64,000 bases of DNA from positions 124,001 to 188,000 of the forward strand of contig JAQIBV010000002.1 in assembly GCA_027858855.1 (NCBI GenBank). Reading direction: 5' to 3'. Shown here in pieces: positions 1-64,000 of the stretch. Source of the stretch: Spirochaetota bacterium (GTDB taxonomy: Bacteria > Spirochaetota > UBA4802 > JAFGJZ01). Numbering within the stretch: the first letter of the stretch is position 1; every line of letters begins with the position of its first letter. The position numbers and the translations under genes are program-made. The notes under the pieces are model-generated. The model was not told the origin of the DNA. It made no database searches and saw only the letters and a program-made list of their open reading frames with translations.

Positions 1-187
1 TCTTGTTAACATGCGGTGAACGCAATACACAGAACTTCTCAATCTTAGTCGGTAGCGGAATAGGACCAGCAACCTTAGCTCCACTTCTATTTGTTGTAGC
101 AACAATTTTTGCTGCTGACTTATCAAGCAACTTAACATCAAACGACTTTAATTTAACCCTGATTCTTTGTTCCGCTAACTTAGCCAC
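1..187 (-). CDS. rpsJ: 30S ribosomal protein S10 (partial, 3' end outside window)
   Basis: The first 62 residues of ribosomal protein S10, which sits in the 30S head and, as NusE, in antitermination complexes. The reading begins [17 protein letters not shown] and continues through the typical S10 segments [14 protein letters not shown] and LRSPHVNK before the window ends. The start is a GTG at 187-185 with GGGGA about six bases upstream; the reading frame keeps good S10 identity right to this codon. It follows tuf after about 100 bases, so this is the head of the S10 operon following the str cluster, as in many bacteria. The downstream part of the gene is not visible. Confidence 0.95.
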
Positions 188-220
188 TTTATTCCCCAAA
201 CTATATAAAATTATTGTAAA

Positions 221-249
221 TTGTCAGGCCCAATCCTCAGGCCTGACAA
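221..249 (-). terminator. Perfect hairpin between tuf and rpsJ
   Basis: Arms TTGTCAGGCC and GGCCTGACAA (10 bp, perfect) with a 9-nt loop. On the minus strand it is followed only by TTTAC, so it is a weak terminator, attenuator or processing site separating tuf from rpsJ rather than a full stop. Confidence 0.6.
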
Positions 250-291
250 CTATTATTATACGCCAATTATTCGTCAAATATTTTTTAAAAA

Positions 292-1512
292 TTATTTGGT
301 TATTTTTGAAACAACACCTGCACCAACTGTTCGACCACCCTCACGAATCGCAAAACGCAAAGTTTCGTCCATCGCTACAGGAGTAATCAACTGAACTACC
401 ATCTTTTTAACATGATCACCAGGCATAACCATCTCTACTCCCTCAGGAAGAACGATAACACCGGTAACATCTGTAGTTCTAAAATAGAACTGAGGACGAT
501 AGTTTGCAAAGAAAGGAGTATGACGACCACCCTCATCTTTTGAAAGAATGAAAACATCACATTCAAAATCAGTGTGTGGAGTAATAGAACCCGGCTTAGC
601 AAGAACCTGTCCACGCTCAATAGCCTCTTTAGCAGTACCGCGAAGCAGACAACCTACGTTATCACCTGCACGACCCTCATCAAGAAGCTTACGAAACATC
701 TCAACACCAGTAACAACAGATGAAGCAGTCTCTTTGAAACCAACGATCTCAATGTTATCACCAGTATGAATTATACCACGCTCAATACGACCAGTGGCAA
801 CAGTTCCACGTCCAGTAATTGAGAAAACATCCTCAACCGGCATAAGAAAAGGCTTATCAGTATCACGCTCTGGTTCTGGTACATACTCATCAATTGTTTT
901 AATAAGCTTAACAACACCCTGAACCCATTCTGAATCCTTGCTTCCAGCTGCAGAATCTTCAAGAGCCTTCAACGCAGAACCAGCAATGATCGGAGTGTCG
1001 TCTCCAGGGAATTCATACCTGCTTAAAAGCTCACGAATCTCCATTTCAACAAGTTCAACCAGCTCATCGCGCTCATCAGCATCAAGCATATCAACTTTGT
1101 TAAGAAATACAACGATGTAAGGAACGTTTACCTGACGAGCAAGAAGAACGTGCTCCTTAGTCTGTGGCATAGGGCCATCAGTTGCTGCAACCACAAGAAT
1201 AGCTGCATCCATCTGAGCAGCACCTGTAATCATGTTTTTTACATAGTCAGCGTGTCCCGGACAGTCAACGTGTGCATAGTGACGCACATCAGTCTCGTAT
1301 TCCTGGTGAGAAGTCGCAATAGTAATACCACGATCTCTCTCTTCTGGAGCATTATCAATATTTTCAAATGCAACAGCTTTGTTACGTCCGCCGAATTGAA
1401 GAGCCATACAGTTAGTGATTGCCGAAGTAAGAGTAGTCTTGCCGTGGTCAATGTGGCCAATCGTTCCAATGTTTAAGTGTGGCTTGGATCTGTCAAATTT
1501 TTCCTTTGCCAT
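292..1512 (-). CDS. tuf: Elongation factor Tu
   Basis: GTPase that delivers aminoacyl-tRNA to the ribosome. The 406-residue protein has the P-loop GHIDHGKT near residue 18, the switch-II box DCPGHADY, the guanine-specificity box NKVD and the domain II motif [13 protein letters not shown], in the usual order. The length is slightly above the common 393-397 because of a short insert in the late G domain (around AAGSKDSEW), often seen in spirochaete and related EF-Tu. The ATG is preceded by GAGGTG at good spacing. It lies about 175 bases after fusA, giving the standard fusA-tuf-rpsJ order. Confidence 0.98.
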
Positions 1513-1687
1513 GTGAATTCACCTCTTTTATTACTTGAATAGAAATCTATTATTAATTTATTTAATAGCAAATTGACTGAAAGTATCAAAATTAAAAATT
1601 ATATGCTTTCTGTGTCAACAAAATTAATTTATTAATGCTAATTAATCAGATAATTACAATAAAATTTGAAAATATTTATACAAACGG

Positions 1688-3769
1688 TCATATACGCCCC
1701 ATAATGCGGTTGATTATTGCCTCAGCCTTCTGTTTCGGAACGGGCTCATAACGATAAAACTGCATAGTGTAGTTAGCTCTCCCCTGACTCATAGAACGCA
1801 GAGTTGTTGCATAACCGAACATGCCAGACATGGGCGCAACAGCATGGAGGACCTTTATACTCTTCTCCATATCCATGCTTTCAATACGACCCGAACGGGT
1901 ATTGACATCATTAATAATTTCTCCGGTGTAGTCTTCAGGAGACATTATTTCAACATGCATGATCGGCTCAAGTAGAACCGGAGAGGCCTTTTCAAGACAC
2001 TCGCGAACAGCCATACCGGCAGCCGCACGACAGGCAAAAACATTGCCCTCACTGTCGTCGAACTGACACGATTTAATTGTTATTTTTATATCATCAACCT
2101 TAAACATTGCAAGGGAACCCGCCTGAGTACCATCAAGAACACCAGCCTCGACCGCCTCACAAACATCAGCAGGAACAATCGTCTTGTCAAGACGGGAATC
2201 AACGACCACCCCCGTCCCGGACTCAAGAGGCTCTACTTCAAGGGATACAATCGCTTTCAGATTTTTCCCACTGATACCGCTTTCATATGTTTTTTCAAAA
2301 GATGCCGTTTCAGTTATTGTCTCTTTATACGACACCTGTGGTTGGCCAACGTTAGCATTCACGTTAAACTCTCGGGTTAAACGATCTACAATAATATCAA
2401 GGTGTAACTCGCCCATTCCGGCTATCAGATTCTGGCCTGTGTCTTCATCCTGCACAACACGGAAAGTCGGATCCTCATCCTCAAGCCGTGCAAGAGCCTG
2501 CGCCATCTTATCTTTATCGGCAGCAGTCTTAGGTTCTATAACTATAGAAATTACCGGCTCAGCAAAATCCATTTTTTCAAGAAGAATAGGGTGAGAGGCG
2601 TCACAAACTGTATCACCTGTCTTGGCTATTTTTAGACCAACAATGGCGACAATATCTCCAGCATAGGCCTCTTGCATCTCTTCCCTGTTGTTTGCATGCA
2701 TACGCATAATCTTTCCAATACGCTCTTTCTTATTCTGCGTTGCATTAAACAGTTGATCTCCGACCTTAAGTACTCCGGAATATATACGCAAATATGTCAA
2801 GCGACCCACATATGAATCGGACCGAACTTTGAAAATAAGAGCTGCAAAGGGCTCCTTATCTGAAGCATCACGATGAATTATCTCTTCAGAATCTGGTGCA
2901 TGGCCGCTCATTGCCGGAACCTCTTTTGGAGATGGCAGATACCAGTTAATGGCATCCAATATAGCCTGTACACCCTTATCTTTAAGAGCAGAACCACAGA
3001 ACACAGGGAAATAGTTCTGAGCCAAAACTGATTTTTTTACCGACTCCCTTATCTCTTCCACGGAGAGCTTCTCACCTTCAAGATACTTCTCCATTAATAA
3101 ATCATCATTTTCCGCAATAAGCTCAAGCATCAAATCTCGTGCGGCCCCGGCTTCAGCTATATATTCTTCAGGGATATCCGCTTCAACAACACGCTCTCCA
3201 TGGTTGCCCTCATTATAGCGCGCCTTCATAGTGACAAGGTCAATTGAACCTTTGAAATTATCTTCAGCACCCATTGGTATCTGTAACGGAACGGGAGTTG
3301 CATGAAGCCTTTTTTCAATCATTTTCAGGCAGTAGGAGTAATCAGCACCAACACGATCCATTTTGTTTACAAAACATATTCGAGGTATATGATAACGGTC
3401 GGCCTGACGCCAAACTGTTTCAGATTGAGGTTCTACACCTGCAACACCATCAAATACGGCAATAGCCGAATCAAGAACACGTAAAGAGCGCTCCACTTCT
3501 ACAGTAAAATCGACATGCCCCGGAGTATCTATTATATTTATCCGTGTATTATTCCACATACAACTAGTCGCGGCAGCCGTTATGGTTATGCCTCGCTCTT
3601 TTTCCTGATCCATCCAGTCCATTTCGGCTGCACCTTCATGAACCTCTCCGATCTTATGAGTTTTACCGGTAAAAAACAAAATCCGCTCAGTAAGAGTTGT
3701 CTTGCCGGCATCAATATGTGCCATAATACCAATATTTCTCGTTCTATGTAGTGGAAGATCACGTCCCAT
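1688..3769 (-). CDS. fusA: Elongation factor G
   Basis: Translocation GTPase, 693 residues from the chosen start. Visible are the G1 motif AHIDAGKTT, the DTPGHVDF switch-II box, NKMDR, and the domain III-V segments GMGELHLDI and [15 protein letters not shown] place the start at the ATG 3769-3767 ([12 protein letters not shown]) because AAGAGGA lies just upstream and this matches the family N-terminus. An in-frame codon at 3868 would add 33 unrelated residues encoded by a hairpin region. The gene follows rpsG after about 160 bases that hold a terminator-like hairpin, so its expression may be uncoupled from or attenuated relative to the ribosomal proteins. Confidence 0.97.
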
Positions 3770-3783
3770 ATTTCCTCTTATGA

Positions 3784-3823
3784 CAAAAAAACACCCGCTT
3801 CTATACTGACTGAAACCGGGTGT
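3784..3823 (-). terminator. Terminator-like hairpin in the fusA leader (possible attenuator)
   Basis: On the minus strand ACACCCG (3823-3817) pairs with CGGGTGT (3797-3791) and is followed directly by a run of about seven T, 15-20 bases before the fusA ribosome binding site. A TATAAT hexamer sits at 3830-3825 but no good -35 box is seen. Its place between rpsG and fusA suggests either termination of the upstream operon or attenuation of fusA. Confidence 0.6.
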
Positions 3824-3875
3824 GATTATAACCGGGTTTTTTATAAAACCCTGGCTACCACGAGGCAACCTTAAA

Positions 3876-3903
3876 CATTAATCCGCAATTATGCGGATTA
3901 ATG
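3876..3903 (-). terminator. 12-bp perfect inverted repeat after rpsG
   Basis: CATTAATCCGCA and TGCGGATTAATG separated by 4 bases, starting about 30 bases past the rpsG stop. The T-run after it is short (TTTAA), so it may act as a weak terminator or as an mRNA 3'-end stabiliser. Confidence 0.5.
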
Positions 3904-3931
3904 ATAATATTTTAACAGAAAAAAGGTACTC

Positions 3932-4414
<483 letters not shown>

Positions 4415-4520
4415 TCAAATATTGAAGTTATGTATCAATATACACTGTTACCGTAATGACGCAACTCTATACGGTATTTTCATCAGCATGAGCAGAGTAT
4501 ATCGCTGAACATCAAACTTA

Positions 4521-4895
4521 TTACGCCTTAGGGCGTTTTGTACCGTACTTCGAACGACCGCATTTACGATCATTTACACCAAGAGTATCAAGAGCACCGC
4601 GAACAATGTGATAACGCACACCAGGAATATCCTTTACACGTCCTCCTCGAACAAGCACTGCAGAGTGTTCCTGCAAATTATGACCGATACCCGGTATATA
4701 TGCTGTAACCTCAATTCCATTGGTCAAACGAACACGCGCAACCTTTCGAAGAGCCGAGTTTGGTTTTTTAGGAGTTACTGTCATTACACGTGTACACACA
4801 CCGCGTTTTTGCGGACAGGACTTAAGTGCAGGCGACTTATAGCGCTTTCCTTTGCTCTGACGTCCATTTTTAATCAGCTGATTAATTGTTGGCAT
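4521..4895 (-). CDS. rpsL: 30S ribosomal protein S12
   Basis: Decoding-centre protein, 124 residues. The two conserved loops are intact: [13 protein letters not shown], with the lysine equivalent to E. coli Lys42, and [14 protein letters not shown], with the Lys87 equivalent. These are the wild-type residues at the common streptomycin-resistance positions. The ATG is preceded by GAGGATATAAA. The gene follows rpoC after 319 bases and opens the str part of the cluster. Confidence 0.97.
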
Positions 4896-5214
4896 TTTAT
4901 ATCCTCATACAAATTATATAGAACTAACCTACGAAAATTCATGTAAATCAGATCTTTATGTAGGAACTTAACAAATTCCTTTTACAAAACAGTTTATTCA
5001 TCCCAGCTCAATTAAGGCGGGAACAGAAAGAGTTTAATTTCCCTGACATGTTTGAATCCACCATGGGGGTGATTATAACATAAGACTATATCTCCAAACG
5101 GCTGTTAATTGTCAAGAGAATTAATAACATGTTTTTCATTTAAGAGAGGGCGCTTTAAAACGCCCCGTTCTCGAATCAGACGATTAACTTTCACCTGATT
5201 ATTTCATAAGTGTA
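4896..5214 (-). other. rpoC-rpsL spacer
   Basis: No gene is visible in 319 bases. A GC-rich stem (GGGCG/CGCCC at 5161-5165 and 5148-5152, extendable by outer GAGA/TCTC pairs) lies about 50 bases after the rpoC stop but has no T-run, so it looks more like an mRNA stabiliser or partial terminator. A TATAAT-like hexamer close to rpsL has no clear -35 partner. Confidence 0.4.
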
Positions 5215-8200
5215 CTACTCTTCTTTTTTACTATCTTCTTCTTTTTTAATATCTTCTTCTTTTTTACTCTCTTCAGGTACTACATCTTCCTCTTCAAGTG
5301 AGTCAACAACCGCCGCTTTAAAAAGCTCCTCTTTTGACGGTTGTTTCTCTTCTGAAGCCTGTTCCTGAATTATTGCAGCATCCGCACCCACAGCAGCAAG
5401 CACGACTTCTTTTTCAACCTTTTCCTGTTCAAGGCTCTCCTCAACAGTTATATCAAGATCTCCAGGCTCATCCTGATAGACCTCCATACCGCTGTATTCT
5501 GGCATTCCAGTACCAGCCGGTATTAAATGGCCGATAATGACATTCTCTTTCAGCCCTCGAAGATTATCAACCTTAGCCTTAATAGCCGCATCAGTAAGAA
5601 CCCGTGTTGTCTCTTGAAAAGAGGCAGCCGAAATAAAGGATTCAGTATTCAAAGACGCTTTTGTTATACCCATCAGAACCGGTTCAGCCGAAGCTGCACT
5701 TCCACCTTCAGCAACAACCTTTTCATTCTCAACTTTAAAATCAAACTTATCGACAATCTGTTCTATGACAAAATTGGTATCACCCGGATCAGAAATCTTA
5801 ACCTTACGCAACATCTGACGAACAATAACCTCGATATGTTTATCATTAATTCCAACACCCTGAAGACGATAGACTTCCTGCACTTCATTTACCAGAAACT
5901 TCTGAAGTTCGGGACGCCCTTTTACTCTTAATATGTCGTGAGGGTCTATAGATCCATCATCAAGCTTTTCACCCTTACGGATAAAATCCTTATCCTGCAC
6001 TCGCAAGAATTTAGATGATGGTATTGAATATTCGCGACTCTCTTCGTCGTTCTCTATTTTTATCTTACGCTTATTTTTTACTGTATCTCCAATGATTACC
6101 GTACCGTCAATCTCTGCAAGAGTAGCCTTGTCTTTCGGAACACGAGCTTCAAACAACTCAGCTACACGCGGAAGACCACCGGTAATATCTTTGGTTCTCT
6201 CGGCTTCCTTAGGTATCTTCGCAAGTACTGCACCTGCACGAACTGATGCACCATGTTCAGTCTCAAGATATGCTCCCTTTGGTAACAGATAGGTTGTAGG
6301 TTCACCCGATTTACCCTGAACATCAATACGTGGCTGCAACTTTTCGGTCTTGAACTCTACAATTATTCGTTTTTTAGAGTTACTGACCGGATCAGTATCC
6401 TCTACCATACTCTTGTTCTTTTCGATATCATAGAACTCGACTGTTCCGTCAATCTCGGTAATAATCGGCTCCATCATTGGGTCGATAGTAGCCAATACCT
6501 CATTACGGTCAAAGAAATCGCCAATATTTGCGTAAATCACTGCTCCAACGTTGATTGGAACGGAGTGAACATCTCCAAGAATAGTAACCTTAGTGCCATG
6601 AAGTTTGATGAAACCTGAAAACTTTGAAGTCTCTTCACTTCCATCAGCAAGCTGTGCAATTTTTGTACCGGGATAGACCTTCTCACCTTCAACGACGAGT
6701 ACCTTGTCTCCCTTTGAAACATCTAATTCATAAACGTTACGCTGCACTTCCATGTAACCACGTCGTACAGAGATAGTTTTACCCTCATCAGTCTCAATTG
6801 TTCTGAAGGTAATATTTTTTAAGAATAGAGGATACGGAAAACGTATGTCAGTTTCATTAACAGAGCCTGTTGCAATACCACCGATGTGAAAAGTACGCAT
6901 TGTAAGCTGTGTTCCCGGCTGTCCGATAGACTGGGCCGCAATAATACCAACTGCTTCACCAATCTCGACTTCCCGTGTTGAAGCCAGATTACGACCATAA
7001 CATTTAGCACAAACACCATGGCGCGATTCACAAGTAAGAACTGAACGGATTTCAATAGTATCTATTTTTAGTTCATCAATTTTTTTAGCGGTCTCTTCAT
7101 CAATAATATGATCAGCTTCGGCAATAATCTCATTAGTAACAGGATGATACAAATCATATAACAAGTTTCGACCTACAACTCGACTTCCCAGCGATTCAAT
7201 AATCTCATCACCCTCTTTGATTGCTGAAACATCGATACCGATTGTAGTACCACAGTCAATCTCGTTGATAACAACATCCTGCGAAATATCCACAAGACGT
7301 CGGGTAAGGTAACCGGCATCAGCAGTCTTTAACGCTGTATCGGCAAGACCTTTTCGGGCTCCGTTTGTAGAGATAAAATACTCAAGAACGTTCAAGCCCT
7401 CTTTAAAGTTAGACCGGATAGGAACATCAATAATCTCTCCACTCGGTTTAGCCATAAGCCCACGAAGACCGGCAAGCTGTTTGATCTGCTGACGGCTACC
7501 TCGAGCACCGGACTTTGCCATTACATAAACATTATTGAATCCGCCTTCCGCGTTTTCAAAATTCTTCATCATAACATTGGTTACTTCATCAATAACACCG
7601 GTCCATTTATTAACAACCAGGTTAAATCGTTCACCATTTGTACGCATACCAATTCGGTAGTTATTTTCAATATTTTCAATCTCTTTGTTTGCAGCTTCAA
7701 TCATTGCCTTTTTCTCATCAGGAACAATGATATCTGAAATAGCAATCGTAGGTGCAAAATGGGTACCGTATTTGTAACCAAGAGATTTAACAACATCCAG
7801 TAATTTTACAGTTTCGGTTGAACCGAACTGACGAACTACTTCAGCAATTATCTCGGCAATTTCACTCTTACCAACAGTATAGTTGACATATTTATACCCT
7901 TCAGGAAGTGAACGGTTAAAAAGCAGACGTCCGGCTGTTGTCTCTATAAGTTCATCACCGAAATAGAATGCGATTTTTGTTCTCAGTTTCAATACTCTAC
8001 GGTCAACAGCCAGCATTACCTCGTCATAATCATCATATACCTTTACGCGTTCTTCATTATCTTCGAAAATTGCAGTAAGATAATAGAGCCCAAGTACAAT
8101 GTCCTGTGACGGAGTTACAATCGGTTCTCCGTTTGCAGGCGAAAGCAGATTATTTGTAGACAGCATAAGAGTCCAGCACTCAAGCTGAGCACGCGGAGAA

Positions 8201-9600
8201 AGAGGAAGATGTACTGCCATCTGATCTCCGTCAAAGTCGGCGTTATATGCAAGACAAACCAGAGGATGAAGCTTAATTGCTTTACCCTCAACAATTACCG
8301 GTTCGAAAGCCTGAATACCAAGACGGTGCAGAGTTGGAGCACGATTTAAAAGAACAGGATGTTCAGAGACAACCTCCTCAAGAACCTCCCAGACTTCCAG
8401 TTTTTCATTTTCCACCATTCGTTTAGCAGACTTAATATTTGGAACAAACCCCTTATCAACAAGACGTCTCATGATAAATGGTTTAAATAGTTCAATAGCC
8501 ATTCGCTTCGGAAGACCACACTGATGAAGTTTAAGATCAGGACCGATTACAATAACAGAACGTCCGGAATAGTCAACACGCTTACCCAGCAGATTCTGTC
8601 GGAAACGTCCCTGCTTACCTTTAAGCATGTCAGAGAGTGATTTTAAAGGACGATTTCCCTTACCTTTAACAACACGCTTACGACGACTGTTATCAAAAAG
8701 AGCATCTACAGCCTCCTGTAACATACGCTTCTCATTTTTAACAATAATATCCGGAGCGCGAAGAGCCAAAAGACGCTTCAGTCGGTTATTACGGTTAATT
8801 ACGCGGCGATAAAGGTCGTTCAGATCCGATGTTGCAAAACGACCACCATCAAGCTGAACCATAGGGCGTAATTCCGGCGGTATAACAGGAACTACATCCA
8901 GAATCATCCATTCTGGTTTGTTTTCTGAATCACGGAACGCCTCGATCACCTCGACACGTTTAACTAATTTCTTATCAATAGCTTTACCGCTTGCCTGAAG
9001 ATCCAGAATAAGTGCTCGTAAATTACGTGACTCCGTATCAAGATCAAGATCAAGAAGCAGCTCCTTAATTGCAGAGGCTCCCATATCGGCGATCATGGTG
9101 TCACCATATTTTTCATACATCTCGTAGTACTCATCTTCTTCAAGTAAAGAACCGCGGCTTATGTTTTCGGCCTCAGCTTCACCTGGGTCAGTAACTACGA
9201 ATTTTTCATAATAGAGGACTTTCTTAAGATCACTAACCGCCATGCTCAGAAGAAGACCAAGTCGCGAAGGTACCGATCGATAGTACCATATATGAGCAAC
9301 AGGCGTTGCCAGTTCAATATGACCGCTACGTTCCCGACGAACTTTATAGTGTGTCACCTCTACACCGCACCGGTCACAAATTACACCGGCATAACGGATA
9401 GACTTAAACTTTCCGCAATAACACTCCCACTCTTTAGTTGTTCCGAATATCTTTTCACAAAAGAGACCATCACGCTCAGGTTTGAGAGTTCTGTAGTTAA
9501 TGGTCTCTGGCTTTTTAACTTCACCATACGACCATTCACGGATTATTTCGGGAGAGGCGAGCTGTATCTTAATTGAATCAAAGTTATTAAAATCTTTCAT
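5215..9600 (-). CDS. rpoC: DNA-directed RNA polymerase subunit beta'
   Basis: Catalytic subunit of RNA polymerase, 1461 residues. The N-terminal zinc site is complete (Cys60, Cys62, Cys75, Cys78), the Mg-binding active-site motif NADFDGD is at residues 453-459, and the second zinc-binding group ([13 protein letters not shown]) and the bridge/trigger region [20 protein letters not shown] follow. The last 60 or so residues form a low-complexity acidic/lysine tail ending in repeated KKEED/KKEE units, which is absent from well-known RpoC proteins. The gene follows rpoB after 88 bases and must be co-transcribed with it. Confidence 0.98.
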
Positions 9601-9688
9601 TTTCTATCCTTAATCTTTTTTTAGGATAATGCTGATCATCTACAGTTATTTCGACAAACGCCGATATCCCGGCGTTTGAAATTATACA

Positions 9689-12600
9689 TTAATCATTTTT
9701 GATTGTATCGAGCTTTATCTTTTTTCGGTTCTTTCCGAACATGTCGCCCCATTCGGTTATTACCGCCTCTTTACCTCTGACATCATAAATTCTTACATCA
9801 AGGGCAAGACCACGAAGCTCCTGTACAAGTACGTTAAACGATTCAGGAACACCCGGTGAGGTTGTATGGTGTCCTTTAACGATTGCTTCGTACATTTTAG
9901 CACGACCAAGCATGTCGTCCGATTTAACAGTCAAAAGTTCCTGTAAAGTGTACGCAGCTCCATATGCTTCAAGAGCCCAAACCTCCATCTCTCCAAGACG
10001 CTGACCTCCGAACTGAGCCTTTCCGCCAAGTGGCTGCTGAGTAACCAGTGAGTAAGGGCCTGTCGAACGTGCATGAATTTTGTCATCAACCATGTGTGCA
10101 AGTTTAAGGATGTAAACATAGCCAGTCATTACACGATTTTCGAACGGAATACCGGTTCTACCATCGTAAAGAGTCGCTTTGGAGTCTTCAGGAAGACCAG
10201 CCTTTTTAAGGTATTCCTTAATTTCTGCAGGCTTAGCACCGTCAAAAATAGGAGTTTCCATATAAAGGTTAAGCTCATGAGCGGCCCAACCAAGTTCAGT
10301 CTCAAGAAGCTGACCAAGATTCATTCGCGAAGGTACACCAAGAGGATTAAGTACGATATCAATAGGAGTACCGTCTTCAAGGTGAGGCATGTCATACTCG
10401 GCCATGATCCGCGAGATAACACCCTTGTTACCGTGACGACCTGCCATCTTGTCACCGACAGAAATTTTACGTTTTTTTGCTATAAAGACCTTAACCAATT
10501 CCTCTACACCGGCAGAAAGCTCATCACCATTTTCACGGGAAAATCGCTTAATATCGATAACAACACCTTCCATGCCATTTGGTACACGTAGAGATGTGTC
10601 ACGTACTTCACGCGCCTTCTCTCCGAAGATAGAATGAAGAAGTTTGTACTCAGGTGTAATATCTTGCTCACCTTTCGGAGTTACTTTACCAACCAGAATA
10701 TCATTAGGTTTAACATAGGCTCCGGGACGAACAACACCATCAACATCAAGGTCCTTGAAGGCCTTTTCGCTAAGGTTCGGTATATCACGGGTAATTGTCT
10801 CAGGTCCAAGTTTTGTTTCGCGGGCCTCTACCTCAAACTGCTCGATATGAAGCGATGTGTAAACATCATCCTTAACAAGTCTTTCGGACAGGAGTATCGC
10901 GTCTTCAAAGTTGTAACCCATCCATGGCATAAATGCTACCAGAATGTTTTTACCAAGTGCAAGACGACCATTATCGGTCGAAGGACCATCAGCAAGAATA
11001 CCGCCCTTTTTAACTTTATCACCGGTTCGAACAGCAGGTTTCTGGTTAAAACAGGTTCCCTGATTTGTTCGTTTAAATTTTACAAGTGGATAAAGATCCA
11101 GCTCGCCAGTATCTTTACGACGAACTTTAATAACCTGTGCATCTGCATATTCTACTTCACCTGCATGTTTCGAACGAAGCATAACACCCGAATCCATAGC
11201 AGCATATGTCTCAATACCGGTTCCTACAAGCGGAGCCTCTTCGACAAGAAGAGGTACTGCCTGACGCTGCATGTTAGAGCCCATCAGCGCCCGGTTCGCA
11301 TCATCGTGCTCCAGAAACGGAATCAGACAGGTTGAAACAGAAAATATCTGTTGAGGCGAAACATCCATGTACTGAATCTCCTCACCCTTACGGTAAGGAA
11401 AGTCTCCACGAGAACGACACGGAATAAGATTTTCTGTAAACTTACCCTCATCGTCAATAGATGCATTTGCCTGTGCTACATTATAACGGTCCTCTTCAGT
11501 TGCTGTTAAAAATTTAACAGACGAAGTAACAATACCGTCTTTTACAATTTTATAAGGAGTTTCAAGAAATCCATAATCATTAATTCTTGAATAAGTACTC
11601 ATAGAAAGAATAAGACCGATATTCGGACCCTCAGGAGTCTCAATAGGACACATTCGGCCATAGTGAGTATGGTGAACATCACGAACTTCAAAACCGGCTC
11701 TGTCACGAGAAAGTCCACCAGGACCAAGCGCGTTCAAACGACGCTTATGCGTCAATTCAGAAAGTGGGTTTGTCTGATCCATAAACTGAGAAAGCTGGCT
11801 GGAACCAAAAAATTCATTTATAACAGCACTGATCGGTTTTATACTAATTAATGCTTGGGGTGTTACAAGATCAAGATCCTGAATTGTCATTCTCTCTTTT
11901 ATAACACGTTCCATCCGCTGAAAACCAACCTTGATCTGGTTTGTAAGCAGCTCTCCAACCGAACGAACACGACGATTACCTAAGTGGTCAATGTCATCAA
12001 CCAAAAAGCCATTAGCTTCAGCAATAAGATAGAAGACATATTTAATCGTTTGAAGAATATCGCGTTTAGTTAACGTTGATGAATCATCATCGTCATCATA
12101 ACCGAATTTTTTATTAATCTTATAACGACCCACATTTCCAAGAGTATAGGTTTTTGGGTTAAAGAAAAGTCTGAAAAACTCATTTTCAGCATTCTCAAGT
12201 GTGGACGGTTCCCCCGGTCTCATCAACTCATGAATTGTAAGAAGAGCAATCTGACTCTGAGTAAGATTCTCAGCATCAACAACATTCTGTTTTGCCAGAA
12301 GATCAGCATCTTTCTGAAGCGTTGTGATCAGATATATATCATCCTTGTTATTAGGAAAGTTGATCAGCTCTACAGTCTTAACGTTTTCTTCTTTAAATAT
12401 ATCAACCGTATCAATATTAATACGATTACCAGCGTCGATGATCACTTCACCGGTCTCTGCACTGACAACATCAGCAGCAACACGCCGACCAAGAATCTGC
12501 TCAAAGGCCTCTTCATCAGAGAGTGCAACGTCTGATGTATCATAAAACAGTTTGATTATCTCTTCGTTTGTCTCATAACCAAGAGCTTTTACAATGATGG

Positions 12601-13177
12601 AAACAGGAAATTTCTTCTTACGGTCAATTCTTGCGATAAGAAATCCTTTTGAATCCATCTCTATCTCAAGCCAGGATCCCTTATCGGGAATAACACGCGA
12701 ACTGTAGACACGATTTGAATCATCAAATGCGAAGAAAATACCGGGAGAACGGTGCAGCTGATTTACTACAACACGCTCTGCTCCATTTATAATAAAAGTT
12801 CCGCGTTCAGTCATAAGAGGGATATCCCCCATATATACAGACTGTTCACGTACCTCCATGCTATCTTTTTTAATTAGTCGTATTGTCGATTTCAGAGGAG
12901 TAGCATAAGTAACATCCCGTTCTTTACATTCAGCCTCAGAATATTTTGGGTCACCGACTTCGTAATCAATAAATTCCAGAACAAGATCTTCATGCGGGCT
13001 TTCAATTGGAAATATATTGCCAAAAACTGAATTCAGTCCCTGATTTAATCGTTTTTTTTGAGGCAGTCCGGCTTGTAAAAACCATTCAAATGAATTAAGC
13101 TGGACTTCAACAAGGTTTGGAAGCTCAACATTGGGGTTAATCTTACCAAAATTGACAACCTTTTTGGTTTTTTGCAT
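9689..13177 (-). CDS. rpoB: DNA-directed RNA polymerase subunit beta
   Basis: Beta subunit, 1162 residues from the ATG at 13177, chosen because GAGG lies six bases upstream; an in-frame TTG at 13189 overlaps that ribosome binding site. The rifampicin-pocket region [19 protein letters not shown] is intact, and the following [14 protein letters not shown] carries Asn482 where E. coli has Ser531 (codon AAC at 11734-11732). This substitution is known from spirochaetes that are naturally rifampicin resistant. Other core elements (GHRSPG-like [24 protein letters not shown]-terminal anchor) are present. It lies between rplL and rpoC. Confidence 0.98.
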
Positions 13178-13272
13178 TTTTGACCTCAAGAGATTTTAGT
13201 ATTGAAAGAGCAAAATAGGTCGGAATGCATACGCAAACCAACCTATTTCAGGGTACTTCTAAAACTTATTAG

Positions 13273-13325
13273 TTAAAAACCGATTTTTCATTTTCTGTAA
13301 AAGAGCTTGAAAAACTGGTTTTTAA
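13273..13325 (-). promoter_or_regulatory. Large hairpin in the rplL-rpoB spacer
   Basis: TTAAAAACCGATTTTTCA (13273-13290) faces TGAAAAACTGGTTTTTAA (13308-13325), pairing over 18 positions with one mismatch around a 17-nt loop. In E. coli the rplL-rpoB spacer carries an attenuator and an RNase III site; this hairpin is in the equivalent place and could do the same job. No long T-run follows directly. Confidence 0.5.
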
Positions 13326-13377
13326 CCCTGAATTTTTAAAGCACCCGTTTTAAAACTAATGAGCACAGAAACTGATA

Positions 13378-13758
13378 CTATTTAAGTTCAATAGTAGCGC
13401 CAGTTGCTTCAAGCTTAGTCTTAATGTCAGCAGCTTCATCTTTAGAAGCTCCTTCCTTAACAGCACCACCCTCTTCAACAAGAGATTTAGCTTCTTTAAG
13501 ACCAAGTCCTGTAATCGCACGCACTTCTTTAATGACTGAAATTTTATTCGCACCAAAGCTCGTAAGAATTACATCAAAATCAGTTTTTTCCTCAGCTTCA
13601 TCAGCATCACCGCCGGCAGCAGGGGCTGCAGCAACCGCAACCGGTGCAGCAGCTGAAATACCAAATTTTTCTTCCATTGCAGAAACAAGCTCAGACGCCT
13701 CAAGAAGAGTAAGTCCGCCAATTGCTTCAAGCAATTCTTCTGTTGTAAGTTTAGCCAT
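13378..13758 (-). CDS. rplL: 50S ribosomal protein L7/L12
   Basis: Stalk protein that recruits translational GTPases, 126 residues. It has the N-terminal dimerisation segment ([20 protein letters not shown]), an Ala-rich hinge ([16 protein letters not shown]) and the conserved C-terminal globular domain with [20 protein letters not shown]. The start ATG at 13758 has AAGGAG seven bases upstream; an upstream in-frame Met at 13791 lacks support. It follows rplJ by about 130 bases and would be translated several-fold more than its neighbours, as is usual. Confidence 0.97.
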
Positions 13759-13889
13759 TGTAAACTCCTTATACTTAGTGAATTTCTTCAAGTTAACACA
13801 CTTAAAGAGTGAAAACCTATAAGGGGCTGAAAATCAGCTTAATTAAAAACCAACCTTTTCGACCCTATATTATGTAATAAAGAACATAA

Positions 13890-14408
13890 TTACGCGTTGT
13901 TTTTCTCCGCAGTAGCATTGATAGCACGTGCAAGAGAACTCATTATCTCTTTTGAACCAACGGCAATTCCTGTTGCAGGGCCATTGATAAGAGACATGAT
14001 TTGAGAAATCAGAACTTCCTTAGAAGGAAGATCAGCTATTTTTGTTATTGAAGTACTGTCATAAACAGCTCCATCTATAACTCCAAGAAAGAAGTCAAAG
14101 AGCTTCTGATCTTTTTTAAACTTTTTTAGAACCTGGGCAACATCACCGATCTGGTCTCCGGCAAAAGCAACGCCGATAGGCCCTTTAAGGTGTTCTTCAA
14201 TAGAAGTATAACCTTTATCATCAAGAGCTCGCTTAAAAAGGTTGTTTTTAACAACCTTGAAGGATGCTCCCTTCTCTCGTATCTGAGCACGAAGAGAGGT
14301 CAGTTCAGAGACCTTAATACCTGAATACTTTGTAAGGATGAAGTTTCTATTTTCATCAAGAGTGTTTTTTATCTCATTAACGAAATCTACTTTATTTTGT
14401 TTTACCAT
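13890..14408 (-). CDS. rplJ: 50S ribosomal protein L10
   Basis: Base of the L7/L12 stalk, 172 residues. The N-terminal RNA-binding part (KYSGIKVSELTSLRAQIREKG and FKVVKNNLFKRAL) and the C-terminal helix that binds L7/L12 are recognisable. Its ATG overlaps the rplA stop codon by one base (TAATG), so translation is probably coupled to rplA. This differs from E. coli, where L10 has its own leader for autogenous control by L10-L12. Confidence 0.96.
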   Translation of the reverse strand: MVKQNKVDFVNEIKNTLDENRNFILTKYSGIKVSELTSLRAQIREKGASFKVVKNNLFKRALDDKGYTSIEEHLKGPIGVAFAGDQIGDVAQVLKKFKKDQKLFDFFLGVIDGAVYDSTSITKIADLPSKEVLISQIMSLINGPATGIAVGSKEIMSSLARAINATAEKNNA

Positions 14409-15091
14409 TATCTATCGATCCCCTTATGATTAATTTTTATACCAGGACCCATGGTTGAAGAGAGACATAGTGAACGAATGTATGTTCCTTTCGCATCTGA
14501 CGGCTTATCACGCATTATCTGCTTAAAAACGGCTACGACATTTGAAGCTATTTTACTATCTTCGAATGACGCCTTACCAATTCCAAGATGAATTACACCG
14601 GTTTTATCCGCACGGTATTCCAGCTTACCGCTCTTTAATTCACCAACAATTCCTTTAATATCGGTTGTAACCGTACCTGCTTTCGGCTTAGGCATTAAAC
14701 CCTTCCGGCCAAGTATAGGACCCAGCTTTCCAACCTTCGGCATAAGATCCGGAGTTGCAACTACTGCATCAAAATCGGTCCAACCGCCCTGAATTTTTTC
14801 AATCAGATCATCTGCACCGACAAATTCTGCTCCGGCCGCTTTTGCCTCATCCTGTTTATCGCCTGTACAAAGTACAAGTACACGAACATCCTTTCCGTTT
14901 CCGGCAGGCAGAGTTACAAAACCACGAATGTTCTGATAACTCTTGTGTACAACTTTAACAGCAATCTCTACGGACTCGTCAAATTTAGCGAACTTGAGTT
15001 CCTTCATCAGTGCTATTGCCTCTTCCGTTGTAAGAAGAGTCGTTTTGTCGACTTTCAGTCTCGCACTGCTGATTTGTTTTCCTCGCTTCAT
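14408..15091 (-). CDS. rplA: 50S ribosomal protein L1
   Basis: L1-stalk protein, 227 residues. Typical blocks are present: VEIAVKVVHKSYQNIRGFV, ATPDLMPKVGKLGPILGRKG, LMPKPKAGTVT and GKLEYRADKTGVIHLGIGK. The start is the ATG at 15091 (MKRGKQISSARL), which has GAGGA five bases upstream; an in-frame Met at 15160 would add a hydrophobic extension foreign to L1. L1 often represses the rplK-rplA pair by binding mRNA. The gene follows rplK after an unusual repeat-containing spacer. Confidence 0.96.
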   Translation of the reverse strand: MKRGKQISSARLKVDKTTLLTTEEAIALMKELKFAKFDESVEIAVKVVHKSYQNIRGFVTLPAGNGKDVRVLVLCTGDKQDEAKAAGAEFVGADDLIEKIQGGWTDFDAVVATPDLMPKVGKLGPILGRKGLMPKPKAGTVTTDIKGIVGELKSGKLEYRADKTGVIHLGIGKASFEDSKIASNVVAVFKQIMRDKPSDAKGTYIRSLCLSSTMGPGIKINHKGIDR

Positions 15092-15252
15092 TTTATCCTC
15101 ATTGCCAAAATTTATTAAATACAGCGATAAGATGGAAACGCCCAGCAACCAGGCTGTCATTCCCCCATATGGTTAGAATCCATAAAAATAGGAGTTTTGT
15201 TAATTAGTACAAATTAAACCCAAAATATCCGAAACAACCACAATCATACCGC

Positions 15253-15310
15253 ATAGTAAACCTAGTAAACCTAGTAAAGCTTAGTAAAGCTTAGTAAAAC
15301 CTTGTAAAAC
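15253..15310 (-). repeat. Decanucleotide tandem repeats in the rplK-rplA spacer
   Basis: Six imperfect copies of a 9-10 base unit, consensus CTTAGTAAAG/CCTAGTAAAC on the plus strand, abut the rplK stop codon. They read CTTTACTAAG on the transcribed strand. They are not coding and have no obvious fold; they may be replication slippage or a protein/RNA binding array. Confidence 0.8.
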
Positions 15311-15745
15311 TTAATCTGCGACATCTACGCCCATTGAACGAGCGGTACCTGCAATAATTTTGCAAGCTGCATCCATATCGTTCGAATTAAGGTCAGGCTT
15401 CTTCCATTCCGCGATCTCTTCAAGCTGCGCACGGGTAATGGTTCCAACCTTTGTTTTATTAGGTTCGCCTGAACCCGACTTAAGACTCAAAAGCTTCTTA
15501 ATCAAAACAGCTGCCGGTGGAGTCTTAATGATAAAATCATAGCTCCGATCTTCGTAAACATTAATAACTACAGGAAGCGTAGTTCCCATTTGATCTTTAC
15601 TTCTGTCATTAAAAGCCTTACAGAAGTCCATAATATTAAGACCATGCTGACCAAGAGCAGGTCCAACCGGAGGAGCCGGATTCGCCTGTCCTCCTGGAAT
15701 CTGAAGTTTTATCTGGGTTGCCAGTTTTTTTTGTTTTGGTGCCAT
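15311..15745 (-). CDS. rplK: 50S ribosomal protein L11
   Basis: GTPase-associated-centre protein, 144 residues. The N-terminal [23 protein letters not shown] with the conserved proline stretch and the C-terminal [10 protein letters not shown] are typical of the family. It lies 38 bases after nusG and before rplA, the conserved nusG-rplK-rplA order. Confidence 0.97.
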
Positions 15746-15783
15746 CGTATATTACCTTTCTGCTTATCTGATTTTTTCTGAAC

Positions 15784-16332
15784 TTATATTTTATTTACCT
15801 GAAGGAAATCAAGCTCGACGGGAGTGCCTCGACCGAAAATCTCGACCTTAATGCGAAGCCGTCCTTTTTCAGGAAAAATTTCTTCTATTACGCCGGTGAA
15901 AGTATTAAACGGCCCTTCGACAACCTTAACATGCTCGCCGACCGAAAAATCCAAACCAACTGTTATCCGCTCTTTCGTTGCCTTTGTACCGGTACTTTCG
16001 AAAAGAAGCGCACTTACCTCATCATCTCGAAGCGGTTTGGGTTTACCATCACCAAAACCACCGACAAAATTAGTGACACCCGGAGTGCTTTTAACAATAC
16101 CCCAGGTTTCATTATCCAAATACATATTGATTAATATGTACCCCGGAAGGGTTTTTTTGGAACGTGTTCTTTTTTTGCCTTTTTTATCGAGATATGGATC
16201 ATCATAAGTAGGGATTTTGATCTCGCCTACCCGGTCTTCAAGCCCCAAATTGCGTATTTTATTCTCTACTGCAATCTTGACCTTGTTTTCATGACCTGAG
16301 TATGTATGTATTACATACCACTGCATCTCCAT
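15784..16332 (-). CDS. nusG: Transcription termination/antitermination protein NusG
   Basis: RNA polymerase-associated elongation factor, 182 residues. The NGN domain begins MEMQWYVIHTYSGHENKVK and contains PGYILINMYLDNETWGIVKSTPGV in adjacent parts; the C-terminal KOW domain has VGEHVKVVEGPFNTFTG and GRLRIKVEIFGR. I start it at 16332, where the ATG overlaps the secE stop by one base (TAATG), giving coupled translation. A longer frame to 16383 would overlap secE and has no family support. Confidence 0.96.
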   Translation of the reverse strand: MEMQWYVIHTYSGHENKVKIAVENKIRNLGLEDRVGEIKIPTYDDPYLDKKGKKRTRSKKTLPGYILINMYLDNETWGIVKSTPGVTNFVGGFGDGKPKPLRDDEVSALLFESTGTKATKERITVGLDFSVGEHVKVVEGPFNTFTGVIEEIFPEKGRLRIKVEIFGRGTPVELDFLQVNKI

Positions 16333-16514
16333 TATTTCATCACCAGACTGATTAGTTGCATTAAAACCGTATCCATCACCCACAAAATCATAGCTACGAT
16401 GAATACAGTTACTATTGTAACAAAAGTAAATCTGGAGACCTCGTCACGATTCGGCCACGAAATCTTTTTCATCTCTTCGTGGGATCCCTTTAAATATTCA
16501 ATTATCTGTTTCAC
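16332..16514 (-). CDS. secE: Preprotein translocase subunit SecE
   Basis: Small clamp subunit of the SecYEG channel, 60 residues in the single-TM bacterial form. The conserved cytoplasmic segment GSHEEMKKISWPNRDEV precedes one hydrophobic helix (FVTIVTVFIVAMILWVMDTV). Gene order rpmG-secE-nusG is the common one and supports the call. Ends overlapping the nusG start. Confidence 0.94.
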   Translation of the reverse strand: MKQIIEYLKGSHEEMKKISWPNRDEVSRFTFVTIVTVFIVAMILWVMDTVLMQLISLVMK

Positions 16515-16523
16515 GCTTAATCC

Positions 16524-16676
16524 CTACGCCTTAGTTTCTTTATGCTCAGTATGTCTTCGGTCAAACTTACAATATTTTTTCAAATGCAGTTTACCCTGTG
16601 TGTTTCTTTTATTTTTCATTGTAGCATAGTTTTTACGCTTACATTCAGAACACTGAAGTAAAACAATCTGTCTCAT
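16524..16676 (-). CDS. rpmG: 50S ribosomal protein L33
   Basis: 50-residue L33 starting [17 protein letters not shown], with [15 protein letters not shown] typical of the family. One CxxC pair (CSEC) is present and a single Cys follows at KKYCKFD, the pattern seen in many C-type L33 proteins. The start at 16676 has GGAAGG upstream; an upstream in-frame Met at 16730 would extend into the tRNA-rpmG spacer. It sits just after tRNA-Thr and 9 bases before secE. Confidence 0.93.
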
Positions 16677-16737
16677 AATACGCCTTCCGTATGTTATTAT
16701 TTTATATATTTTTCGCAGGATAACCAGCAAACTACCG

Positions 16738-16810
16738 AGCCCACGACCAGATTCGAACTGGTGACCCCATCCTTACCATGGATGTGCTCTACCTACTGAG
16801 CTACGCGGGC
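16738..16810 (-). tRNA. tRNA-Thr (anticodon GGT)
   Basis: On the minus strand the sequence starts GCCCGCGTAGCTCAG and folds as a full cloverleaf: acceptor GCCCGCG/CGTGGGC with one G-U pair, D arm, anticodon stem CATCC/GGATG with loop ATGGTAA (anticodon GGT), and TPsiC arm with GGTTCGAAT-type loop (AGTTCGAATCT). CCA is not encoded. It heads the ribosomal/RNA polymerase operon, a common bacterial arrangement. Confidence 0.95.
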
Positions 16811-16822
16811 ATAGTCTGTCCG

Positions 16823-16851
16823 ATATAGCCAATAGTGCCATTTTCTGTCAA
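16823..16851 (-). promoter_or_regulatory. Strong sigma-70-type promoter of the tRNA-Thr/rpmG-rpo cluster
   Basis: Minus-strand TTGACA (16851-16846), 17-bp spacer, CTATAT (16828-16823), about a dozen bases before the tRNA 5' end. An AT-rich stretch upstream could act as an UP element. Confidence 0.8.
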
Positions 16852-17030
16852 TATTTTTTTATTATTTAGTAAATATCAAGACTTTTTTATCAGAAAGGAG
16901 GGAAATAGGCAAAAGTATGCCATGGATAGAGGAATAGCACGTTCAAAACACTATTTGGAATTCAGAGAGCTTCGAAAAGCAGCCATACCTATATATCAAT
17001 ATTACCTGTAGAGATTATAATCCCTGTAAA

Positions 17031-17068
17031 AACGATCGGGGTGACCGTGCAAAAGAAGCAGACACCCC
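17031..17068 (-). terminator. Rho-independent terminator after the RlpA-like gene
   Basis: GGGGTGTCTGC pairs with GCACGGTCACCCC around TTCTTTT, then GATCGTTTTT on the minus strand. It begins about seven bases after the stop codon of the upstream gene. Confidence 0.75.
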
Positions 17069-17074
17069 AGATAA

Positions 17075-17923
17075 TCAGTTTTTGATCAAATAACCCGGTA
17101 TGTTCTCACCGGCAAGAAGATTTTTAAACCTGGTTCCCTCTTCTTTCGATGGAATATCAAGTATACGAACCTTGTACAAGTCATCCTCACGGATAACCTC
17201 CACCCTGTTCTCGAACATTCCCGATAATTTGTCGCGAAGAGAATCAGCATTTTTTTTCGAATAAAAGGCTCCGCACTGAAGCGTATAGGCCCCAACCGAA
17301 GCATATGGCGCAGGAGAACCGTATTCATCAGAATCATGAAATGTCGGACCACCTGGTACGCCGCCCACAGCCGTTGCACCAGGCGACGATACGACCTTTA
17401 ATCCCACCCTGGCCGTTCCGGTTGTCAGCATACCCAGGTCACGACCGGCCGCGTAGGAAACATCAATGATTCTTCCATCTACATAGGGACCACGATCATT
17501 AACACGAACCTGCACGCTTTTACCATTATCAAGGTTCTTAACCTGTAGAACTGTTCCAAACGGATAATTTTTATGAGCAGCGGAGAGTTCATACATATCG
17601 AAAGGCTCTCCTGAAGCTGTTTTTCGACCATGAAAGGCGCGTCCATACCATGAAGCGTTCCCAGACTGATCAAATTCCGAACCTCCACCGGCAGGTACTA
17701 TATATCCATCATCCAACCCGGATCCATCGGCAAGGGCTCCATCACTGCCAAGGCCATCAACACCGTCACCCTCAAATGAAACCGTCTCGCCTTCAGCCTC
17801 GTAGGGCATTTCTTCAACAACGGTGTCGTTTCTGGTCATATTTTTGCTCTGAGCACAACTGACCGAAAATATTAAAACGAAAAATATTAAAACAACCTTA
17901 TTTAAAACTCCATATGCTTTCAT
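17075..17923 (-). CDS. RlpA-like septal-ring lipoprotein with SPOR domain
   Basis: A 282-residue lipoprotein with the plan of RlpA, a periplasmic cell-wall protein that cleaves denuded glycan strands in some bacteria. The signal peptide ends in lipobox SVSC with Cys23. An acidic, Gly-rich linker follows, then a double-psi beta-barrel domain (GNASWYGRAFHGRKTASGE ... VRVNDRGPYVDGRIIDVS), then a C-terminal SPOR domain (TLQCGAFYSKKNADSLRDKL) that would bind septal peptidoglycan. The DPBB Asp in VNDRGP is present. The ATG at 17923 has GGGAGG six bases upstream. It is a monocistronic gene with its own terminator. Enzymatic activity is inferred, since some RlpA proteins only bind. Confidence 0.85.
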   Translation of the reverse strand: MKAYGVLNKVVLIFFVLIFSVSCAQSKNMTRNDTVVEEMPYEAEGETVSFEGDGVDGLGSDGALADGSGLDDGYIVPAGGGSEFDQSGNASWYGRAFHGRKTASGEPFDMYELSAAHKNYPFGTVLQVKNLDNGKSVQVRVNDRGPYVDGRIIDVSYAAGRDLGMLTTGTARVGLKVVSSPGATAVGGVPGGPTFHDSDEYGSPAPYASVGAYTLQCGAFYSKKNADSLRDKLSGMFENRVEVIREDDLYKVRILDIPSKEEGTRFKNLLAGENIPGYLIKN

Positions 17924-18366
17924 ACAAACCTCCCGGAAATCAACAACTTCAAATAAATGCAATATTATTATGTTTATGATAATGAATAATACATAAGTTC
18001 ACTTTTAAAAACCCTATCTTAACAGACGCTTTTTGCCGCATCATTCATTATACTGGCTTTTAAGCATATGCCCTTTATAAACCTCTATTTTCTAAAAAGC
18101 ATCGCTATTTAATGTTCGGCCAGATAATGAAATTGCTTTAGATTAGTTTTAAAAATCAGACTATTTCCCTTCTGTTTTAAATCTGAATTTTCAAAAGCAC
18201 TAAAGATCTGATTTTGATACAACAAACCAGTAGCATGGTTAAAACCGCAAACTACCTTAAAACATTCTTGACCGCAGGAACGATCCACTTTTTTTGTATT
18301 GAATCACTGTCTAAACGAATAATGTATTCACGAACTGTAATCGCACTTATATTAAGGGAGAATCAG
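17924..18366. other. Divergent spacer, no gene seen
   Basis: About 440 AT-rich bases between two divergent genes. An imperfect inverted repeat (AAAAATCAGA / TCTGAATTTT, about 18150-18200) is visible. No convincing coding frame or clear promoter was found; the plus-strand frame upstream of 18367 has no family similarity or ribosome binding site. Confidence 0.4.
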
Positions 18367-19398
18367 ATGAGCATTGTATCAAATAAGCCAACAATCACCC
18401 GCAAAGAGCTTGAAGGTGTACTCGACTGCCTTATTAGCGAAGAACTTACATCAGGTGAGGCTGTAAAGTTATTTGAAAAGTCTCTTTGTGAATTGACCGG
18501 TTACAAAAACAGCATCGCTGTAAATTCTGCCACCTCTGCATATCATCTTGCATTTACAGCCCTGGGAGTACAGGATGGGGACGAGGTTATTGTACCATCC
18601 TACTTTTCTGCAAATACTCTTAATGCCATATCCTTATGCGGAGCAAATCCGGTATTGATCGATATCGAAGAAAACTCCCTTTCGGCCTCACCGGAACATT
18701 ATTCCGAAAAAATTACAGATAAAACAAAAGCTATCATTATCGGCCACACCGGTGGTATCTACATCGATTCAGCCGCATATAAAGAACTTTCAGTTCCCGT
18801 TATTGAGGATATTTCACACTGCCTGGGAATTGAGTCGAGGGAGGGCAACGAAGGGTATTTCGGTTCAATCGCTATTGCCTCCTTCTCACCCAACGACATG
18901 ATAACAACGGGTAACGGAGCAGCAGTTTTTACCAATAATACCAGATTCTACTCGACTATCAGAGAAATGCGGTTCAACGAGGACTCACTGCACTTTGAGT
19001 ATCTTATGACCGATTTTCAGGCAGCCATGGGGATTTCCCAGATAACCCGTATTCAGGACTTTATCAAAAGAAGAACCGAAATTGCCAGAATTTACTATGA
19101 GAGAGTACGCTTAACTCAGCATTCAGTACTGCTTCCTTTCAGTGAAGACTACATCTATCAGTCTTTCCCTGTTATTTTTGACGCAACACACGACAAAATA
19201 GTGAAATTCTTCAAGAAAAACGGCATAGAGCTCTATTCACCGGTTGCTAAACCTCTTCATACTTACATGAATATGAAACCGATGGATTTTCCGAACTCTG
19301 ACCGGATGAGCAAGAAGATGTTTTCCCTACCGATCTATCCGACATTGACAAAAAACGAGATTGAAAAGATCGGCAGAACCGTAGCAAAATTTATTTAA
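18367..19398 (+). CDS. DegT/DnrJ/EryC1-fold protein lacking the PLP lysine
   Basis: A 343-residue member of the DegT/DnrJ/EryC1/StrS family of PLP-dependent sugar aminotransferases. The fold markers are all there: the entry segment TSGEAVKLFEKSL, NSATSAYHLAFTALG, GDEVIVPSYF, GANPVLIDIE and the pyridine-contact Asp in PVIEDISHCLG. However the signature loop, normally SFHPTKNLTTGEGG, reads SFSPNDMITTGNGA, so the Schiff-base lysine is Asp177. It therefore cannot be an ordinary aminotransferase. Lysine-less relatives such as ColD (His) are PMP-dependent dehydratases, so a dehydratase or a non-catalytic role are both possible. ATG 18367 has GGGAG six bases upstream. A QueD-like gene follows after 28 bases, probably as one operon. 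Confidence 0.8.
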   Translation: MSIVSNKPTITRKELEGVLDCLISEELTSGEAVKLFEKSLCELTGYKNSIAVNSATSAYHLAFTALGVQDGDEVIVPSYFSANTLNAISLCGANPVLIDIEENSLSASPEHYSEKITDKTKAIIIGHTGGIYIDSAAYKELSVPVIEDISHCLGIESREGNEGYFGSIAIASFSPNDMITTGNGAAVFTNNTRFYSTIREMRFNEDSLHFEYLMTDFQAAMGISQITRIQDFIKRRTEIARIYYERVRLTQHSVLLPFSEDYIYQSFPVIFDATHDKIVKFFKKNGIELYSPVAKPLHTYMNMKPMDFPNSDRMSKKMFSLPIYPTLTKNEIEKIGRTVAKFI

Positions 19399-19426
19399 GG
19401 GTTTACCTGAACCCTCAGGAGTTATT

Positions 19427-19798
19427 GTGTACCAGCTAACAGTTGAAGATCACTTCTCTTCAGCCCACCAACTGCGGGGGTATAAAGGAAAGTGCGAAAA
19501 TCTGCATGGTCATAATTGGCATGTAATGGTAACCGTAAAGGGCGAGAAACTTAACCAAATCGGACTCCTCATCGACTTTCATGAACTAAAAAAAAGCCTG
19601 AAAGAGACCCTTTCGCAAATTGATCACTGTAATATAAATGAAACAGACTATTTTAAGGAGATAAACCCAAGTTCTGAACATCTTGCCAGGTTTATCTATA
19701 ATGAGATGGAAAGGCATTTAGCAGATAAAAATGAAGTTGAAATGGAAAGTGTAACGGTTTTCGAATCAGAAACATCTCGATGCCGCTATAAAAAATAG
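19427..19798 (+). CDS. QueD/6-pyruvoyltetrahydropterin synthase family enzyme
   Basis: 123 residues with the zinc-binding histidines of the PTPS/QueD family: HFSSAHQL and the paired ENLHGHNWHV (three His ligands), then DFHELKK, DHCNINE and the catalytic-region Glu in TVFESETSRC. QueD makes 6-carboxytetrahydropterin for queuosine; PTPS acts in pterin synthesis. The Cys usual near residue 24-27 in QueD may correspond to the Cys of GKCENLHGH. Start is GTG with AGGAG six bases upstream. No other queuosine genes are in the window, so the substrate stays open. Confidence 0.85.
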   Translation: MYQLTVEDHFSSAHQLRGYKGKCENLHGHNWHVMVTVKGEKLNQIGLLIDFHELKKSLKETLSQIDHCNINETDYFKEINPSSEHLARFIYNEMERHLADKNEVEMESVTVFESETSRCRYKK

Positions 19799-19799
19799 A

Positions 19800-19830
19800 T
19801 GCGGAAGTCCCTGATAAAACAGGAACTTCC
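19800..19830. terminator. Bidirectional terminator hairpin
   Basis: GGAAGTCCCTG and CAGGAACTTCC pair around ATAAAA between two convergent genes. On the minus strand a T-rich stretch follows. Confidence 0.7.
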
Positions 19831-19843
19831 ACGCCAGGACTGT

Positions 19844-20209
19844 TTATACCTTATTACGAGTCGAGAGTATCTCTGCGATCTTTGACTTTAACTCATCGAG
19901 GTTTGACGACTTCGTAACATAAGCATCAGCCGTCCATGTCATAAAATTGCTCTTATAGTTGGAATATGCTGTATGTATTACGATGGGAATCTTTTTATCC
20001 CGTGAAAGAATTTTCCCAAGCGCTTCAATGCCATCCATCTCGGGCATGCGAATATCCAAGACAACAAGGTCATACTTGTTCGATTTAACCTTTTCTACAG
20101 CCATTTTGCCATCCGAGGCTTCATCAATCTCATATCCCTCATCAATCAACTCGGCTGCATAAAGCTCACGCTGGTTTTTTTCATCTTCAACTAACAAAAT
20201 CTTACTCAT
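19844..20209 (-). CDS. Single-domain response regulator
   Basis: A 121-residue CheY-like receiver domain and nothing else. The acidic pocket (EDE near residue 8), the phospho-acceptor Asp in LVVLDIRMPEMDG, the Thr/Ala switch site (VIHTAYS) and the conserved Lys in YVTKSS are present. ATG at 20209 has GGAGG upstream. It lies about 100 bases after the histidine kinase gene on the same strand, so the kinase is its likely phosphodonor. With no output domain it must act by protein contact or as a phosphorelay step. Confidence 0.92.
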   Translation of the reverse strand: MSKILLVEDEKNQRELYAAELIDEGYEIDEASDGKMAVEKVKSNKYDLVVLDIRMPEMDGIEALGKILSRDKKIPIVIHTAYSNYKSNFMTWTADAYVTKSSNLDELKSKIAEILSTRNKV

Positions 20210-20313
20210 AACTCCTCCGTGATGTCTATTGGTAAGCCCCAAAAGGGCATTTCGGAAAACCTTTTTCAGTGCAACGCACTGTCGTTACAAACACTAACTA
20301 CCTAAACAATATA

Positions 20314-22362
20314 TTATGAAGGACGCAATAGTTCAATAGAAAATTGGCATCCGCCTTCAGGATTGTTTGTTATTACTATTTCACCGTTATGATCGTTAAC
20401 AATTTTCTTTACAACAGCAAGTCCCAGCCCTACTCCGGTAATTTTTGAGGTAAAAAAGGGATCAAAAATTTTATCCATTACCTCGTCACTGATTCCGGAC
20501 CCGGTATCACGGATGCGTATAAAAATATGCGTCTCGGTAAGACCAGTTTTAAGAGTTATTTTTCCACCTGTCGGTGTTGCATCCATCGCATTCTGAAGCA
20601 AGTTAAGAACAACCTGTTTTAATTGATTAAAATCAGATTTTACAAGTGGAAGTTTCTGTTCTAATTCAAGAACTGGTGTAATCTTCCGCTCCTGAAAAAC
20701 ATTTTTCAACAGATAATAGGTATCCTTCACAACATCATTAAGATTATTATACTCCCGGATCAGCGGAGATGGGCGCGAAAAATCCATCACATTCGAGAGT
20801 ATCTTTTCTAGGCGTTCTGATTCATGCAGTATTATTGAAGCTGCCTTCCCGATATCTTCTGTCCCCTTTGGAGCTTTTTTTACTGTTTGCAGTATTCGTC
20901 GCGCATATCCGCCGACAGTTACGAGCGGATTACGTATCTCATGGGCAATATGAGCGGCTATTCGGCCAACTGCAGCCATCTTCTCACTTTCAATAATGGC
21001 CTCCTGTTTTGCCTGTATATGCTCCATACGCTCTTTTACTAAAGAGAGTGAATTATAACTGTCAATTGATAATGAAGCCTGCGATGCAAAAATTGAAAGA
21101 AGCTCTACATGATCTTCATATATGGGAGCACCATTAAATTTGTTATCCGCCACAATAACACCTAACGATTTATTTGCCGAACAGAGTGGAACAACAACAA
21201 ATTCAGAGACATCAGTAAATTCACGTGTTTCAGGATCAACTCTTGGGTCGGCCGACGCATCATAGATATGAACTGGTGAACGGCCGTTAAAGACATTAAC
21301 CAGCAGGGAATCACTGTTAATAGGGAAACTGCTGGTAATCACCTGCTTATAGAATGCATTGCCGGCAGATGCTGAGGGTACAGATTCGTTGTCGCTGCCC
21401 ATAAGGTTTAGTTCTTCATTTTGAACTGCACCCCATATCTGAACCGCCTCCTCCATTGAGTCTGGCCCGACAGCCATTTTGCCGGTTAAGGCCTTCTTCT
21501 GATCATTATATAAAAAGAGCATTGCGCGGTTAAATCCAAGCCCCGATCCCGATGTGACTGCAGTCAGAATTGCATGAAGAATTCGCTCTACCTCATCATC
21601 ACGCTGGATCGACTCGGATATCTGACTGATAAGCGAGATCTGGTAATCTTTACGCCACTGAGAAGTAATATCATCTAGAACAACAATATACTGTTTTTCT
21701 CCCTGAATAGTCACTCGCGAAATTTTAATATCTGCAATGAGTGAAATTTTACGTTTTGATATGAGTTTAATCTTTCTGAGAACAGCCGATTCACCCCGTT
21801 TTTTTACGTTTTCAATTGCATCGGATAGACGTCCCGGAATTATGTAAAAGACATCTTCAAGTTTTAAACCAAGTATCTCATCGTCTATGTATCTGAAATT
21901 GGCAGAAAAACTCTTGTTAGAGAATATTATCTCGTCACGCGAGTTTAAGACAACAAAGTAACTGTTTGAAGCAAGAATTACATTATTATATAATTCACGG
22001 AATTTTTCTATCTCATCATTCTGGGAACCAATCAGGTTGTCAAGATAGCGCCCGGTTGAACGAAGCAGTTCAAGAATTTCTCCAAAGCAGACCGAAGACT
22101 TCATTACGTGAAAATTATCGGCCATACTGTAACGTCCCCGCTGAAACTGCATAAGAACATCCTTAATTACGGTAAAGGGGCGGACAAAGCAGAGGAGATA
22201 AACAAGATTATGAATTAATATTTTGACCAGAAAAAAAACAATGCCCAAAAAGCGGTGATCCGAACGTGAAAAATCAAAAACACCATGCTTAATTAAAACT
22301 GCGAAAAGCACAATATCCGGAATATAGATAGACAGATGAAGTAGGGCTTTTTTTATTTTCAT
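20314..22362 (-). CDS. Membrane sensor histidine kinase (PAS-GAF-HisKA-HATPase)
   Basis: 682 residues. Two N-terminal hydrophobic helices (about 5-30 and 38-60) anchor it; then a PAS domain (about 125-230; NSYFVVLNSRDEIIFSNKS), a GAF domain (about 240-430), a short coiled coil, a HisKA domain with the phospho-acceptor His in AHIAHEIRNPLVTVG, and a HATPase domain with N-box LLQNAMDATPTGG, G1 box DTGSGIS, F box FDPFFTSK and G2 box GVGLGLAVV. Little or no periplasmic part is evident, so signals are likely sensed in the cytoplasm by PAS/GAF. It is upstream of the single-domain regulator. Confidence 0.93.
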   Translation of the reverse strand: MKIKKALLHLSIYIPDIVLFAVLIKHGVFDFSRSDHRFLGIVFFLVKILIHNLVYLLCFVRPFTVIKDVLMQFQRGRYSMADNFHVMKSSVCFGEILELLRSTGRYLDNLIGSQNDEIEKFRELYNNVILASNSYFVVLNSRDEIIFSNKSFSANFRYIDDEILGLKLEDVFYIIPGRLSDAIENVKKRGESAVLRKIKLISKRKISLIADIKISRVTIQGEKQYIVVLDDITSQWRKDYQISLISQISESIQRDDEVERILHAILTAVTSGSGLGFNRAMLFLYNDQKKALTGKMAVGPDSMEEAVQIWGAVQNEELNLMGSDNESVPSASAGNAFYKQVITSSFPINSDSLLVNVFNGRSPVHIYDASADPRVDPETREFTDVSEFVVVPLCSANKSLGVIVADNKFNGAPIYEDHVELLSIFASQASLSIDSYNSLSLVKERMEHIQAKQEAIIESEKMAAVGRIAAHIAHEIRNPLVTVGGYARRILQTVKKAPKGTEDIGKAASIILHESERLEKILSNVMDFSRPSPLIREYNNLNDVVKDTYYLLKNVFQERKITPVLELEQKLPLVKSDFNQLKQVVLNLLQNAMDATPTGGKITLKTGLTETHIFIRIRDTGSGISDEVMDKIFDPFFTSKITGVGLGLAVVKKIVNDHNGEIVITNNPEGGCQFSIELLRPS

Positions 22363-22539
22363 AATTGGAAATATAACTTATCCATCTTTTTTTTCAACAT
22401 ATTTTCAGGGCTTTATTTTCAAAAATTATCATTAGGCGACTTCGTGATAATACTGAATCCCTGATCGCCGAAAGCTGAGACAAATTATAAATTGACACTC
22501 CTTTGCAGGGCATGACTCTGGTTTTAAGAAGAGGAAACT

Positions 22540-23127
22540 ATGGAAATTATTGTAGCCAGTCAAAACAGCCATAAAATTGATGAAATGAGTGCCAAATTCG
22601 GGTCGTCCAACGGGATATTCTTTCTGCCAATGAACAAGCTACCAGATTATCCTAAAGACATTATCGAGAACGGCACCACTTTTGAAGAAAATGCCATTAT
22701 CAAGGCACAAGCCATTCTTCCCTTTACAGACAAAGCCATAATTGCCGACGATTCGGGCCTTGTCGTTGATGCCTTGAACGGTGAACCCGGAATCTATTCA
22801 GCACGATACAAAGGATGCAAAGATGATACTGAAAAGAACCGAATAATCCTTGATGCAATGACAGACGTTCCCGATGAAAAACGAACCGCTCATTTTATCT
22901 GCGTTTTAGCATACCTGGATACCGACTGGAACCTTCATACTTTTACCGGTATTTGCGCAGGCTTAATACACACCACGCTTGATGGTTCAAACGGATTCGG
23001 ATACGATCCAATTTTTTATCTTCCGGAATACAGAACAACAATGGCAGACATTCTTCCCGAAGAGAAAAACAGAATCAGCCACAGGGCTCTTGCACTGGAC
23101 AAATTTCATAATTTTTTGAATCATTGA
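22540..23127 (+). CDS. rdgB: XTP/dITP diphosphatase (non-canonical purine NTPase)
   Basis: 195 residues of the RdgB/HAM1 family, which hydrolyses dITP, XTP and ITP to keep them out of nucleic acids. Signatures: IVASQNSHKIDEM at the N-terminus, IADDSGLVVDAL with the metal-binding acids, GEPGIYSARYKG, and the C-terminal GYDPIFYLPE and NRISHRALAL. GAGGAAA precedes the ATG. The stop overlaps or abuts nth, so the pair forms a small nucleotide-hygiene/DNA-repair operon. Confidence 0.93.
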   Translation: MEIIVASQNSHKIDEMSAKFGSSNGIFFLPMNKLPDYPKDIIENGTTFEENAIIKAQAILPFTDKAIIADDSGLVVDALNGEPGIYSARYKGCKDDTEKNRIILDAMTDVPDEKRTAHFICVLAYLDTDWNLHTFTGICAGLIHTTLDGSNGFGYDPIFYLPEYRTTMADILPEEKNRISHRALALDKFHNFLNH

Positions 23128-23132
23128 TATAT

Positions 23133-23759
23133 ATGGAAGAAAAAGCTTTATCTTTGTATAAAATACTGAAAAACCACTACGGATTAGTAGACGCCGAGCT
23201 TGAATACAGCAACATATACGAATTGACGATCGCAGTGGTTCTATCAGCACAGACCACAGATAAACAGGTTAACAGGGTAACCAAAAGGCTCTTTTCGGAG
23301 TTTACAGATTTCAAGTCCCTGGCAAAGGCGGATATTTCAGAAGTAGAAGAGATAATTCGCAGTACCGGCTTTTATCACAGCAAGGCCAAGAACATAACTG
23401 CTCTTGCTCGTGCTGTTACTGCTGCTGGCGGAACCCTCCCTCGAACAATTACAGAATTAACAGCTTTTCCCGGTATTGGACGCAAAAGCGCAAATGTTAT
23501 TATTTCGCAGGGTTTTGGAATACCCGGCCTGGCGGTGGATACTCATGTAGGCAGAATCGCCCACCGCATTGGTCTTACCTCTTCTTTAAAACCTGATATT
23601 ATTGAAAAAGAGTTAAAGAGTATGCTTGATCCCGAATTATGGCTCGATTTTCATCTGTTGCTTATCAATCATGGACGCAAACTATGTATGGCTCGTAAAC
23701 CGGAGTGCAGCAAATGTCCAGCAGGCTCTATTTGCAGCTATTATTCAGATAATCAATAA
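23133..23759 (+). CDS. nth: Endonuclease III
   Basis: Base-excision-repair DNA glycosylase/AP lyase, 208 residues from the ATG at 23133 (a TTG at 23124 overlapping the rdgB stop is an alternative). The helix-hairpin-helix LTAFPGIGRKSANVI holds the catalytic Lys, the following GLAVDTHVGRIAHR holds the catalytic Asp, and the [4Fe-4S] cluster motif CMARKPECSKCPAGSIC has the C-x6-C-x2-C-x5-C spacing. The last 32 bases overlap the end of the convergent membrane-protein gene. Confidence 0.94.
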   Translation: MEEKALSLYKILKNHYGLVDAELEYSNIYELTIAVVLSAQTTDKQVNRVTKRLFSEFTDFKSLAKADISEVEEIIRSTGFYHSKAKNITALARAVTAAGGTLPRTITELTAFPGIGRKSANVIISQGFGIPGLAVDTHVGRIAHRIGLTSSLKPDIIEKELKSMLDPELWLDFHLLLINHGRKLCMARKPECSKCPAGSICSYYSDNQ

Positions 23760-25074
23760 ACATCTTTATACTGGATACAGAATTATGCGGAAGTTTGCTC
23801 TGTTGATTCGGATCGAGCCCTGAAAGAGTTTTAAGAGAATCATAAACAGCAGCCGATATATCTGAATCAACATGACTTAGATAGATTAATATATGAGACA
23901 TCATGTGGCAATCACCTGTCTCGCCTAAGACTCGGATAACCCATATAAGGTAATTTTCATCAGCGTTTTTTATTGTATCTGTAAGAACCGAACTGCTTCC
24001 ATATTCATTAAGGGTAACAGCAATCAATCGTGTTAAAAACTCGGAATTTTTAAGGTCTCTAGGAGATACCGCATGCTTTTGCTTAACAAAATTGATGATC
24101 TCTTCTGGAGGCGCCGACACGCCCTCCTTCAGCATATATGAGGCAACTCGATTCGCAAAGGGGATATCATCATGGAACAGAAAATCTTTCCACTCGGTTT
24201 CGCTTATCTTAAAAGATTTTCGATAAAACTGCATATAAGGATAAACCTGATCGAGCAGATCGATATCATTATGTTGTATTGCATCGTCTACAAGATTTGA
24301 AAGAACGCCTGTCTGCCCGAATTTAGCAAGTTTTAAAGCTACACTGTTTTTGGCAATACGATTATCCAGCAATCGGTACTCAAAATGATACACTCCAAGA
24401 ATTGCAGTATTTAAAATTACTGCCAGGAAAATAGAGAAAAAGGCATTAAGGAAAAATCGGGAGACAGTTAGTTTAGTACTCCATGTAATTAGGAAAAAGA
24501 GGAAAGAGGCTTTTAATATTTTAAAGCCAACCATCATGTACCCTGCTGAATAATTATTGTGAAACTCATGATTGATCATGTAGTAGATGTAGATAAGTAC
24601 GAGATAGACTGGAACAGTAACATAGGGTCTCTTTCTGATCTTCAGAACATACATAAGTACAACAGAATAGATAACCAAGTTGGACATTGAATCGTCAAAA
24701 ATACCGGCGAATGAGTCATATGGCCAGTATGGGCTGTTCATGTTTTCTACAATCGAAAAAATAGCGGTAATCAGATATATTATAAAAAACGGGAATATCC
24801 GGCTCTCTACGACATAGATAAACTTGGTAAAGAGTCCATACCTGCTGTATTGATCCCTCAATTCTGAGGGTAAGGAAATGGATATGGTATATATCAGAAG
24901 AAACGCAAAAGCATAAAGATATATTCTAACAACAAGATTTACACCATCCCAGGTCGAATAAAAATTAAACACATAATTTATCCCCAACAAAATAGAGAGA
25001 ATAACTATATAGGGAGTCATAATGCGCAAGATATAGTGCATTACAAGGAAATGCGGTCGACTATTAAGACTCAT
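23728..25074 (-). CDS. Uncharacterised multi-pass membrane protein
   Basis: 448 residues, not recognised. The first half has about seven or eight hydrophobic helices (residues about 10-250); the second half is soluble and helical, with HEAT-like spacing (LSNLVDDAIQHNDIDLLDQV, LIWVIRVLGETGDCHMMSHI). I start it at 25074 because the ATG has GGAG at good distance and lies one base past the prmC stop; so it is the third gene of the prfA-prmC operon. Its 3' end overlaps nth by 32 bases on the other strand. Confidence 0.75.
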   Translation of the reverse strand: MSLNSRPHFLVMHYILRIMTPYIVILSILLGINYVFNFYSTWDGVNLVVRIYLYAFAFLLIYTISISLPSELRDQYSRYGLFTKFIYVVESRIFPFFIIYLITAIFSIVENMNSPYWPYDSFAGIFDDSMSNLVIYSVVLMYVLKIRKRPYVTVPVYLVLIYIYYMINHEFHNNYSAGYMMVGFKILKASFLFFLITWSTKLTVSRFFLNAFFSIFLAVILNTAILGVYHFEYRLLDNRIAKNSVALKLAKFGQTGVLSNLVDDAIQHNDIDLLDQVYPYMQFYRKSFKISETEWKDFLFHDDIPFANRVASYMLKEGVSAPPEEIINFVKQKHAVSPRDLKNSEFLTRLIAVTLNEYGSSSVLTDTIKNADENYLIWVIRVLGETGDCHMMSHILIYLSHVDSDISAAVYDSLKTLSGLDPNQQSKLPHNSVSSIKMFIDYLNNSCK

Positions 25075-25075
25075 T

Positions 25076-25906
25076 TTACTCTCCATATCTGATGACGGCC
25101 ATTCGGTCCAGGCCGGCAAGGTCTTTAAAAATACTGCAGGATAGACCTTTCATCTCTGCAAGTTCAGTTATTGCTGTTGCCGACATGCTATCTATCTCCA
25201 TAACAAGCTCACCTCCCGCAACAATAAAAAGGGATGCCAATTCAATTATAGCACGTGGCGCATTTAATCCGTCGTTTCCAGAAAATAGCGCGATTGAAGG
25301 CTCATATGAGAGCTCGGGACTAAGTGTTGCGGCTGAAGCCTCTGGAACATAGGGCGGATTAGTCACTACTATGTCATACAGACCGGTAACTGCATCAAAA
25401 AGGTCGCTTTTGTAAAAATGTATTGAGTCTGTATCGTTTTTTTTACTGTTTTGACGCGCAATATCGAGAGCTTTTTCACAGATATCTGTTGCTGATACTG
25501 ATAAATCCGGTCGTTCATGTTTTATGGATATGGCAATCGCACCGCTTCCAGTGCATAAATCAAGAACCGAAGCCCCGTGGGCAGCACTGGAAATAATATA
25601 GTCTACCAGCATTTCAGTTTCTGGCCGAGGTATCAGAACATCGGGGGTGACATTGAAGGAAAGTGTGTAAAAATCACGGACTCCAACGATATAAGCCAGT
25701 GGTTCACGCTTCTGTCGACGTTCGCACAGCTGAAGAACGTTTTGCGTGACATCAGCAGAAACCGGCTCCTGACCATCTGCAAGGAGCCTTTCTCGGGAAA
25801 TATTCAGCACATAACAGAGTAACAGCTGCGCATCAAGAGAGCTGCTGGTAACCGATGCACTATTTAACCGGTTAGTGCACTCTCGCTCTAACGAACTGAG
25901 TGTCAT
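25076..25906 (-). CDS. prmC: Release factor glutamine methyltransferase
   Basis: SAM-dependent enzyme that methylates the Gln of the GGQ motif in release factors, 276 residues. It has the N-terminal helical domain, the linker IPRPETEMLVD, the SAM motif VLDLCTGSGAIAI and the catalytic NPPY (VTNPPYVPE). Its ATG overlaps the prfA stop by four bases (ATGA type), so its substrate and enzyme are translationally coupled, the usual prfA-prmC arrangement. Confidence 0.95.
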   Translation of the reverse strand: MTLSSLERECTNRLNSASVTSSSLDAQLLLCYVLNISRERLLADGQEPVSADVTQNVLQLCERRQKREPLAYIVGVRDFYTLSFNVTPDVLIPRPETEMLVDYIISSAAHGASVLDLCTGSGAIAISIKHERPDLSVSATDICEKALDIARQNSKKNDTDSIHFYKSDLFDAVTGLYDIVVTNPPYVPEASAATLSPELSYEPSIALFSGNDGLNAPRAIIELASLFIVAGGELVMEIDSMSATAITELAEMKGLSCSIFKDLAGLDRMAVIRYGE

Positions 25907-26976
25907 ATGGCGTTTTGACTTTTCAAAAGCTGCTCAATTTCAAACTCTTTTAAGGGCCCGACAACAGACTCAAGTTCACCCTGAAGAACCGTTTCGAGTG
26001 AATAGAGAGTGAGGCCTATACGGTGATCAGTCAGGCGTGATTGCGGGAAATTATAGGTTCGTATCCGCTCACTTCGATCACCTGACCCCACCTGAAGTTT
26101 ACGCAGCTGGGACTGTTCACTATGGTGTTTCTGCTCCTCCACCTCAAAAAGGCGGGCACGCAGAACCTTCATTGCCTTAAGCTTATTTTTAAGCTGTGAT
26201 TTCTCGTCCTGACAGGTGACAATAACACCGGTTGGAATATGTGTTATCCGTACAGCCGAATCGGTTGTGTTAACAGATTGGCCTCCATGCCCTGACGCTC
26301 TGTAAACATCCACCCGAAGATCCTCCTGCCGAATATCGACATCGGCCTCTTCGGCTTCGGGCATCACAGCAACTGTAACCGCGGATGTATGTATTCGCCC
26401 TCCGGACTCTGTCTCAGGAACACGCTGAACTCGATGAGCCCCTGACTCGTACTTAAGATCATCATAAACATCAATACCGGATATAAGGAAGGTTACCTCT
26501 TTAAGACCGCCAATCTCAGTCTGATTCTGATCAAGAAGCTCTACTTTCCACTTTTTCAGATCAGCATACCTTGTGTACATACGATAAAGATCAGAGACGA
26601 AAAGCGCAGCCTCATCACCACCGGTTCCAGCACGAATTTCCATTATAACATTCTTACCGGAGTGTGGATCTTTAGGAAGCAGCATAATGGTTAATTGCTC
26701 TTCCATAGATTTAATCTTTGCTTCAAGTTCACGCTTTTCAGCTGAGAGCATTTCGCGCATATCAGTATCATGCTCTTCCTCTAGCATTGTTTTAGTGTCT
26801 AAAAACTCCTGACGCATCTTCTTATATTCAAGAAAAGAGCTCATAATCGGTGATAAGCGCGAGTGTTCACGATTCAAATCGCGAAACCGGTTCTGATCTT
26901 TAATAATATCGGGATCACTCATTTCCTGTTCAATTTTTCTAAAACGGCTCTCTAAAGCCTGTAGTTTGTTCAGCAT
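25903..26976 (-). CDS. prfA: Peptide chain release factor 1
   Basis: Reads UAA/UAG stop codons; 357 residues. The peptidyl-transferase motif is in ASGHGGQSVNTTDSAVR. The stop-codon recognition loop reads RVPETESGGRIHTSA, matching the RF1-type PxT tripeptide rather than the SPF of RF2. Followed by prmC with overlap. Confidence 0.96.
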   Translation of the reverse strand: MLNKLQALESRFRKIEQEMSDPDIIKDQNRFRDLNREHSRLSPIMSSFLEYKKMRQEFLDTKTMLEEEHDTDMREMLSAEKRELEAKIKSMEEQLTIMLLPKDPHSGKNVIMEIRAGTGGDEAALFVSDLYRMYTRYADLKKWKVELLDQNQTEIGGLKEVTFLISGIDVYDDLKYESGAHRVQRVPETESGGRIHTSAVTVAVMPEAEEADVDIRQEDLRVDVYRASGHGGQSVNTTDSAVRITHIPTGVIVTCQDEKSQLKNKLKAMKVLRARLFEVEEQKHHSEQSQLRKLQVGSGDRSERIRTYNFPQSRLTDHRIGLTLYSLETVLQGELESVVGPLKEFEIEQLLKSQNAI

Positions 26977-27061
26977 GATATAGTACCTACTTTTAAACTT
27001 TTGATGAAAATATTTACGCCTGTTAACTTAAATCAAGATATTTTTTCGCAAAATAATAAAA

Positions 27062-27769
27062 TCAGAAATAGTTCGCCTTGACTCCGCGTGGCAGAATCGG
27101 CAGTCCCGCTTCATACAGATGCGACGTATCACCTACCGTTAAAGCCCGTGGTACGGCAAAGTTTTCTGTGCGCTCTTCGAATAAAATGGTGGTAACAGAT
27201 GTAGTTGCAAGCCATAAGCTGCACCAAACCTGCTGATAAGGTATTGAGAGAAGATGAGATATCAGCGCCAATCCAAATCCGTTATGGCAAAAAAGAGCGA
27301 TCTGTTCATCCGAATGGGAATCAATACGATACAAAGAGCCCTCTTTGCGGGTGTACCCGAATGAAGAAAAAAACTCATCTGCCTGTACTGACAGCGACTC
27401 AAAAGCATATTTAACATCAGCAGTTTCCGGTACAAATCCATCATACTCTGAACTGTCATAGGTTCCACTGACAACTCGTTGATATATTTCTCCGGGAACA
27501 TCCCAAATTGCTACACGACCTAAAGGGCTTTCTGGTATGGTCAGGAAATTCCACTCCCGTGCCCACTGCAGAACTTCCGCCTTAAGACCCAAAGCCTTTT
27601 CTGTATAAGAGGCGGTCTCTCTTGCGCGCCCTAAAGGAGAAGTGTAGAGGCGGGAAGGCTCGACATTTTGCATTCTTTTCGCAAGAGCTTCGGCCTCTTT
27701 TTTGCCATCAGGTGTCAGGCAATCCTTTTCATAGTCAGGGTCTCCGTGACGGATTATATAGAGCCTCAT
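27062..27769 (-). CDS. Histidine phosphatase (phosphoglycerate-mutase superfamily)
   Basis: 235 residues. The phospho-His motif is in YIIRHGDPDY at the N-terminus, the second Arg in YTSPLGRARETA and the second His in LFCHNGFG. LTPDGKKEAEALAKRM is typical of the superfamily. The substrate is not evident; similar proteins act on sugar or nucleotide phosphates. Stands alone upstream of prfA on the same strand, 85 bases away. Confidence 0.85.
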   Translation of the reverse strand: MRLYIIRHGDPDYEKDCLTPDGKKEAEALAKRMQNVEPSRLYTSPLGRARETASYTEKALGLKAEVLQWAREWNFLTIPESPLGRVAIWDVPGEIYQRVVSGTYDSSEYDGFVPETADVKYAFESLSVQADEFFSSFGYTRKEGSLYRIDSHSDEQIALFCHNGFGLALISHLLSIPYQQVWCSLWLATTSVTTILFEERTENFAVPRALTVGDTSHLYEAGLPILPRGVKANYF

Positions 27770-28021
27770 TATTCACCTCATAAACAGTATGGTTTTTCCG
27801 TTGTCATCTTAAAATGCTCACAAATCTATATTCAGGGGTACATCGTCAGCGTCAAGAATAGTTTCAAAGCCTGTTTTCAGCTGTTAATTTCTCGTGTTTC
27901 CCGTGATGTTCGTCCAGCATCACTTTGGAAAAACAAAGTGGTGCCAGCCCCAACCTCCATAACAATTTACCCTGCACCTCGTCGACCTGAAGCTGTAATT
28001 TTAAAATCCTCATTTTTTTAT
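27770..28021. other. Divergent spacer with two small hairpins
   Basis: No gene supported. Two adjacent stems are visible: GTGATG/GCATCAC (about 27903-27923) and CACTTTG/CAAAGTG (about 27920-27940). The plus-strand open frame running through here overlaps the phosphatase gene antisense and shows no family signal. Confidence 0.4.
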
Positions 28022-28051
28022 TTGACTATTGAGTATAAATTCATATATACT
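28022..28051 (+). promoter_or_regulatory. Promoter of the PilZ gene
   Basis: TTGACT (28022-28027), 18-bp spacer, TATACT (28046-28051), about 100 bases before the PilZ start. Confidence 0.6.
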
Positions 28052-28149
28052 AAAAGAGTAGTTTTATGAAATACCCAAAATGAAGCGTTTCTTAAAAAAT
28101 GATTTTTCCGAAGCGCCCTACTACTATTTACACTAAAAGAGGCCTTATA

Positions 28150-28461
28150 ATGGATGAAAAAAGGAATTTTGAGCGAATCGGCAAGAAACTAAGGGCAGAA
28201 GTTCATGTCGATGACGGAATGACATTCAGTGCGTCTGTTGACATCAGTATTGGTGGTGTCTTTATATCAACTCCGGAACCGCTTCAAGAGGGACAACACG
28301 TCAATCTTGCAATATATGTTTCGCAGGATGAGACAGTTAACGTAAGTGGCAACATAAAATGGACTCGTGATGAGACCGAAGAGATGCCGGCAGGTATGGG
28401 TATTCAGTTTTCCGACCTATCAGAAGGTGACAAATCGAAAATAGAAAAAATTATAAATTAG
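28150..28461 (+). CDS. PilZ-domain protein (probable c-di-GMP receptor)
   Basis: 103 residues forming a single PilZ domain. The cyclic-di-GMP-binding signature is complete: RxxxR in KRNFERIG near the N-terminus and DxSxxG in VDISIGGVFIST about 25 residues later. The rest (KWTRDETEEMPAGMGIQFSDL) is typical of short stand-alone PilZ proteins. ATG 28150 has AGAGG upstream. Such proteins link c-di-GMP to motility or surface functions; no partner gene is adjacent. Confidence 0.88.
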   Translation: MDEKRNFERIGKKLRAEVHVDDGMTFSASVDISIGGVFISTPEPLQEGQHVNLAIYVSQDETVNVSGNIKWTRDETEEMPAGMGIQFSDLSEGDKSKIEKIIN

Positions 28462-28479
28462 TAATTACATGCTGAATCC

Positions 28480-28505
28480 CGGCACCAAAGCCTTTTTTGG
28501 TGCCG
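28480..28505. terminator. Bidirectional terminator
   Basis: CGGCACCAAA pairs with TTTGGTGCCG, followed by ATTTT on the plus strand, between the convergent PilZ and helicase genes. Confidence 0.75.
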
Positions 28506-28571
28506 ATTTTATAAATTGTTCTTCGGTTTAATTAGCAGATGCCGTAAAGCTTTATCCGGAGCGTCTGTTGA

Positions 28572-31448
28572 TTATCTGACAGCTACTTCATCTATGCAGT
28601 GGCTGCTTTTTTTTATGCTAATTTCTTCAGAACTGTTCATCCGTCCAAGAAGAACCAGGGCGCCAACTGCCGAGATTGTATAACTTACTCCAGAGTATCT
28701 TTTGTACTTAGCCAAAAGATGTCTTTTCTCTTTCTCTGCGTGTTCGATCCGATTTTTTGTTCTGCCCAGAGCACTTTTCATTCCACCTGAAGTCTTTTCT
28801 GCCAGTTCCTGGCGCGAAAGGACTTCACGTAACTCATTTATCTGCTTTCGGTACGACTCTGTAACTTTCTCTATTTCCGGATCGATCTGCAGATCCAGAT
28901 TTTCCTTCATGTCAAAGACCTTATCCGTAATTTTCTGACGTAACCTGTCGACTGCCATTGAAAATAGCTCGGCACCATATGGGACAAGGCGGGATATGGT
29001 TGACTCCAACTTCTGTTCTGGGAAAATAGCGGTTTTATCGGGTTTTAATAGAAATTGATCTTCAACCTCTTCTATATCAAATGAATCAAGCAGCTTATTA
29101 AAAGAGACAAAAACCGGAATATATTCTGAGCTAACCGACACGGCCTTAAAATGTACATTAAATGTAAACACAACACCTTCAAAATTCTTATCGGCATTAA
29201 TAATCTTTACCGATGTTAATCCGGCAAAATCTGGCTCGAGAGCATCTTCAATAGCCGAATCGACCATAGGGTGACCAAAGGCAAGAAACTCACTGCCTGG
29301 GTTACTCAGTGCCAGATCTGAATCAAATGTGCCCTTTGATTCGACTATCTCACTATTCTGCTGTGTGTGCAGGGGGTAAAAAGCTCCGCTTTTTGTTGTG
29401 GTAAATCCAAAATCGGGGAATTCAGCCGCAAACCGGACCATGAAGTTTTCTAGCTGCTCATTTGAAAAACGGCGTTCACTTTGTGTTATCCGATAATACT
29501 CATCATAGTTAAAGTCCATGCGTCTTGTAAGGGTTAAAGAGGATAGTTTTTCAAAGCTCTTTTTCGCACGGCAAACCGCACTATCGAGCAGCTCTAGCGA
29601 CTCATTTTTAGCACTTAACCCAGAGCGTATTTTCATAAAAAGAGAACCAAGGTTCAACTCATCTTCTATCTGCCCCAGCATAATGTCAGGGGGACCGATG
29701 GACTCTTCAAAAAGATGCAGTTTATGCTCAAGAACATCCAGAATCCGTTCTGCAACGGTATCTTTTGTAGCAAAATTATATATGTACACATCATCCTGCT
29801 GGCCAAAACGGTGTAAACGACCAATACGCTGCTCAATTTTCAAGGGTGACCACGGAAGGTCGTAGTTAAACAGAACATTACAAAACTGCATATTTCGCCC
29901 TTCTCCACCAGCCTCGGTGCAAATCAGAACTTCAACATCTCCTTTGAAATTATCGATAGCGCGCTCTTTGGCGTCCTTATCCATCGAACCGTTAAAAACT
30001 TCGACCTTTAAACCTGTCAGGATTCTTTTAAGATAATCCTGTGTAGTACGAAACTGAGTAAATATCAGAAATTTTTTACGACCCTCTTTTTTTAACCCAT
30101 GAATCATTTTTTTCAGACGGTCACCCTTCTTGTTTCTTGTTATAGAACCCGATAACTCGATAAGGTTTTCCAGAATCTGAATTTCCAGGCGAATTTCGGC
30201 AGCAGTTTTTTGAACCGCTTCATCACATAGTTCGCTTTCATCCTCAATATCATCACGCAGATCATCAAATTCAAGCGCCTCAAACTCTTCAGACTCCTGT
30301 AGGTACTTATCAGCACGTTCCAGCTTAACCTCAAGTGAACGCTTACGATTACACAAAGCGCAATGAAGCGCATGAGAGGAGGAGTCCAGTAATTTCTGAA
30401 ATACCGTCATAATAAAACCGACAGCTCGATTCTGTGTCTGCATGGCGCGGTTAAACTCTTCGGCAACGTAGCGGCTTGTCTCGTCATAGAGTTCCCGTTC
30501 TTCAGCATACAGATCGAAACGTATTGTACGGGCATGACGCTTGGTAAAACCGCCTATTTCATTTTTTGTTCTTCGCAAGAGCACCGTACCCAGCTTCTCC
30601 TTTAATGATGAAAGATCCGAATCGGGAGTGCAGTACTCATTATAAAAGCTCTGATAGGGACCTAGAAGGTTCTTATCAACCAGGCGGACTATATAGTAAA
30701 GCTCCTCAAGCTTTCCCCTGAAGGGTGTCGCAGTCAATAGAAGCATTGCCTTTGTACGCTCTGAGAGCATTTCCGCCGCTGTATAGATAATTGTTGTGCT
30801 GTTTCCGTCTCGACGCAGGCGATGAGCCTCGTCGAATATTATTGCATCCCATTGTGTAGCCTCAAGCTCTTCACGGAATGCCGGGTTTTTAATGAAATCA
30901 AGCGAGCAAATGATTTTCTCGAAGCTGTTCCAGGGGTTCTCACCAGCAGGCATTTCGCGCCGTCTTTTTTCCAGTACCTTACGATCCAGCACCTCAAACT
31001 TCTCACCGAATTTCTCATCCATTTCCAGCTGCCACTGAACAAGGAGCGAAGCCGGAGCGGCAACCATTATCCGCTTGTAATTAAAACGGTAAACCAGCTC
31101 CTTAATAACCAGCCCAGCTTCAACGGTTTTTCCCAGACCCACTTCGTCGGCTAAAATATAGCGGTGATTCAATGTATTAACGACGACATAGGTCGACTCG
31201 ACCTGGTGGGCCAGAATTTTGGTTCTTGAATTGGAAAGAGAAAGAAGCTTGTTGTTGGCATATGCAAGTTTGAGAAGATAGGCCTCGTTTTTTAGCTGAA
31301 AACGGGGATCGGCCTGAATTTCACCGTACTTAAGAAGTTTCAGAATTTCTTCCGCCCCATCTATATTTTTATAGGGATCCAGCACCGCCACAGGCTTCGT
31401 AGCATTAAAAAGATCAGCAGTCTGATCATCAATCAATCTGTTATCCAC
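28572..31448 (-). CDS. SNF2-family helicase, RapA/HepA-like
   Basis: About 958 residues from a GTG at 31448 (AAAGGA upstream); a longer frame to 31601 lacks a ribosome binding site. Helicase motifs in order: Walker A ADEVGLGKTVEAGL, Ia AAPASLLVQW, DEAH box IIFDEAHRLRR, III LLLTATPFRG, then the C-terminal lobe with FTQFRTTQDYL, EAGGEGRNMQFCNVL and the arginine-finger motif IEQRIGRLHRFGQ. This is the layout of RapA, which recycles RNA polymerase, and of SNF2 helicases in some defence systems. The C-terminal 300 residues have a coiled-coil segment. No defence partners are adjacent, so a housekeeping role is more likely. Confidence 0.88.
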   Translation of the reverse strand: MDNRLIDDQTADLFNATKPVAVLDPYKNIDGAEEILKLLKYGEIQADPRFQLKNEAYLLKLAYANNKLLSLSNSRTKILAHQVESTYVVVNTLNHRYILADEVGLGKTVEAGLVIKELVYRFNYKRIMVAAPASLLVQWQLEMDEKFGEKFEVLDRKVLEKRRREMPAGENPWNSFEKIICSLDFIKNPAFREELEATQWDAIIFDEAHRLRRDGNSTTIIYTAAEMLSERTKAMLLLTATPFRGKLEELYYIVRLVDKNLLGPYQSFYNEYCTPDSDLSSLKEKLGTVLLRRTKNEIGGFTKRHARTIRFDLYAEERELYDETSRYVAEEFNRAMQTQNRAVGFIMTVFQKLLDSSSHALHCALCNRKRSLEVKLERADKYLQESEEFEALEFDDLRDDIEDESELCDEAVQKTAAEIRLEIQILENLIELSGSITRNKKGDRLKKMIHGLKKEGRKKFLIFTQFRTTQDYLKRILTGLKVEVFNGSMDKDAKERAIDNFKGDVEVLICTEAGGEGRNMQFCNVLFNYDLPWSPLKIEQRIGRLHRFGQQDDVYIYNFATKDTVAERILDVLEHKLHLFEESIGPPDIMLGQIEDELNLGSLFMKIRSGLSAKNESLELLDSAVCRAKKSFEKLSSLTLTRRMDFNYDEYYRITQSERRFSNEQLENFMVRFAAEFPDFGFTTTKSGAFYPLHTQQNSEIVESKGTFDSDLALSNPGSEFLAFGHPMVDSAIEDALEPDFAGLTSVKIINADKNFEGVVFTFNVHFKAVSVSSEYIPVFVSFNKLLDSFDIEEVEDQFLLKPDKTAIFPEQKLESTISRLVPYGAELFSMAVDRLRQKITDKVFDMKENLDLQIDPEIEKVTESYRKQINELREVLSRQELAEKTSGGMKSALGRTKNRIEHAEKEKRHLLAKYKRYSGVSYTISAVGALVLLGRMNSSEEISIKKSSHCIDEVAVR

Positions 31449-31690
31449 TCTTATCCTTTTACTCCACAATATGTTAGCGCAACAAAATTTATGTCTGATT
31501 TCTGGTAGTTGCAGTGATAATGAGTCACGTAAAGTGAGGTTTTCCCGAAGCGCCCTAATGTCAGAGTAGGCAATGATATTTCTGTTGCAACTGTTTTTCA
31601 ACCCAGATTTACAGGTTTAAACAGAACCATGGAGAAACCGGGCTTGTCGGAATAGTTTATAATGGGTATATTATAGTAAAGAGGTTATCT

Positions 31691-32503
31691 ATGAAAAAGA
31701 CTTTTATTGTTGTTTTGCTACTATTTCTCTATTTTTCATTCAATTTAGCTGCAGATAGTGCCGGTTTTGTCTTTGTGCCCAATAATGCCAATTTCTCCAT
31801 TCTTGCTGGTCAAAACGCATATCGCATTATCGGTCATGCATCTTCAGCCGAGACACAGTTTAATAAATCGTTGAAACAGGCCGCATCCGGTCAGCGAATT
31901 TCAGTAATTGGTGTCGATCCGGCCGGAAAGGCCGTAGCCGAAAAGATGGAGTCCTTGCTACAGGAGATTCGTCAACGGTCGGTAAATGCCCGGGACTGGA
32001 ACTCTTACCTGCGATACCTTGACGGCATTCTGGCCGATACAGTTACCAAAATTCAACGCATCAGGTTGCTGGGCGTTAAAGCCTCTAGCGGAATTATGGG
32101 GGAGTTTGAACGGGAAATTATTCAGTCAGAGATAGACATGCTAATAAGCGCTATCAGAAACGACATGAAACACTCAACTTTTAACAAAAAGAAAATTGAT
32201 CTTCCAATCACACCAGCCGCTTTAGGGTTAACCGATATTGATGTTGTCAAATCACCTAGCTCGGCAATTAGCATCGCCGACAGCTCACTCGATGAAATAT
32301 CTGTAATCAGGTCTCAAAAAGGCGCCGAATCCCGGATGCTGGAACTCCGTATTGAAGGTGAAAGCTACCATTTTCTGAATCTGTCTACGGCTCAATCAGG
32401 CATAAGAGATGTAAACATGAGTGAACTATCCACCAAAATCAATCTTCAACGTGTAAAGATTAAAAGCTCACATGGAGTATTGTATAAGATTATGAAACAG
32501 TAG
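31691..32503 (+). CDS. Flagellin-family protein with a Sec signal peptide
   Basis: 270 residues. The first 21 or so form a classical Sec signal peptide (KKTFIVVLLLFLYFSFNLAA) with likely cleavage after LAA. The mature part then follows flagellin: NKSLKQAASGQRIS and VDPAGKAVAEKM match the D0/D1 blocks that read KLSSGLRIN and DDAAGLAISEKM in flagellins; the stretch ILADTVTKIQRIRLLGVKAS and a C-terminal IRDVNMSELSTKINLQRV complete both conserved ends, with almost no central domain. Ordinary flagellins, including spirochaete FlaB, are exported unprocessed by the flagellar type III apparatus and have no signal peptide. This one would reach the periplasm by another route. No other flagellar gene is adjacent. 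Confidence 0.8.
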   Translation: MKKTFIVVLLLFLYFSFNLAADSAGFVFVPNNANFSILAGQNAYRIIGHASSAETQFNKSLKQAASGQRISVIGVDPAGKAVAEKMESLLQEIRQRSVNARDWNSYLRYLDGILADTVTKIQRIRLLGVKASSGIMGEFEREIIQSEIDMLISAIRNDMKHSTFNKKKIDLPITPAALGLTDIDVVKSPSSAISIADSSLDEISVIRSQKGAESRMLELRIEGESYHFLNLSTAQSGIRDVNMSELSTKINLQRVKIKSSHGVLYKIMKQ

Positions 32504-32510
32504 AAACGTA

Positions 32511-32660
32511 TTAAAGTACACTTGCGTAATGGTTATATGCCGGTTCACTTGTTCCTTCTTTACGAATATATTCTCCAACTATTTTGACCAATTCCAATGT
32601 ATAATGATTGACAAAAGATTGTAAAAGGTACATGAGAAATCTACAAAGTTCAGGACACAT
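32511..32660 (-). CDS. Possible small protein or gene remnant
   Basis: A 49-codon minus-strand frame with a protein-like end (LELVKIVGEYIRKEGTSEPA), immediately convergent to the flagellin-like gene. There is no ribosome binding site at the only ATG and the frame is open a little further upstream, so it may be the 3' end of a decayed gene. Not recognised. Confidence 0.2.
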   Translation of the reverse strand: MCPELCRFLMYLLQSFVNHYTLELVKIVGEYIRKEGTSEPAYNHYASVL

Positions 32661-32935
32661 ATCGCTATCGCATTTGGTTCTTCTTAAGAATATGAGGCCA
32701 ACTTTGATTATGGCTATCAGATATTAGCAGATTCTTTATCAGGCACCTTTTAAAAAAATACAGAGGTCAAATGCAACCTGAAATGATCACTAATTTGATT
32801 TTTCAGGAATGCCCCGAAAATTGAATCTACTGTTACACCTGTGGCCAAAAGGGAATTTCAATAATTTCATTATCCGAGTTTCCTAAAAATCATTCAAACC
32901 AACGGCTTCACGCTATTGGTATAAAGAGAGGACTT
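32661..32935. other. Spacer, nothing recognised
   Basis: AT-rich non-coding sequence between the flagellin-like gene and the small lipoprotein gene. No promoter stands out. Confidence 0.3.
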
Positions 32936-33187
32936 ATGCGACTACTACACTGTTTTTTTATTTTAGTGCTTCTTTCAACCCTTTTGACAGCCTGCTATGA
33001 AAAAACTTCAACAGCAACATCTGATTCATTTGCACCGGCTTCAATTTCGCAGGATGACTATGACAGCGAAAATGATAGTGAAGAGTACACTCCGGACGAG
33101 GGCGACAGTGATTATCCAGATGAATCAGAAGGAACAGATGAAACTGACGAAACTGATGAAACTGATGAAACGGAAGACTACGACTAA
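32936..33187 (+). CDS. Small acidic lipoprotein
   Basis: 83 residues. A signal peptide with lipobox LLTAC is followed by a highly acidic, Ser/Thr-rich tail ending in tandem TDE repeats (TDETDETDETDETEDYD). GAGAGGA precedes the ATG. No domain; such tails may bind cations or be length-variable through repeat slippage (GATGAAACT units). Confidence 0.65.
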   Translation: MRLLHCFFILVLLSTLLTACYEKTSTATSDSFAPASISQDDYDSENDSEEYTPDEGDSDYPDESEGTDETDETDETDETEDYD

Positions 33188-33280
33188 AAATCATTTTAGA
33201 TCAACTCCAAAACCTTCATTAAGTCGATCAGGAATGGCTCCTGTTGACATTAATCAGGGTTTTGGGTCCTCTCCTTTAAC

Positions 33281-33378
33281 CTGACTTCTACCCACAATTA
33301 TTATCTTGCAAATGTCGAGCCTTAAGCCCCCTTTGGGGGTTGGGGGCATATAGATTAAGATTTGTGGGTAGAAGTCAG
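33281..33378. mobile_element. MITE-like element, 98 bp
   Basis: Perfect 17-bp terminal inverted repeats, CTGACTTCTACCCACAA (33281-33297) and its complement (33362-33378), flanked by a perfect 10-bp direct repeat CTCCTTTAAC (33271-33280 and 33379-33388) that looks like a target-site duplication. The core has a GC-rich stem AAGCCCCC/GGGGGTT. No transposase is encoded. Confidence 0.75.
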
Positions 33379-33503
33379 CTCCTTTAACACCAATTCAGCC
33401 AAACTATTTAGTTTTATTATTACTTAACTTCAAAACATACCAAAGACTTTATAATAATTCACAACTCATAAACGATTATTCCGCTTATGGTTTTTATTTT
33501 TTA

Positions 33504-33541
33504 GCAAGTTCCTTGTTGACAAGTTAATTATTAAAGATTAC
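33504..33541 (+). repeat. Degenerate copy of the 34.8-kb insertion's right half
   Basis: GCAAGTTCCTTGTTGA followed by a closely matching TTAATTATTA block, nearly the same as 34850-34880 inside the element at 34776-34883. It lies in the upstream region of the ECF S-component gene. Confidence 0.55.
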
Positions 33542-33646
33542 TATTAAGAGAATTATTCACAACCGTAAGCTGTATTACTTAATCTGTTTTCATCATACAG
33601 CTAAATGCGTTTCTTCATAACAATACTTTATATCAAGGAGAAGTAT

Positions 33647-34168
33647 ATGTCTACATCTGAAAACACTCTTAATATAACCACCCTGCCTAATATCATCATC
33701 GAAACAGGCCTAATTGCCATAGCGGTGGCTCTGCCAGTCGTGATGCACCTGATTCCTGGAGTAAATGTATTTGCTCTTCTTCCAATGCACTGGACAATCT
33801 TTATAGCCGGCCTGCTTTATGGATGGAAGGGCGGACTGATTGCCGGACTTACGGCTCCTGCGATTAGCTTTCTTTTGACCGGAATGCCCTTTCCACCTGT
33901 ACTTCCGCTGATGACTCTTGAGTTAGCCATGTTTGGTTCACTGACCGGTCTTCTACGCGAAAAAACAGAACTGAACAGCCATATAATAGTATTTCTTGCA
34001 AGTGCAGCCGGAAGGATCGGTTTCCTATTGCTGGCTCTTATGCTGGGGCGTACAGATAATGTTATTCAATTTGCAGCAAATTCGTTTGTACCCGGAATAA
34101 TTGCCGCAATTGCAATCATAGCCTGTACTCCGATTATCTCTAATATGGTAAAAAAAAGATTTTCGTAA
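33647..34168 (+). CDS. ECF transporter S component (vitamin/metabolite binding)
   Basis: 173 residues with five to six hydrophobic helices. LLPMHWTIFIAGLLYGWKGG and PAISFLLTGMPFPPVLPLM are typical of the energy-coupling-factor S-component fold. ATG at 33647 has AAGGAG upstream; the frame upstream of it is not supported. No EcfA ATPase or EcfT gene is nearby, so it probably shares a general energising module encoded elsewhere. The substrate cannot be told. Confidence 0.75.
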   Translation: MSTSENTLNITTLPNIIIETGLIAIAVALPVVMHLIPGVNVFALLPMHWTIFIAGLLYGWKGGLIAGLTAPAISFLLTGMPFPPVLPLMTLELAMFGSLTGLLREKTELNSHIIVFLASAAGRIGFLLLALMLGRTDNVIQFAANSFVPGIIAAIAIIACTPIISNMVKKRFS

Positions 34169-34199
34169 ATCGGTATTTATTCTTAAAAACTATGGATTT

Positions 34200-34360
34200 T
34201 TCCTTTCCCACCGCCAAAGGTGGAGGGGAATTCAGTGATAGATACAGATTTAATGGAGAAGTCTTTTTCCACACCCGAGACAGAAAGAAAAACCGGAAAT
34301 AAATGCTGATTTAATAAAAACCCTTCTTCCCCACCGGCGGTGGAGGAGGTGAAGGGTGTT
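34200..34360. terminator. Two GC-rich terminator hairpins between convergent genes
   Basis: CCACCGCCAAAGGTGG near 34210 and a longer imperfect stem CCCTTC..CCCCACC/GGTGG..GAAGGG at 34321-34358 that is followed by GTGTTT. Both lie between the ECF S component and the broken epimerase-like gene. Confidence 0.6.
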
Positions 34361-34403
34361 TCAAGTTCTATATTTCAAAAGGCTATCCTGTTAAAAGCTC
34401 ATA

Positions 34404-35377
34404 TTATCCCTCAAAAGTATACACCCTGCTCCATGCTAGCTCTTTACCGGGATCAAGATTTATATCAATAAAAAACTCCGGGCTTATTACATGCGACATT
34501 CCCCATACTGCGAAAGTGGAGACAGGAAAACATTCCTGCACACTAACTGCAATAGGCCCCTCTTTATAGCGAAGAGTCCACTCACGCTCTTTCAGGGTAG
34601 AAAACTTTTCAGCCCTGGCATAAAACCAGTTTTCGGGTATTTCGCTCGGATAGATTTGTCCATTTTCGTCAACAGAAACGCCTTTCTGTTCAACAAAATT
34701 CAGTGAAGAATCGAAAGTCAAAGAATAGTCGGGCCCGACCTGATATGAATCTAAACATAAAAAATTATGACAATAGGGAACTTCGAAAAATTACCATGTT
34801 CCAGAAGGGAACATCGTTTAAGTGCCTATTCTAAAGGAATTTTTCGCAAGTTCCTTGTTGAAAATTTAATTATTAGAGGTACCCAATACTCATTAGTTAT
34901 AATCTTCTTGTTTCCAATATTCTTTAGGCTATTACGTACGTAAAGCCGGTTGTCTTTGATACTGATCGCTCGTTCCAGAATCCAAGCGTATCCGTTACGT
35001 GGTGCAACCTCTTGTCGAAACAGGAGTCCATATTCATCTGATTGCAGAGTTTCAATCATTGCCGAATCGATCTCGTAGTCCTTAAAAAAGTCATAGGGTT
35101 CATCCGAATCACGCAGCAAAAATCCAATTCCAATTTTAGGGAACCACTCACCCACTCCAACTTCATCATAACCTACCGGCCTGTTTATACCAAATTCACA
35201 GGAAAGCCCTAAACCCTCAGTTCCCGGATTACCTTCAACCGCCTCTTGTGAGCAGAAATTATGTGCCCCATCAAGAACAATCCCGGTTACTATTCCGCTC
35301 CAGTCAAAGCGTGAACGAGAGTATTCACTTCCCGGATCTGACAGAGTTACAGCCAGCCGCTCATTTTGTAATTCCAA
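34404..35377 (-). pseudogene. Sugar-epimerase-like (DUF4432/galactose-mutarotase fold) gene broken by an insertion
   Basis: Two frames, 35377-34826 and 34721-34404, together read as one protein of about 290 residues: the N-part covers NERLAVTLSDPGSEYSRSRF to KKIITNEY, and after a 113-base interruption the C-part resumes at CHNFLCLDSYQVGPDY and ends GKELAWSRVYTFEG. The interruption is 108 inserted bases plus a 5-bp duplication of CAATA; 113 is not a multiple of three, and removing it restores one frame exactly. The fold assignment (beta-sandwich aldose-1-epimerase-like, DUF4432) is from general pattern and is moderate. The gene is presumably inactive. Confidence 0.7.
34776..34883. mobile_element. 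108-bp MITE-like insertion
   Basis: Flanked by direct repeats CAATA (34771-34775 and 34884-34888). Ends GGGAACTTCGAA and, inverted, GGGTACCTCTAA match at 9 of 12 positions. No coding capacity. Related sequence occurs at 35429-35466 and 33504-33541, so it is a small dispersed family. Confidence 0.7.
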
Positions 35378-35428
35378 AACTTCTCCTCCATTTTATTACT
35401 TAAACATCTATAATATTCATTTAAACGA

Positions 35429-35466
35429 GGTTACCTTCTAAAATATTGTAATTTTTCGAAGTTCCC
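35429..35466 (-). repeat. Mini copy of the same insertion family
   Basis: Begins GGTTACCTTCTAA and ends TTTTTCGAAGTTCCC. Its outer end and flank form a 23-bp perfect inverted match with 34772-34794 (key part AGGGAACTTCGAAAAATTA). It lies just upstream of the broken epimerase-like gene. Confidence 0.55.
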
Positions 35467-35693
35467 TATTATTATAAAGAACCTACACGCAAACATCGGG
35501 AGACGAACGAGTCTTCCATCCCAGCCAGAGGCAGAGGCAGAGGATGAAGATAAGATTTATTGACAATTTACTTGTGTTTGATCAAAAAAACACTTAAAAA
35601 GTTTTTCAATATCTATTACATAAAACTTTTCCAGAACTACCTTTCAATATAAATATCCTTAACTATAGAAAAAAAAGATACGATAGTAGAATT

Positions 35694-36392
35694 ATGAAGA
35701 TAAAAAACCTGATTATGCTACTGTTATTGACTACAACACTAATTTCTCCTGCACATGCTGAAGACTATCAGTATGACTATTTTTCTGGAGATGATCCTGA
35801 AAGAGAAAAATATGTGCCATTTTCAGACTATATCCCAAAAGTAAGGAAGCACTATTTTACTGTTCCGCATTATCTTGAGGACTACTATTTATTATACGGC
35901 ATGCCCCAGCACTACAATGAGAACTCTTTACGTAAAAACATCGGCATGCTGAAAACTGCTCTAGATAGTAAATTTCGTCACCCGATCAACGCCTTATGCA
36001 GAATTGAAAGTGAGAACGAATACTATAAATACCGAAACATAATGTTTATGCATCTTAATCTTTTAATTATGCGCAACTACATGAAAATTGCTGTTAGATA
36101 TGATAAGCGTACCATACGATTTTACGATGCGGAATACGCAGAGGATCTGGAAAAGAGCCTGGCAATAGCCGAAGAGCTTTACAGCGAGGCTCTGCCTTAT
36201 TGGAGAGAGGCTCAGCGATATGCACGAAGAGCCTCGGAAATTAAGATTACACTGGACATGGGGACAATTGAGTCGACCCGCTTTTCAATAATTACAGGCG
36301 AACTAAATTACGAACGTATAATCAACGGCCATATTGCCAAAACAGTAAGAAAAAGACAGCAGCTGGCCGAAATGGCAGCTGCAGCCAATTAA
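35694..36392 (+). CDS. Exported protein of unknown function
   Basis: 232 residues. A signal peptide (MKIKNLIMLLLLTTTLISPAHA) with cleavage at AHA is followed by a Tyr-rich, helix-rich mature protein with no family I recognise. The helical stretch KSLAIAEELYSEALPYWREA resembles TPR-type packing. Probably periplasmic. It stands alone with about 300 spacer bases upstream. Confidence 0.65.
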   Translation: MKIKNLIMLLLLTTTLISPAHAEDYQYDYFSGDDPEREKYVPFSDYIPKVRKHYFTVPHYLEDYYLLYGMPQHYNENSLRKNIGMLKTALDSKFRHPINALCRIESENEYYKYRNIMFMHLNLLIMRNYMKIAVRYDKRTIRFYDAEYAEDLEKSLAIAEELYSEALPYWREAQRYARRASEIKITLDMGTIESTRFSIITGELNYERIINGHIAKTVRKRQQLAEMAAAAN

Positions 36393-36401
36393 TAGTAGTT
36401 C

Positions 36402-37052
36402 CTAATAGTTGAAACCCAGCAAACCAAAGCCAACTGCATTCATGATAATCGCAATCGAAAGTAGTATAACCGGTACCATTATCTTCTGACGCAGAGTTTT
36501 TCTTTCGAGCATGAACTTTGTAATAACAAAAAACCAGAAATATCCGAACAGAATAATCAGCCAGATTCCACCAAAAGTTCTGTTCCAAAAGCTGTATTCC
36601 CACACAAGCATATCCGCCTTATTCAGATAGCATTCGATGAATACACAGAACAAGGAGTATAGTATTGCCCAGAACCAGCGGTTTGGTATTCCCGCAATTT
36701 TCACCTCTTTTCGATCGATCGTATTGTAGTAAATAATTCCCAGAATTAAAAACATGAACATAATTTCAACATTCCAGCCAACCATTGTCCGCAACGCAGT
36801 TGGCCCGGGCGCAGTCCACAAGGCACTTCTGCCACTCAGCATAAGTATCCAACCGTTAACCGTTTCATTAATAAAATCGGCAGAAAAAAGAGTAACCCCC
36901 GCCAGTATCGCGTCCCAGTTTCCACTAGCCTTTGCCTTCTTCATCTCTTTCGTGTAGATAAAGAAAATAAGGGCTAGCAGAGGTATAACATACCACTGTA
37001 AAGTAGAAAAATCACGCAAACCATTCAATGCCTGTTCTGATGCTGTTGTCAT
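36402..37052 (-). CDS. Six-TM membrane protein of unknown function
   Basis: 216 residues from ATG 37052 (GGAGGA six bases upstream; a TTG at 37064 is the alternative). About six or seven hydrophobic helices, among them WYVIPLLALIFFIYT, MFMFLILGIIYYNT and WLIILFGYFWFFVI. No family recognised. Convergent with the exported-protein gene, ten bases apart. Confidence 0.7.
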   Translation of the reverse strand: MTTASEQALNGLRDFSTLQWYVIPLLALIFFIYTKEMKKAKASGNWDAILAGVTLFSADFINETVNGWILMLSGRSALWTAPGPTALRTMVGWNVEIMFMFLILGIIYYNTIDRKEVKIAGIPNRWFWAILYSLFCVFIECYLNKADMLVWEYSFWNRTFGGIWLIILFGYFWFFVITKFMLERKTLRQKIMVPVILLSIAIIMNAVGFGLLGFNY

Positions 37053-37152
37053 AATCTCCTCCAAACAATTTATTTCGATACTCTATAAAAATAGTATTTT
37101 GATCCGATTATGATACAGCGACCGCTTGCAATAGCCCAGATTTATATGCGGA

Positions 37153-37575
37153 CTATAGCCATTTATTTATTGAACAGATTTTATCGATAGAGTCATTAAT
37201 CCAGTCACTCGCTGGATACTCTTTTACAACTATGGAAAAGCACTCCTTTGCCCTGACCAAGGCTACCTTTAACAGATCCTGATCTTCATTGCCACCATAG
37301 TAGGCATCAAAGGCCGAACTCATTATATCTACACCCTCACGATACAGGCTGTAGACCGGATCAATTCCCCCATCATCAGGAAAACTACCAACATGATTCT
37401 GCAGATGTGTATAGCCTTCATTAAGCAGTACCATCCGCATTGACGCAGCCGAGCTATGATTTACATCAGGATGATTCAGTTTCGCAAGGGTCCGATAGGC
37501 ATTAACGAGTTCATCCATGGAATAACCGGGTGAAAGGCCAAAGATACGCAGATAGTTTTCTGTTTTTTTATCCAT
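37153..37575 (-). CDS. J-domain protein
   Basis: 140 residues. The first 65 form a J domain with the DnaK-stimulating HPD tripeptide (AKLNHPDVNHSS) and helix I YLRIFGLSPGYSMDELVNAY. The Gly/Phe and zinc domains of true DnaJ are absent; the helical C-terminal part (LLKVALVRAKECFSIVVKEY) is unassigned and may define its client. It would act as a specialised DnaK co-chaperone. Confidence 0.85.
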   Translation of the reverse strand: MDKKTENYLRIFGLSPGYSMDELVNAYRTLAKLNHPDVNHSSAASMRMVLLNEGYTHLQNHVGSFPDDGGIDPVYSLYREGVDIMSSAFDAYYGGNEDQDLLKVALVRAKECFSIVVKEYPASDWINDSIDKICSINKWL

Positions 37576-37647
37576 AAACAGTAACAGCTCTCCTTAAAAA
37601 AGCCAACAACAGACGTGACAAATTAGAGCATTTTCAGCCATATCAGG

Positions 37648-37691
37648 ATCTTTCAGGAACTACGCTTGCAAAATCGTAGTTCCTGAAAGAT
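37648..37691. repeat. 17-bp perfect hairpin
   Basis: ATCTTTCAGGAACTACG (37648-37664) and its exact complement (37675-37691) around a 10-nt loop, in the spacer between two divergent genes. See also the two further stems downstream. Confidence 0.8.
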
Positions 37692-37729
37692 GTTTATATT
37701 TAAAAGATTTATCTATTATATGCAATCCC

Positions 37730-37749
37730 TTTTTTGCTTAAGCAAAAAA
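37730..37749. repeat. 20-bp perfect palindrome
   Basis: TTTTTTGCTTAAGCAAAAAA, no loop, second of three successive inverted repeats in this divergent spacer. Confidence 0.75.
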
Positions 37750-37761
37750 CACTCATACCCT

Positions 37762-37801
37762 GCAACTGTTTTTATATGTTTCTACCTATAAAAACAGTTG
37801 C
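37762..37801. repeat. 15-bp perfect hairpin
   Basis: GCAACTGTTTTTATA (37762-37776) and TATAAAAACAGTTGC (37787-37801) around a 10-nt loop, about 90 bases upstream of the following plus-strand gene. Confidence 0.8.
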
Positions 37802-37892
37802 CAGACCTGTTATGATTCAGTATCTTACAATTATTCCAGCTTTTTTGATATCATACAACTATATTCTGCTTCAATAAAAGAGGAAAATCCTT

Positions 37893-38852
37893 ATGCATAA
37901 CAGAAAACACTCCTTTATCAATAGCGGAATCGTTGGCAGTATTGGACTCTATTTTATCTTCCTCTATTCTATAGCAAGTTTTATCTTTTTTTTCATCTTT
38001 CCAGACCTTTCACTCGCACGGGTCTACAATTCAACCGGAATTGCAGTCCTGTGTACGTCAACTCTACTGCTCTTTACAGTCTTTTACCTGTATGTCCGGC
38101 TTAATATTAAAAAAAACATCGAGCTCTTCATCAATCACAGAAATCAACCACTTCAGTTTCTATTTTTTTCATCACTATACTCTCTGTTGCTCTTTCTGCT
38201 TGCGATATTAATTAAATACCGACCTTTAGCACCCTATCAAAACTACCATCTGGGCTTCTTAGCCATGCTGCTTATCTCTTTACCAATTATTAAACTCCTT
38301 CACATCTTTGTTAATGTGTTTCTGATCAAACTCTTTTACCAGACACTGGATATTGCCTCTCTTTTAGACGAACACGGTTCAATTATTGTAGACCTGGAAA
38401 ACTTTTTGCATGTGAATGCCCCCCTAATAAACCAGTGTGTTCGAATGAAGATGGATCTTGGCATTATTGCTATACACCTTGCGAATCCAGATGAGATCAG
38501 GGCAACACAAGGCAAAAAAACACTAAAAGAACTTTCAGATCAAATTTCCTTCATACTGCAGGAGGAATCGCGCACTTATGAGCGCTGGGGGCTTCTTAAA
38601 AGCTGTCACATCTACTTCTGTTTTTCGATGATACAGGATCGAAAAGAATTTAAAACCGTGATGGATCGATTCAAAAGCACATTCCAGAATCAAATTTCAA
38701 TAGGCCCGGTTTCGCCGCAATTTAACTACTACTCCTCGCTCGAGCCCTTTAACATGCTTCCAAAGGCCTCACAATCGGCACATGAAAAAGAATTTCTTCA
38801 CCAACAGATATACATGCTTGAAAAAGCATTCTGCAAGAACGGTACCTGGTAA
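37893..38852 (+). CDS. Four-TM protein with cytoplasmic domain, unknown
   Basis: 319 residues. Four hydrophobic helices in the first 155 residues (SIGLYFIFLYSIASFIFFFIF, then three more), then a soluble C-terminal domain of about 160 residues (IVDLENFLHVNAPLINQCVR ... GIIAIHLANPDEI) with a faint resemblance to degenerate GGDEF/cyclase folds that I cannot confirm. Its stop overlaps the next ATG by one base (TAATG), so the two proteins are made together and probably work together. Confidence 0.65.
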   Translation: MHNRKHSFINSGIVGSIGLYFIFLYSIASFIFFFIFPDLSLARVYNSTGIAVLCTSTLLLFTVFYLYVRLNIKKNIELFINHRNQPLQFLFFSSLYSLLLFLLAILIKYRPLAPYQNYHLGFLAMLLISLPIIKLLHIFVNVFLIKLFYQTLDIASLLDEHGSIIVDLENFLHVNAPLINQCVRMKMDLGIIAIHLANPDEIRATQGKKTLKELSDQISFILQEESRTYERWGLLKSCHIYFCFSMIQDRKEFKTVMDRFKSTFQNQISIGPVSPQFNYYSSLEPFNMLPKASQSAHEKEFLHQQIYMLEKAFCKNGTW

Positions 38853-40189
38853 TGTTTCAGCTGATTATAATCATAATGGGAGTAATTGTCATTATTGCGG
38901 CTATTTATATCCGCTATCTTTTTCTGCTCTACTCTATTCCTCAACAGATTGGAAAAGCCAGAGCCAGTTTTGAAACTGATCAGAAACAGGCAGTCGCTAT
39001 TCTTGATTCAATTCTTAGTGTAGACAGAGGACACCCGGTGGCAAACTGGCTAATGGCCCATTTTCATATCAAACACACGCGTTACATTCTTGCGTTAAAG
39101 TTTTTAAATGAAATCATTACCTTTGCCCGCTATTGTGATGAGGTTAGCGAACAGGATGTGCGCGAAACGATATCTCAACTTTACCTCAACCTGGGCAACA
39201 TGGAGAAGGCGCTTGAACAGTTTAATATTCTACAGGGGAAATATGACCTTCCAGGCTCGCTTATAAAAAAAGCTGTTTCAATTCTTCTTGAGGGAGGCAA
39301 TATTGTTGATGCTAAATCTCTTCTTGAGCGTTCCATAAACCAGCATCCTCAGGAGGGAGAGTATGATTATATTCTTGCAACAATTCTTTTTAAAGAGAAG
39401 GAGTATATTAAGGCCGAAACCAAACTGGAGTCTGCACAGAAAAAAGGTTATTCACAAAACGATCTCTATTTTTTGCTTGGGAAAATTGCCTATCTGAATA
39501 AAAACTATACCAAAGCGCTCGATGCCCTTCTTCAATGCGGAGGCAAAGGTGTTGATCTTTTCGAATACAATAATATGGTCGGACAACTTTTTTACATGAA
39601 AGAGGACTATCGCCAGGCAATAGATATTCTGGAGTCAACACTTGAAAGGATTGATTCTAAAAACCCCAACAAGTCGGGCATACTCTATTATCTTGCGCTC
39701 TCTTATGAAAAAAAAGGCAAGATCGAAAAGGCTCTTGAATTATGGAAAAAGGTTAAATCCAGCTATACTAAATACCAAAATGCACGTGAAAAAATTAATT
39801 TTTACGAAAACATTGCCCACAAGCCATATGAGCGGGCGATTTTATCAATGCCGCTGGACAGTTTTGAGGTTTTAAGCCGCCAACTGGCCGACAAGATGAA
39901 TTATACGATTAACGACACTATCCGCAAAAACCAGGAATCAATAGAGTACACTGCGACATCTCAAAAGGATACAATGTTTGCAAACGTCTGTTATTTTGTT
40001 GTGAATCGTTCACTCAATTCACTTACATATAAAGATGTAAAAGACATAATTATCCGTAAAAGCATCAACAAATGCAAGTTTATAACAATTACCTATTTTT
40101 TAATTGATGATCAGGCAAAAATGCTTGCCCATGATAACAATATTGAAATTCACCCCTTTTCCATCTTCAAAACACATAAATTATTGTGA
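38852..40189 (+). CDS. Membrane-anchored TPR protein
   Basis: 445 residues. An N-terminal TM helix (LIIIIMGVIVIIAAIYIRYLF) is followed by about eight tetratricopeptide repeats (for example LYLNLGNMEKALEQFNIL, LFYMKEDYRQAIDILESTL, LALSYEKKGKIEKALELWKKV), a protein-interaction scaffold facing the cytoplasm. The last 100 residues (FANVCYFVVNRSLNSLTYKD ... KFITITYFLIDDQAKML) form a separate alpha/beta domain that recalls a worn restriction-endonuclease-like fold, but the catalytic residues are not evident. Translationally coupled to the four-TM gene upstream. Confidence 0.75.
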   Translation: MFQLIIIIMGVIVIIAAIYIRYLFLLYSIPQQIGKARASFETDQKQAVAILDSILSVDRGHPVANWLMAHFHIKHTRYILALKFLNEIITFARYCDEVSEQDVRETISQLYLNLGNMEKALEQFNILQGKYDLPGSLIKKAVSILLEGGNIVDAKSLLERSINQHPQEGEYDYILATILFKEKEYIKAETKLESAQKKGYSQNDLYFLLGKIAYLNKNYTKALDALLQCGGKGVDLFEYNNMVGQLFYMKEDYRQAIDILESTLERIDSKNPNKSGILYYLALSYEKKGKIEKALELWKKVKSSYTKYQNAREKINFYENIAHKPYERAILSMPLDSFEVLSRQLADKMNYTINDTIRKNQESIEYTATSQKDTMFANVCYFVVNRSLNSLTYKDVKDIIIRKSINKCKFITITYFLIDDQAKMLAHDNNIEIHPFSIFKTHKLL

Positions 40190-40260
40190 AGCGGGCCCCA
40201 ATAATAATTGATCTTTTCTGACCGATAATGTATCGTAACTACAGACAACTTTCAAAAACC

Positions 40261-40350
40261 ACTGTATATTACTTTCAATAATGATTGTCTATTGTATATT
40301 GCTTTCAATAATGATTGTCTACTGTATATTACTTGCAATAATGATTGTGC
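40261..40350 (+). repeat. Three 30-bp tandem repeats upstream of the GH35 gene
   Basis: Units at 40261-40290, 40291-40320 and 40321-40350 differ at only a few positions; each contains GTATATT, CAATAATGATTGT. Repetition places a TTGTCT hexamer 17 bases before ATAATG at unit boundaries, so each junction resembles a promoter. The array ends 30 bases before the GH35 start. Confidence 0.85.
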
Positions 40351-40379
40351 GCAAAAATAGTAATTAGTAACGGGGATTT

Positions 40380-42191
40380 ATGAATCAGAATTTTACATAC
40401 TCAAAAGATACCTTTCTTAAAGATGGTGAACCATTCAGGATTATTTCAGGTTCTATTCACTATTTCAGGGTTATACCTGAATACTGGTTGGACAGGCTCA
40501 CAAAACTGAAAGAATTCGGCTGCAATACTGTTGACACCTACATCCCCTGGAATCTTCATGAACCGACCAGAGGAAATTTTGACTTCGCAGGCATTCTTGA
40601 TCTTGAGCGATTTATACAAATTGCCTCGGAACTGGATCTTTTAGTTATTTTACGACCCGGCCCATTTATTTGTGCAGAAATAGACTCTGGCGGGATTCCA
40701 TCCTGGCTTACAAAACAGTGTGATGTGCATATCCGTTGCTCTAATACCCCTTTTCTGAATGCTGTTGATAATTACTACAAACACCTCTTTACAATAATTA
40801 ACAACTATCTGTATAATAACGGAGGCTCCGTTATTATGGTCCAGGTCGAAAACGAGTATGGTGCATACGGAAACGATAAGACATACCTCCACAAACTCAA
40901 GCGCATCTACGACAGCTATCTTGGTGACGTTCTCTATATTTCTGCTGATCAGCCAACACAAAATGATTTACGCTCCGGATTTGTTGATGGGGCTCTGGTT
41001 ACCACCTATTTTGGATCAATGGCATCTGAAAGGCTTAGTGTCATACGCACACTTCAGCCTGATGCTCCATTATTCTGTCTGGAGTTCTGGAGCGGCTGGT
41101 ACGACTACTGGGAAGGAAACCACCACATACGCTCTGCAGAGTCAACAGCAGAAACACTGGACGCAATACTCGCCACTGGTGCTTCTGTGAACTTATATAT
41201 GTTTCACGGTGGAACAAACTTTGGTTTTACCAACGGAGCGACCTGCCATGACGGAGTCGATTACAAACCAGTAGTTACCAGTTATGACTACGATGCGCTT
41301 TTAAACGAAGCCGGAGACCTGACTCCAAAATACCATGCATGTCGAGAAGTGCTTAAAAAATACTGCACGATTCCTCCTATACAGAAAAAGTTCCAACCTG
41401 ACCGTTTCGAGAAAAAAAATATCATCTTTCCCAAGCGGGCTCTTCTTTTCGAGTCCATAAATCATATCTCTACACCTGTACTTTCGCCAACCCCCCTTAC
41501 AATGGAGACGCTGGGACAGGATTCCGGCTTCATTCTTTACCGCACAAACATAGACGGACCCTACGAAGATGCAGAACTGAAAATACTGGGGCTACATGAT
41601 CGCGCCCTGCTTTTCATAAACGAAGTCTTTCATAATACGCTCTATCGCAATGAACAATCTGACACAATAATCGTGGATATTCCGGAAAAAGGCGCACAAA
41701 TTGACATTCTTGTCGAGAACATGGGTCATATCGACTATGGCCCCTATATCGGAGAGCAGAAGGGCATAACACACGGTGTTCAGCTTAATAACAGATTTCT
41801 GTTCGAGTGGGAAATCTATCCACTACCGCTTGATAACGTATCAAGCCTCCCATTTGAAATAAACAGTACATATAAACCAGAGTCTGAACCAACTTTTTAT
41901 TCCACCAGTTTTACAATAGAAAGACAGAGAGACACATTCCTTAACATGGATGGATGGGAGAAGGGAGTCTGTTTTATTAATGGTTTTAATCTTGGACGTT
42001 ACTGGAAAAAGGGTCCGCAGCAGACACTCTATGTGCCGGGACCTCTTCTGCGGAAAGGTAAAAATGAGCTTATTATTTTTGAACTGCACAAGCCGGTAGA
42101 GCTTTCGATTGAATTCGTAAAGGAACCGTCGTACGGAAAGAGCAGTCAGATAAAGAAATCGATTCTGTCACGACTTTTCTCCCGAACCTGA
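40380..42191 (+). CDS. GH35 beta-galactosidase
   Basis: 603 residues of glycoside hydrolase family 35, which releases terminal beta-galactose from oligosaccharides. SGSIHYFRVIPEYWLDRL and RPGPFICAE are typical. The acid/base is Glu159 in VENEYGAYG and the nucleophile Glu235 in LFCLEFWSGW. MFHGGTNFGFTNGA completes the TIM barrel, and beta-sandwich domains follow (NGFNLGRYWKKGPQQTLY near the C-terminus). No signal peptide is seen, so it is probably cytoplasmic and acts on imported oligosaccharides. The tandem repeats upstream may control it. Confidence 0.93.
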   Translation: MNQNFTYSKDTFLKDGEPFRIISGSIHYFRVIPEYWLDRLTKLKEFGCNTVDTYIPWNLHEPTRGNFDFAGILDLERFIQIASELDLLVILRPGPFICAEIDSGGIPSWLTKQCDVHIRCSNTPFLNAVDNYYKHLFTIINNYLYNNGGSVIMVQVENEYGAYGNDKTYLHKLKRIYDSYLGDVLYISADQPTQNDLRSGFVDGALVTTYFGSMASERLSVIRTLQPDAPLFCLEFWSGWYDYWEGNHHIRSAESTAETLDAILATGASVNLYMFHGGTNFGFTNGATCHDGVDYKPVVTSYDYDALLNEAGDLTPKYHACREVLKKYCTIPPIQKKFQPDRFEKKNIIFPKRALLFESINHISTPVLSPTPLTMETLGQDSGFILYRTNIDGPYEDAELKILGLHDRALLFINEVFHNTLYRNEQSDTIIVDIPEKGAQIDILVENMGHIDYGPYIGEQKGITHGVQLNNRFLFEWEIYPLPLDNVSSLPFEINSTYKPESEPTFYSTSFTIERQRDTFLNMDGWEKGVCFINGFNLGRYWKKGPQQTLYVPGPLLRKGKNELIIFELHKPVELSIEFVKEPSYGKSSQIKKSILSRLFSRT

Positions 42192-42221
42192 CAGCAACGA
42201 ACTTTTTTTTAACAGGCTTGT

Positions 42222-43766
42222 CTATTTTATCTCTACAATGACAAGCAGAACATCATCATCGGCATGTTTGCCGTTACAAAAGATGCTTACAGAATCTTTT
42301 ACACTTTCAACAAGCTTTTCCAGTGCTAGATTCTCATTTTTTTTAATTATTTCGATGAAACCCTCATACCCAAGCATTGCAAAATCACCATTACTTAACT
42401 CAATCAGACCATCAGTAAAGAAAAAAAGCCGATCCCCTCGATGGAGTGTAAGAGTTCCTGTTCCAACTGAGTACTCTTTGAACATCCCGAGAATGGTTCC
42501 CTTTGAATTAAACTGTTCATACCTATTATCATCACGGTACCAGACAACAGAGTTTGTGTGCCCCCCATTCGCATAATGAAACGAAACACAACTGCTCTCT
42601 TCATAGGCGGTAAAACATCCATATAAGAGTGTTACAAAATTGAGCTCCATGGTCGAGACCAGTTCACGATTCAACTCTTTCAATACACGGTCGGGCATGT
42701 TCCATAAGCGCCTTACTATTTTCTCGGAAATATGCTTTATCAGGGTCAGATAAAGCGCAGCCGAAACACCATGCCCCGAGACATCTGCAATTACAAAGCC
42801 TGTTGAGCCATCCATATGCTCTGAAAACGAAAAATAGTCACCACCGACCTCTTCCATTGGCCTGTACATAAAAACAGAGTCAAAAATCTCGTTAGAGGGA
42901 CTGTTCTTTGGCATTAATGCCCGGTGAAGCCGTTGCGCCTGTTTTAGTTCGAACTCATATTTCTCGTTTTTTTTTCTTAACTCCTTCTCCCTCTTTTGCA
43001 ACTCTAGCTCGGAAAGTTTTCGATCTGTAATATCTTCTTTAACACCGATGTAATTGACGATTTCATCATTTTCATCACGCAGAGGCGAAATAGAGGCCAT
43101 CTCGTAGAAAATATGACCATCTTTGGCCTTGTTTTTAAATTCTCCATACCACTCACTGCCTGAACTGATGGTATCCCACATCTGTTTATAAAAGTCATTT
43201 GGCTTATCACCGGATTTAAAAACACGGGGGTTCTGTCCAACCAGCTCATCAAATGAGTATCCGGTTATTTCACAGCACTTTGGATTCACATACTCGATAT
43301 CGCCGGTTATTCCAGTAACAACAACGGCGGAGGGACTCTGCTCGACAACACGTGTTAACCGGGTCAGCTCGAGGACCCGTTTCTTACGCTCAGTAATATC
43401 GGCAACAACGCCATCAAGACGCTCAAGATTATTCTGTTTATCCACAATTATGCTGCAACTATTTGTAACCCAGCGCACTGATCCGTTTTTATGGACAATA
43501 CGGTGTTCAATAGTCGAAGAAGAGGAACGCTGGCGTGCATACATTAAAAATCCACTGACCATGGAGAAGTCGTCAGGATAGATAATCCGCTGCCACAAAG
43601 ACAGATCATCACACAGCTCTTCCGGTGTATAGCCTGTCATCAGAAGGGATTTCGGGGAGTGATAAAAACTTATAATCCGATTTTCACGAAGAGTTGCACT
43701 GTATACATACTCATTAATATGGCCGATAATTTCTTTAAAAAAATTACCATCGGCTGTATTATCCAT
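42222..43766 (-). CDS. PAS-PAS-PP2C (SpoIIE/RsbU-type) phosphatase
   Basis: 514 residues. Two PAS domains with PAC tails (about 10-130 and 138-255; GVVADITERKKR and GVKEDITDRKLS mark their ends), a coiled coil (KREKELRKKNEKYEFELKQA), then a PP2C domain of the RsbU/SpoIIE kind with the metal-binding acids in EVGGDYFSFSE, FVIADVSGHGVSAAL and LFFFTDGLIE. It should dephosphorylate an anti-anti-sigma-type protein or similar phosphoserine target in response to a PAS-sensed cue. One base separates it from the flavoprotein gene upstream, so the flavoprotein may feed a redox signal to it (inference). Confidence 0.9.
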   Translation of the reverse strand: MDNTADGNFFKEIIGHINEYVYSATLRENRIISFYHSPKSLLMTGYTPEELCDDLSLWQRIIYPDDFSMVSGFLMYARQRSSSSTIEHRIVHKNGSVRWVTNSCSIIVDKQNNLERLDGVVADITERKKRVLELTRLTRVVEQSPSAVVVTGITGDIEYVNPKCCEITGYSFDELVGQNPRVFKSGDKPNDFYKQMWDTISSGSEWYGEFKNKAKDGHIFYEMASISPLRDENDEIVNYIGVKEDITDRKLSELELQKREKELRKKNEKYEFELKQAQRLHRALMPKNSPSNEIFDSVFMYRPMEEVGGDYFSFSEHMDGSTGFVIADVSGHGVSAALYLTLIKHISEKIVRRLWNMPDRVLKELNRELVSTMELNFVTLLYGCFTAYEESSCVSFHYANGGHTNSVVWYRDDNRYEQFNSKGTILGMFKEYSVGTGTLTLHRGDRLFFFTDGLIELSNGDFAMLGYEGFIEIIKKNENLALEKLVESVKDSVSIFCNGKHADDDVLLVIVEIK

Positions 43767-43767
43767 C

Positions 43768-45198
43768 CTATCTCCTGCGGTGAGGTAACAATGCTCTCAC
43801 AAGGTTGATCACTATGTTTCTGCTGTAGTGATCAATATAACACCGTAATGAGGGCTTCGTCAATACATCTCCATATGAAGGGAAGATATGCATGGTAAAA
43901 CTGAGTTTTCCAAATTTAATACCGTTCATTTTTGCCAACTGAAGCTCGTGAGCAATTGCTGAAGCACTTTCTCCATAGATATGAGCTCCCAGTATTCTTC
44001 CCGATGGTCGGCAGACTATTTTAGCCATTCCATCTTCATTACCGCGAATAATGGAATTCATGGAATATTTATACGGGAACTTATATATGCGTATGCCGAA
44101 TGTACCATAACGGGCTCGTGCCTCTTCAGATGTCAGCCCCAGATGCGCAAATTCTGGCTGCAACATCAAATTCCATATCATTCCACTATAGTTCATTTTC
44201 TTATGTGTTTTACCAAAGGCGTTAACTACAGCTACGGCCGCCTGCGACTCGGCTCTGTTAGTATACATATATCCACCGGTTACATCACCACAGGCATAAA
44301 TATGTTTAACCGAAGTTCGCATTAGCCGTGAAACATCAATACCGTTGTCGTTGTACGAGACACCTGCGGCCTCTAAATTCAAATGCTCAACATTAGCTTT
44401 TCGTCCGCAACATACCATAAAATGCTCTGCGGTAACACGCCTCTTCTTTTCTGCGGCAAGAAGAGTTATGGTACAACGACGTTTTTCAATCTGGGCTGCT
44501 TCAATTTGTGCCTTCAGAATGAGGGTTACACCCCGCTTTTTTAAATTGGCCTGTATAATCCTACGCATTTCGTCATCTTCGCGGGGCAGTATTGTTTCAC
44601 CCTTTTCCAAAAGAACTACTTTTACACCCATTATTGACAGGGCTGCAGCCATCTGACAACCAGCAGGCCCTGCACCTGCTATCACTATCGAACCGGGTAA
44701 ACGCTTTAATCTAAAAAAAGACTCGGTAGTTAAAAGACTTTCCGAATCAAAACCGGTAATATCTGGTATAAAGGGATGAGACCCCGTTGCGATTATGATT
44801 TTACGTGCGGTATATTTTTTGCCGGAACAGGCAATCATATGGCCATCCTCAAAAGCGGCGTCTCCAAAGACAAATGATATTCCCAGCTTTTCAAGATTTT
44901 TAGCATCGGTATGAGCTGAAAGAAGTTTAACCTGATCCCGTATATAATTAAACAGTTTTAACGAGTCTGGGTGTTGATTATTTTTAATACCGGCATTTTC
45001 CAGTTTAGAGGAGTCGGATATTAAAGATGCATAATACGCGAGGGATGCACATGGGATATCGTTTAAGAATTTTGAAGCGCTCAGGCTGCGCTTTTTTTCG
45101 ATCAGAAGAACTTTCTTCTGTAAACCTTTAGCCTGAACTGCAGCAACAAGCCCGGCCGAGCCAGCTCCCACAACAATCAGATCATACCTCTTTTTCAT
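43768..45198 (-). CDS. FAD-dependent oxidoreductase, lipoamide-dehydrogenase fold without redox disulfide
   Basis: 476 residues with FAD-binding VVGAGSAGL, the GSHPFIP segment, NAD(P)-binding GAGPAGCQMAAAL, the FAD motif IYACGDVTGG and a dimerisation domain ending HIFPSYGDVLTKPS. Members of this family normally have CxxxxC after the first Rossmann strand; here the region reads SKFLNDIPCAS, with only Cys50 and Phe where the first Cys should be. It therefore cannot cycle a disulfide like dihydrolipoamide or mercuric reductase, and is more likely an NAD(P)H oxidase, quinone reductase or transhydrogenase type enzyme. It precedes the PAS-SpoIIE gene by one base. Confidence 0.85.
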   Translation of the reverse strand: MKKRYDLIVVGAGSAGLVAAVQAKGLQKKVLLIEKKRSLSASKFLNDIPCASLAYYASLISDSSKLENAGIKNNQHPDSLKLFNYIRDQVKLLSAHTDAKNLEKLGISFVFGDAAFEDGHMIACSGKKYTARKIIIATGSHPFIPDITGFDSESLLTTESFFRLKRLPGSIVIAGAGPAGCQMAAALSIMGVKVVLLEKGETILPREDDEMRRIIQANLKKRGVTLILKAQIEAAQIEKRRCTITLLAAEKKRRVTAEHFMVCCGRKANVEHLNLEAAGVSYNDNGIDVSRLMRTSVKHIYACGDVTGGYMYTNRAESQAAVAVVNAFGKTHKKMNYSGMIWNLMLQPEFAHLGLTSEEARARYGTFGIRIYKFPYKYSMNSIIRGNEDGMAKIVCRPSGRILGAHIYGESASAIAHELQLAKMNGIKFGKLSFTMHIFPSYGDVLTKPSLRCYIDHYSRNIVINLVRALLPHRRR

Positions 45199-45312
45199 GC
45201 TGCATCCCCATCTTTATAAATTGTTAACGTATCTCCAAAATATAAAGATAAACATGGAAGAGTCAAGCAGATTCATATAAGATTTATATAAGCAGAAATA
45301 TTTGTGCTAACC

Positions 45313-45834
45313 TCAAAGCGACATTCTGCGTTTTCCCGAGCGATAGCGGGAAAACTCATCTTCAAAATTTGAAGAGAAATAACCGGCGCCCAGAAGACCT
45401 TTGATCTCGTCAAATTTATAGAAACGGCCTTCAGATATTTCAAGAGGATCAGGAGTGATTCTGCCATCAAAACAGGCCTTGTATGTTGATATAAACTCAG
45501 TCTCGACTTCATTTCGCATAACATATTGATACAAAAATCGTAATTCAGGAACCTGTATGCCCAGCTCCTCTCTCATTTCACGTACGGCAGCATGCTCATA
45601 CGATTCACCAACAAGCAGATGACCTCCGACCGAGGTATCCCATTTTCCAGGCTGCACATCCTTTTGAAGCGATCTTTTTTGCAGATAGAGCTCACCTGCT
45701 GAATTGAAGACAAGCACATGTACGGCCCTGTGTGCAAGCTCAGGTTTGCCGTGGCATTCACTACGGGCAGCCCTGCCTGTTACGACATTATTATCATCTA
45801 CGATATCAAAGTATTCTTCAGAAATTACCGGCAT
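45313..45834 (-). CDS. NUDIX hydrolase (IPP-isomerase/YfcD-like)
   Basis: 173 residues. The Nudix box spans GGHLLVGESYEHAAVREM plus REELGI, with the catalytic REMREEL. The N-terminus EEYFDIVDDNNVVTGRAAR and HRAVHVLVFNSAGELYLQKR are typical of the YfcD/IDI branch, whose substrates are uncertain. ATG 45834 has GGAG seven bases upstream. The 3' end of the coding region contains a TTTTCCCG/CGGGAAAA stem. Confidence 0.88.
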   Translation of the reverse strand: MPVISEEYFDIVDDNNVVTGRAARSECHGKPELAHRAVHVLVFNSAGELYLQKRSLQKDVQPGKWDTSVGGHLLVGESYEHAAVREMREELGIQVPELRFLYQYVMRNEVETEFISTYKACFDGRITPDPLEISEGRFYKFDEIKGLLGAGYFSSNFEDEFSRYRSGKRRMSL

Positions 45835-45879
45835 TATAAACTCCAAAAAAAATTATTTTAACGGTTTTTTCAAAAAGGT

Positions 45880-45916
45880 TTGACAAATAAAGAGTACTAC
45901 TATACACATGTATAGT
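45880..45916 (+). promoter_or_regulatory. Promoter overlapped by an 18-bp palindrome
   Basis: TTGACA (45880-45885) is followed 15-17 bases later by TATACA/TACACA. The -10 is inside the perfect palindrome ACTATACACATGTATAGT (45899-45916), a likely repressor operator for the next gene. Confidence 0.65.
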
Positions 45917-45935
45917 ACTTAAGAGAGGTGATTAT

Positions 45936-46343
45936 ATGAACATTATCGAGAAAAACTACAAAACCCTTGAGAAAATGCAATTTCTTGCAACTTTACGTGA
46001 AAACAACTATGTCCGTTTCAAACGCCCCGGCCTTAAAGATCTGCATCTTAACAAAATGCGTGACGATGGCAAAATACTTCACTTCTCAATTTCTCACTAT
46101 GCCCTGGACGGAGGCACCCTTAAAGCCGACCCCGACATGGAAGTTATTGCAGACTGGAACAGAGGAATTGTCAAGCCTCTTACCTTTCACGATGATTTTA
46201 ATGTTATGTACAAAGAGATAGAGGCTGAAAATGAAGCCGCCTCGCTCTCAGATCATGAACTGGTTAATGAATTAAGTCATTTTCTTGATAAATGGCTTAA
46301 AAAAATTAACGCAAGCAACTATACAATAGCAAACAAGCGGTAG
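45936..46343 (+). CDS. DUF6908/DUF1249-like small protein
   Basis: 135 residues. YKTLEKMQFLATLRENNYVR, followed by GLKDLHLNKMRDDGKILHFS and LKADPDMEVIADWNRG, resembles small proteins of unknown function common on plasmids and mobile elements (family naming by memory, moderate). Cytoplasmic, no TM. Preceded by AGAGAGGTG and by a promoter with an embedded palindrome. Confidence 0.5.
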   Translation: MNIIEKNYKTLEKMQFLATLRENNYVRFKRPGLKDLHLNKMRDDGKILHFSISHYALDGGTLKADPDMEVIADWNRGIVKPLTFHDDFNVMYKEIEAENEAASLSDHELVNELSHFLDKWLKKINASNYTIANKR

Positions 46344-46392
46344 AGCCCCCACTCTCTGCTTTTTGATTATAGCAATTCCCCTCATTCCCCCG

Positions 46393-47073
46393 CTAAAGAC
46401 CCCGACACGCCCTTTTTAAGGGGCAGTGATCGGGGATCTCCTCTCCACTACGATAACACCGCAACAAATCACGCGACAATCGAGCCAGTTCACGCCGCAC
46501 TTCACGACGACGACCAGCAACATGTTCAATCATCATAGAATCATACGCTGTGGTATGGTGACGCATCCATGCAATAACCGCTCTTTCGGCCCGTTCATGT
46601 ACAGGAATCATTTTTGTGCGAGCCACCGTGCCACTGCCGACCGGCAAGGCATGGTCACACACCCTTTGTGCTAAAATAGCTTCCAGATCCTTGTATGGCT
46701 CTGCAAAATTCAAAAATTCCACAATATGGCTGAAGAATTCATCTTTGTATTGAATCTCCTTTTTCTCTCTGTAACGATGGGCGTATTCGGCTTTTCGTCT
46801 ATACTCATCTGTAGAACGCTTTTCTGTAAAATAAATGCGGGCATCCTCTATTAACTGCGCCGGAGCCCAAATACCCCGCGAAAACCATTTACGACCCTTT
46901 TTCTGTTTTACCACATAAAATTGACCCGAGCTTTTAACTTTTCGTGTAATACCAGCATCCCCGGCCGGAAAGAAATTCCACCCTTCGGGAATAGAAAAAA
47001 CATTTCCCCGGGAATCAGTGACTGAACCATTCTTCGCTAAAATCAGATCGCCTTCATCCAACGAATAACCCAT
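46393..47073 (-). CDS. DUF2293-like protein
   Basis: 226 residues. The part ERAVIAWMRHHTTAYDSMMI followed by RRREVRRELARLSRDLL fits the DUF2293 signature, whose function is unknown. The N-terminal part (KNGSVTDSRGNVFSIPEGWNF) is a small beta domain. Ends with PDHCPLKRACRGL. Starts 20 bases after the next gene upstream and may be co-transcribed with it. Confidence 0.6.
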   Translation of the reverse strand: MGYSLDEGDLILAKNGSVTDSRGNVFSIPEGWNFFPAGDAGITRKVKSSGQFYVVKQKKGRKWFSRGIWAPAQLIEDARIYFTEKRSTDEYRRKAEYAHRYREKKEIQYKDEFFSHIVEFLNFAEPYKDLEAILAQRVCDHALPVGSGTVARTKMIPVHERAERAVIAWMRHHTTAYDSMMIEHVAGRRREVRRELARLSRDLLRCYRSGEEIPDHCPLKRACRGL

Positions 47074-47092
47074 TATACTAACCTGCCTGCTA

Positions 47093-47563
47093 CTATCTTT
47101 TTTTGGAAATTAACTGTGTAACATAACCCATGGGGCAAACCGTACACCATACCCTCGGTTTGTAAACAATACCCATGACCATGGCTAAAACCGAAGAGAC
47201 CACCATTAAACGGAAAATAGCCATAGCGACAAGTTTAAAATCACCACCGGCAAGATAGAGTGACACGAAAAAATTCAAAACCAGTAAAGAGAGCAAGATC
47301 TGTTTGAACCGAATACTTCTCATAAAAGCAGGCGGTATAGAATCAAGGGATATTGCCGGAATCATATTCTTTAAAAAAGAACCACGAGGACAGTACTTCG
47401 AACAGTGAACCTTCCCTCGGCCCCTGATTGCATGATACAAGGGCACACTCATGCATAGAAAACCTGCAAGGGCAAACCTTATATCAATTATTGATAAAAC
47501 AAAAAACGAAATGAAAAAGACCCAGCTCCAGCTCATAATATTCGTTTTTGTCGTTTTTGTCAT
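47093..47563 (-). CDS. Membrane protein with two CxxxCP/CxxC iron-sulfur-type motifs (NapH/CcoG-like)
   Basis: 156 residues from ATG 47563 (GAGAGGT upstream). Four hydrophobic helices and two cytoplasmic Cys clusters, VHCSKYCPRGSF and WCTVCPMGYV, the CxxxCP pattern of polyferredoxin-like NapH/NosR/RdxA proteins. It lacks the later ferredoxin domain of those proteins, so it is a reduced version. Likely electron transfer or maturation at the membrane; partner unknown. Confidence 0.7.
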   Translation of the reverse strand: MTKTTKTNIMSWSWVFFISFFVLSIIDIRFALAGFLCMSVPLYHAIRGRGKVHCSKYCPRGSFLKNMIPAISLDSIPPAFMRSIRFKQILLSLLVLNFFVSLYLAGGDFKLVAMAIFRLMVVSSVLAMVMGIVYKPRVWCTVCPMGYVTQLISKKR

Positions 47564-47763
47564 AAAAACCTCTCTAATAAGCAATATATTCACATATTGC
47601 AATTATGCGGTTTTCGGTCAACTCTTTTCTGAAAACTATATCTTCACATAAACCTAAAAATATTGAACTTTCCAAAAAAAGCAGCTACTCCCATTACCAC
47701 AGACAAATCGATTAACTGGATTGATCGTTTGCAAAAAATTATAGCAGTAATGCGTGGTGTCGG

Positions 47764-47895
47764 ATTAGAAAAAAAAGTATTACTGCAAATAGAGCTTTAC
47801 GTTTAAGTGAATTTTTTGGATATTCAGCCCAATTCTGGTTGGGTCTGCAAAATGACTATGATTCAGAAGAAGAGAATAAAATTGAAAATGAATAG
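47764..47895 (+). pseudogene. HigA-type antitoxin relic (C-terminal end)
   Basis: The frame SITANRALRLSEFFGYSAQF followed by WLGLQNDYD is the characteristic end of HigA (XRE helix-turn-helix) antitoxins; the N-terminal half and any HigB toxin are missing or out of frame. The stop is at 47893-47895. It lies immediately before the GH5 gene. Confidence 0.65.
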
Positions 47896-47921
47896 AACAA
47901 TATACATGTCTATTGTTCTAT
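47892..47921 (+). promoter_or_regulatory. Perfect inverted repeat, likely operator before the GH5 gene
   Basis: ATAGAACAAT and ATTGTTCTAT (10-bp arms, 10-base spacer) directly precede the AGAGG ribosome binding site of the GH5 gene and overlap the end of the HigA relic. It could be an old HigA operator now placed in front of the glycosidase, or that gene's own regulator site. Confidence 0.6.
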
Positions 47922-47932
47922 AGAGGTTTAAT

Positions 47933-49342
47933 ATGAAAATGGCTTTATCAATTTTAACTGTGTTTCTATGCATTTCCTTAATAATCGCAGAGAAGAACAC
48001 AAAAAAGATTACAAAAAACAATCTTCCTTTGATATCCAGCAAAGGGGAAACCTTTGTAAACAACACAACTAGAGCCAAGATTCTTCTGAAAGGAGTTTGT
48101 GTAAATAACAACTGCTGGGGGGTTTATCGCTGGCCCGAATCACATGAGCTGGAAAAGAATAATGAGTACTCGCTGTTTCCTCCGAAGATACTTCCGTCCG
48201 ATTTTTTATTAGATCAAGACTATGAGACAATAAAAGAACTCGGCGCAAATGTTGTACGCTATGAAATAGCCTACGAAACCTTTTCACCGGATAATCCGCA
48301 TCGGAATAAAAATTTATCAGATTTAAAAAAGATAATCACAAATTTGGAATCTGCAGGTGCGTATACGCTTCTGTGCCTGACGGTGCACCCCGGTTGGCAT
48401 GTTCCCATGGATAACCAGACAGAACGTGTTAAGCCTGGGAATAAACGAGTTCCATCTGTTTTTGAAAACAGAAAGATATATATGCAATGGCAGCAAATGT
48501 GGACTTTTATTGCACGGGGAGTAAAAGATATGGACTCCTGTCTTGGGTTCGAATTGCTGAACGAGCCTCGACTTCCTGCTCGGAGTGACTGCCCACTTGA
48601 AAAGGCGATCAGTCTGTACACTGAAATATGCAGTGAAATACGAAAGGTTAACTCCCGGCATATTATATTTATTCCAGAATTTAACAGCAGGGAGGTGAAT
48701 CCTGGAGAGAAATATTGGAAAATGCAAAACGGTAAGTATGTCGAAGTTGTTGATCACGGTGAGCAGGGAATTAGCTGGGAACAGATTACTCCTTCATTGC
48801 CCAAAAGTGTGAAAAACATTGCGTTGGTTTCTCACGTCTATGAGCCTTTTGGGTTTACCCATGAGGGAGATAAAGACTTTGACCGAAAAAAATTAAAATC
48901 ATATATAAAATCAAAAATAGAGCGAGCGCACAAGGAAAGCCGTCCCCTTTTTATTTCGGAGTATGGAGTCAACTATAGACAAAACTTGCAGAAGAGAGTT
49001 GATAATAGAGTTGCCTGGTACCGCGAAGTACATCGGTTGTTTTCCCTGTACGGTATTTCTTCGTCTGTATTTACTTATAAACATCTCATAACGCCATGGG
49101 TATCACCTTATGACCTTTTCGGATTGAAATTTCAACTGCATAATTATGACTCGTACCTTTCTGTTAAAAATGGAAAACTGAAATTTACTGATCCGGAAGC
49201 AGAAAAGGCGGCTCTATCTAATGGAATGGCCAGTATTTTCCACACCTATTTTACACCTGAAAAAGAATTCGATCCTATCAGCACCGCGGGAAACGAAAAA
49301 ATTCTTAATGAACTCAAGCGGTACTTCGGGGAGACGAATTAA
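47933..49342 (+). CDS. GH5-like endoglycanase, exported
   Basis: 469 residues. A signal peptide (MKMALSILTVFLCISLIIA) is followed by a cellulase-type TIM barrel: GANVVRYEIAYETF, CLGFELLNEPRLP with the acid/base Glu after Asn, HVYEPFGFTHEG and PLFISEYGVNYR with the nucleophile Glu. This is glycoside hydrolase family 5 or a close clan-A relative, acting on a beta-glucan or mannan outside the cytoplasm. AGAGG precedes the ATG at 47933. Convergent with a MATE exporter gene, only 11 bases apart. Confidence 0.85.
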   Translation: MKMALSILTVFLCISLIIAEKNTKKITKNNLPLISSKGETFVNNTTRAKILLKGVCVNNNCWGVYRWPESHELEKNNEYSLFPPKILPSDFLLDQDYETIKELGANVVRYEIAYETFSPDNPHRNKNLSDLKKIITNLESAGAYTLLCLTVHPGWHVPMDNQTERVKPGNKRVPSVFENRKIYMQWQQMWTFIARGVKDMDSCLGFELLNEPRLPARSDCPLEKAISLYTEICSEIRKVNSRHIIFIPEFNSREVNPGEKYWKMQNGKYVEVVDHGEQGISWEQITPSLPKSVKNIALVSHVYEPFGFTHEGDKDFDRKKLKSYIKSKIERAHKESRPLFISEYGVNYRQNLQKRVDNRVAWYREVHRLFSLYGISSSVFTYKHLITPWVSPYDLFGLKFQLHNYDSYLSVKNGKLKFTDPEAEKAALSNGMASIFHTYFTPEKEFDPISTAGNEKILNELKRYFGETN

Positions 49343-49353
49343 CATCTGTTTCA

Positions 49354-50724
49354 TCAAGTCAACGCCATCTCCTCTCGGTGCAGTTTTCTAACCATTCTTG
49401 AATAGAGAAAGGCCCCTACCAGAAAGGCCAGTGCAAAGCTGAAAGGCTGAGCTGCGAAGACACCGGTTAACCCCCAATATTCAGGCAGGATAAGAATAAG
49501 CGGAATAAGAAACACCCCCTGCTGACCTGCTGCAAGTATCATTGCCGAACGACCATCGCCTAGGGACTGAAATATTCCACCAAACATGATGGCAATTCCG
49601 ACAGGAATGAGTGTTGCGGCTGTTAACCTGATTGCTATTGTGCCCATCGCGATAACTGTCACGTCCTGTGGTGTAAAAAACTCCATAATCTGCGGCGCAA
49701 AGATGAATCCGATGCCTCCAGCGGTAAAGCACAATACGAAGGCTGAAATAAAAGCCAGTCGAATAGTTTCCCGAACACGGACGAAATTTTTGGCACCATA
49801 ATTAAATCCGGCAAGGGGCTGGAGTCCCTGTCCCAGCCCAAAAAGCGCCATCATAAGAAGCATCATAAGGCGGAAAGTAACGCTGATAGCCGCTATGGCC
49901 TTGTCTCCACCATAAGAACCCGCGGCTCCATTTACTAAAGCAAAAGATATGCTTCCGAGAATTTGCCGTACAAAGGTAGGAAGTCCCAAAGCCATAATCT
50001 GTTCATAGGTGTGCATATCCGGTTTGAAATATTTCAGTGAAAGCGGATGGAGCACCCCTTTGCGACGCAGGTAAAAGCTAAGAAGGTAGAGTGACGAGAT
50101 TGCTTGTGATATCACCGTTGCAACAGCGGCACCGGTTATTCCCATATCCAGACCGAAAATAAATATTGGATCGAGAATTATGTTCGCAACTGCGCCTGCA
50201 ATCTGTCCGCTACTGCTGTGCAGCGATGCTCCTTCCGAGCGAAGAACATTATTGATGCACATATTCATAACAGGGAAAACAGCGCCACCGATAATTATTC
50301 TACCATAAAGTGTCGCAACATCCAGGATTGAGTCTGTTGCGCCGAAGAAGTAGAGCAGCGGTTTGATGAATATTATACCACCGATGGCAAGCAGTATGCC
50401 GGCTGCCGCTGCTGTTAAAAACGCAGTTGCTGCAGTCTCATTCGCGGCCTTGTAGTTGTTCTCACCAAGTCTTCTGCTGATAACACTTGCAGCTCCCATT
50501 CCAAAAGTCAGACCGATCGCGCCAACAAGTTGAAATATAGGAAAGACAATGCCGGTTGCTGCAATTGCAGTTGTATCGCGCAACAGGCTAACAAAGAAAG
50601 TATCTACCAGGCTATAGACGGCCATTGCAACCATGCCGGCAATAGCCGGGGCAGAAAGTTTAAAGAGTGCTTTTCCTACAGCCTCGTGTTTCATAAGCTC
50701 GATTCGTTCAGTATTTATTGTCAT
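49354..50724 (-). CDS. MATE-family efflux transporter
   Basis: 456 residues with twelve hydrophobic helices in two matching halves, typical of Na+ or H+ coupled multidrug/toxin exporters. KLSAPAIAGMVAMAVYSLVD, GMGAASVISRRLGENNY and GLGQGLQPLAGFNYGAKNF are family signatures. It follows the DUF3795 gene by 21 bases and is probably co-transcribed with it. Confidence 0.93.
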   Translation of the reverse strand: MTINTERIELMKHEAVGKALFKLSAPAIAGMVAMAVYSLVDTFFVSLLRDTTAIAATGIVFPIFQLVGAIGLTFGMGAASVISRRLGENNYKAANETAATAFLTAAAAGILLAIGGIIFIKPLLYFFGATDSILDVATLYGRIIIGGAVFPVMNMCINNVLRSEGASLHSSSGQIAGAVANIILDPIFIFGLDMGITGAAVATVISQAISSLYLLSFYLRRKGVLHPLSLKYFKPDMHTYEQIMALGLPTFVRQILGSISFALVNGAAGSYGGDKAIAAISVTFRLMMLLMMALFGLGQGLQPLAGFNYGAKNFVRVRETIRLAFISAFVLCFTAGGIGFIFAPQIMEFFTPQDVTVIAMGTIAIRLTAATLIPVGIAIMFGGIFQSLGDGRSAMILAAGQQGVFLIPLILILPEYWGLTGVFAAQPFSFALAFLVGAFLYSRMVRKLHREEMALT

Positions 50725-50745
50725 ATGTTATTTTTAAAAGGAACC

Positions 50746-51195
50746 TCAAATATTTGGATTAACGTATCCATCGGTTTTATGACCACACTCTTTACATGTT
50801 GTTGTCCACCAGTCAAACGCATTGCCGCAAGACGGACAACTCCACCGCTTTTTCATCTCTTTCAACCATTTATCTTTACCCGTTGATTTAATCATTTCCA
50901 TATAATCATATACTTCAAGATGATATGGACAATTGGGGTCGTTCTTAAAACCATCCAATTGGCTGCAGGGAAATTCATCACATTCATAACAGAAATTAAC
51001 CCCTTTCTTAACCGCGCATTTTTTTAATGTGCAGTTTGCGCACCACAGGTCCGGATCTTTTTTGTCAGACCTGCACCCCTGGCACAGACTGACTCCAAAT
51101 GCTTTTGGATCACCCTTTTCTGAAGCGATGTAGTTTGGACATGAAGCACAAAAAAGGCCACAGTAGCCGTCTGGTATAAAAGTATCTGACTTCAT
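50746..51195 (-). CDS. DUF3795 cysteine-rich protein with zinc ribbon
   Basis: 149 residues with 16 or so cysteines. The N-terminal part (GYCGLFCASCPNY, CQGCRSDKKDPDLWCANCTL, CAVKKGVNFCYECDEFPC) is the DUF3795 pattern; a C-terminal zinc ribbon (CPSCGNAFDWWTTTCKECG) is added. Metal binding is clear, function unknown. AAGGAG precedes the ATG. First gene of a pair with the MATE exporter. Confidence 0.85.
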   Translation of the reverse strand: MKSDTFIPDGYCGLFCASCPNYIASEKGDPKAFGVSLCQGCRSDKKDPDLWCANCTLKKCAVKKGVNFCYECDEFPCSQLDGFKNDPNCPYHLEVYDYMEMIKSTGKDKWLKEMKKRWSCPSCGNAFDWWTTTCKECGHKTDGYVNPNI

Positions 51196-51409
51196 AATTG
51201 CTCTCCTTGTTTATAGATAATATGGCCGTAAATGTGAATGGCAAAAAGAAGCATGCTTTTCGCGGAAAACCGTCTGTACAATTCTTTAAAAACTTTACTG
51301 TTATGGAGATCAAGTTATTAATCCAAATTTTTTTCATTAATTATAAAATATTAGTTTATTTAGTGTGAGATATGTCATATGGATTGTTTAACTAGAATAG
51401 AAGATTTTT

Positions 51410-51993
51410 ATGAAAATCAAGAACGCTGCGATACTACTTATTTTATTTACAACAACAGGCAATGCATTTGCTTGGGACGGAAACATAGAAGGCTTTATGC
51501 TTGGTATCGGCTTCGGATTTGGATATGATGAGTATACGGGAATTCAATACGACTCTATCAGTTCCAAAAAACATAATAACAATTCAATTGCATTTGCGGC
51601 ATCACCACGAATCAGCTACGCATTTAATGATCAGATGGCTATTATGTATGCGCGCCATCCACTAACATATACGGTAGAGTCAGATACTGGTAATGACGTT
51701 AAAATAACAACCTGCACCGAAGGAGTGCAATTCATGTACTTTTTTGAAAAACGGCTCCATCTTTTTATATTGGCGCCGGAGCAGATGTCGGATATTATTT
51801 TGACGAAAAAACTTTTGATCAAACAGCAATGAACTACTCTGAAGAATCTCTCAAAGGTATTGGTATATATGGAATAGTTGGCATAGAACCCATGAAACAT
51901 ATTACAACGGAAATTGCCATACATTTTCGATCACCTCAGGCGGGAAGTACTGATCTGGCTGTTTCGCTATTAGTAGGTGTTATCGGGTATTAA
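51410..51993 (+). pseudogene. Outer-membrane beta-barrel-like protein, frameshifted
   Basis: A signal peptide (MKIKNAAILLILFTTTGNAFA) and alternating beta-strand pattern (GFMLGIGFGFGYDEY, IAFAASPRISYAF) suggest a small outer-membrane barrel. At a T5 run near 51762-51767 the frame is lost; continuing one base off gives YIGAGADVGYYFDEKTF and a proper end at TAA 51991-51993 (AGSTDLAVSLLVGVIGY). A single-base indel explains it; sequencing error and slippage are both possible. Confidence 0.65.
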
Positions 51994-52214
51994 TAAAAGT
52001 TATTTTCTGCGAATGGAATAACTTCTATTAACGGTGAATTTCTTATCGTACTTTTTCGGATCATGCCTCTATCAGCCATACAATCACCACAAAATTTATC
52101 AGAGACCAAAACGATATCGATATCGATATACTCCTCATAAATACCTTTCGCATAACTGCCAAAAAGATATGCCCGCGAAATAATCAAATAACCAATACAC
52201 CTGCCCAGCATCAT
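51990..52214 (-). pseudogene. Truncated MNT-type nucleotidyltransferase
   Basis: 74 residues: AYLFGSYAKGIYEEYIDIDI holds GSxxxG and the metal-binding DxD of minimal nucleotidyltransferases (MntA/antitoxin type), but the normal N-terminal helix is gone. The first 14 codons derive from the hairpin-flank repeat also found at 54.1 and 55.1 kb, so the gene was cut by recombination at that repeat. Probably inactive. Confidence 0.65.
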
Positions 52215-52232
52215 AATTTTTTTGAATTATGG
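52200..52232. repeat. Copy 1 of the CAGCATCATAATT hairpin
   Basis: CAGCATCATAATT and AATTATGGTGCTG pair with one G-T around TTTTTG. Same hairpin and flank as at 54138-54172 and 55117-55151, but here followed by the toxin-antitoxin repeat instead of a DUF1566 gene. Confidence 0.75.
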
Positions 52233-52267
52233 TGCTGGGGAGCGCGAAACCGAGATACTGCTCAAAG

Positions 52268-52567
52268 CAAAATCTAACAATTACTGCAATTTTTTTCTAA
52301 TCCAAGCTGGCGAACGTCTTGACTCAAGTACTGCAAAAACAATAATAGAAGTATCTTCGATTGTATAATAAACGGAAAATGGAAAACGCGTGGATTGCAT
52401 CCGAAAATAATTTTTGTACTTTTTTGGATGTATGCCTGCATACAGATGTAATGAATCAATATCTGAATAGATTGAATCAAGAAAGTACGAACCAACTCCC
52501 CGAGATTGCTGTTCATAAAAAAATTAGCCTTCGTTAATATCATTCATGGCAGAAGGAAGAATTGTTA
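52268..52567 (-). pseudogene. ParE/RelE-like toxin, inactivated copy
   Basis: Same sequence as the intact toxin at 63416-63715 but with two nonsense changes: codon 2 is TAG instead of AAG (start also ATG to GTG), and the Tyr codon after NDINEG is TAA instead of TAT. The rest (SIYSDIDSLHLYAGIHPKKY, SRRSPAWIRK) is well kept, so inactivation seems recent. Confidence 0.8.
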
Positions 52568-52789
52568 TCTACACTCAATTGAATCACGTATCTTTTTTTT
52601 TGCTGTCTCCCAGTCTACTGCTTTCTCTCTACATTCAGCAACAGCTATCTTACGCTCATCAAGAATATCCTTATGCCAATCTGGCACCGGCACTTTTTCT
52701 GCACTTTTACAAAGATCGCCCCATAATAGTTCCATGGCTTCAATTTTTTCGATTCTTGACATTTTATCAACAGGTATGGTGACTTTCAC
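52565..52789 (-). CDS. Addiction-module antitoxin (TIGR02574 type)
   Basis: 74 residues: KIEAMELLWGDLCKSAEKVP and PDWHKDILDERKIAVAE are the hallmark of the putative addiction-module component family paired with RelE/ParE toxins. GTG start with AAGGAG-type site upstream. A base change at its end replaces the stop, adding two residues (ECR) compared with the 63.7-kb copy. Its own toxin is dead, so it may now serve as an anti-addiction copy against the intact module. Confidence 0.8.
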   Translation of the reverse strand: MKVTIPVDKMSRIEKIEAMELLWGDLCKSAEKVPVPDWHKDILDERKIAVAECREKAVDWETAKKKIRDSIECR

Positions 52790-52982
52790 GTTATCGCTCC
52801 TTTAACAGGATAACTGACTTTTATATAAGATTATAAGTATTTGAAAGGAAGTCAATGAGAAAACAGTGAGTTTTAGAACCTCAATCTTGATACTTCGACT
52901 ATATAAAACGCCCCCTCGATACAATTGCTGCGCAATCACTCAGAGAACACCTTACGCCTGGTTGAGCGGAGTCGAGGGCAGC

Positions 52983-53132
52983 TTATTTTTTAACTTTGTC
53001 TATACCAAGGTCTTTGCAGATTTTATTAGCAAGCTGGTCTGAAATCTCTGTATGACGCGGAACTGCAGAGCGCATATTGCTATCAGGATTAAGCCATCAT
53101 TAGTGACGTCCTTCTTCACGGATGAGTTTACA
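52983..53132 (-). pseudogene. HicA toxin relic
   Basis: CKLIREEGRH, two stop codons, then WLNPDSNMRSAVPRHTEISD and ANKICKDLGID correspond to HicA mRNA-interferase toxins (double-stranded RNA-binding fold with catalytic His). The N-terminus is missing and two stops interrupt it. No HicB is seen. Confidence 0.65.
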
Positions 53133-53146
53133 GGAATATACATATC

Positions 53147-53383
53147 TTATGCAACTTCTTTATAATTGGTTACTTCAATAAGATCATTTCTTTTCTTAAA
53201 ATCAATTTCCATTTTTTCAAGGTTTTCAGCAACAACATCATCAAAGAGTTTATATCCGCATCTCGAACAAACCAAAGCCGGTACATTTCTTATAACAAGC
53301 ACAGATGAACCAAAATCAATTAAATGAGAAATATATTTTGACTCCAGAGATGACCCACAGCGACATTGTTCGTTGATCTTCAT
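53147..53383 (-). CDS. YgiT/MqsA-type zinc-finger protein
   Basis: 78 residues with CRCGSSLES near the N-terminus and CSRCGYKLFDDVVAENLEKM, the two Cys pairs and helix of YgiT-type zinc fingers (the N-terminal part of MqsA antitoxins). The XRE DNA-binding half of MqsA is absent. Its ATG overlaps the stop of the DUF4258 gene by four bases, so the two form a tight pair, likely a toxin-antitoxin-like unit. Confidence 0.8.
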   Translation of the reverse strand: MKINEQCRCGSSLESKYISHLIDFGSSVLVIRNVPALVCSRCGYKLFDDVVAENLEKMEIDFKKRNDLIEVTNYKEVA

Positions 53384-53700
53384 TTTTTTCTCCTAATTTT
53401 GAAGTTGTGTTCAAACTTTTGGGTATCAGGAATATATACAGTAATAATTCTAATATAAGCATTTTCTTCGTTAAAACCCACAACTGAATGTATTGGTGTA
53501 TTACCTGCAAAACCCAATATTAAACAGCTTGGTAATGGCTTGTCAGATGGATATTCCTCAATTATTTCACCCTGCAATAGTGATTCCTTTATCTGAGCAA
53601 TTGTTAAATTGTCTGCTCTTTTTTCTTCAAGAGCGTGATCACTCCACCGAATACGACGCTTTTTCACAGCTTCGATAATATTATTATACTGGAAATCCAC
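53380..53700 (-). CDS. DUF4258 protein (MqsR/BrnT-like putative toxin)
   Basis: 106 residues. RIRWSDHALEEKRADNLTIA, GEIIEEYPSDKPLPSCLILG and ENAYIRIITVYIPDTQKFEH are typical of DUF4258, a RelE-superfamily-like family usually next to YgiT-type zinc fingers. Translationally coupled to that partner. Toxic activity is inferred from this pairing only. Confidence 0.8.
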   Translation of the reverse strand: MDFQYNNIIEAVKKRRIRWSDHALEEKRADNLTIAQIKESLLQGEIIEEYPSDKPLPSCLILGFAGNTPIHSVVGFNEENAYIRIITVYIPDTQKFEHNFKIRRKK

Positions 53701-54157
53701 ACTATCACCTTATAACTTTTATGTTTTAACAGCCTTAATTTTTCAACAAGAAAAATACTGCCAAAATGACAGTCTTTCATAAGGGAACTTCCGCAAACCA
53801 ATGTATGGATGTTCCCTTGTGTGCGCGATGCCTCGCAAAACCAGTATTTTGATTTTTTAAATCAATGAAAATACTGGTTTTTAGTAGCGCCCATTAAGTA
53901 ATATCAGGTTTTTACCTCACCCAGTAGCACTTCGACTGTACAAATCGCCGCGCTTCGATACGTTTTCGATCACTGAGTAGAACGAAGTCCGTACTCGTGC
54001 TGAGCCCGTCGAAGCATCGAAATGCCGCAATCACACTTCGACAAGCTTGTATTAAGCCTGTCGAAATGCTCAGTGCGACGCTCGGGGAACGGAACCAAAT
54101 ACCCAAATATCCAATACACCTACTGTCCAGCCTGCCCAGCATCATAATTTTTTTGAA
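53701..54157. other. Repeat-rich spacer
   Basis: No gene. Holds an AAGGGAAC/GTTCCCTT pair (53781-53818) reminiscent of the 34.8-kb element ends, a long AT-rich stem AAAACCAGTATTTT/AAAATACTGGTTTT (53837-53850 and 53868-53881) followed by T's, and several CTTCGAC/GTCGAAG dispersed-repeat fragments (53926-54090), then the hairpin after the DUF1566 gene. Confidence 0.5.
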
Positions 54158-54172
54158 TTATGGTGCTGCGGA
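54138..54172 (-). repeat. Copy 2 of the hairpin, immediately after a DUF1566 gene
   Basis: CAGCACCATAATTC.. and ..TTATGATGCTG pair across the stop codon of the gene: the last codons (GCA CCA TAA) form one arm. In known DGRs a hairpin just downstream of the variable region is needed for retrohoming; this matches in position. Confidence 0.7.
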
Positions 54173-54718
54173 GCGAACAGGCCACACGTAGTGGGTTTGC
54201 GTCTTATTGAAGTCGCCTTTCAAAATACCATCATTCATATCGATGTACCACGCGTGGGGCGTACTGGGCGCATAGGTCGTCGAACTCCAGTAATAATTTG
54301 CTTGCACATTTGTAAAGCCCTGTCCGTTTAGCCATGTGGAAAGGGCGCTCTGACTGTAGTTTGCCAAGGTCTCAAGCTCGTTGACTGTCGGCAACCGCCA
54401 GTCACTATGACTGGCATAATCCAGGCCTTCGCAGTAAGTAATTGCCCCCCGCCAGCCTCGTTTTGTCGAATCCGGCGACTGTAGCCACATAAGGCCTGTC
54501 ATATTGTCAGTGATGGTGCCGTTGCCATTATCGCTAAAGCGAACCGAGGGCGCGTCGGTACCTGTCTGATAGGTGCCATCATCATTTGCTGTATGTACTG
54601 TTGTTTGGCCGGTGACCGGCAGCTGTTTGCCCGATCCGACCGCGTACAGCACCGCGGTACCCGCGATCAGTATTGCAAATAACGCGAGCTGTAATATTCT
54701 GTTTTGTAGTGTTTTCAT
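54158..54718 (-). CDS. DUF1566 (C-type-lectin-fold) exported protein, possible DGR target
   Basis: 186 residues. An N-terminal hydrophobic segment (LALFAILIAGTAVLYAVG) would export or anchor it. The DUF1566 (Lcl C-terminal) domain covers NGTITDNMTGLMWLQ, ITYCEGLDYASHSDWRLPTV and YYWSSTTYAPSTPHAW to YVWPVRSAAP. This fold is one of those used as the hypervariable display domain in diversity-generating retroelements. Compared with the paralogue at 55137-56303 the last 25 residues before VWPVRS differ almost completely while the flanks are conserved. Its ATG overlaps the stop of the Avd-like gene by four bases. Confidence 0.8.
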   Translation of the reverse strand: MKTLQNRILQLALFAILIAGTAVLYAVGSGKQLPVTGQTTVHTANDDGTYQTGTDAPSVRFSDNGNGTITDNMTGLMWLQSPDSTKRGWRGAITYCEGLDYASHSDWRLPTVNELETLANYSQSALSTWLNGQGFTNVQANYYWSSTTYAPSTPHAWYIDMNDGILKGDFNKTQTHYVWPVRSAAP

Positions 54719-55059
54719 TGTTCCTCCATTAGATTTGGTGTAATTTCGGCCTGTTCTATCACCTGCACAAAGGCAGAAAGGCCGTGAAACGCCTTACACT
54801 CTTTGGCTATAAGCAAAAGTATTATGAACTGTTCTGCGGTATCGCACAGTTTTTCAAGATGGGGCACTTTTTTGTCGCACGACTGGGCACGCAGCACAAA
54901 AAAAAGTATCTGCTGCGAATGCCTGCGCAGATCGGCACCAATAGCAAAACGGTGGGCGCGCGAAAAAGCGCTTACCTGTTTTTCAATCAAAACCGAACAG
55001 CCAAGCGCGGCTTTAAAAATAGGCAGATGCTCGTAACGCGCCATACTATATTGCCCCAT
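54715..55059 (-). CDS. Avd-like four-helix-bundle protein (DGR accessory)
   Basis: About 114 residues from ATG 55059 (AGGG upstream; Met at 55044, MARYEHLPIF, is an alternative closer to the family start). ARYEHLPIFKAALGCSVLIE, DLRRHSQQILFFVLRAQS and CKEAKAF-like KECKAFHGLSAFVQVIEQAE match the accessory variability determinant of DGRs, a pentameric positively charged four-helix bundle that binds the reverse transcriptase and template RNA. A general S23/four-helix-bundle protein is the alternative. It sits between two DUF1566 genes and overlaps the downstream one (ATGA), which supports the DGR reading. No reverse transcriptase is in the window. Confidence 0.7.
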   Translation of the reverse strand: MGQYSMARYEHLPIFKAALGCSVLIEKQVSAFSRAHRFAIGADLRRHSQQILFFVLRAQSCDKKVPHLEKLCDTAEQFIILLLIAKECKAFHGLSAFVQVIEQAEITPNLMEEQ

Positions 55060-55116
55060 AGTGTCCCTAATTATCAAATAACCAAATACCCAATACACTT
55101 ACTGTCCAGCCTGCAC

Positions 55117-55151
55117 AGCATCATAATTTTTTTAAATTATGGTGTTGCGGA
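55117..55151 (-). repeat. Copy 3 of the hairpin, immediately after the lipoprotein DUF1566 gene
   Basis: CAGCATCATAATT and AATTATGGTGTTG around a T-run, again using the last codons of the gene (ACA CCA TAA) as one arm. The flank CTGTCCAGCCTG is shared with copy 2. Confidence 0.7.
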
Positions 55152-56303
55152 GCGCACAGGCCACACGTGGTCGTTATCCGCCTTACGACCGCCGTACACG
55201 CCGGCGGAGCTGTGGACTTGCCACACGTTGGACGTATAGGGCGCGTAGGTTGTAGAACTCCAGTAATCATCACTTGCCTGTACATTCGAAAAGCCCTGGC
55301 CATTCAGCCATGTGTAGGGCTCAGTTTTACCATAATGCGCCAGGCTGCGCAGTTCACGCACATTAGGCAGGCGCCAATCGGTAACTGTAGCGTTTTCTGT
55401 TTCAAGATCTTCGCAATATGTAATGGCATCTGCCCAGTTTCGGGTTAATGTACTCAAGGTTTTCAACCATACCAAACCCGTCATCTCATCGCGAAGCGAA
55501 TCATCACCAATAGCAGTAAAGCGTGTTGCCGGCCAGCTGACGTGCAGTGACGGATTGTTTGTATCATTATATCCGTCCTCACCCTCAAAGGTGTAGCCCC
55601 CCAACTCGGCAGCACCTGTTTTAAAAATTGGTATAGCTCGGTACACCTCAACCGTATAGGTTGTAGTTGTTGTCCCGTCCTGGGTGGTCACCACGATTGT
55701 CACGTTATTCTTGCCAACATCAAGGTTATTCATCGTAAATGCACTGCCCGAAGCGACAGACGAGCCGTTAATGGTTATTGTCGCGTCGCTGTTGGCGGCT
55801 GTCGCAGTAATATCCACCGACTGTGTGTCGTTATAGGCCGGGCTTGCTTCGCTTGAAAAGGGTACGGGCGCATTAAGGTAGTTTGTTGTGCCCGCGTTAA
55901 ATGCCGGCTGCAACTTGCCCTTTGTAAAGGTAAGCGAGGCAAGAGCTGCTACCGCTTCGGCGTCGGTCATGGTTTCATCTTCGTCATCAGTCTCACCGTC
56001 ATCAGTCTCATCAATTAAACTAAAATCATCCGAATACTCTTCATCAATCTTACCGTCGCCGTTTGTGTCCACGCCGTCGGGTGTGCCGTCGCCGTCTACA
56101 TCTATGGCTGTACCGTCGGATACTCCGTCTCCGTCCATATCCACCGAGCCAAGGTCTGTACCTGTTTCGCCGATTACTGTTTCTGTTTCTGTTTCTTTTT
56201 CTGTCTCTGGATCATCAGACCCGCCGCCTCCGTCGCAAGCGGTGAACGCAAAAAATGCTGCAAGAAGCAACACAATGGATACTTTTTTCAACGCATATTT
56301 CAT
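55137..56303 (-). CDS. Surface lipoprotein: Ca-repeat, cadherin-like and DUF1566 domains, possible DGR target
   Basis: 388 residues. Signal peptide with lipobox FTAC (Cys near 23); acidic linker; three Asp-rich calcium-type repeats (DMDGDGVSDG, DVDGDGTPDG, DTNGDGKIDE); a cadherin-like beta-sandwich (LASLTFTKGKLQPAFNAGTT ... TYTVEVYRA); then a C-terminal DUF1566 domain (SLRDEMTGLVWLKTL, VTDWRLPNVRELRSL, DYWSSTTYAP to HVWPVRSATP). This is a classic surface-display layout: anchor, stalk, variable tip. The gene's tip differs from its paralogue mainly between STTYAP and VWPVRS. Expression may vary through the GGTTT repeat upstream. AGGAG precedes the ATG. Confidence 0.85.
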   Translation of the reverse strand: MKYALKKVSIVLLLAAFFAFTACDGGGGSDDPETEKETETETVIGETGTDLGSVDMDGDGVSDGTAIDVDGDGTPDGVDTNGDGKIDEEYSDDFSLIDETDDGETDDEDETMTDAEAVAALASLTFTKGKLQPAFNAGTTNYLNAPVPFSSEASPAYNDTQSVDITATAANSDATITINGSSVASGSAFTMNNLDVGKNNVTIVVTTQDGTTTTTYTVEVYRAIPIFKTGAAELGGYTFEGEDGYNDTNNPSLHVSWPATRFTAIGDDSLRDEMTGLVWLKTLSTLTRNWADAITYCEDLETENATVTDWRLPNVRELRSLAHYGKTEPYTWLNGQGFSNVQASDDYWSSTTYAPYTSNVWQVHSSAGVYGGRKADNDHVWPVRSATP

Positions 56304-56373
56304 GGTTTTCTCCTGTATGTAATTATTAAAGTGTAATAATTTTAATTTTGTACTTAATTGCTTTTAATGCTAT

Positions 56374-56417
56374 GGTTTGGTTTGGTTTGGTTTGGTTTGG
56401 TTTGGTTTGGTTTGGTT
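56374..56417 (-). repeat. GGTTT pentanucleotide repeat (8.8 copies)
   Basis: A perfect run of GGTTT units (AAACC on the coding strand) starts 70 bases upstream of the lipoprotein ATG. Such runs change length by slippage and can alter transcription or mRNA leader structure. Confidence 0.95.
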
Positions 56418-56426
56418 AATTTTATA

Positions 56427-56461
56427 GTGTAAACATTTACACGAAAGCCGGTATATGTCAA
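56427..56461 (-). promoter_or_regulatory. Candidate promoter and operator of the lipoprotein gene
   Basis: Minus-strand TTGACA at 56461-56456 and, 16 bases on, TAAATG; the latter lies within a perfect 16-bp palindrome GTGTAAACATTTACAC (56427-56442). The GGTTT repeat lies just downstream, in the presumed leader. Confidence 0.5.
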
Positions 56462-56934
56462 CATAGTTACGACTTTTCTGTTTTTTTTCCAGAACTCAGA
56501 CATTTCTCTGCACGTTTTTATCCTTTTTAGAAGAGATGCCCTGCGTAATATTTCTGATTTTACCCAGTTTTGTTTAATATAAAATACAGATATAATCATT
56601 TTAACTTATATTACAAATGAGCAAATTTGTCAATTGGTCGATCGGCCAATCCGGGCGGATTATGGCAAATTTATTGTAAATTTTTTCCTTTTTTTGCATA
56701 AATATGCAAAAATTACAGGTCCATTTAGCGGGTCAAACGGGGACGGCGGTATTGAAGGCGAAGAAAACAAGAAATAGTGAGCAATCCGGTTGAAGTCATT
56801 ACTTCGAATGCTTCAACAGACTCGGCACAGGTGCAAGGAAAGGGAAAAAACCAATGAATAATTGTTGTTGCTTAAGAAGTAAAACAATAACACGAGATTG
56901 CGGCACAAGGCCGGAACGACATTAAACGAAGTTA
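56462..56934. other. Spacer without a recognised gene
   Basis: Contains a perfect stem TTTTTGCATA/TATGCAAAAA (56691-56712) with T-rich flank, likely a terminator, and a small ATTGGTCGATCGGCCAAT-type inverted repeat (56633-56650). I looked here for a DGR template repeat matching the DUF1566 ends and found none. Confidence 0.5.
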
Positions 56935-57120
56935 TCATTTAATCGAAGCGATCTCTTCTTCAGAAAGACCGGTATATTTTGATATCACAGATTCTGAAAC
57001 ATCGTCTTTCAGCATTGCCGGTGCTGTTTCCATTTTACACCCGGCAACACCCTCACGTTTTCCCCGTCCTGGGTTTTCTTTTTCAATCTTTTCTACGAAT
57101 GTAAAAATCCCAGCAATCAG
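56935..57120 (-). pseudogene. C-terminal remnant of an Rpn/PD-(D/E)XK transposase-family protein
   Basis: The end ISKYTGLSEEEIASIK preceded by a charged linker is typical of the tail of Rpn-family recombination-promoting nucleases. No nuclease domain precedes it; the frame upstream runs antisense-like through the neighbouring membrane gene. Confidence 0.4.
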
Positions 57121-57122
57121 CA

Positions 57123-57752
57123 TCAGTCCATCGTTTTCTTTAGCAAAGTCATGCCACACATAAAGCATCCGGCAGCGAAAATTAGAATACCGGTTATTGC
57201 TACTGTCATATGAATCAATTCGCCTGTGCCATACAGTACAGCACCTACCAGAAGAAGAATTGAAGTAAGTTTTGTATAGAAAGTTGAACGGTACAGCGAA
57301 ATACAGAAAATAATTATACCTGCAAGAATTGATACAGTCGACAAAATTATAAACACCGTAATCGACCAACTGTTCCATAGAACTTCATCGCGTATCAGAA
57401 ACGAAGTTGCATCATCTAAAGCCAGTTGCGGATAGATAAAAATTTCCCATGTCACCTTCGCAGCCTGAAGAAGATAGGCAAATTCCAGAACAACTATTCC
57501 AATAAATCCCAAAGCCCCGGCCCGAAATGCAATCTGAGAATAGACGACAGCAAAACCGAGCATAAGAAAAAGAAGACCCGCAAACACAATAATAGTGCTT
57601 GGCATCCATAGAGAGTGTTTGATGACTACACAAAAATCCTCTGCCGCGTTAACGATGCTCATCATGCGACCCACCATCAACGAATAGATAACAAGAAAAA
57701 TAGCCCCTGTAAAAAGTGAGAAGGCGCCGGTTTTACTAATAAATTTACTCAT
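57123..57752 (-). CDS. Six-TM membrane protein (DUF4386-like), unknown
   Basis: 209 residues from ATG 57752 (AGAGGA upstream), nearly all hydrophobic: helices such as GAFSLFTGAIFLVIYSLMVG, SLWMPSTIIVFAGLLFLMLG and WSITVFIILSTVSILAGIII. No charged active-site motif is evident and the family call is tentative. Precedes the Rpn remnant. Confidence 0.65.
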   Translation of the reverse strand: MSKFISKTGAFSLFTGAIFLVIYSLMVGRMMSIVNAAEDFCVVIKHSLWMPSTIIVFAGLLFLMLGFAVVYSQIAFRAGALGFIGIVVLEFAYLLQAAKVTWEIFIYPQLALDDATSFLIRDEVLWNSWSITVFIILSTVSILAGIIIFCISLYRSTFYTKLTSILLLVGAVLYGTGELIHMTVAITGILIFAAGCFMCGMTLLKKTMD

Positions 57753-57892
57753 TTTATCCTCTTGCGTTTGTAATATTTTAAAATAATTTATTTTACTTAC
57801 TTTACAAGATATCGCTGTCAACTGCTTTACAATAATCAAAACACTTCAGGAAATCCTTACTCAAAAGAATAGATACTCCTTTAAAAATAGCT

Positions 57893-57922
57893 TTGACAAC
57901 GGTTGCCCCTTAAACCTAAGAT
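57893..57922 (+). promoter_or_regulatory. Promoter of the GNAT gene
   Basis: TTGACA (57893-57898), 18-bp spacer, TAAGAT (57917-57922), about 40 bases before the ATG. Confidence 0.55.
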
Positions 57923-57961
57923 CTCGAAATCAAAACGCAATACACTTACCATCGAGGGAAA

Positions 57962-58402
57962 ATGAAAATAGTTCCAATCGACAGCAGTGACCTTATCGAA
58001 TCATGCGTGCCCCTTTACGTTGATGTTTTTAATGCAGCGCCGTGGCATGATCAGTGGACTCATGAGACAGTACGAAGACGACTGATCGACTTCTTTAATA
58101 CGCCTGGTTTCGTTGGTTACTGCACCTATAGTGGTTCAGAAGTTGTCGGCGGCGTGCTGGGTAATATCGAATCCTTCTTCAAAGGTGACTACTTTTATCT
58201 GAAGGAAATGTTTGTTTCATGTAAATGCCAGCGTCAGGGTGTTGGTAATACTTTACTGAAATCCCTCAATAACAACCTGAAAGAACGAGATGTTCACTCT
58301 ATAATTCTTATAACAGACCGATCCCTCTTCCCCTGTAAGTTCTATCATAAAAACGGATTTACAGTAATCGATGATATGACCCTAATGCATATCGATATTT
58401 AA
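57962..58402 (+). CDS. GNAT-family N-acetyltransferase
   Basis: 146 residues. The acetyl-CoA-binding motif A is FYLKEMFVSCKCQRQGVGNTL (split: KEMFVSCKCQRQGVG then the helix LLKSLNNNLKE), followed by motif B KFYHKNGFTVID. Substrate unknown. GAGGGAA precedes the ATG. Convergent with the TIGR04076 gene across a strong hairpin. Confidence 0.85.
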   Translation: MKIVPIDSSDLIESCVPLYVDVFNAAPWHDQWTHETVRRRLIDFFNTPGFVGYCTYSGSEVVGGVLGNIESFFKGDYFYLKEMFVSCKCQRQGVGNTLLKSLNNNLKERDVHSIILITDRSLFPCKFYHKNGFTVIDDMTLMHIDI

Positions 58403-58436
58403 CAGCCACAGCTATCTCTTCGCTTACCGAAAGCTC

Positions 58437-58488
58437 TCACTTTAAAATTCTGAGTCGATGCATATCACAAAACAGAATTTTAAAGTGA
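58437..58488. terminator. Convergent terminator hairpin
   Basis: TCACTTTAAAATTCTG (58437-58452) and its exact complement (58473-58488) around 20 bases, between convergent genes. Confidence 0.7.
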
Positions 58489-58526
58489 ATAAATTATGCG
58501 AGAAATTCCGATTCAATTTTTTTTAG

Positions 58527-58832
58527 TCAATCATCTAACCGCTGGATTTCAAAAATAACCGGCCTGAAAAGATCAGTGCAGCACACCGGTATGCGTGTCG
58601 GATCTTTCATTACGGGAAACGACGCGCCTGTACACATACTCAGAATGTAGGGACGGATATCAGCCCAGGCTGCGTCACAAAATCCGTCGGGAACGTTCCA
58701 CGCATCTTTTACAACAAACTTATCGCCCTCCTTCACCTTGTCACATAGCTGCATAGCATCACTCTTCTTCAGATACTGAGCACAGAGCTTTTCGTCCAAC
58801 CGACGTTCTATCACCCGTATGACACACCGCAT
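58527..58832 (-). CDS. TIGR04076-family protein
   Basis: 101 residues. KEGDKFVVKDAWNVPDGFCD, AWADIRPYILSMCTGASFP and PTRIPVCCTDLFRPVIFEI are typical of TIGR04076, a small family with conserved cysteines and no known function. Its start overlaps the stop of the CMD-family gene by one base, so they form an operon. Confidence 0.75.
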   Translation of the reverse strand: MRCVIRVIERRLDEKLCAQYLKKSDAMQLCDKVKEGDKFVVKDAWNVPDGFCDAAWADIRPYILSMCTGASFPVMKDPTRIPVCCTDLFRPVIFEIQRLDD

Positions 58833-59140
58833 TATAACTCCTCGTTAATAACCGAAGAGAGCGCGTTCAATGCAGGGAAAAGCGATCCGGCACCACCAAC
58901 AAAAGTACAAACACGGAGAGTCTCCTGTATCTGTTCACGCGAAGCCCCGGCATCCATTGCCGCCTGTGCAAGAGATTTTACTCCGTTTTCAGCCCCCAGT
59001 TGTACATCCAGCGCCATTGCGATGAGAAGTTTTTCACGTACGCTTAGGGCTCCATCACTGAATGTTAACTGCCTCTGCTTCTCCATAAGATCATGTAGCT
59101 GTGAATCCCCTTTTTTTAACATCATCATGGGATTACTCAT
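58832..59140 (-). CDS. Carboxymuconolactone-decarboxylase-family protein without CxxC
   Basis: 102 residues. LSVREKLLIAMALDVQLGAE, AQAAMDAGASREQIQETLRV and GGAGSLFPALNAL give the CMD/AhpD fold. The redox CxxC of AhpD-like members, expected after LG, reads AENG here, so peroxidase/disulfide chemistry is unlikely. Preceded by a MarR-type palindrome (59155-59170) and co-transcribed with the TIGR04076 gene. Confidence 0.82.
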   Translation of the reverse strand: MSNPMMMLKKGDSQLHDLMEKQRQLTFSDGALSVREKLLIAMALDVQLGAENGVKSLAQAAMDAGASREQIQETLRVCTFVGGAGSLFPALNALSSVINEEL

Positions 59141-59154
59141 AGTGCCTCTCTCTA

Positions 59155-59170
59155 AGTTGCTATAGCAACT
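59155..59170 (-). promoter_or_regulatory. MarR-type operator, target operon copy
   Basis: Perfect palindrome AGTTGCTATAGCAACT 15 bases before the CMD-family ATG. It matches 13 of 16 bases of the palindrome core at the marR gene (AGTTGCTACAACAACT). Confidence 0.75.
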
Positions 59171-59226
59171 ATTTATTTAAAATTTTTTTGCAATTTATTA
59201 AACTATTATATTCTTAACGCAATGTT

Positions 59227-59673
59227 TCAAATTCTTACCTTCTCCTTAAGAACAGAACTAATTCTGTCCAGATATCCCCTAAGCTGCTTCACCTCTTCCG
59301 GTGTGAGTATAGACGATATCAACTGCTCGCCCTCATCTATAACAGGAAGAGCAAGTTGCAATACCGACCTGCCAGCAGCACTTATTGATACAAGCCTGCA
59401 GCGCCCGTCCTGCGGATCACTGGTTCTTTTTATATATCCTTTTTTTTCAAGCAAGTCAAGCATGCGTGCAATATTGGTTTTGTCTTTCAGTGACTTTTCG
59501 GCGATCTGATTTTGTGTAAGTGAACCCGAGTCACTTATGGTTTTAATAATCGACCACTGCTCCACAGTTATCGGGATAGAATCATGCAAAAAAAGTTTAT
59601 TTATTACAAGGCGCATGTACCAGGCACAGCGTGCTATTGCGTATCCAGCCTGTTTCTGATTTTGTTTATCCAT
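59227..59673 (-). CDS. MarR-family transcriptional regulator
   Basis: 148 residues from ATG 59673 (MDKQNQKQAGYAIARCAWYM). Winged helix: PITVEQWSIIKTISDSGSLT, QNQIAEKSLKDKTNIARMLD (recognition helix) and EKKGYIKRTSDPQDGRCRLV with the wing DxRxR-like DPQDGRCR. The operator-like palindrome overlaps the promoter and start codon, so it should repress itself and, through the similar site at 59155-59170, the adjacent CMD/TIGR04076 operon. The inducing signal is unknown. Confidence 0.9.
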   Translation of the reverse strand: MDKQNQKQAGYAIARCAWYMRLVINKLFLHDSIPITVEQWSIIKTISDSGSLTQNQIAEKSLKDKTNIARMLDLLEKKGYIKRTSDPQDGRCRLVSISAAGRSVLQLALPVIDEGEQLISSILTPEEVKQLRGYLDRISSVLKEKVRI

Positions 59674-59711
59674 GCTTGACATATAGTTGCTACAACAACT
59701 ATATGTCAAGC
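59674..59711 (-). promoter_or_regulatory. marR promoter wholly inside a 38-bp operator palindrome
   Basis: GCTTGACATATAGTTG (59674-59689) and its exact complement (59696-59711) around six bases. On the minus strand TTGACA at the outer arm and TATATG at the inner arm are 18 bases apart, forming the core promoter; transcription would begin at or next to the ATG at 59673. Confidence 0.75.
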
Positions 59712-59727
59712 ACTTTTTTATAACCAT

Positions 59728-59756
59728 TTGACAAAATCAGGTTTGTGTGGTATTAT
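59728..59756 (+). promoter_or_regulatory. Promoter of the 59.9-kb gene
   Basis: TTGACA (59728-59733), 17-bp spacer, TATTAT (59751-59756). The resulting leader of about 135 bases contains AAGTGG/CCACTT and CGGCT/AGCCG stems, the latter close to the ribosome binding site. Confidence 0.7.
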
Positions 59757-59900
59757 AATATAAGTGGAGAATTTGATTGTTCAGCTTGCCATCCACTTTA
59801 AAAGATTGGGCTAAAGCGAAATGCATCTTATTTCATTTCTGTTCAATCTTCGGTATTTATTTACGGCTAAAAGCCGCACAAAACAAACCGGAGGTAACAC

Positions 59901-60503
59901 ATGCGACCATCATCAAAATTAATCGAGTCAGAAACCGTCTGTGAGTACAACAACAAAGAAACTTCTGACAAAACCCAGACCGCAGCTCTCTTTTTTGAAA
60001 ACTTTGATCTTTTTTTTCAAAAAAGCACTCTTATTGCTTCAACCCCCTCGATAAATCTTTACAACTCTCATCTCTTTGTTTTTGGAGGTTATCCTGTAAG
60101 AGGAGTCTCTGTCTATTTAGGCCCCATGTTAAGAGCATGGCAAGAAGGACAATTTACCGACATTTGTGACTGTGGCAAAACTGAGTATATCTATACTTGC
60201 GGAGGATCTTTAACATCGGGAACTGTAGGCTGGCGTCACTCATATTGCCCGGACTGCAAAAAGCACTACAACCATAAAAAACCGGGAAGTGTTGGAGTCT
60301 ATTTTAAATCTGCTGATAATCTTATGAGCGGCTATAGTAATATTAAAAAAATGAAACACTTAGTAGAGATTCCGTTGGAGTATAAATACGGAAAAGTTAT
60401 CGAGCATAACTTAAAAGCCATATACAGTGAAGTTTTGATAATCGAGCCGGTAGAGACTTTAACTATGGAAACCATTGTCGCGACTTTAAAAGAGACCGAA
60501 TAA
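59901..60503 (+). CDS. Unknown protein with a zinc-ribbon-like cysteine cluster
   Basis: 200 residues, no family recognised. The centre holds DICDCGKTEYIYTCGGSLTS followed by HSYCPDCKKHYNH, so two or three Cys pairs plus His that could bind zinc. The N-terminal part has no signal peptide and the C-terminal 60 residues are mixed alpha/beta (KVIEHNLKAIYSEVLIIEPV). A consensus promoter, structured leader and GGAGG site suggest it is well expressed and perhaps regulated at translation. Confidence 0.7.
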   Translation: MRPSSKLIESETVCEYNNKETSDKTQTAALFFENFDLFFQKSTLIASTPSINLYNSHLFVFGGYPVRGVSVYLGPMLRAWQEGQFTDICDCGKTEYIYTCGGSLTSGTVGWRHSYCPDCKKHYNHKKPGSVGVYFKSADNLMSGYSNIKKMKHLVEIPLEYKYGKVIEHNLKAIYSEVLIIEPVETLTMETIVATLKETE

Positions 60504-60605
60504 TCACACTTTCTTTTACAATCGAGGAGAGCCCCTATCCGCAATTATGTTTTAGATACGGATTCTTACCTCAACCCTCATTTTGATGAGAAAGTCACTA
60601 TGATC

Positions 60606-60636
60606 TTGACACAATATTACACCTGTTATATTGTGT
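60606..60636 (+). promoter_or_regulatory. GH1 promoter within an inverted repeat
   Basis: TTGACA (60606-60611), 17 bases, TATTGT (60629-60634), overlapped by ACACAATAT (60609-60617) and ATATTGTGT (60628-60636). A repressor bound here would block the promoter, as for LacI-type sugar control. Confidence 0.6.
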
Positions 60637-60764
60637 CTTTTACAAAATCTTAATAACTGGGAGGCTGATTTATTATTGCAAAGATTTAATCGGCTGGGTA
60701 TATTTTACCTTGACCAATATCAGACCCGCTTTATTTAGATAAAAAACAAGAGAGAGATACTATA

Positions 60765-62108
60765 ATGAAATACACCTTTCCCCATGATTTTCTTTTCGGA
60801 GCAGCTACTGCCAGTTATCAGGTAGAAGGCGCAGTAAACGAAGACGGTCGCTCGCCGAGTGTGTGGGATATTTTTTCGCATACTGACGGCAAGGTTATAA
60901 ACAATGACAATGCGGACGTAACCTGCGATCAATATCACAAATATAAAGAAGATATTCTTTTAATGAAAGATATCGGACTACAGACCTACAGGTTTTCGAC
61001 ATCATGGTCACGTGTATTGCCTGGTGGCCACGGAAAGCCCAACCAGAAAGGTCTGGACTATTACAACAACCTTGTGGACGGACTTCTTGAAGCGGGTATT
61101 GAACCCTGGGTAACGCTCTTTCACTGGGACTTCCCACAGGTTCTGCAGGATGAGTACAATGGCTGGATCTCGCGCAAATCTATCGATGACTTTGCCGAAT
61201 ACGCATCTTTGATGGCCAAAACGCTAGGTGACCGGGTGTCCAACTGGTTTACCATGAACGAGTTTGACTGCTTTACAGATAAATCTTCACTAAGACAGGA
61301 GTTTGCCCCCCATTTTGCTGCGACAAAAAAAGAGGCGGCTCAGATTCGTCATAACGCCATGGTTGCGCATGGAAAAGCCGTACAGGCGATACGGGCCTCT
61401 TCGCCCGGGCAAGCACGCGTCGGTATGGCCGAAAACTCCATATGCACAATACCTGTATTTGAAACCGAAGAGCATATTGCTGCTGCAAAAAAGGCCTTTC
61501 GCGATATAAACGCCCGTTTTACAACTCCGATAATGGAGGGCGCCTATGACCCGGGATATCTTGAATATATAGGAGAAAATGCCCCCGATATCGAGCCTGG
61601 CGACATGGAAATAATCAGCACAAAGACCGACTTTTTCGGACTTAATATGTACACACCGGTATATATCAGGGCCGGTGGAGAGCTGGGCTGGGAGCAGATT
61701 CCATTTGCCGCGGATCACCCCAAGGCCAAGCCCGCGTGGCTAAGAATCAACCCCTCTATCGGTTACTGGACCACCCGCTTTATCAAAGAGCTTTGGGACG
61801 TTAACGAAATTTATATAACCGAAAACGGCGCATCTTTTGATGATATTCCCGATCAGAACGGTAAGGTTAACGATACTGCACGCATCATGTATCTGCGCGA
61901 ACATCTGCGCTCACTGCACCGAGCTATAGAGGACGGGATCCCCGTCAAAGGATACTTTTTATGGAGCCTGCTGGACAATTTTGAGTGGAGGGATGGGTTT
62001 ACCGAACGTTTCGGAATGGTGCATGTTGACTACAAAACATTAAAACGCACACCCAAACTATCAGCCGAATACTACTCGGAAGTTATAAAAAACCGCTCGG
62101 TTGTCTGA
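60765..62108 (+). CDS. GH1 beta-glucosidase
   Basis: 447 residues of glycoside hydrolase family 1. The N-terminal signature FLFGAATASYQVEGAVNEDG, the acid/base Glu in WFTMNEFDCF (usually TxNEP, here NEF), the nucleophile Glu in IYITENGASFDD and the aglycone-site WSLLDNFEWRDGFTERFG are all present. No signal peptide, so it cleaves imported cellobiose-like or other beta-glycosides inside the cell. GAGAGAG precedes the ATG. Confidence 0.95.
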   Translation: MKYTFPHDFLFGAATASYQVEGAVNEDGRSPSVWDIFSHTDGKVINNDNADVTCDQYHKYKEDILLMKDIGLQTYRFSTSWSRVLPGGHGKPNQKGLDYYNNLVDGLLEAGIEPWVTLFHWDFPQVLQDEYNGWISRKSIDDFAEYASLMAKTLGDRVSNWFTMNEFDCFTDKSSLRQEFAPHFAATKKEAAQIRHNAMVAHGKAVQAIRASSPGQARVGMAENSICTIPVFETEEHIAAAKKAFRDINARFTTPIMEGAYDPGYLEYIGENAPDIEPGDMEIISTKTDFFGLNMYTPVYIRAGGELGWEQIPFAADHPKAKPAWLRINPSIGYWTTRFIKELWDVNEIYITENGASFDDIPDQNGKVNDTARIMYLREHLRSLHRAIEDGIPVKGYFLWSLLDNFEWRDGFTERFGMVHVDYKTLKRTPKLSAEYYSEVIKNRSVV

Positions 62109-62230
62109 CCATTGATCAGTAACCGGCAAAAGCTGATCCCCTGGCATAAACACGTCGGGGGATTAAAGCCTTTTTAACCACACAAGCTCGCCTGTACCAA
62201 CCGCTATGCACTCGAAAAGACAATTAATAA

Positions 62231-62475
62231 TGAATAGTGAAAAATTAATAATGGGAAAGAATAGTATTTACTAAAGGTACTCAGCCGAGCGATGTTTTAC
62301 TTGGAGATAATCCGTATATTGTCATTCCTGCGGATGCAGAAATCTATAGCGCAAATTGGTCACCACCCGGGATTCCGGCACTTCGCTTCGCTTCGGCCGG
62401 AATGACAGAAAAATTCCGCAACTGTTTCAGCCGGAATGACACCAGGATGAAAATCATGCAGAAATTGAATTGTCT
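62231..62475. repeat. About 245-bp direct repeat, copy 1
   Basis: Starts near TGAATAGTGAAAAATTAATA and ends at GAAATTGAATTGTCTG. Second copy at 62604-62849 (offset 373). Both contain a GTCATTCCTGC ... GGCCGGAATGACAG inverted motif of the kind found in dispersed bacterial repeats. Confidence 0.8.
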
Positions 62476-62603
62476 GTTAACTGAAAATCCAAAAACCGTT
62501 TAGAAATCAATCCGTATAATAGCAATTCCAGATCACGTAAACAAGCGCCGGTATTAAGTCACCACTTCGCGTTGTTGACACTTCGAAGAAAGGCAATGAA
62601 CAC

Positions 62604-62849
62604 TGAATAGTGATAAATTAATAATGGGAAAGAATAGTATTTACTAAAGGTACTCAGCCGAGCGATATTTTACTGGAAAAGATCCGTATATTGTCATTCC
62701 TGCGAATGCATAAATCTATAGCGTAAATTGGTCACCACCCGGGATTCCGGCACTTCGCTTCGCTTCGGCCGGAATGACAGAAAAATTCCGCAACTGCTTC
62801 AGCCGGAATGACACCAGGATGAAAATCATGCAGAAATTGAATTGTCTGA
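62604..62849. repeat. About 245-bp direct repeat, copy 2
   Basis: Nearly identical to 62231-62475. Its right end cuts into the C-terminal end of a HEPN-domain relic. Confidence 0.8.
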
Positions 62850-63129
62850 TTTCTGTAAAATGTCAATTTGTAATCCGGGTATCTCGTGTCAATATTGAAT
62901 CCGTTCACAATATCGAGAAACTCTTTTTGTCCGTCAGTTAATTCAATTTTTGCTTTCTCACAGAGAAATAACAAATTGTGGGATTTCGGCGGAAATTCAT
63001 CATTACTGCATCAAAATGCAAGGAAGAACAATAAAAATCATCCGCGTTATCGAAAAGAACAGTATATCGATAAATTTTTTCAATTGATTCAAGAATATCT
63101 TCCAGATTATCACAATCACTACTATACAT
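62850..63129 (-). pseudogene. HEPN-domain relic (HepT-like N-part joined to a HEPN C-part)
   Basis: From 63129 the frame reads MYSSDCDNLEDILESIEKIY and DAVMMNF, as in HepT/DUF86 toxins. At about 62990 a shift to another frame gives SHNLLFLCEKAKIELTDGQK and NGFNIDTRYPDYKLTFYR, the C-terminal end of a PF05168-type HEPN protein. It looks like a recombinant of two modules and is then cut by the 245-bp repeat. Its start overlaps the end of the NTase gene, the usual MntA-HepT order. Confidence 0.6.
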
Positions 63130-63412
63130 ACAACGCTTCTTTAATGATTTTTTCTTTCATACGAGGTTTCAAGTATTTTTCTCTGGCGATATCTATTTCT
63201 TGTGAAAAACGGGAAGAGAGCATCTGGGCAATCAATTGCTTGTTTTCGTATAAATTATCGGTATCGGGCATAAACTCAACAATAATATCGATATCACTCT
63301 CGGGACCGGCTTCGTTTCTCGCATACGAGCCGAACAGTCCGATTCGTTGGATACGGAACCGAATATGCAGAAATGATTGCCGAGTGCGAAACCGAGATAT
63401 TGCTAAAAGCAA
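63122..63412 (-). CDS. MNT-type nucleotidyltransferase (MntA-like)
   Basis: 96 residues from a TTG. RIGLFGSYARNEAGPESDID and IIVEF contain GSxxxR and the DxD metal site of minimal nucleotidyltransferases, the antitoxins of HEPN (HepT) toxins. The N-terminal end runs into the toxin-antitoxin repeat and may not be native, so the true start is unsure. Its HEPN partner is decayed. Confidence 0.7.
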   Translation of the reverse strand: MLLAISRFRTRQSFLHIRFRIQRIGLFGSYARNEAGPESDIDIIVEFMPDTDNLYENKQLIAQMLSSRFSQEIDIAREKYLKPRMKEKIIKEALYV

Positions 63413-63415
63413 AAT

Positions 63416-63715
63416 CTAAAAATTACTGTAATTTTTTCTAATCCAAGCTGGCGAACGTCTTGAATCAAGTACTGCAAAAACAATAACAGAAGTATCTTCG
63501 ATTGCATAAAAAACAGAAAATGGAAAACGCCCGGATTGCATCCGGAAATAATTTTTGTACTTTTTCGGATGTATACCTGCATACAGATGTAATGAATCAA
63601 TATCTGAATAGATTGAATCAAGAAAGTATGAACCAACTCCCTGAGATTGCTGTTCATAAAAGAAATAGCCTTCGTTAATATCATTCATAGCAGAAAGAAG
63701 AATTGTTATCTTCAT
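63416..63715 (-). CDS. ParE/RelE-like toxin, intact copy
   Basis: 99 residues: AMNDINEGYFFYEQQSQGVG, DSIYSDIDSLHLYAGIHPKK, GRFPFSVFYAIEDTSVIVFA and SRRSPAWIRK, typical of RelE/ParE-superfamily toxins annotated as plasmid-stabilisation proteins. Its ATG overlaps the antitoxin stop by four bases (ATGA), so translation is coupled. The homologue at 52.3 kb is inactivated by two stops. Confidence 0.85.
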   Translation of the reverse strand: MKITILLSAMNDINEGYFFYEQQSQGVGSYFLDSIYSDIDSLHLYAGIHPKKYKNYFRMQSGRFPFSVFYAIEDTSVIVFAVLDSRRSPAWIRKNYSNF

Positions 63716-63930
63716 TCAATTGAATCACGTATCTTTTTTTTTGCTGTCTCCCAGTCTACTGCTTTCTCTCTACCTTCAGCAACAGCTATCTTACGCTCAT
63801 CAAGAATATTCTTATGCCAATCTGGTACCGGCACTTTTTCTGCACTTTTACAAAGATCGTCCCATAATAGTTCCATGGCTTCAATTTTTTCTATTGTTGA
63901 CATTTTATCAACAGGTATGGTGACTTTCAC
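63712..63930 (-). CDS. Addiction-module antitoxin (TIGR02574 type), intact copy
   Basis: 72 residues, nearly identical to the 52.6-kb copy: MSTIEKIEAMELLWDDLCKS and PDWHKNILDERKIAVAEGRE. GTG start with AAGGAG seven bases upstream. Expected to neutralise the adjacent ParE/RelE-like toxin and repress the operon. Confidence 0.85.
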   Translation of the reverse strand: MKVTIPVDKMSTIEKIEAMELLWDDLCKSAEKVPVPDWHKNILDERKIAVAEGREKAVDWETAKKKIRDSIE

Positions 63931-64000
63931 GTTATCACTCCTTTAACAGGATGACTGACTTTTATATAAGATTACAAGTATTTGAAAGGAAGTCAATGAG

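Follow-up and report, generated by a model that had tools for sequence, protein, structure and literature searches.

Does a cassette of DGR-type target genes that holds no reverse transcriptase (RT) continue to be diversified in trans, or has it been left behind? The question is raised by three genes of the window, by which we mean the whole 64,000-nucleotide stretch analysed (bases 124001-188000 of the 191,672-base contig C53). A preliminary description had proposed that these genes form either a satellite cassette diversified in trans by an RT elsewhere or a remnant. The genome analysed, from one strain, comprises 3.35 Mb in 63 contigs and is 97%-complete; its assembly breaks at or inside the presumably active DGR locus of contig C53, and further template repeats (TRs) may be missing. 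Positions in the neighbouring region L002 are converted to window positions by adding 52000.

On the minus strand of the window, the genes lie in the order VP2, avd1, VP1, and all three reading frames are open. VP2 (55137..56303), the upstream one of two candidate orphan targets, encodes a 388-aa lipoprotein with DxDGDG repeats, a cadherin-like domain (Pfam, E = 4e-14) and, at its C-terminal end, Pfam domain Lcl_C, the former DUF1566 (E = 1e-23). It is followed by the Avd-like gene avd1 (54715..55044; 109 aa), which overlaps by ATGA with the downstream candidate, VP1 (54158..54718; 186 aa). The VP1 product has a signal-like N terminus, is probably secreted and also ends in Lcl_C (E = 2e-29). 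As in DUF1566 targets of DGRs, this C-terminal domain holds the variable region (VR) in VP1, in VP2 and in VP3, a paralog of VP1 outside the window (E = 3e-30). The last ~25 residues before VWPVRS are unlike in VP1 and VP2 in both sequence and length, and the flanks align. Two paralogous DUF1566 genes around an Avd-like gene, a near-total difference between their ends and a lipoprotein with a cadherin-like domain were thus all present, as had been described. The named relatives of VP1 and VP2 come from spirochaete metagenome assemblies.

Neither an RT nor a TR was found in the cassette itself. The earlier statement that no RT is present is correct for the window only, because the window edge cuts off an adjacent DGR with an RT frame beginning 1.5 kb beyond that edge. 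A whole-genome search recovered a single RT, on contig C53, and two avd genes; the DGR RT and adenine-biased TR that the preliminary description had suggested searching for were both found on the same contig as the cassette, and no other TR-like sequence was detected in the genome. This DGR core lies ~9-11 kb from the cassette on the same strand and consists of avd2 (L002:15211-15582, minus strand), the TR (L002:14994-15095, minus), the frame of the RT with its MutS-I tail (L002:13527-15233, minus; 1.5-3.2 kb past the window end) and the target VP3 (L002:12936-13490, minus). Together they span 0.9-3.6 kb past the window end, from VP3 at 0.9 to avd2 at 3.6.

Comparison of the TR with the VP3 VR showed changes at 11 of 35 adenines and at none of 67 non-adenines (Fisher p = 2e-6), so that mismatches fall at TR adenines only, as in a DGR. 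With the motifs LPIGNLTSQ and YCDD and a match to RVT_1 at 2e-15, the RT is of the DGR type. Its closest counterparts elsewhere in the phylum share 34-45% identity across the aligned portion and mostly adjoin an Avd. The accessory protein is represented by avd2. It can be aligned to RT-adjacent Avds and matches bAvd (6e-7) and NCBIfam DivGenRetAVD (1e-4), in neither case reaching the curated cut-off. The order VP - avd - TR - RT is also found in G119, a genome of the same order. The end of contig C53 holds, on the minus strand, the tail of a second target, of whose VR the last 23 bases are present, with a stop codon context like that of VP3. A further lipoprotein gene, VP4, has 81% DNA identity to VP2 over 55537-55949 and runs off contig C22 before Lcl_C. 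The gene cut at the end of C53 is probably VP4, in which case the ends of C53 and C22 would join. The neighbouring locus is probably complete or nearly so, reading VP4 - avd2 - TR - RT-MutS_I - VP3, and we infer that it is presently active.

Two features of this RT frame were recorded. The TR lies in frame within it, with no in-frame ATG, GTG or TTG from the TR end to the first conserved RT residues, and a similar arrangement is present in G119 (L055:3450-4889). At the C terminus, Pfam recognises MutS domain I above the cut-off (2.3e-5), a domain for which no obvious counterpart was found in the other DGR RT frames compared. No description of such a fusion was found in the literature covered, which did not include the large survey 10.1093/nar/gkx1150. 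Scans of genome contigs and viral contigs with the RT gave no relative, and comparison of the RT with phage and plasmid records gave only RT-domain matches of <60% identity, all of them spanning less than 80% of the query. The TR 3' end and the VP alignment matched nothing in the viral contigs, so that no connection to phages emerged. An Rfam search of the DGR region returned nothing.

Judged from DNA alignment, the window cassette is a diverged duplicate of the neighbouring DGR locus that lacks the TR and the RT. The post-VR sequence and avd are 90% identical in DNA between the two copies, VP1 and VP3 85%, and the copies are collinear, with matching blocks at 55118-54744 (L002:15663-15282) and 54730-54171 (L002:13502-12946). 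Relative to the active locus, only TR-RT is missing between avd and the downstream VP. At the junction (54715..54745, minus), avd1 ceases to resemble avd2 and runs into the VP1 ribosome-binding site. Downstream genes were duplicated with the cassette (52240..53139, minus; 90% identical to L002:11382-12313), and no match was detected between the flanks upstream of VP2 and VP4. At the end of the downstream duplication (52178..52245, minus), a nucleotidyltransferase-like gene belonging to it is interrupted, and a hairpin (52206-52234) is present together with fragments of post-VR sequence and of the VR 3' end.

The comparison with the TR placed the VP2 VR, including its 17-nt IMH-like 3' end GTGTGGCCTGTGCGCTC, at 55152..55244 (minus) and the VP1 VR, including its own IMH-like 3' end, at 54173..54271 (minus). 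The 17-nt end is identical to the TR in VP2 and matches it at 16/17 positions in VP1. The VP2 VR is changed at 18/33 adenines and 9/60 non-adenines, and the VP1 VR at 12/34 and 9/62, giving an adenine bias of the mismatches with p = 9e-5 for VP2 and p = 0.02 for VP1. When the invariant 3' end was left out, the bias persisted in VP2 (p = 0.002) and was weak in VP1 (p = 0.053). Relative to the TR, VP1 has one codon more and VP2 one fewer. The TR match expected for these ends was thus found and is adenine-biased, but mismatches also fall at ~15% of the non-adenines. These comparisons support the assignment of VP1 and VP2 as DGR targets, possibly former ones.

Retrohoming copies the TR including its non-adenine bases, and a recently rewritten VR therefore matches the TR at all non-adenines. 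Neither VR does so, and because of these changes the adenine bias was not accepted as proof of present activity. When the flanks were compared with VP3, 39/267 positions were changed in VP1 (14.6%) and 96/267 in VP2. The non-adenine divergence of the VP1 VR equals that of its flank (p = 1), whereas that of the VP2 VR is below its flank (p = 0.0009), which implies that the TR lineage rewrote VP2 at some distant time, though later than the split of VP2 and VP3. Both VRs would have drifted for about equally long since their last rewriting. No inner non-adenine change common to VP1 and VP2 was found; at one TR codon, GCC, VP1 and VP2 have CCC and TCC, the same G being replaced by different bases.

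The identity of the gene between the two targets was also upheld, its product being 89% identical to that of avd2 (90% in DNA). Alignment with known Avds, proposed earlier as a check, placed avd1 in the family but showed it to be incomplete. Compared with 11 other Avds, it has K to I and R to L replacements at columns that are basic in 11/11, and the C-terminal motif IGKQITGW, which with these conserved basic residues marks a functional Avd, is absent. The match to DivGenRetAVD is correspondingly 0.05 for avd1 versus 1e-4 for avd2. At 0.2-0.3, dN/dS between the two genes is below what would be expected of a gene that had long been non-functional and, like the open frames, speaks against complete decay. 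Structure prediction for avd1 from its single sequence gave a low-confidence model (pLDDT 42), and neither an Avd nor VP1 as query found a match among PDB sequences. We conclude that avd1 is probably decayed and may have lost Avd function.

Matching hairpins at the last codons of both target genes had been noted, and they are real. One covers the VP2 stop codon directly after the VR (55116..55144, minus) and another the VP1 stop codon (54137..54165, minus); with the one at the end of the downstream duplication, the genome contains three copies, all in this region, where none is expected by chance, and they are more stable than shuffles (z about -3). Their reading as DGR target hairpins was not borne out. 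Hairpins of phage DGRs have a GC-rich 7-10 bp stem and a 4-nt GRNA loop 4-34 bp past the VR, and BPP-1 activity falls to near background when the loop grows by as few as 2 nt (PMC3240598); the GRNA hairpin is typical of phage DGRs and not strictly required. The window hairpins have a long interrupted stem, an AT-rich core and a 6-nt A-rich loop, although their placement right after the VR does fit. The same type of hairpin is absent next to VP3 and next to the target tail at the contig end, and no GC-rich hairpin with a 4-nt GRNA loop was found 4-34 bp after the VP3 VR. A near-perfect palindrome with 19-bp arms around CGCG (L002:12870-12920, minus) lies ~40 bases after that VR.

Related genomes carry similar genes. 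In the closest, G001, another species of the same genus, a VP2-like and a VP1-like gene are adjacent and contiguous, and each stop codon lies in a related hairpin, degenerate in the case of the VP1-like gene; no RT or Avd was found in this 89% complete genome, and the loss of a DGR there is possible. Since it occurs in G001 without a detected RT or Avd, the hairpin does not follow the distribution of the DGR machinery and probably dates back at least to the origin of the genus. It may thus be an older feature that was lost from the active copy. Its origin as an insertion in the window copy was considered and seems less likely given the same hairpin in the same-genus genome. In the more distant spirochaete UBA5550, both Lcl_C domains lie within one gene, and no Avd or RT was found on the stretch examined (L067). 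A lipoprotein gene with two Lcl_C domains in tandem occurs there at L067:4143-5648 and also at the G002 and G003 loci, which suggests that splitting of such a gene gave rise to the two target genes.

On the sequence evidence, this genome has two diverged copies of a DGR locus, of which one, VP2 - avd1 - VP1, is most probably an orphaned and frozen target cassette. The other copy, just past the window, has rewritten the VP3 VR from the TR at adenines only. The absence of the TR and RT from the window copy is most simply explained by a deletion between avd1 and VP1, after which avd1 would have lost conserved residues. The VRs of VP1 and VP2 would have been written at one time from a TR resembling today's and have only drifted since. 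Both genes probably continue to yield secreted or lipid-anchored C-type-lectin-fold binders of fixed specificity, and a role in surface binding may be supposed; the order of these events is likewise a reconstruction.

Of the two fates first proposed, remnant or diversification in trans, the remnant is favoured. We consider the cassette frozen rather than diversified in trans because of the ~15% non-adenine changes in both VRs, which in VP1 proceed at the rate of its flank, and because of the losses in avd1; the extra codon of VP1 and the missing one of VP2 also speak against rewriting from this TR. It is quite unlikely, then, that the neighbouring RT and TR still diversify the cassette with the help of its own Avd, even though they lie only ~10 kb off, the IMH-like end is kept (exactly over 17 nt in VP2, at 16/17 in VP1), all reading frames are intact, and remote DGR targets are common (PMC7517822; PMC4891356). 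A related reading, which we regard as unlikely, makes the frozen cassette a maintained second-speed repertoire of fixed binders picked by selection out of earlier DGR variants, perhaps with recombination exchanging ends with the active copy or with rare rewriting in trans.

A second TR and RT, missed by an assembly of 63 contigs that breaks inside the DGR repeat, could instead have served the cassette, and the G of the GCC codon is replaced differently in VP1 and VP2, as would be expected if a TR of their own carried an A at that site. This is very unlikely given the single RT of a 97%-complete genome, the lack of any further TR-like sequence and the lack of an inner non-adenine change shared by VP1 and VP2 that would mark a distinct TR. 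Finally, lectin ends may have diverged in the ordinary way, the DGR having been inserted beside pre-existing genes that were never its targets; relatives without a detected DGR do have the gene pair, split in G001 or fused in UBA5550. We hold this to be highly improbable, as the mismatches of both VRs to the TR are adenine-biased, the VP2 VR is closer to the TR than the VP2 flank is to VP3, and an Avd gene sits within the cassette.

The frozen cassette and its sister locus can be compared with known systems. Remote and leftover DGR targets have been described in Treponema denticola (PMC4891356), also a spirochaete, with lipoprotein C-type-lectin targets away from the core and leftover targets in which VR/TR differences fall mostly at adenines. 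The accessory gene of that system is HRDC-like, whereas here it is an Avd, and here the leftover cassette keeps a decayed Avd with the intact locus duplicate ~10 kb off. The DGR of Bordetella phage BPP-1 shares with the neighbouring locus the order Avd - TR - RT, the adenine-only TR/VP3 differences and the IMH-like shared 3' end; unlike it, the locus described here has DUF1566 targets, an RT fused to a MutS-I-like domain, a TR in the RT frame and no GC-rich GRNA hairpin close to the VRs. Remote targets described in cyanobacteria (PMC7517822) are likewise paralogs elsewhere in the genome known by TR/VR similarity, but they were called at >=50% VR identity, whereas the non-adenine mismatches of the present VRs point to an end of rewriting. 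Several DUF1566 targets per genome, as in Stenotrophomonas sp. SKA14, appear in the available text of PMC6642488, where an RT-less duplicate with its own accessory gene is not described. Leftover DGR targets are thus already known; the present case contributes a leftover cassette with its own, probably decaying Avd beside an intact sister locus.

These results show that finding a target, an Avd and a hairpin close to an RT does not prove ongoing diversification in trans, and they are a reminder that genome scans should look beyond the window edge. In addition, the locus provides an example of a DGR RT with a fused MutS-I-like domain. An intact-looking DGR and a decaying duplicate side by side give an unusually clear view of DGR duplication and decay, and the two copies, together with relatives in which the target genes but no DGR were detected, may allow the stop of diversification to be roughly dated from the non-adenine changes in the VRs.
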